In this document: piece by piece, positions 1-20,182 of the stretch
Numbering within the stretch: position 1 is the stretch's first letter
How the letters are laid out: the number at the start of each line of letters is the position of its first letter
IMG/VR virus record: IMGVR_UViG_3300037343_000117
Span: 1 to 20,182 of that record
Source: a virus
Strand: one strand, 5' to 3'
DNA length: 20,182 nucleotides
Made by a program: the position numbers and the translations under genes
The notes under the pieces: generated by a model
The model's database searches: none
What the model saw: only the letters and a program-made list of their open reading frames with translations
What the model was told of the DNA's origin: nothing

Positions 1-2
1 AA

Positions 3-467
3 GAATCTAAACGTGCACCCAAAATACAGGTTGATCAGAAGGTAATTCTTTGGACCTGGTTGGTTGGCATTGGCTTAGCCTTTATCTCTTCGGCCATAGT
101 ATCTTTTAATGGTATAACATCCGTAGCAACCTTTGTAGGTCTGTCCCAAGAGTGGATGGCCGGATTGTTCTTCTTCTTTATCGAACTCATGTACCTTCTT
201 TTCTTAGTAGCATACCTAGTGCTATCATCTAGACTTAGCGACAATGGCAAGCCAGAGAAAACATTTGGAGCAATTGTTGGAATGGTTGCCTTTGGTGGCT
301 TAGCTGTTTTAGCAAACGCATTCCACACCTTTGACTACTGGGGTTGGAACTGGCTAGAGCCTCGTATGTGGGCTGGTACGATACTTGGAATAGCGGCTCC
401 GATTGCGATCATTGCTGCAAGCAAGATGGCTTCCAGGGTTGTATTCGCTAAAGCAATTAGTCTTTAA
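3..467 (+). CDS. Partial multi-pass membrane protein, DUF2637-like
   Basis: The reading frame is open to the left window edge, so the 5' end is missing; a TTG at 60 is in frame but internal to the open frame. The protein shows four hydrophobic segments: one starting near WTWLVGIGLAFISS, one around GLFFFFIELMYLLFLVAYLVL, one around FGAIVGMVAFGGLAVLANAF and one around AGTILGIAAPIAIIAASKMA. This spacing and the final small-residue-rich helix resemble the four-helix DUF2637 (SpdB-like) proteins of actinobacteria and their mobile elements; that match is by eye and moderate. Its function is unknown. It is the first of three rightward genes, opposite to the rest of the window. A weak inverted repeat (AACTCT...AGAGTT, 472-507) followed by a T-rich stretch lies just after the stop and could be a poor terminator. 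Confidence 0.65.
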   Translation, partial: ESKRAPKIQVDQKVILWTWLVGIGLAFISSAIVSFNGITSVATFVGLSQEWMAGLFFFFIELMYLLFLVAYLVLSSRLSDNGKPEKTFGAIVGMVAFGGLAVLANAFHTFDYWGWNWLEPRMWAGTILGIAAPIAIIAASKMASRVVFAKAISL

Positions 468-539
468 CTAAACTCTTAGAAATGCTCGACCCCATCCCTT
501 CAGAGTTAATTAGTTTTCTTATACATGCTGCATTTACTA

Positions 540-563
540 TGCCACTAAAAAGATAGTGGTATA
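540..563 (+). promoter_or_regulatory. Hairpin overlapping the HNH-gene promoter
   Basis: ATGCCACTA, a six-base loop AAAAGA, then TAGTGGTAT form a 9-bp stem (one G.U pair in RNA). The right arm shares its last bases with the -10 element that starts at 557. A symmetric site placed there would suit a repressor operator; with no U-run after it, it is unlikely to be a terminator. No binding protein can be named. Confidence 0.4.
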
Positions 564-565
564 AT
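557..565 (+). promoter_or_regulatory. Extended -10 promoter of the HNH gene
   Basis: TGGTATAAT matches an extended -10 element (TGnTATAAT). Its end is 8 nt before the ATG at 574, so the expected transcription start falls at or within a few bases of the start codon, giving a leaderless or nearly leaderless mRNA. No convincing -35 box is seen. No SD sequence precedes the ATG, which fits. Confidence 0.55.
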
Positions 566-573
566 TATATTAC

Positions 574-852
574 ATGGTAAAAACTGCAAAACACCGTAAG
601 GCTATGGCCTTAGTTCTTGAAGAGCTTCATCTCTACAAAGAGAAGCACGGCTGTTTTGATTGCAGGAATATGTTTCCCCATTACATTCTAGAATTTGACC
701 ACAAGCCTCAGTATCAAAAAATAGACGTTGTGTACCGTGTCCTAAGGAACTATGGGCCTGAGGCTGCCTGGAAAGAAGTTTCAAAGTGTGACGTGGTGTG
801 TGCTAACTGTCATAAAATGCGTACTTACCAGAGAGAACACGATATTGACTAA
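574..852 (+). CDS. HNH endonuclease (phage type)
   Basis: A 92-residue protein with the HNH/beta-beta-alpha-metal layout: a first zinc pair C27-x2-C30, the catalytic-type motif LEFDHKP (D42-H43), a spacer helix, and KCDVVCANCH (C72, C76, C79, H80), followed by basic residues. This matches small phage HNH proteins that nick or cut DNA, either as free-standing homing enzymes or as packaging-associated nucleases. The large terminase is about 13 kb away, so a homing or solitary role seems more likely than a packaging partner, but the window cannot decide. It has its own promoter and sits on the strand opposite to most genes, which fits a mobile insertion. The stop overlaps the start of the next small gene. 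Confidence 0.85.
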   Translation: MVKTAKHRKAMALVLEELHLYKEKHGCFDCRNMFPHYILEFDHKPQYQKIDVVYRVLRNYGPEAAWKEVSKCDVVCANCHKMRTYQREHDID

Positions 853-1024
853 GCTATTGTCTATTGATGAGCAGATCCAAGCCGTACTCTTTGATATAAG
901 TAAAGAGCTTAAGGTACATAAGATAGATGATGACAACTTAATTATTGAAATGGATTATGAAAAGCATACCCTTCAGCTTAAATCAATTTTAGAGGGGTAT
1001 AGAAGTACCCATGAAGGTGTTTAA
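845..1024 (+). CDS. Small acidic protein of unknown function
   Basis: This is a 59-residue protein starting MTKLLSIDEQ at a TTG codon that overlaps the HNH stop; AGAGAG about 9 nt upstream could be the SD. The longer version of the frame starting at 752 lies mostly inside the HNH gene and reads cysteine-rich nonsense, so the TTG start is preferred. The sequence looks mostly helical with charged residues (DISKELKVHKIDDDNLIIEM) and no recognisable domain. It appears translationally coupled to the HNH gene. The stop codon lies 6 bp from the stop of the opposing gene. Confidence 0.5.
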   Translation: MTKLLSIDEQIQAVLFDISKELKVHKIDDDNLIIEMDYEKHTLQLKSILEGYRSTHEGV

Positions 1025-1030
1025 TACGTT

Positions 1031-1546
1031 CTAAGAGGCTCTCAGCGTCTCCATACGATGCGCAACGATAGTATCTGTAGCTTTTCCGTTACGATATAAC
1101 GTTAAGACCACTGCAGGATTATCTTCGCTGGCATTGATTGTTACATCTGTACCTGGAACTTTATAAGAGCCACTACGAATTATTCTCTTAACCTTACCCT
1201 TGGCAGTTCCACCGGAAGATCCCCAAGAAACCATTTGACCGACACGAACATTATCCGCCTTGAACACTTCTGTCAGCCTCTTTGCTTTTGTAACATCTTT
1301 TCCAAATCCTGCAAACAGCGACTTGTCATCTTCATGGTCCTCGTTAGCCATCAGAGAACCATCGGGCATGTAGTGGTATCCCTCTGGGGCTTCTTCTTCG
1401 TCAGCACCGTATGCCTTCTTTGAGGGTACACAGTTTGGGACCATTCCGCCATCTTGTCCAGGCTTCATACCTCTTTGAACGTATCCATCCCAACAAGGAG
1501 ATTGCTTGTTAACGTCGTGGCTATCTTCTAGCATATCATTATTCAT
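1031..1546 (-). CDS. DUF2945 (HVA1/TUDOR-like) domain protein
   Basis: A 171-residue protein with two parts. The N-terminal part holds PCWDGYVQRGMKPG followed by VPNCVP, a short Cys/Trp motif common in phage head-assembly or protease-linked proteins. An acidic linker follows (about residues 48-75). The C-terminal part (about 97-171) reads VRVGQMVSWGSSGGTAKGKV ... INASEDNPAVVLTLY, which matches the DUF2945/hypervirulence-associated TUDOR-type beta-barrel. The molecular function of that barrel is not established. The ATG lies 6 nt after a TATAAT box, implying a leaderless mRNA. It is the last leftward gene before the strand switch, ending 6 bp from the opposing gene. A structural or assembly role is a guess from the N-terminal motif. 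Confidence 0.75.
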   Translation of the reverse strand: MNNDMLEDSHDVNKQSPCWDGYVQRGMKPGQDGGMVPNCVPSKKAYGADEEEAPEGYHYMPDGSLMANEDHEDDKSLFAGFGKDVTKAKRLTEVFKADNVRVGQMVSWGSSGGTAKGKVKRIIRSGSYKVPGTDVTINASEDNPAVVLTLYRNGKATDTIVAHRMETLRAS

Positions 1547-1861
1547 ATCTATATTATATCACACAGTCAACTGTACACTGACAATAGTTGCAACCAGAAA
1601 ATTCCTTATAGATTGTGTGACTGGAGAAGTGGCGAATCCTAAAAAGTCCATTATGGATCTAAGTGTTGTTTTGGCCTTTGGGTATGAAGTCTATCGTACC
1701 CTAAACTGGGGAGCAGTTAAGTGTACCATAATCTTGCGATGATCTCTACAAAAATATTAAAGTCCCCATACAGAAACCCTGGCGTAACCCGATATAAAAA
1801 TGGTAACTAGTCATCCTAAAGCGGCTAATCCTTGCCCTGTATGAGGACCCTTCTATTATAA
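1547..1861. other. Intergenic interval without a convincing gene
   Basis: This stretch separates two leftward genes. It begins (reading leftward) right after a terminator with a new extended -10 box at 1855-1863, and ends at the leaderless promoter of the next gene. On the minus strand only tiny frames are seen, e.g. a 22-codon ATG frame from about 1811, without a well-placed SD. On the plus strand a frame crosses 1506-1742 with a protein-like tail (GTG at 1618, 41 codons), but it has no SD and runs against the flanking genes. A transcript of about 300 nt (small RNA or long leader) or unrecognised short ORFs are possible. No tRNA or known riboswitch is recognised. Confidence 0.4.
1553..1558 (-). 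promoter_or_regulatory. Leaderless promoter of the DUF2945 gene
   Basis: A perfect TATAAT on the minus strand is separated from the ATG at 1546 by exactly 6 nt, so the start-codon A is the expected first transcribed base. There is no SD. Just upstream, ACAGT-TG-ACTGT (1566-1577) is a short inverted repeat that may be an operator. A TTGTCA hexamer lies 20 nt upstream of the -10, a poor -35 spacing. Confidence 0.6.
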
Positions 1862-1863
1862 CA
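1855..1863 (-). promoter_or_regulatory. Extended -10 promoter into the intergenic interval
   Basis: TGTTATAAT on the minus strand fits the extended -10 consensus and lies immediately after the terminator U-run. Transcription would start near 1848 and run leftward through about 300 nt without a clear gene. No -35 box is seen. Confidence 0.45.
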
Positions 1864-1893
1864 TAAGAAAAGACGGACCACAGTCGTGATCCG
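1862..1893 (-). terminator. Rho-independent terminator after the 1915-2310 gene
   Basis: On the minus strand CGGATCAC, loop GACT, GTGGTCCG form an uninterrupted 8-bp stem (one G.U pair), followed directly by TCTTTTCTTATG. It begins 22 nt after the stop codon at 1915. This is the clearest intrinsic terminator in the window and ends the leftward series of small genes. Confidence 0.75.
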
Positions 1894-1914
1894 CCTATCT
1901 TAATGAATAATTAT

Positions 1915-2310
1915 TTACTTAGTAGTTGGAGCCTTGGTTACTGGCTTTGCAACAGGCTTCTTTACAGCTGGCTTTGCAGCAGCTTTCTTTTCCGCAGCCT
2001 CAGCAGCTTTCTTTTTAGCTTCAGCAGCCTTCTTTTCTGCGGTAGCTGCTTTGGATTCAGCAAGAAGCCTCTTGCTCACTTCTAGAGCTACTCCCTCTGC
2101 AATACGACCAAAGCTTGGGTCCTTAGAGTTCAGGTAGCGAAGCAGGGTCGGAACTGCTGCTGCCCAGACACCGTTAGCTATGAGAAGCCAATCTCCTGTG
2201 CCAAATGCTAGTGGTGACACAACCCCTGTGCTTGCCATAGTTGTTGTGATCAGGGCCAGTAGTACTCCTAGTAGGTTTCTTAGGTATGAATCAATCATTG
2301 CTTTGTTCAT
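1915..2310 (-). CDS. Membrane protein with Lys/Ala-rich tail, holin-like
   Basis: The 131-residue protein has two hydrophobic segments (about 10-30 and 39-59), a short loop with NSKDPSFGRIAEG, then a long low-complexity tail of AEKKAAEAKKKAAEAAEKK repeats and Lys-Pro-Val-Ala repeats (about 88-131), likely a helix passing into a disordered basic end. SD AGAAGGAA precedes the ATG. Two helices and a positively charged C-terminus are features of phage holins, but a candidate r1t-type holin already exists at 4752-4955. This one could be a second holin, an antiholin, or a membrane or DNA-associated protein. A strong terminator follows the gene, so it closes its transcription unit. Confidence 0.7.
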   Translation of the reverse strand: MNKAMIDSYLRNLLGVLLALITTTMASTGVVSPLAFGTGDWLLIANGVWAAAVPTLLRYLNSKDPSFGRIAEGVALEVSKRLLAESKAATAEKKAAEAKKKAAEAAEKKAAAKPAVKKPVAKPVTKAPTTK

Positions 2311-2340
2311 TTTATATTCCTTCTGTTTATATTATTAGTC

Positions 2341-2386
2341 AAAGAGCTGTGTGTTGTGCGCTCACGATTTGTGAGCTTAGCTCTTT
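2341..2386. repeat. Nested inverted repeat between two membrane genes
   Basis: The outer arms AAAGAGCT (2341-2348) and AGCTCTTT (2379-2386) are perfect complements. Inside them GCTCAC-GATTT-GTGAGC (2360-2376) forms a 6-bp hairpin. The structure overlaps the last codons and stop of the 2377-2745 gene. On the plus strand it is followed by TTTAT, while on the minus strand (the direction of the genes) only a short T-run follows, so it is better described as an RNA-stability or processing element than a clear terminator. Confidence 0.55.
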
Positions 2387-2745
2387 TTATCTTCTTCCGG
2401 CAAGAACTTAACTAGTCCTGCTGCTGCTTTTTTAATCTGTTCTTCTTCCGCTCCCATTAAGGCTACAAAGAGTTCTTGCATTGCCTTTTGAACGTCCTCT
2501 ATATACGTAAAGGCCCAATCTCTAGACTGGGAGAGAAACTTTATGAAGCCCTCTGTTTCTTCGTGAGGAAAGCTCCCAGATAGCTCAGACAGTCTCTGGA
2601 TCTCAGACTTTAATAGGATGTTATCTGCAGTTAGCTGTGTAATGATTGACATAAGCTTTCTTTTGTATAGCCATTGACGAGCAATGACTAAAAAGCTTAA
2701 GGCTACTACAATGCTAAAAAAGATAAGGATTAATAGGTCTATCAT
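2377..2745 (-). CDS. Membrane-anchored coiled-coil protein, unknown function
   Basis: The protein has 122 residues. Residues about 3-24 form one hydrophobic helix (LLILIFFSIVVALSFLVIA), followed by a basic patch (YKRK), a probable coiled coil (QLTADNILLKSEIQRLSEL), then a helical soluble part containing FIKFLSQSRDWAFTYIEDVQ and an acidic/lysine end. The N-terminal helix with cytoplasmic basic residues suggests an inner-membrane anchor with the body in the cytoplasm. The ATG overlaps the preceding gene's stop by 4 nt (ATGA), so the two are translationally coupled. I do not recognise a named family. Confidence 0.7.
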   Translation of the reverse strand: MIDLLILIFFSIVVALSFLVIARQWLYKRKLMSIITQLTADNILLKSEIQRLSELSGSFPHEETEGFIKFLSQSRDWAFTYIEDVQKAMQELFVALMGAEEEQIKKAAAGLVKFLPEEDKKS

Positions 2746-2978
2746 ATCTCTTTACCCCCTTCTCTAACCAATAGCACAATCGCACCGTTTAGTTCTAGTG
2801 CGGACTTTACTTTGGCCATGTATTCTACGGCACTTCTTTTGCCCTCTCCCGTCAGAGACATGAACTGGTTCTCGCTGGCTTTAACCGTTAAGAAATTGTC
2901 ATGGTCTATGATTTGCAAGGAAAAGTCTTTGGGGCCAGCCAGAGATCGGAAAGCCCTTCTCATTTCATCCGTATACAT
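2742..2978 (-). CDS. Small protein of unknown function
   Basis: This 78-residue soluble protein begins MYTDEMRRAFRSLAGPKDF. It alternates predicted beta strands (SLQIIDHDNFLTVKA) and a helix (KRSAVEYMAKVKSALELNG) ending in a strand (AIVLLVREGG), suggesting a small alpha/beta fold. The start overlaps the WhiB stop codon by one base (TAATG) and its end overlaps the next gene by 4 nt. It is therefore part of a tightly coupled run WhiB - this gene - membrane coiled-coil gene. No motif points to a function. Confidence 0.7.
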   Translation of the reverse strand: MYTDEMRRAFRSLAGPKDFSLQIIDHDNFLTVKASENQFMSLTGEGKRSAVEYMAKVKSALELNGAIVLLVREGGKEI

Positions 2979-3262
2979 TATTTATCCATCGTTAGATATT
3001 TCCAGGTCTCTGCCCATTCTTTCTTAGACCGATGCCTGCCGAATTCTCTAGAAATCTTACCCTTCTCGAGATAGACGCCTCCCCATACACCGTATTCTTT
3101 TTGGGAAACTCCAACCGCAAAGCAGATTCTTGAGATAGGGCATGCAGCACAGATGCTATCTATTGCTGGCCTTACTGTTTCATTGTCCTCGTACTTGTCA
3201 AAGAATAAATTGACGTCGTACCCCTTACAAGCGGCTTGGTCTTTCCAATCATCGCTCTTCAT
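2978..3262 (-). CDS. WhiB-family Fe-S transcriptional regulator
   Basis: A 94-residue protein (start MKSDDWKDQA) with the WhiB signature: C12 in AACKG, then C38-x2-C41-x5-C47 (CAACPISRIC), which bind a [4Fe-4S] cluster, the turn GVWGG at 58-62, and a basic C-terminal region (FGRHRSKKEW). WhiB-like proteins usually act by binding region 4 of the principal sigma factor and are found in Actinobacteria and their phages; phage versions can rewire host transcription or affect superinfection. The frame continues 22 codons upstream, but that part overlaps the preceding gene and has no WhiB similarity, so the internal ATG is chosen. No good SD is visible; coupling to the overlapping upstream gene is likely. 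Confidence 0.92.
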   Translation of the reverse strand: MKSDDWKDQAACKGYDVNLFFDKYEDNETVRPAIDSICAACPISRICFAVGVSQKEYGVWGGVYLEKGKISREFGRHRSKKEWAETWKYLTMDK

Positions 3263-3473
3263 ATAAACTAACGATTTTGTCTGGAAGATCCCAGCCAGAC
3301 TCTGTGACATTAAATCGACGCTGCACAAACCATCTATTCTTCATAAATGCTCCGTTCTTTTTTGACCACCCTGCTGGATTAGGAAAAGACTGAATAACAT
3401 CCCAACCACTCCACGACAAAGTCCAATTGCTTTTTACAATCTTTTCCATATTATCTAGTGATTTTATGTTCAT
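3249..3473 (-). CDS. Small Trp-rich protein, unknown function
   Basis: The product has 74 residues and many aromatics: NWTLSWSGWDVIQSFPNP, GWSKKNGAFMKNRWFVQRR and a GWDLP element near the end. The pattern suggests a compact beta-rich domain; no enzyme motif is seen. AGGT about 8 nt before the ATG may serve as SD. Its 3' end overlaps the WhiB start by 14 nt and a possible tiny ORF overlaps its 5' end, so it belongs to the same leftward unit. I cannot name a family. Confidence 0.65.
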   Translation of the reverse strand: MNIKSLDNMEKIVKSNWTLSWSGWDVIQSFPNPAGWSKKNGAFMKNRWFVQRRFNVTESGWDLPDKIVSLYEER

Positions 3474-3534
3474 TGGATTTACCTGTACGTTGCCTTTTTT
3501 GTCCGTTGATTTTGTTGTCTATTTGGCTAAGCAT
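3451..3534 (-). CDS. Possible 27-residue ORF
   Basis: ATG at 3534 opens a 27-codon frame rich in Gln, Lys and Arg (starts MLSQIDNKINGQKRQRTGK) that fills the only gap between the SLOG-like gene and the Trp-rich gene and overlaps the latter by 23 nt. The basic composition is protein-like, but the SD is weak (GCGGA directly before the ATG), so this is tentative. Confidence 0.35.
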   Translation of the reverse strand: MLSQIDNKINGQKRQRTGKSNEHKITR

Positions 3535-3547
3535 ATCCGCTAAGCTG

Positions 3548-3898
3548 TTAGTATCTGTATATTCCGATATCTACGTCCTTTGATTCTGCATAATCTACAA
3601 GATCTGAGACTGGTTCTTTTGGCTTGCTAAAGTAGATAAAGTAATCTATATCCAGGATGTTTTCTTTGATCCACTTAGGTGGCACCTTTATGACCCTTAC
3701 ACGAATGCCTCGGGCCTTAAGGCTTCTCTCCGACACGTTACAAAACTCATGGGCCATAGAGTTTAAGCTAGATGGCCCTGTTGAGTAAATGTAAAACTTC
3801 TTGTCCGATGTACTCATTGAAGACAATGCGGTTCCCATAGCTCTAAGAAATATTCCGTAATCAGAAAAGGATCTGGTGCCTTGAATTCCTATTAGCAT
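3548..3898 (-). CDS. SLOG/YspA-like Rossmann protein
   Basis: A 116-residue alpha/beta protein starting MLIGIQGTRSFSDYGIFL. The first strand plus G-x-R-S-F-x-D-Y motif resembles the SLOG superfamily (DUF2493/YspA-like), whose members bind nucleotides or nucleotide-derived ligands. Further strand/helix units follow (FYIYSTGPSSLNSMAHEF, IRVRVIKVP, DIDYFIYFS, DVDIGIYRY), compatible with a Rossmann-like sheet. AAGGG 8 nt upstream is the SD. It lies 2 nt after a membrane-anchored gene and shortly before WhiB. SLOG proteins occur in nucleotide-signalling and anti-phage settings; what this phage copy does cannot be told from the sequence. Confidence 0.6.
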   Translation of the reverse strand: MLIGIQGTRSFSDYGIFLRAMGTALSSMSTSDKKFYIYSTGPSSLNSMAHEFCNVSERSLKARGIRVRVIKVPPKWIKENILDIDYFIYFSKPKEPVSDLVDYAESKDVDIGIYRY

Positions 3899-3900
3899 TC

Positions 3901-4302
3901 TTACTTCCCTTCTCTAAGAGTTTCTACGATAATCATTATCTTATTCAATTGTACAGGATCCATGGTCATTGTGTCAACTACTTTTTGTGTTAATTTATCT
4001 ATTTTCCCGTCAGGTGAGAGCTCTGCAGTATAGAAAGCCTCATCTTGAATCCAATAAGCCTGGTCCTCAAATAAAACTATCTTTAAGTTTACCTTGTCAA
4101 AGTGAACCATTGCCTGTGTCTTAACCTCTTCAGCAGATGAGCCTGTGTAGACGAATGGTGAGTATGGAGATATCAGGTAGTACCTGTAGCTTTGGGAAAA
4201 TCTTAGGGTAGGCGTAGTGTTTTGTCTTACGCTAGCAGATACATTAAAATAAACAAAGATTATAATAAAGAATGTTGTTATTGATCCTATTAAGTATTCC
4301 AT
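3901..4302 (-). CDS. Membrane-anchored protein, unknown function
   Basis: This 133-residue protein has one N-terminal hydrophobic helix (about 4-22, LIGSITTFFIIIFVYFNV) acting as signal anchor, then a soluble domain with tyrosine-rich strands (YRYYLISPYSPFVYTG), a segment EEVKTQAMVHFDKVN resembling a helix, and an acidic/helical end. No cleavage or lipobox motif is seen. It starts 10 nt after the DUF7455-like gene and ends 2 nt before the SLOG-like gene. The family is not recognised. Confidence 0.65.
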   Translation of the reverse strand: MEYLIGSITTFFIIIFVYFNVSASVRQNTTPTLRFSQSYRYYLISPYSPFVYTGSSAEEVKTQAMVHFDKVNLKIVLFEDQAYWIQDEAFYTAELSPDGKIDKLTQKVVDTMTMDPVQLNKIMIIVETLREGK

Positions 4303-4312
4303 AAATACCGAC

Positions 4313-4558
4313 CTAAGAGTCTAACCCTTGCAATCTATTCTCGATTAGCTTTTCTCTTTCGTCCACCACCTGGTAGGCAAACTTCTCTAGGTTTTGATAT
4401 CCTGCAGGATCATTAGAAACCTTGTTATAGTGATGAGAACAAAACAAAAGCTCTCCGCTAACTCCCACAGCACGGACGTATGCCTGAGCTGAACAACCAT
4501 AGTCGCATCGGTCTATTGCCGAAAGGGTCCACTCTATTTTATCTGTTAATATTTGCAA
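4313..4558 (-). CDS. DUF7455-like small zinc-binding protein
   Basis: An 81-residue protein with LSAIDRCDYGCSAQAYVRAV, then GELLFCSHHYNK. This closely follows the pattern of a short protein found across actinobacterial chromosomes (L-x-A-x-DRCDxCGAQAYVR...GGELLFCxHH, DUF7455), where Cys and His residues should bind one zinc ion; here the first pair is C18/C22 rather than C-x2-C. The function of the host family is unknown. The start is TTG: AAGGGG lies 6 nt upstream and overlaps the FmdB-like stop, giving a strong start decision. Presence in a phage points to an actinobacterial host and possible capture of a host gene. Confidence 0.8.
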   Translation of the reverse strand: MQILTDKIEWTLSAIDRCDYGCSAQAYVRAVGVSGELLFCSHHYNKVSNDPAGYQNLEKFAYQVVDEREKLIENRLQGLDS

Positions 4559-4561
4559 AAG

Positions 4562-4741
4562 TTACCCCTTATCATTACTATAAAATCCACTGCCCTTAAA
4601 GGCAACTCCTATACTAGAGTATACCCTATTTAGTGCAATACTGCAATGTTCACAGTGACTCTTTCCTTCTGGTTCCGAAATATTTCTGGATACCAAAACA
4701 GATAAATTACATTTTTTACATACATATTCGTAAAGCGCCAA
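4562..4741 (-). CDS. FmdB-type zinc-ribbon protein (TTG start)
   Basis: A 59-residue protein starting MALYEYVCKKC at TTG, with AGGAG exactly 7 nt upstream. The layout is the FmdB/CxxC small zinc-ribbon family: ALYEYxCxxC (C8, C11), then HCEHC (C30, C33), then a conserved end NRVYSSIGVAFKGSGFYSND. Four Cys should bind one zinc. FmdB proteins are widespread in bacteria and are called putative regulators, but their role is not established. It is shorter than 60 codons and starts with TTG, so it is easily missed. It sits between the holin (stop overlaps its SD) and the DUF7455-like gene, whose SD overlaps its stop. Confidence 0.85.
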   Translation of the reverse strand: MALYEYVCKKCNLSVLVSRNISEPEGKSHCEHCSIALNRVYSSIGVAFKGSGFYSNDKG

Positions 4742-4751
4742 GCTAAGACTC

Positions 4752-4955
4752 CTATAGATTTGGATTGGTTATTTTTACAGCAACGATAGATGTTAGTATA
4801 GACAGCAATGCTGCTGTTCCAGATACCCCAATAATAGATATCCAATCTAACTCAAACAGTCCCACGGCATTTGTGCCTATCATAGCTATAGCTGTTTGTG
4901 CAAAAGCTTTAAGAGATCTTTCTCCTGAGTAACTCCAAAAACTTATTCTAAACAT
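4752..4955 (-). CDS. Holin, r1t-like
   Basis: This 67-residue protein is MFRISFWSYSGERSLKAFAQ followed by a hydrophobic helix (about 17-34, ending in GTNAVGLF), a short turn ELDW, and a second helix (about 40-60, ISIIGVSGTAALLSILTSIV). The N-terminal FW...ERSLKAFAQT and the GxxxxL..LDW turn are characteristic of r1t-type holins of actinophages, small two-helix proteins that permeabilise the inner membrane at lysis. It begins 2 nt after the 4958-5296 membrane gene and lies two genes from the endolysin, as expected of a lysis cassette. The assignment is by pattern only. Confidence 0.8.
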   Translation of the reverse strand: MFRISFWSYSGERSLKAFAQTAIAMIGTNAVGLFELDWISIIGVSGTAALLSILTSIVAVKITNPNL

Positions 4956-4957
4956 AA

Positions 4958-5296
4958 TTACTCCATTGGGTTTTCGTCATTTGGTTTCCAAAGCTTTACA
5001 TCTTGATAGGTGCTGGCTGCCGTATAAGCTGTCAGTATGATCCCTAAGAGGCTAACTCCTCCAGCTACCAGGCCAGAGCCTACGGAAGTGTCGGATACGT
5101 AGGTGATGGCTCCAAAGATTATCATGGCAAAAGAAAGACGGTAAGCCCCGTAGATCAGCTTCCTTCTGAACTTCCAGGAAGGACCATAAGACGAGTCGCC
5201 CCCATCATCTTCTTTCAAGAAAAAAAGATTGTCTACATGCTTCGGCATATTCTCTTTAAAAGATGTCCAAACACTTTTCTTCTTTTTTGTAGTCAT
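4958..5296 (-). CDS. Two-helix membrane protein in the lysis cassette
   Basis: The 112-residue protein has a lysine-rich N-terminus (TTKKKKSVW), an amphipathic region, WKFRRKLIYG, then two hydrophobic helices (about 48-66 and 73-95) and a short charged C-terminus. SD AGGAG lies 6 nt before the ATG. It is placed between endolysin and holin, with 9 nt and 2 nt gaps, so it is probably co-expressed with them; it could be a second holin or an antiholin-type regulator. Similar two-helix proteins are common in aquatic phages without assigned role. No experimentally known family is recognised. Confidence 0.7.
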   Translation of the reverse strand: MTTKKKKSVWTSFKENMPKHVDNLFFLKEDDGGDSSYGPSWKFRRKLIYGAYRLSFAMIIFGAITYVSDTSVGSGLVAGGVSLLGIILTAYTAASTYQDVKLWKPNDENPME

Positions 5297-5305
5297 AGTA
5301 TTCTC

Positions 5306-6073
5306 CTAAGGTAGCCTAATTACTTGTCCAACATTAATTAGATTAACGTTGTCAATTTTATTAAGCTTTGCAAGTATTGCTACAGTTGTCTTGTATCTTC
5401 TAGCTATTGCTCCTAGTGTATCTCCAGATTTTACTGTATGGGTCTTTGGCTTAGATACCGTTGGCTTTTTGACAGGAGCTGAGACAGGCAAAGGCTTGGA
5501 TACCTTTACAGCCACTCTCTTTGTCCTTGGGACTTTCCTACTCTCAGGCTCGGCAGGTTGCTGTGGCTTTGGGGTAGCCTTTGGAGTGCTAACTTTTACT
5601 TCATTAAGAGCTATCATAGAAAGAATAAACTTTAATGGCTCTAGGAAACCCCTGCCATCTTGTGACCAGCCGTGCGTTCTTCCCTTCCATATTTCAAAAT
5701 GTAAATGAAGTCCTGTTACGTAGCCTGTGTCACCCATTACGCCGACTTGGTCTCCAGCCTTAACCATCTGACCCTGACGTACCTTCGAGGAACCATCCTG
5801 CAGGTGAGCGTAAAGTGATGTGTAGTATTTGCCACTGATGAAATGTCTAATAACAATGTAGTTACCGAAACCACCGCCTTTGGCGGTAGACTTCCTAGAT
5901 TTAAGAACTCTGCCATTCATAACGGCATAGACTTTTTCATTTTTCCTACCAGTAATGATATCGTCACCGTTATGGTGCCTAGTAGCTTTTTTTGTTACGG
6001 GGTCTATCCTCCAACCGAATGGCGAGGTGACTCTGTACTTTCCCTGCACAGGTAATGCGAATAAGTTTGACAT
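5306..6073 (-). CDS. M23 peptidase endolysin with C-terminal LysM
   Basis: A 255-residue protein. Residues about 15-130 are an M23 (LytM/lysostaphin-type) zinc metallopeptidase: H34-x3-D38 in HHNGDD, H90 in LYAHL, and H123-L-H125 in HLHFE complete the metal-binding and catalytic set. A Pro/Lys/Val-rich linker follows (about 162-210). A LysM peptidoglycan-binding repeat fills 211-255 (HTVKSGDTLGAIARRY ... NVGQVIRLP). It should cleave peptide cross-links in the host wall. There is no signal peptide, so release depends on a holin, and the holin candidate is two genes downstream. AAGGAGG 8 nt before the ATG gives a very strong SD, and a promoter is directly upstream. A virion-borne role cannot be excluded. 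Confidence 0.92.
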   Translation of the reverse strand: MSNLFALPVQGKYRVTSPFGWRIDPVTKKATRHHNGDDIITGRKNEKVYAVMNGRVLKSRKSTAKGGGFGNYIVIRHFISGKYYTSLYAHLQDGSSKVRQGQMVKAGDQVGVMGDTGYVTGLHLHFEIWKGRTHGWSQDGRGFLEPLKFILSMIALNEVKVSTPKATPKPQQPAEPESRKVPRTKRVAVKVSKPLPVSAPVKKPTVSKPKTHTVKSGDTLGAIARRYKTTVAILAKLNKIDNVNLINVGQVIRLP

Positions 6074-6095
6074 GTTTGTAATCCTCCTTACCTCT

Positions 6096-6104
6096 ATTAT
6101 AGCA
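6096..6104 (-). promoter_or_regulatory. Extended -10 promoter of the lysis cassette
   Basis: TGCTATAAT on the minus strand matches the extended -10 consensus. The start would be near 6089, giving a leader of about 15 nt that contains AAGGAGG. No -35 box is seen. It would drive endolysin, membrane protein, holin and probably the following small genes. Confidence 0.6.
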
Positions 6105-6131
6105 TGAAGGAAAGATCATATACTATGATAG

Positions 6132-6156
6132 TAAAAACTAAAACTTAACTAAGTTT
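6132..6156 (-). terminator. Weak A/T-rich terminator after 6205-6471
   Basis: On the minus strand AAACTT-AGTT-AAGTTT forms a 6-bp A/T-rich hairpin followed by TAGTTTTTAC. The stem is weak, but the U-run and the place between the 6205 stop and the lysis promoter fit a terminator. An adjacent GTTTAA-TT-TTAAAC palindrome (6153-6166) could be an operator instead. Confidence 0.4.
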
Positions 6157-6204
6157 AATTTTAAACAATTTGTGAAAGATTAATAGGAATGCTTCTATTG
6201 TGTC

Positions 6205-6471
6205 CTATTCGGTATCAAGAATGGCTTCTGGTTCTGGGCGTAAAGCTGGGTGAGTGTCTGGTGAGTTACCCGCTACAAACTCGCTTTCAGGGTCTACCAG
6301 TGAAGCGATAAACACTTCAGCCCAATCAGTTGCCTGAGCCGCATCTGCCCAAGGGGTAACGTCGGGCCAGTCTGGTTGGAACATAAAGGGTGCGCCGTTA
6401 TCGTTTGGGTTTTCGCTGTCCCAAATTCTGATGGCGTTGTCTGAGTCAATTTCAAAGCGGTAACGTGTCAT
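6205..6471 (-). CDS. Small acidic protein next to the propeller gene
   Basis: An 88-residue acidic protein (MTRYRFEIDSDNAIRIWDSE ... FQPDWPDVTPWADAAQATDW ... FIASLVDPE). It starts with a beta-hairpin-like segment, then a Trp-rich helix, then a Pro/Glu tail. Such short acidic proteins often follow tail-fibre or adhesin genes in aquatic phages and may be assembly helpers or small virion parts; that role is inferred from position only. SD AAAGGAG lies 7 nt before the ATG. It starts 11 nt after the propeller gene ends and is the last gene before a weak terminator. Confidence 0.65.
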   Translation of the reverse strand: MTRYRFEIDSDNAIRIWDSENPNDNGAPFMFQPDWPDVTPWADAAQATDWAEVFIASLVDPESEFVAGNSPDTHPALRPEPEAILDTE

Positions 6472-6482
6472 TGTTTTCTCCT

Positions 6483-7592
6483 TTATGGAAGGCTGATTAG
6501 TGGGGATTTTGGCTCTAGGGAAAGGAAGGTGGTTAGAGGGAGAGGGCTATTAGTGGTAATTTTTCCTGATTGACCGACAGCAACATAAAGCCCATCGCTG
6601 TAAGTCACGCCAAGGATAGTAGTAGTCCCAAAACCTGATGTTCTAGTAGTCCAAGTTATGCCATCAGTTGAGGTGGTCATTTTTCCTGATAAACCGACAG
6701 CCACATAAAGCCCATCGCCGTAGGCCACACCAATGATACCAGTAGTCCCAAATCCTGATGTTCTAGTAGTCCAAGTTATGCCATCAGTTGAGGTGGTCAT
6801 TTTTCCAGAATCACCGACTGCAACATAAAGCCCATCGCCGTAGGTCACGCCATTAATTCCAGTAGTCCCAAACTCTGATGTCCTAGTTGTCCAAGTGATG
6901 CCGTCTGGTGAGGTGGTCAATGTTCCTGATTGACCGACAGCAACATACAGCCCATCGCCGTAAGTCACGCCCCAGATAACAGCAGTCCCAAACCCTGATG
7001 TCCGAGTTGTCCAAGTAGTGCCATCAGTTGAGGTGGTCATTTTTCCTGATTGACCGACAGCCACATAAAGCCCATCGCCGTAGGTCACGCCCTGGATATT
7101 AGTAGTCCCAAACCCTGATGTCCTAGTTGTCCAAGTGATGCCGTCTGGTGAGGTGGTCAATGTTCCTGATTCACCGACTGCAACATAAAGCCCATCGCCG
7201 TAAGTCACGCCATAGATACGAGTAGTCCCAAAACCTGATGTCCTAGATGTCCAAGTAGTGCCATCAGTTGAAGTTGTCAGTTTTCCATCTCGACCTACAA
7301 CAACATAAAGCCCATCGCCGTAGGTCACGCCATTAATTCCAGTAGTCCCAAACCCTGATGTTCTAGTAGTCCAGTCGTCTAAAACGTATTGTGCAGCCGC
7401 TATCAAACTAGCAATTCCACTTGGGTAATTTAGCAACCCAGCGTTACCGTTTACAGCTACACCGCCAACAGTTATAGGGGCAGTTGAGCTAACATCATAA
7501 AGCCCCGCCGCTAGGTCTACTGTGTAAGTCCCTGCCGCTGTGATGTTGTAGTTAAAGGTTGCTGCTGGTGCAGGCATACTAAATCTAGCCAC
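6483..7592 (-). CDS. Seven-repeat beta-propeller-like tail or adhesin protein
   Basis: The 369-residue protein has an N-terminal domain (1-73, Ala/Gly/Thr-rich, like virion attachment domains) followed by seven tandem 40-residue repeats (74-353) of the form WTTRTSGFGTTxIxGVTYGD / GLYVAVGxSGKMTTSTDGIT. Seven blade-sized repeats of this length suggest a closed seven-bladed beta propeller; such repeats occur in phage tail fibres and surface adhesins. Within the repeats nearly all residues are fixed, while positions 12 and 14 (and 28) change from repeat to repeat, as for exposed loops that touch a receptor. The GTG start overlaps the upstream TAG by one base with AGGGAA before it; an ATG five codons later is a less likely alternative. 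Virion location and receptor role are inferred. Confidence 0.8.
   Translation of the reverse strand: MARFSMPAPAATFNYNITAAGTYTVDLAAGLYDVSSTAPITVGGVAVNGNAGLLNYPSGIASLIAAAQYVLDDWTTRTSGFGTTGINGVTYGDGLYVVVGRDGKLTTSTDGTTWTSRTSGFGTTRIYGVTYGDGLYVAVGESGTLTTSPDGITWTTRTSGFGTTNIQGVTYGDGLYVAVGQSGKMTTSTDGTTWTTRTSGFGTAVIWGVTYGDGLYVAVGQSGTLTTSPDGITWTTRTSEFGTTGINGVTYGDGLYVAVGDSGKMTTSTDGITWTTRTSGFGTTGIIGVAYGDGLYVAVGLSGKMTTSTDGITWTTRTSGFGTTTILGVTYSDGLYVAVGQSGKITTNSPLPLTTFLSLEPKSPLISLP
6534..7373 (-). repeat. Seven tandem 120-bp repeats
   Basis: Seven in-frame units of exactly 120 bp encode the 40-residue blades. Units 1-4 also show a 240-bp pattern: units 2 and 4 share SGTLTTSPDGIT, units 1 and 3 share the TTSTDGTT ending, which suggests growth by duplication of a pair. 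Between the fixed strings CACGC and AGTAGTCCCA (plus strand) each unit has a 10-bp window that differs in almost every copy (6611-6620, 6731-6740, 6851-6860, 6971-6980, 7091-7100, 7211-7220, 7331-7340); two copies (6851 and 7331) are the same. Confidence 0.92.
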
Positions 7593-7873
7593 TAGCTTCC
7601 CTGCTCTAGGTTAAGATTTAAGACAGCTACCTGAGCTCCTGCGAGTTCAGAAATTGCGTGTATAGAGTCTTTTCCAGACAACTCGACAGACCATGCCTGG
7701 TTTGGTGCTATTCTAAATCCATAACTAGACAAAGAAACATCTTCAGCACCTATATAGATGTTTCCCTCTAGGTTAATGTTTTGGATAGTTATGTCGGCAC
7801 CGCCGTGTGTTCCTGGTGAAGATAGCCTTGTTCCCTCGGAGTTGGAGAGATTTACTAATTGATGAGATGTCAT
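7592..7873 (-). CDS. Small structural-type beta protein
   Basis: A 93-residue protein starting MTSHQLVNLSNSEGTRLSSP. The core ADITIQNINLEGNIYIGAED, then YGFRIAPNQAWSVEL and DSIHAISELAGAQVAVLNL has the strand pattern of small phage virion proteins (decoration, neck or tail accessory) in which a glycine-rich strand 'NIYIG..DV' is followed by 'G..I.PNQ..SVEL'. The frame extends upstream to a GTG at 7891, but those codons coincide with a perfect extended -10 box, so the ATG at 7873 is chosen. It overlaps the propeller gene by one base, so the two are coupled. Role inferred from similarity of pattern and neighbours. Confidence 0.7.
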   Translation of the reverse strand: MTSHQLVNLSNSEGTRLSSPGTHGGADITIQNINLEGNIYIGAEDVSLSSYGFRIAPNQAWSVELSGKDSIHAISELAGAQVAVLNLNLEQGS

Positions 7874-7879
7874 GACTAA

Positions 7880-7888
7880 ATTATACCA
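7880..7888 (-). promoter_or_regulatory. Leaderless extended -10 promoter of the structural cassette
   Basis: TGGTATAAT on the minus strand ends exactly 6 nt before the ATG at 7873, the same spacing as at 1546. The mRNA would start at the start codon; no SD is present. It lies about 20 nt after the tRNA-Thr 3' end, separating the tRNA unit from the structural genes. Confidence 0.6.
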
Positions 7889-7906
7889 CACTTTTCTTTA
7901 ATCTCA

Positions 7907-7981
7907 GAGCCTCAAGCAGGTCTCGAACCCGCCACCTACGCATTACAAGTGCGTCGCTCTACCAGATGAGCTATTGAGGCT
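7907..7981 (-). tRNA. tRNA-Thr (anticodon UGU)
   Basis: The acceptor arms AGCCTCA and TGAGGCT pair fully. The D arm has AGCTCATCTGGTAGAGC, the anticodon arm is CGCAC-TTGTAAT-GCG with anticodon TGT, and the T arm carries GGGTTCGAGACC. The 3' CCA is not encoded. It is the last of three tRNAs on the minus strand. Confidence 0.92.
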
Positions 7982-7983
7982 AG

Positions 7984-8024
7984 TGTCCAATTTTATCCCT
8001 ATACCCGTGGGAGTGGCTTGGACA
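7984..8024. repeat. Inverted repeat in the tRNA-Asp/tRNA-Thr spacer
   Basis: TGTCCAA (7984-7990) and TTGGACA (8018-8024) are perfect complements enclosing a smaller TCCC/GGGA pairing. It fills nearly the whole 53-bp spacer between two tRNAs and may guide processing of the precursor. Confidence 0.5.
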
Positions 8025-8034
8025 ATACCATTAG

Positions 8035-8107
8035 CGTCTACGATCAGATTTGAACTGACGATCCCCTGGCTGACAACCAGGTGCTTTAACCGCTAAGCTA
8101 CGTAGAC
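8035..8107 (-). tRNA. tRNA-Asp (anticodon GUC)
   Basis: Acceptor arms GTCTACG and CGTAGAC pair fully, with G as discriminator. The D arm has AGCTTAGCGGTTAAAGC, the anticodon arm CCTGG-TTGTCAG-CCAGG with anticodon GTC, and the T arm GTCAGTTCAAATCTGAT. CCA is not encoded. Confidence 0.93.
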
Positions 8108-8293
8108 TTGTGTGATGCATGGTTGACTAAACCACCATCACCGACTCTTTACTCAAAAACCTGCGAGTAACAGCACCATTACAGGTCTTTTACCTGCTGA
8201 AGGCTTTGGTATGCCCGTTCTTATTTATTTGGCAAAAAACCTACCATCTAGTGATTCGACACTAGCACCTAATCTGAGAAGTCACTCTCATTG
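8108..8293 (-). other. Hairpin-rich tRNA spacer with tRNA-like arms
   Basis: This 186-bp spacer between tRNA-Asn and tRNA-Asp has no ORF but several hairpins on the minus strand: TGAGA-GTGACT-TCTCA, CTAGTG-TCGAAT-CACTAG, CAGGT-AAAAG-ACCTG, TTACTC...GAGTAA, and GTGATG...CATCAC with an inner GGTT/AACC. The first two resemble an anticodon arm and a T arm (TCGAAT loop, one base shorter than normal) but there is no D arm or acceptor stem. It may be a decayed tRNA or a structured processing element. A T6 run follows the second hairpin 8 nt later. Confidence 0.45.
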
Positions 8294-8366
8294 CTGCCCC
8301 ACCTGGACTCGAACCAGGAACATCAGAGTTAACAGCTCTGCACTCTGCCAATTGAGCTATGGGGCA
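8294..8366 (-). tRNA. tRNA-Asn (anticodon GUU)
   Basis: Acceptor arms TGCCCCA and TGGGGCA pair fully, with G as discriminator. The D arm has AGCTCAATTGGCAGAGT, the anticodon arm CAGAG-CTGTTAA-CTCTG with anticodon GTT, and the T arm CCTGGTTCGAGTCCAGG. CCA is not encoded. It follows the small acidic gene by 10 nt and is probably co-transcribed with it. Confidence 0.94.
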
Positions 8367-8376
8367 AGGTAAATTA

Positions 8377-8550
8377 CTAACTAATAAGCTTTACTACATG
8401 CATACATGGGTCTCCACCGTCTTCCCAATCTGCTGCCTCTTCATCTGTCATGTAGGGGTCTCCGTCATGAGTGTTGCAAAATGCCTCGGTTACCCAGCCT
8501 TTATCAATACCAATTTTTAACCAGTCTCTGATGCCCAGATCTTCACTCAT
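8377..8550 (-). CDS. Small acidic Cys/His protein common in actinophages
   Basis: A 57-residue protein starting MSEDLGIRDWLKIG with the pattern FCNTHDGDPYMTDEEAADWE and GGDPCMHVVKL. The Cys-x2-His-Asp-Gly and DPC-x-H-V-V motifs recur in tiny acidic proteins of actinobacteria and their phages; no function is known, and the Cys/His residues may bind a metal. SD AGGAGG lies 8 nt before the ATG, among the strongest in the window, and a consensus promoter is directly upstream. It is followed by the tRNA genes in the same direction, so it is the leader gene of the tRNA unit. It is too short for many ORF callers. Confidence 0.82.
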   Translation of the reverse strand: MSEDLGIRDWLKIGIDKGWVTEAFCNTHDGDPYMTDEEAADWEDGGDPCMHVVKLIS

Positions 8551-8577
8551 GACTAATCCCTCCTAGATTGTATACCA

Positions 8578-8606
8578 AGTATACAGGAACTAGAAGGGAT
8601 TGTCAA
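8578..8606 (-). promoter_or_regulatory. Consensus sigma-70-type promoter of the tRNA unit
   Basis: TTGACA (8601-8606) and TATACT (8578-8583) on the minus strand are separated by exactly 17 bp. It starts 13 bp after the glyA stop and is the only full -35/-10 promoter found in the window. A second TATAC repeat follows immediately. It would drive the small acidic gene and the three tRNAs. Confidence 0.8.
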
Positions 8607-8618
8607 GCAAAGTTGAGA

Positions 8619-9853
8619 CTAATAAAGCTTATAAGCCTGAGTAAGACGCCTTACTCTATTCATTGCAGAGTTAGGAGACATTTTGCTTAACAGAAGGTCT
8701 GCGATAACATCTGCTACCTCTTGGAATTCCTCATCCCCGAAGCCTCTTGTAGCTAAGGCAGGAGTTCCGATTCTAAGTCCAGAAGTGACCATAGGCGATC
8801 TGCTGTCAAAAGGTACTGAGTTTCTATTAACTGTGATGCCAGAGCTATGAAGAAGATCTTCTGCTTCTTTGCCACTAATATTAGAGTTAGACAAGTCTAC
8901 TATTAAGAGGTGCACATCTGTTCCCCCAGTTAAGATATTTATTCCTCGATCTACCAGTGTCTCTGCTATAACTTTTGCTCCAGAGATTGTTCTCTCTTGA
9001 CGCTCTTTAAATTCTGGAAGCATAGCTAACTTAAACGCGACGGCCTTGGCAGCTATCACATGCATTAGAGGACCGCCCTGCTGTCCAGGGAACACTGCGG
9101 AGTTTATTCTTTTGGCAATGTCTGCATCCTGGCTAAGGATTACTCCGGACCTTGGCCCTCCCAATGTTTTATGAACTGTTGTAGAAACTGCATCAGCAAA
9201 AGGGAATGGGCTTGGGTGCAGGTCAGCTGCAACCAGTCCAGAGAAGTGAGCCATGTCTACCCAAAGCTTTGCTCCAACCTCATTAGCGATGCTTCTAAAG
9301 GCATCGAAATCAAGGTGCCTGGAGTATGCAGACCAGCCAGCAATTAAAACTTGAGGCCTGTGCTCTAGAGCCTTGTCTCTTACCTCATCCATGTCTATTA
9401 AGTTAGTTAATGGATCTACACCGTATGATGTAGCTTTATAGTTTCTACCCGAAAAGTTGAGCTTCATCCCGTGGGTTAGGTGACCACCGTGAGACAGCTC
9501 CATCCCGAGAATAGTATCTCCTGGTGAAGCCAACGCATGAAGCACAGCTGCACTAGCACTTGAGCCAGAGTGGGGTTGAACGTTTGCATACTTTGCACCA
9601 AAGAGTTGTTTTACCCTGGAGATTGCTAGGTTCTCTATCTCATCTACAAACTCACAGCCTCCATAGTAGCGCTTTCCAGGGTAACCCTCAGCGTACTTAT
9701 TGGTGAGGACTGAACCCTGTGCCTCCATGATCGACAATGGTACAAAGTTTTCACTTGCAATCATCTCAAGAGTATTGTTTTGTCTTGACTTTTCTTGTTG
9801 TATGAAATCAAATACCTCAGAGTCTACCTCTTCAAGTGTCTGGTAGAACGTCA

Positions 9854-9854
<1 letters not shown>
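8619..9854 (-). CDS. glyA: Serine hydroxymethyltransferase
   Basis: A full-length 411-residue PLP enzyme converting serine and tetrahydrofolate to glycine and 5,10-methylene-THF. Landmarks: [10 protein letters not shown] (30-39), [15 protein letters not shown] (52-66), NVQPHSGS (91-98), [11 protein letters not shown] (199-209, cofactor-binding D200 and H203), [14 protein letters not shown] with Schiff-base K229, [11 protein letters not shown], and the C-terminal [21 protein letters not shown] instead of TLRGPR is typical of actinobacterial SHMT. Starts at GTG overlapping the nrdF stop (TAGTG), so coupled to it. In a phage it most likely feeds methylene-THF to thymidylate synthesis alongside the reductase. 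It appears intact and was probably taken from a host. Confidence 0.95.
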
Positions 9855-12957
<3,103 letters not shown>

Positions 12958-12968
<11 letters not shown>

Positions 12969-13362
12969 ATAGTATTTCCAACCTATTCTTGACCTCTATG
13001 ACGTCATCTTGTGTACCAAAAATTTCTATTCTAGCGACCAGTGGTACTCCTGCTTTGCTAGATATCATGTGTGCTGCTTTACAAAAATCTTCTCCAAAGT
13101 TAGTGTTGCCGAAGCCAACTACCCCTTGGAGCTTTTCACGATTGTTTCTGTTATTTAAGAATCTTCGAACCTGTCTTGGGATTGCGTGCGTGTCGCTGCC
13201 TCCACCATAAGTCGGAACAAAGAGAACATAAGGATTATCCATAATAATAGGCTCGCTATCACTAGACCTAATAGGAATAGGAATAGCGTTCTCATTTATT
13301 TTCTCCGCGAATCTCTTGGTGTTACCAGAATAGTTTGAAAAATATACAATAGTTATGGACAC
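12958..13362 (-). CDS. nrdI: NrdI flavoprotein
   Basis: A 134-residue flavodoxin-like protein: [16 protein letters not shown] binds the FMN phosphate, [20 protein letters not shown] and [14 protein letters not shown] line the flavin site. NrdI supplies superoxide or hydroperoxide to assemble the Mn(III)2-tyrosyl radical of NrdF, which suits growth with little iron. GTG start with AAAGG 5 nt upstream; the SD lies in the end of terL. It begins 10 nt after the large terminase stop, so the reductase genes continue the packaging operon, and it overlaps nrdE. Confidence 0.94.
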
Positions 13363-13372
13363 TGGGACCTTT

Positions 13373-15154
13373 CTAGATTAAATTAAACTGACCCAGATAG
13401 TCTTCTAAATCTTTTTGCTCTGGCCTATATCTTATCACATTTCTGTCCTTATCCGCAAGCTCTTGTGGTGACTTAGCTCTATCTCTAAACGTGTGGATTT
13501 GAACTTCTTGGTTAGTGTTCTTTGGTGTATGGGATATAGCTCCATAGATGGCTCCACAAACAGCGTCTGCTAGGTCTTTGGAGGACTTTCTCGGGTGGTC
13601 TACCCTGTTACCCTTCATAATCTTTAGCTCTGTTAGCTCTTCAAACAACAAATCAATCATTGGCATCGCTAGTCGCTCTTCATAGATAAGCATTGCCATA
13701 TCCTCGTAATGTTTCTTGGCTACCGATACCGTCTCAGTTCTGATCCCAACAGACTTTAGCTCATTCTGAATATCAAAGGACTGCCAGCGGTCAAAGGAGA
13801 CCATTCCAATATCGAATCCTAGCCTGCGTAGGTTCTGAATCCACTGCTTAACCTCTGAAAGATCTACTGGCCCCTCAACACGTGGCTCCCAATAGACTAC
13901 AGCGTCTACCACTACTACTGGAGCTACCTGCTCATAATCTTTAATTACCTGAATATTTACCCAACGATCTACGTGAGCAATGGCAACAGCACACTTGTCG
14001 TGTCGTTGTGCAAGGTCAGCGTGAACATAATACTTCTTAGTTGGGTCTGGCTTAAACGTTTCCTCGAACCTCTTGAAACCGTCTATGGGGTTTCTGATGG
14101 TCATAGCGTTTTGGACCTTGTCCCTCTGCTTAAAGAAAGCATCTGAGGAGAACCTTGGAACGCAAGCAAACCTCTGCATGGCATCAGCAAGGTCTGTGTA
14201 AAAGGCTATCTTGAAGTCATCGATCTTACGTGTAGGGTTAACCACCCAAGTGGGACGCTTTAGAGCAAACATCCCTGGATACTTGTAAGTAAGGATTGTG
14301 TCCTCTTCCCAGTCAATCTCTAAAGAATTTCCTGGGGCGTCTTCTGGCAACTCATCATTCATAATAAACTTATGATGCTTTGTCACTACCTCTTTTTCCA
14401 TTACGACATCGTCATATCTTTGAGAGATGAAGTCTCCTGGGTAACGTGGAAAAGATAGCAATGCAACCTTACCCAAGTCTGGGAACCGAGAGTCTACCGA
14501 AGCACGAAATGCCTTGTATATATTATCTGCGGTCTTGGCCTGCTCGTTGCCTGTTCCGACCTCAGAGGCGAAGCCAGAGATCTCATCTAGAACTGCCAAG
14601 ATCAGGTTTAGGCCCTCATGAGACTCGCGCTCGGAGTGTCCAGAATAAACCGTTATTGAATGGTCAAACTCTATGCTATCCATTTTTGCATAGTACTTAC
14701 CTTGAAACCAAGGAGACCTTTCAATCTTAGATTTAAAGCCTTTAAAGAAAACGTTCTTTGCCTGCTGTGCATTTATAGCAATGTTAATAATGTCGATGGC
14801 GTCTCCGCCGGGCTTTCCAAAATATCTTGCGGGGTCCTTTAAGCAAAGAAGCTTGTACACAATATATGCACAGGCAACTGTAGAGGTAAAGTCTTTTCCG
14901 CTACCCTTTCCCAGCTGGAGGATAACTTCGTTCTTGGTATATTTTTTATAGTAGCGAGTGCCCTCTTCAAAACCCATAAGCTCTATGAGGTCTTCTTTTC
15001 TGTAGATCTGACTCATAGCCTCCACAATGTCATACTGACTCTGGGATAAGGTCGGCTGACCAAGATAGTCAATTCCCTCAACAAAGGTCTTGGCGTCTAC
15101 GGGAACCTCTGCGAATGGGCTATCTTGCAGCGCCTCTAAGAAATCATCAAACAT
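13373..15154 (-). CDS. terL: Terminase large subunit
   Basis: A 593-residue packaging motor. The ATPase has Walker A LGKGSGKD (81-88, K87), and Walker B LILAVLDE (184-191, D190/E191). The C-terminal RNase H-like nuclease has acidic residues D380 (YVHADLAQ), D455 (MVSFDRWQS) and D527 or D530 (SSKDLADAVCGA). It drives DNA into the procapsid and cuts it at the ends of packaging. The ATG overlaps the small terminase stop by one base (TAATG). The product is complete. No portal or capsid gene lies nearby; instead the reductase genes follow directly, which is an unusual order. Confidence 0.96.
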   Translation of the reverse strand: MFDDFLEALQDSPFAEVPVDAKTFVEGIDYLGQPTLSQSQYDIVEAMSQIYRKEDLIELMGFEEGTRYYKKYTKNEVILQLGKGSGKDFTSTVACAYIVYKLLCLKDPARYFGKPGGDAIDIINIAINAQQAKNVFFKGFKSKIERSPWFQGKYYAKMDSIEFDHSITVYSGHSERESHEGLNLILAVLDEISGFASEVGTGNEQAKTADNIYKAFRASVDSRFPDLGKVALLSFPRYPGDFISQRYDDVVMEKEVVTKHHKFIMNDELPEDAPGNSLEIDWEEDTILTYKYPGMFALKRPTWVVNPTRKIDDFKIAFYTDLADAMQRFACVPRFSSDAFFKQRDKVQNAMTIRNPIDGFKRFEETFKPDPTKKYYVHADLAQRHDKCAVAIAHVDRWVNIQVIKDYEQVAPVVVVDAVVYWEPRVEGPVDLSEVKQWIQNLRRLGFDIGMVSFDRWQSFDIQNELKSVGIRTETVSVAKKHYEDMAMLIYEERLAMPMIDLLFEELTELKIMKGNRVDHPRKSSKDLADAVCGAIYGAISHTPKNTNQEVQIHTFRDRAKSPQELADKDRNVIRYRPEQKDLEDYLGQFNLI

Positions 15155-15687
15155 TATTCGTTCACAATCGTAATGGTCTCTCCTGGCTTGGTTGCCTGGG
15201 ACAGACGCTTCATAATTTTATCTCGAATCTCTGGGTGCTCAGACGCAACATCCTTTAGAATTTGTATTAAGACTTGCTGGCGCTCTTCGATCTCTACCAT
15301 CTCTTCTGCTAGCTCTTTATTCTCAAGAAGGCCGGCTTTCTGCAACATGTCTATTCGGGTTCGCTCTAGGTCCATTACCAACTTGATACCTGCAGTCTTA
15401 GCTCCCAGGTTTGCAACCATAGTCGCCTCGTCTATTACTTCATAAGCCTTTGAGATAAGCTTGCTGTAGTGGGTGTCTGCACCGACAAGAGCTTCCTTAG
15501 CTCTAGCACGAATAGCTGCGTTGTCTGAAGCCATGGCTCGCCACTCGTTTAGATACCCCACTACTTTTTGCCTAGGCATAGCTAGCTCTTTAGATATCTG
15601 GGTTGGCTCCGATCCAGACAAGTACCTCTCGACAACCTTATTAACGATGTCTAAGTGTTCTACTAGCTGATCCTCAGGGGTTGACAC
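15154..15687 (-). CDS. terS: Terminase small subunit (probable)
   Basis: A 177-residue protein directly upstream of and coupled to terL. The N-terminal part has a helix-turn-helix (ERYLSGSEPTQISKELAMPR, then KVVGYLNEWR) for DNA recognition; the rest is strongly helical with a long charged helix (LLENKELAEEMVEIEERQQ) suited to ring assembly. This is the usual design of phage small terminases. GTG at 15687 (MSTPEDQLVEHLDI) has GAGGG 6 nt upstream; a TTG at 15732 gives 15 more residues but has no SD. It overlaps the previous gene by 14 nt. The assignment rests on HTH plus position. Confidence 0.8.
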   Translation of the reverse strand: MSTPEDQLVEHLDIVNKVVERYLSGSEPTQISKELAMPRQKVVGYLNEWRAMASDNAAIRARAKEALVGADTHYSKLISKAYEVIDEATMVANLGAKTAGIKLVMDLERTRIDMLQKAGLLENKELAEEMVEIEERQQVLIQILKDVASEHPEIRDKIMKRLSQATKPGETITIVNE

Positions 15688-15964
15688 GCTTCGCCCTCTT
15701 ACCCCTCTGTGGGACTCTCTTAATTCTATCAATCTTAAATGCTCTAAACTGACAAGGAATTCCTCGGACTAACTCAAAAACATCTATCCATGTGCTGCCA
15801 GTCTCTGTATTAGTGGTAAGGCCTCGAACCTTAAACTTAGACCCATACTCTCCTCTAACCTTTACAGTATCTCCTGCGCTTATAACAAACCCGTTGATCT
15901 CAAAGCTAGGCTCTGTCTCAAAGATGCTGTGGTGAACTACGCTTGAACGCTTACGTCTAGCCAT
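15674..15964 (-). CDS. Small basic SH3/KOW-like protein of phages
   Basis: The protein has 96 residues with basic ends (ARRKRSS ... PQRGKRAKRVNP) and a beta-rich core: NGFVISAGDTVKVRGEYGSK, FKVRGLTTN, GSTWIDVFELVRG, FRAFKIDRIKR. The order 'G-D-x-V-K-V-x-G-E-Y-G-S-K-F' followed by strands resembles a small SH3/KOW barrel and looks like a conserved actinophage gene found near terminase; I recall the label DUF7246 for similar proteins but am not certain. The basic tails suggest nucleic acid binding. SD GGAG is 8 nt before the ATG, and the start overlaps the upstream stop by one base. Confidence 0.75.
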   Translation of the reverse strand: MARRKRSSVVHHSIFETEPSFEINGFVISAGDTVKVRGEYGSKFKVRGLTTNTETGSTWIDVFELVRGIPCQFRAFKIDRIKRVPQRGKRAKRVNP

Positions 15965-16227
15965 TATACTCTCTCCTTTGCTATCTTCAATAATACCAGA
16001 TATCCTATTAAGTCGTCGATGTCATTGTCTCCTGGCCAGTCCTGGCCGTTCTGTATCCTAGATAGCTTGTCGTCAATACGAACTAAGATCTGCTCCACGT
16101 TGTCTGACTTGGAGAAGACTCTTGTGGGGTGTAGGGCTGAGTCGCCGTAGGATCGATTCTTAGCCACTAACATATCTTTTACCTGATTAGCTACCCGTTC
16201 AATATCTTGTTCTGTTTGCACACTCAT
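15964..16227 (-). CDS. DUF1599 / nucleotide-modification-associated domain protein
   Basis: An 87-residue helical protein: LVAKNRSYGDSALHPTRVFS, QILVRIDDKLSRIQNG and NDIDDLIGYLVLLKIA. The K-N-x-x-Y-G-x-S, R-I-D-D-K-L-x-R and D-D-x-x-D-L-x-G-Y motifs are those of DUF1599 (Nmad1), thought to be related to MazG-type all-alpha nucleotide pyrophosphohydrolases and linked to phage base modification. It may act on a nucleotide, alongside the RNR. The ATG at 16227 has AAGGAA 8 nt upstream and overlaps the previous stop by 4 nt; the open frame upstream of it belongs to the HTH gene region. Confidence 0.85.
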   Translation of the reverse strand: MSVQTEQDIERVANQVKDMLVAKNRSYGDSALHPTRVFSKSDNVEQILVRIDDKLSRIQNGQDWPGDNDIDDLIGYLVLLKIAKERV

Positions 16228-16382
16228 CTGCGTGATTTCCTTAATCCAAATTTTGCTAGGTAGACGTATATAGTTTCTACGCTTGCTCCACACTCTTTTG
16301 CGATTTGCTCGGGGCTCTTCTTGTCTGTGTGGTATCGCTTGCGCAACCAGTTTTCTGATGTATACAGTTTAGCAGAGGACAT
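16224..16382 (-). CDS. Small helix-turn-helix protein
   Basis: This 52-residue protein (MSSAKLYTSENWLRKRYHTD) has a clear homeodomain-like HTH: KKSPEQIAKECGASVETIYV then YLAKFGLRKSRR, with a basic C-terminus. It probably binds DNA, perhaps as a phage regulator. The ATG at 16382 lies 1 nt after the RuvC-like stop; the frame extends 15 codons further upstream into that gene, but the shorter start is preferred. It overlaps the DUF1599 gene by 4 nt. Confidence 0.75.
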   Translation of the reverse strand: MSSAKLYTSENWLRKRYHTDKKSPEQIAKECGASVETIYVYLAKFGLRKSRR

Positions 16383-16383
16383 A

Positions 16384-16959
16384 TTACTTGTCAACCTTTC
16401 CCCAATTATTAATTGCGTAATGACCAATGCCTATTGCATCGGCTACGTCATTATCTGTTACGGACTTATCATAAATAATATTAACAACGTTAATAGTTCT
16501 TTGTTTCCTAAACTCACGTTCACGGTTCTTGTACCAGGAAGCAGACTTGCCTGGGGTCTCTGCCTGTATCCCAAGCTTTTCTTCTTTTGTTAGCTTGCCG
16601 TTTCCAAGATATATCTGCCAAGTGATGGGGTTAATTGATCCAGCAATCCGGATTCCGTTTTGGGCTGCTGCGCCGAGCATGGCACCCTGCACAAGAGCTA
16701 GGTCTGCGGCAGTCTTTGGTGAATTAATAAACACAGTATGCTCAATGATTATAGCGTCTATGTCAAATAGTTTAAAGAACGATACACACTTCTTTGCAGA
16801 GTCAGAAACTTTAGAGTAAGTGCTTACACCTTTAAAGTTTATCTTTCCGCTGTGCGTTAAGGTCTGTCCATCAAAGATAGCGAATGCCATACTGTTGGTA
16901 CTTGCGTCAATTGAGCAAACTCTTTGTGGCTTAGGATTCATCGCTGATAGGTTTACCAT
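16384..16959 (-). CDS. RuvC-like Holliday junction resolvase
   Basis: A 191-residue RNase H-fold nuclease. Catalytic acids: D18 in VCSIDASTNSMAFAIF, E73 in AIIIEHTVF, and D171/D174 in TDNDVADAIGIGHYA, the usual RuvC order; GAMLGAAAQNG and ITWQIYLG also match. A charged insert (TPGKSASWYKNREREFRKQR, about 135-154) lies before the last acids. It should cleave four-way DNA junctions so that branched replication products can be packaged. ATG at 16959 is preferred (AGGGGG 7 nt upstream) over an ATG six codons later. It overlaps the zinc-finger gene by 29 nt. Confidence 0.88.
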   Translation of the reverse strand: MVNLSAMNPKPQRVCSIDASTNSMAFAIFDGQTLTHSGKINFKGVSTYSKVSDSAKKCVSFFKLFDIDAIIIEHTVFINSPKTAADLALVQGAMLGAAAQNGIRIAGSINPITWQIYLGNGKLTKEEKLGIQAETPGKSASWYKNREREFRKQRTINVVNIIYDKSVTDNDVADAIGIGHYAINNWGKVDK

Positions 16960-17236
16960 TGGATATCCCCCTTAGCTCACGCAACGTCTTGGATACGATA
17001 TCTGGGTCGATAGCGCACGTAGAACATATTGAGTCTTCGTTGTATACAGAAAGCTTTGTAGGGCAAGACCTGCAGGTCTTTAAATTCTTTGCCCTCTTTT
17101 TTCTTTTTACAATGGCGTATCGTTCTGATATCTTTTCTTTTGTGGCTTCCTCCCGACATTCTGCGGAGCAGTATATCTGGTAAGATATGCCAGTAACAAA
17201 AGAGTTACCACATCTTTTACAATGTTTTTGGTTCAT
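16931..17236 (-). CDS. Zinc-finger protein, unknown function
   Basis: A 101-residue basic protein with two Cys sets: HCKRCGNSFVTGISYQIYCS with C-x2-C and C-x3-C spacing (C6, C9, C23, C27), and KTCRSCPTKLSV then SICSTCAID (two C-x2-C pairs). A basic helix (RYAIVKRKKRAKNLK) joins them. Each set could hold one zinc ion, suiting DNA or RNA binding. SD GGAG lies 7 nt upstream of the ATG, which overlaps the Cas4-like gene by 20 nt. Its place among nucleases suggests a role in DNA processing, but there is no direct evidence. Confidence 0.75.
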   Translation of the reverse strand: MNQKHCKRCGNSFVTGISYQIYCSAECREEATKEKISERYAIVKRKKRAKNLKTCRSCPTKLSVYNEDSICSTCAIDPDIVSKTLRELRGISNGKPISDES

Positions 17237-18011
17237 CTAAGGGCTCCAAGGACGGTAGTTTGATATCTCCCTGACCAGCCTCTGCACACGCGGCCTGGAT
17301 AGGACACGTCTTGCAAATCTTTGAATTAGATCTGTAGTTCTTCTGCGGAAGAGTTTGATCTTCCCAGGCTTTCCGAACTGACCTCATCCAATCAAAAGCT
17401 GCATTAACCCACTTAATGTAATAATCACTTATCTGTACTGGTATGATCAGTAACTCGTGATTATTTTTGTTTTCATAAATAAGAACTGCTTCAGTTCTAT
17501 TTAAGATCTTCATGTAAAGAAGAAGCTGTATGATGTGACCAGCTTTTGCCTTACCAGTTTTCTTCCTATACTCGAACCCCTCCATGGGCATGGTCTTAAT
17601 CTCTCCCAAGAGATTCTTTCCTTCCCAGTTCAGCATGACATCGCCGTACCCAAAAATTGGTGGGTCATCATATGTCACCTTAAACTCAGAGTCAATTAAG
17701 AAGTCGTCCACGTTCCCCATGGCTTCCTGTATGCGCTCGTGAGCCTTGGTACCGGAGTTCATATTAGCTCCACCGTAAGCGTCCGCATTGTCTGCGAAGG
17801 TCGCACCATTGAAAGCTAAGTACCAATACCTGGGGCACTCCCCATGAGAAAAGGCAATGGTGCTAGGTGCAAAACTTTTCTTTGTCTGGAACTTGTCAAC
17901 ACGCTTTACTGTGTAGCCGGTTCTTATCTTGTCGATGAGGGCATCGTGGTCCAAGAAGGACCTATTAGCTGCTGCCTTTATCATTATCTGACTTAATAAA
18001 TTGCTTACCAT
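17217..18011 (-). CDS. Cas4-like PD-(D/E)XK exonuclease with Fe-S cysteines
   Basis: A 264-residue RecB/Cas4-type nuclease. C59 (GECPRYWYL) and C233-x2-C236-x5-C242 (CKTCPIQAAC) form the four-cysteine Fe-S site. Catalytic motifs are H91 (GTKAHERIQE), D124 (GYGDVML), E137-I-K139 (LLGEIKTMP) and the Q162 motif (IIQLLLYM). Such phage proteins resect or trim DNA ends in recombination or replication; no CRISPR array or other Cas gene is in the window, so the name is by fold only. ATG at 18011 follows the previous stop by 7 nt; an ATG nine codons later is possible. It is in the same run as the exonuclease and resolvase genes. Confidence 0.9.
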   Translation of the reverse strand: MVSNLLSQIMIKAAANRSFLDHDALIDKIRTGYTVKRVDKFQTKKSFAPSTIAFSHGECPRYWYLAFNGATFADNADAYGGANMNSGTKAHERIQEAMGNVDDFLIDSEFKVTYDDPPIFGYGDVMLNWEGKNLLGEIKTMPMEGFEYRKKTGKAKAGHIIQLLLYMKILNRTEAVLIYENKNNHELLIIPVQISDYYIKWVNAAFDWMRSVRKAWEDQTLPQKNYRSNSKICKTCPIQAACAEAGQGDIKLPSLEPLDEPKTL

Positions 18012-18018
18012 ATCAATA

Positions 18019-18333
18019 CTAGCGAATGATATATTTTAACGCTGCTACAAGACTATTAATAGACTCTGCTGCAGTGAAGTATATATTCTTCTTCGCTCTA
18101 TCTCCCTTATCTACGTTTACCATCCAAGTGGCCCTAAGTGACATCTTAGCTGCAATTGCTTGCAACCTTACAATCTCAATAGTCGCCACTGGAAGTGGAA
18201 TATCTGGCTTAATAATTATTTTAGCAACCATTACAAGTGCTGAGGTTAGCTCTTCATCTTGCATGAAGTCTGCTATCTCTGCTAACCCATTGATCTGCTC
18301 TAGTGTGCTTCTGTCTTGGTTACTGGTTTCCAT
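18019..18333 (-). CDS. Helical protein of unknown function
   Basis: The protein has 104 residues and is mostly alpha-helical. Recognisable pieces are LEQINGLAEIADFMQDEELT, SALVMVAKIIIKPDIPLPVA, the helix VRLQAIAAKMSLRATWMV and the end AAESINSLVAALKYIIR. AAAGG 6 nt before the ATG is the SD. A TATAAT box lies 16 nt upstream of the ATG. It looks like a conserved phage protein working with the adjacent Cas4-like and DnaQ-like nucleases, for example as a replication accessory, but no family is recognised and that role is only contextual. Confidence 0.7.
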   Translation of the reverse strand: METSNQDRSTLEQINGLAEIADFMQDEELTSALVMVAKIIIKPDIPLPVATIEIVRLQAIAAKMSLRATWMVNVDKGDRAKKNIYFTAAESINSLVAALKYIIR

Positions 18334-18349
18334 ATTATACCTTTACTCT

Positions 18350-18355
18350 ATTATA
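18350..18355 (-). promoter_or_regulatory. -10 promoter box before 18019-18333
   Basis: A perfect TATAAT on the minus strand lies 16 nt before the ATG; the start would be about 7-8 nt downstream, leaving a short leader with AAAGG. A second TATAAT directly abuts the ATG and is too close to act. No -35 box is seen. Confidence 0.45.
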
Positions 18356-18360
18356 CACCA

Positions 18361-19101
18361 TCAGGAGGACGCTGAGGTGATCGTGGCAGATGTCATGCTT
18401 TTAGTGCTTCGCAACCACTTACCACAATCCATGCACTGGTATCGCTGATAAGTTGCTGTTGAGTTTGTGACTTCACCGCTTGGTATGAGGGCATAGGACG
18501 CACAGTTTGTACATCCTTCTTCTACCCCATCATGTAGCGCACGGTTTGGGTGTGCATTAATCCATGGCTGTAGCTTATCGTAAACATCCAGTAGCAGGTT
18601 CACGTCTTGGATCTGATATTTCTTCATCTCTACCCAAGCTTTTTCATCACCGGCCATGCAGTCCAACCATAGCGAAAACCCTGAGTGCTTAACCTTGGAC
18701 CCCACACCAAGAGCTTGCGCAACGTAATCCAACTTGTTTGACGGAAACCTAAAGTTTGCCTTGGTGACAGACATGAGGTCCAGGTCTTTTGTTGGTGAAG
18801 GAGGAAGCAGTCCGTTCTCCAGGAACTCTCGATTAATGTGCTTATGGTCAAACCCTGTAGAGTTCCAACCAACCATGACGTCAGCTTCGTGCATCAAGGA
18901 ATGAAGCTCCTTAAGCATTTCTTCTTTACCGTCATGATGCAAAGACTTAAACACAACCTTTTTCTTATCTCCCCACCTTGCACCGAAGCACAACATCTCC
19001 GTAGGTTTTACGATTTGTCCGATACTAATATTCTGATCCCAAAGTCCCCACGTGTAAGCAAGGATAGGTGTAGTCTCTATATCTAGAAATAGTGTTTTCA
19101 T
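18361..19101 (-). CDS. DnaQ/PolB-type 3'-5' exonuclease with zinc finger
   Basis: A 246-residue protein of the DEDD exonuclease superfamily. Exo I is FLDIETTP (D7, E9), Exo II is MVGWNSTGFDHKHIN (D85), Exo III is KKYQIQDVNLL (Y162...D166). The layout fits the stand-alone exonuclease related to the PolB proofreading domain. C-terminal C197/C200 (GCTNC) and C223/C226 (YQCMDCGKW) form a zinc ribbon. It would proofread or degrade single-strand 3' ends. The ATG overlaps the previous stop by 4 nt. A serine/threonine-rich end follows the zinc ribbon. No polymerase domain is attached. Confidence 0.88.
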   Translation of the reverse strand: MKTLFLDIETTPILAYTWGLWDQNISIGQIVKPTEMLCFGARWGDKKKVVFKSLHHDGKEEMLKELHSLMHEADVMVGWNSTGFDHKHINREFLENGLLPPSPTKDLDLMSVTKANFRFPSNKLDYVAQALGVGSKVKHSGFSLWLDCMAGDEKAWVEMKKYQIQDVNLLLDVYDKLQPWINAHPNRALHDGVEEGCTNCASYALIPSGEVTNSTATYQRYQCMDCGKWLRSTKSMTSATITSASS

Positions 19102-19406
19102 TGTTCTCTCTCTTCCAATAGTTGTTCTAATACCGACAGCTCTATAATGGCTAGCCTTGTTTTAAATGAATCTTTTCCTATGACTGCAATTATTACAGGA
19201 TCGTTCTTATTCTTGACTGCATCCGTAGAGGTCTTGGCCCATACGTCTTTGTTGATGGTAAAGCTTTTGCCAACATGCTTATAATCTACGGTAAAGTTAC
19301 GCCAAGTGGCATCTCCCTTTTTTACCTTGCCCCTGCCACTATTTTTATGAGGAGTGGCCCCCATTCTTTTAGCTTCTGACTGTTCCTGGCTGTTTTGATT
19401 TACCAA
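19098..19406 (-). CDS. Putative PD-(D/E)XK resolvase-like protein
   Basis: A roughly 102-residue protein whose core (from MGATPHKNSGRGKVKKGDA) has the outline of archaeal-type Holliday junction resolvase/PD-(D/E)XK proteins: a conserved SGRG, KKGDA with an acidic residue, NFTVDYK in place of the E-x-K motif, SFTINKDVWAKTSTDAVKN and PVIIAVI. D-x-K instead of E-x-K is a mild variation. The start is TTG at 19406, overlapping the HNH stop, with GAGGG 7 nt upstream; an ATG at 19364 is the alternative. The open frame upstream of that lies inside the HNH gene. Because a RuvC-like resolvase is also present, this one may handle other branched DNA. Function is inferred from pattern. Confidence 0.6.
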   Translation of the reverse strand: MVNQNSQEQSEAKRMGATPHKNSGRGKVKKGDATWRNFTVDYKHVGKSFTINKDVWAKTSTDAVKNKNDPVIIAVIGKDSFKTRLAIIELSVLEQLLEEREQ

Positions 19407-19930
19407 TCTTCTACCCTCTCGCTCCACTTCTTTACCATAGAAATAAATTCGTCTATTCCATAATTTTTCTTGGCCTGATTGCAAACCCAACAACAAGCCA
19501 CACAGTTGCCCGACACGTATCCAAGAGAGTCATATTTTCTATCTACGCCATTATAAATCAAAACGTTGTTACTAAATCTTTTTAGATTAATGATTTGTGA
19601 TGGCGGTTTCCCACAATAAAAACATTCTTGACCACAAATTACAGAAAACTCTTCTACAGATATACTAAAAGGAACCTCTCTGTGATTGGCTCCTGCCTTA
19701 TACTTGTTCCAAAGTTGACGCTCTTTTGTAGTGTAACGAGTTCCAGAATTACCGCAGTGTTTGCAAGTGTTATAAAATGACTTAATCGACGTGTGTTGGA
19801 CAAACCCACAATTAACACATGCCATCCTATACTTTTTATGCCTAGGTTTATCATAGTTCCACGATATAATTTTTTTGCCAGTATCGGAAATGTCCCCAAT
19901 AGATAGCTTTACATTAACACCTTCTTTCAT
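19400..19930 (-). CDS. HNH-type zinc-finger endonuclease
   Basis: A 176-residue protein with two zinc parts. The N-terminal half has C38-x2-C41 (CVNCGF) and C56-x2-C59 (CKHCGN), a zinc ribbon as in phage HNH proteins. The C-terminal half has C103-x2-C106 (CFYCGK), then NGVDRKYDSLGYVSGNCVAC with C143/C147/C150 and N151, the N-G-x-D-R...GN-x-V...CN-x-A-K layout of a common phage HNH-like nuclease. Between them WNKYKAGANHREVPFSISVE is typical. It may be a homing endonuclease. TATGCT 6 nt before the ATG suggests a leaderless mRNA, though the -10 is weak. A or GTG starts a few codons later are possible. Confidence 0.8.
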   Translation of the reverse strand: MKEGVNVKLSIGDISDTGKKIISWNYDKPRHKKYRMACVNCGFVQHTSIKSFYNTCKHCGNSGTRYTTKERQLWNKYKAGANHREVPFSISVEEFSVICGQECFYCGKPPSQIINLKRFSNNVLIYNGVDRKYDSLGYVSGNCVACCWVCNQAKKNYGIDEFISMVKKWSERVEDW

Positions 19931-19962
19931 ATTAATAGCATATCCCAGAAGGTAGATATTCG

Positions 19963-20148
19963 TCAGATCTCTCGCTCATAGTCTCTCTTTGTTTTCTTTA
20001 TAGTTAATTGTACCTTAGTTAGGTGGTTTTGTCCACACATCCAAGTAAGTTCCGTTACCTCTGGATAATGCCTAAGTGAGGTCACGGGGTCCTTGCATAC
20101 ATGACAGTTAAACTTTCCGGTGTATATGCTGTATCGGCTAGAGCCCAT
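19963..20148 (-). CDS. Small zinc-finger protein
   Basis: The protein has 61 residues: FNCHVCKDPVTSLRHYPEVT followed by TWMCGQNHLTKVQL. C15-x2-C18 together with a later Cys and His (MCGQNH) make one zinc site. Very small proteins of this shape are common in actinophage early regions and their role is unknown. AAGG is close to the ATG. It overlaps the preceding gene's stop by 11 nt. Confidence 0.7.
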   Translation of the reverse strand: MGSSRYSIYTGKFNCHVCKDPVTSLRHYPEVTELTWMCGQNHLTKVQLTIKKTKRDYEREI

Positions 20149-20182
20149 TGACCTTGTCCCTAAGCTCTTGCTGAAGGGCAGA
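20138..20182 (-). CDS. C-terminal end of a gene continuing beyond the window
   Basis: Fourteen codons (SALQQELRDKVNGL, then TAG) read in from the right edge in the gene direction. The overlap with the next start is typical here and the residues look like a charged helix. Nothing can be said of its function. Confidence 0.5.
   Translation of the reverse strand, partial: SALQQELRDKVNGL

Follow-up and report, generated by a model that had tools for sequence, protein, structure and literature searches.

The window (the whole stretch of 20,182 nucleotides that was analysed, IMG/VR virus record IMGVR_UViG_3300037343_000117) encodes a protein that is predicted to form a closed Asp-box propeller of seven blades, with protein variation concentrated at positions 12, 14, and 28 of each blade. 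We consider it likely that this propeller serves a tail fibre or tail-tip protein as its receptor-binding head and is diversified by selection, by conversion between blades, and by exchange of whole rings.

The gene and its surroundings are listed in Table 1. An initial annotation had placed seven units of 120 bp at 6534-7373 on the minus strand, with TGIN, TRIY, TNIQ, AVIW, TGIN, TGII, and TTIL as residues 11-14 and R, E, Q, Q, D, L, and Q at position 28; these coordinates and residues are exact. The 369-aa protein matches DUF6242 in Pfam (PF19755, 1.9e-11, 44.7 bits against a curated cut-off of 29), and units 1-6 carry TSTDGTTW or TSPDGITW, an Asp-box motif of the SxDxGxTW type in each blade. 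A PDB sequence search with the protein returned chance matches only. Two further matches, to a RecE-like PHROG family (6.5e-5) and to Pfam bCoV_S1_N (0.0065, below the cut-off), were judged spurious because they cover short stretches only. A reading as a sialidase/BNR enzyme was rejected, as the blades are equivalent and no unique catalytic residue was seen.

Table 1 Features of the propeller gene and its neighbours (positions in the window)
Feature	Position	Strand	Codons 12-14	Codon 28	Remarks
99-aa gene, directly upstream	7592..7891	minus			one-base overlap with propeller start; weak phrog_30212 match
Propeller protein gene	6483..7592	minus			369 aa, GTG start; Pfam DUF6242
N-terminal beta-rich segment, ~73 residues (NYNITAAGTYTVDLAAGLYDV...)	7374..7592	minus			kept in relatives
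Seven-blade array	6534..7373	minus			40 aa (120 bp) per unit; unit 7 stops after strand C
Blade unit 1	7254..7373	minus	G-I-N, 7332-7340	R, 7290-7292	
Blade unit 2	7134..7253	minus	R-I-Y, 7212-7220	E, 7170-7172	
Blade unit 3	7014..7133	minus	N-I-Q, 7092-7100	Q, 7050-7052	
Blade unit 4	6894..7013	minus	V-I-W, 6972-6980	Q, 6930-6932	
Blade unit 5	6774..6893	minus	G-I-N, 6852-6860	D, 6810-6812	
Blade unit 6	6654..6773	minus	G-I-I, 6732-6740	L, 6690-6692	
Blade unit 7	6534..6653	minus	T-I-L, 6612-6620	Q, 6570-6572	degenerate end
C-terminal tail (SLEPKSPLISLP) and stop codon	6483..6533	minus			kept in relatives
88-aa gene	6205..6471	minus			follows the propeller gene also in relatives with different upstream genes
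M23 peptidase with LysM, downstream	5306..6073	minus			endolysin-like

The units had also been described as nearly identical except for one 10-bp stretch. This is right for the protein, where variation is concentrated at positions 12, 14, and 28, but wrong for the DNA. Pairs of units in the window agree at 87-109 of 120 bases (73-91%), and 51 of the 120 columns vary, many of them silently and some because of the degenerate end of unit 7. Scaffold divergence at four-fold sites is 0.19, and there is also variation at residues 31, 36, and 39. Since silent changes are found throughout the units, the repeats are not fresh copies, and the scaffold is held at the protein level.

The seven-bladed propeller proposed in the initial annotation, for which structure prediction had been named as a check, agrees with the predicted fold. 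The AlphaFold (AF2) model made with 17-18 aligned relatives has a pLDDT of 82 (about 90 over the blades) and four strands per blade; a single-sequence AF2 model reached a pLDDT of 40 and was set aside. The best PDB matches in Foldseek are the seven-bladed designs 7bie and 7big (nvWrap-T, v13WRAP-T), with YCF48 (5ojr) close behind (TMt 0.72-0.74), and a viral library yielded, among other matches, DUF6242 proteins of phages and the baseplate wedge initiator of a cyanophage. The prediction is thus a closed ring in which each of the seven blades has four strands. Since unit 7 stops with strand C and unit 1 begins with an N-terminal Trp strand, pairing of the two ends would close the ring.

Relatives of the L020 type close the ring elsewhere, with a start in mid-blade and strand A at the end, and keep seven blades; such circularly permuted propellers, which start with strand B, lie at L020:1994-2884 and L113:535-1425. 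Seven is by far the commonest number of units (79 of 225 ORFs with units, some of which come from overlapping loci and are not independent), although 14 and 35 also occur. The colinear close relatives have seven blades.

The initial annotation had suggested comparison with related phage genomes, and this comparison bears out variation specific to the short hypervariable stretch and position 28. Across the close family (24 phage contigs, 128 units), the entropy is 3.47 bits at position 12, 3.19 at position 14, and 3.32 at position 28, far above the next highest values (1.82 at position 31 and 1.70 at position 29) and much more concentrated than chance would give. Within one protein, the blades differ at about 0.83 at these three positions. 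The residue sets are restricted, with Y, R, L, W, F, and N common at position 14 and neither Lys nor Cys among the common residues. A profile search with the unit found arrays in many other viral contigs and in some bacterial genomes. Among 32 independent distant arrays, taken for their high blade identity, position 12 ranks in the top three for variability in 27 arrays, position 28 does so in 20, and position 14 in 17, against 2.5 expected; position 29 also stands out. The recurrence of the same variable positions across distant arrays points to a property of the scaffold and not of one phage.

In the predicted model, position 12 is the residue before strand A and hence in the D-A loop, position 14 is the second residue of strand A, and position 28 is the first residue after strand B, in the B-C turn. 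Since canonical propellers have the D-A loop and the B-C turn on the same side, positions 12, 14, and 28 of all seven blades should share one face, as the initial annotation had wanted to see checked, and would form a patch of up to 21 residues.

Selection on exposed loops had been proposed before. It is strong for two of the three positions: by parsimony, omega is 3.6 for codon 12 (p 4e-7), 7.2 for codon 14 (p 7e-10), and a marginal 1.7 for codon 28 (p 0.03), on a tree of units built without these three codons and with p-values that are approximate because of recombination between units. Most scaffold codons are far below 1, with codon 10 as an exception (2.8, p 0.016), and the scaffold has 375 amino-acid changes against 496 silent ones. 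At codons 12 and 14, the first two bases are near saturation and the third bases are no more variable than silent sites of the scaffold. In unit pairs with a four-fold divergence of 0.05, bases 1-2 of the hypervariable codons differ at 0.54 and those of the scaffold at 0.12, so that in the closest pairs the hypervariable divergence is about tenfold above the four-fold divergence. Where the downstream flanks of orthologues agree at about 95%, 15-19 of the 21 hypervariable residues differ.

The blades evolve in concert, and the homogenising recombination assumed in the initial annotation is visible in conversion tracts and in a near-absent memory of unit order between relatives. The contigs compared come from metagenomes, whose assembly can go wrong in repeats. 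L020 and L113 come from different samples and are identical over about 3.5 kb (2048-5544 of L020) except for six bases within 18 bp of unit 2; here L113 has the sequence of unit 3, which changes residue 14 from Y to D. L052 belongs to the species of the window (99.36% over 6.7 kb), and a tract of about 90 bases in its unit 7 matches unit 4 of the window, the apparent source, at all but one position; as L052 starts inside the array, misassembly is possible. An exact search for the flanking pattern of the window's species gave L052 alone as a further allele. Near-identical units that are not adjacent are also found in L005, L017, and L024. Units of the same index in relatives are hardly closer than units of other index, with permutation p-values of 0.14, 0.02, and 0.12 for three groupings. 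Even where the flanks are 95% identical, the order of units is almost entirely lost, and units within one array are closer to each other.

Exchange of whole rings is seen in the pairs L029/L137 and L137/L154, where seven consecutive units are replaced between flanks of 99.4-99.6% identity; both examples come from one contig group around L137. The contigs with these exchanged rings carry fibre-like genes. Single changes are seen too: the arrays of L014 and L016 differ only by S to W at position 29. The four contigs L020-L023 have identical arrays at a flank divergence of 0.3-0.8%. As arrays are identical in such close strains, change is episodic, and there is no active hypermutation.

The relatives link the propeller to tail genes. 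In L018, genes for a tape measure protein (1.6e-81), Dit (2.9e-29), and a minor tail protein (2e-73) are followed by the propeller protein; in L003, the order is Dit, minor tail protein, structural protein, and propeller. The structural protein upstream has an N-terminal part that matches virion structural and tail PHROGs; it is fused to the propeller as C-terminal part in L018 and is encoded separately in L003. In the 595-aa protein, the N-terminal part matches PHROGs labelled virion structural or head as well as tail. A propeller that ends a structural protein after tape measure, Dit, and minor tail genes fits a receptor-binding part. In the cyanophage-like contigs L032 and L137, propellers sit on several fibre-like paralogues. 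In a cultured relative, Actinomycetia phage DSL-LC01, the propeller lies among collagen-like proteins and is annotated as "photosynthesis system II assembly factor," a name that is probably owed to the fold alone.

In L018 and L003, the propeller is followed by the 88-aa gene, an M23-type peptidase gene, and a small gene. The 88-aa product is 78-98% identical across phages (L018:8616-8882, L003:4080-4346) and has no PHROG or Pfam match; it may be a fibre partner or chaperone. In the window, the propeller gene is flanked by tRNA, serine hydroxymethyltransferase, and RNR genes on one side and by lysis genes on the other, with no recognised tail genes adjoining. Because the window shares the propeller gene and the three genes after it (88-aa, M23, small) with these relatives but has this different set upstream, the cassette seems to travel between types of phage. 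The upstream genes form one run on the minus strand (8619-15154) with serine hydroxymethyltransferase, an RNR beta/alpha/NrdI-like set (named from sequence), and the terminase large subunit (from a PHROG match); downstream of this run are three tRNA genes and then the propeller/lysis cassette.

Other origins of the variation were weighed. Neutral drift of unconstrained surface loops, without selection for change, would be in line with the tolerance of propeller loops for substitutions and with units old enough for silent divergence. It appears improbable, because codons 12 and 14 are nearly saturated at bases 1-2 and behave like silent scaffold sites at base 3, because omega well exceeds 1 at both codons and the closest unit pairs show the tenfold excess described above, and because the sets of residues are restricted, as at position 14. 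At codon 28 alone, drift is possible. A diversity-generating retroelement (DGR), in cis or elsewhere in the genome, could instead mutate adenines in the hypervariable codons. DGRs are well known to target phage adhesins, and codons 12 and 14 are mostly NNT (T as third base in 84% and 80%), which superficially resembles mutagenised AAT. The initial annotation had seen neither a reverse transcriptase nor a template repeat, and both searches agree: RVT_1 is found in none of 84 contigs, most of which are fragments and some of which reach 80-247 kb, and the window holds no unit or template-like copy outside the propeller gene. Moreover, neighbouring adenines in ACT ACT and ATC are mostly fixed, position 14 includes TGG, CAG, TTG, and GAA codons, position 28 uses all third bases, and the arrays of L020-L023 are identical despite their flank divergence. 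We regard a DGR as very improbable.

The propeller could also be a lectin-like adhesin that decorates the capsid or tail and sticks generally to mucus, particles, or polysaccharide, so that the variety of glycans and not a specific infection receptor drives diversification. The window gene stands by itself, bacterial surface lipoproteins contain related propellers, and the N-terminal domain in relatives also matches head and virion structural PHROGs, all of which would suit such an adhesin. The placement of the propeller at the end of a structural protein right after the tape measure, Dit, and minor tail genes argues against it, as do the several fibre-like paralogues of the cyanophage-like contigs, and we rate this role as unlikely, if somewhat less so than drift. 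The lipoproteins in question are those of a Geomesophilobacter (L083:4536-6488 and 7243-9060), which have the same repeat type; the first array varies at positions 12 and 14.

For a receptor-binding head, we infer that the hypervariable face binds the receptor. The three positions per blade, two around the D-A loop and one in the B-C turn, would present up to 21 side chains on this face, and recognition of changing host surfaces would select for amino-acid change at them, with co-evolution with the host as the presumed force. Purifying selection and copying from blade to blade would keep the scaffold alike. New faces could arise from point changes under positive selection, from short conversion tracts between blades, and from exchange of whole seven-blade rings between phages.

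The closest working analogue is the HET-E/HNWD type of propeller. In HET-D, HET-E, and HNWD of Podospora anserina, codons 7 and 9 (d-a loop) and 25 and 27 (b-c turn) are under positive selection, the repeats evolve in concert, and a conversion of 88 bp from repeat 4 to repeat 2 was inferred in laboratory mutants (PMC1805685, PMC2873952). Both systems have tandem near-identical blades, a selected pair that flanks a fixed residue at the d-a loop, selected sites in the b-c turn, concerted evolution, and short conversion tracts. In the phage units, as in the HNWD type, positive selection falls on residues of the d-a loop and the b-c turn (assigned by DSSP); it is strong at codons 12 and 14, marginal at 28, and weak at 10. 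However, the fungal proteins are NLRs with a NACHT domain, WD40 blades, and a variable repeat number, whereas the phage protein has Asp-box-type blades, is linked to a structural protein, and mostly keeps seven blades. With these differences and no NACHT match in Pfam, it does not belong to the HNWD family.

YCF48 and DUF6242 proteins share with it the seven blades, the SxDGxTW-type motif in each blade, the fold match to 5ojr, and the Pfam family, but YCF48 is a photosystem II assembly factor. Among phages, propellers are present in receptor-binding or peripheral baseplate proteins, namely, the five-bladed phi11 gp45, PRD1 P2, and the seven-bladed phiKZ gp131C; the parts of PMC4901313 used here do not describe them as tandem near-identical blades that are hypervariable at fixed positions. 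A survey of highly repetitive, recently amplified beta-propellers (PMC9218822) covers near-identical blades and includes viral and Asp-box examples, and a term search of it turned up nothing on hypervariable positions, positive selection, or phages. Adhesins diversified by DGRs, such as the tentaclins (PMC10743442), likewise vary a phage recognition face in a targeted way, but the phage propeller is without their reverse transcriptase, template repeat, and adenine pattern. In the open-access literature, with subscription journals outside this scope, we found no earlier report of phage Asp-box/DUF6242 propellers under diversifying selection. Within the same scope, propellers in phage receptor-binding proteins were already known, and we found no report that brings together, in phages, such propellers, highly repetitive blades, and diversification of the Podospora type.

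Where phage adhesins vary without a retroelement, each case is usually given its own explanation. We give about even credence to a broader reading, by which unrelated phages and some bacterial lipoproteins would use a widespread recognition scaffold free of reverse transcriptase, vary the same three Asp-box positions, renew a 21-residue face by blade conversion and ring exchange, and converge with the allorecognition propellers of fungi. The phage positions match in location those of the independently evolved fungal propellers for self/non-self recognition. A rule of three positions per blade and seven exchangeable blades could allow host-recognition surfaces to be read from the sequences of uncultured phages, and it would help to correct annotations of the "photosystem assembly factor" type on phage copies.

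Elsewhere in the window, a gene for a Hva1_TUDOR domain protein lies at 1031-1546 (Pfam 6.7e-11), and a WhiB-like regulator gene at 2978-3328 points to an actinobacterial host.
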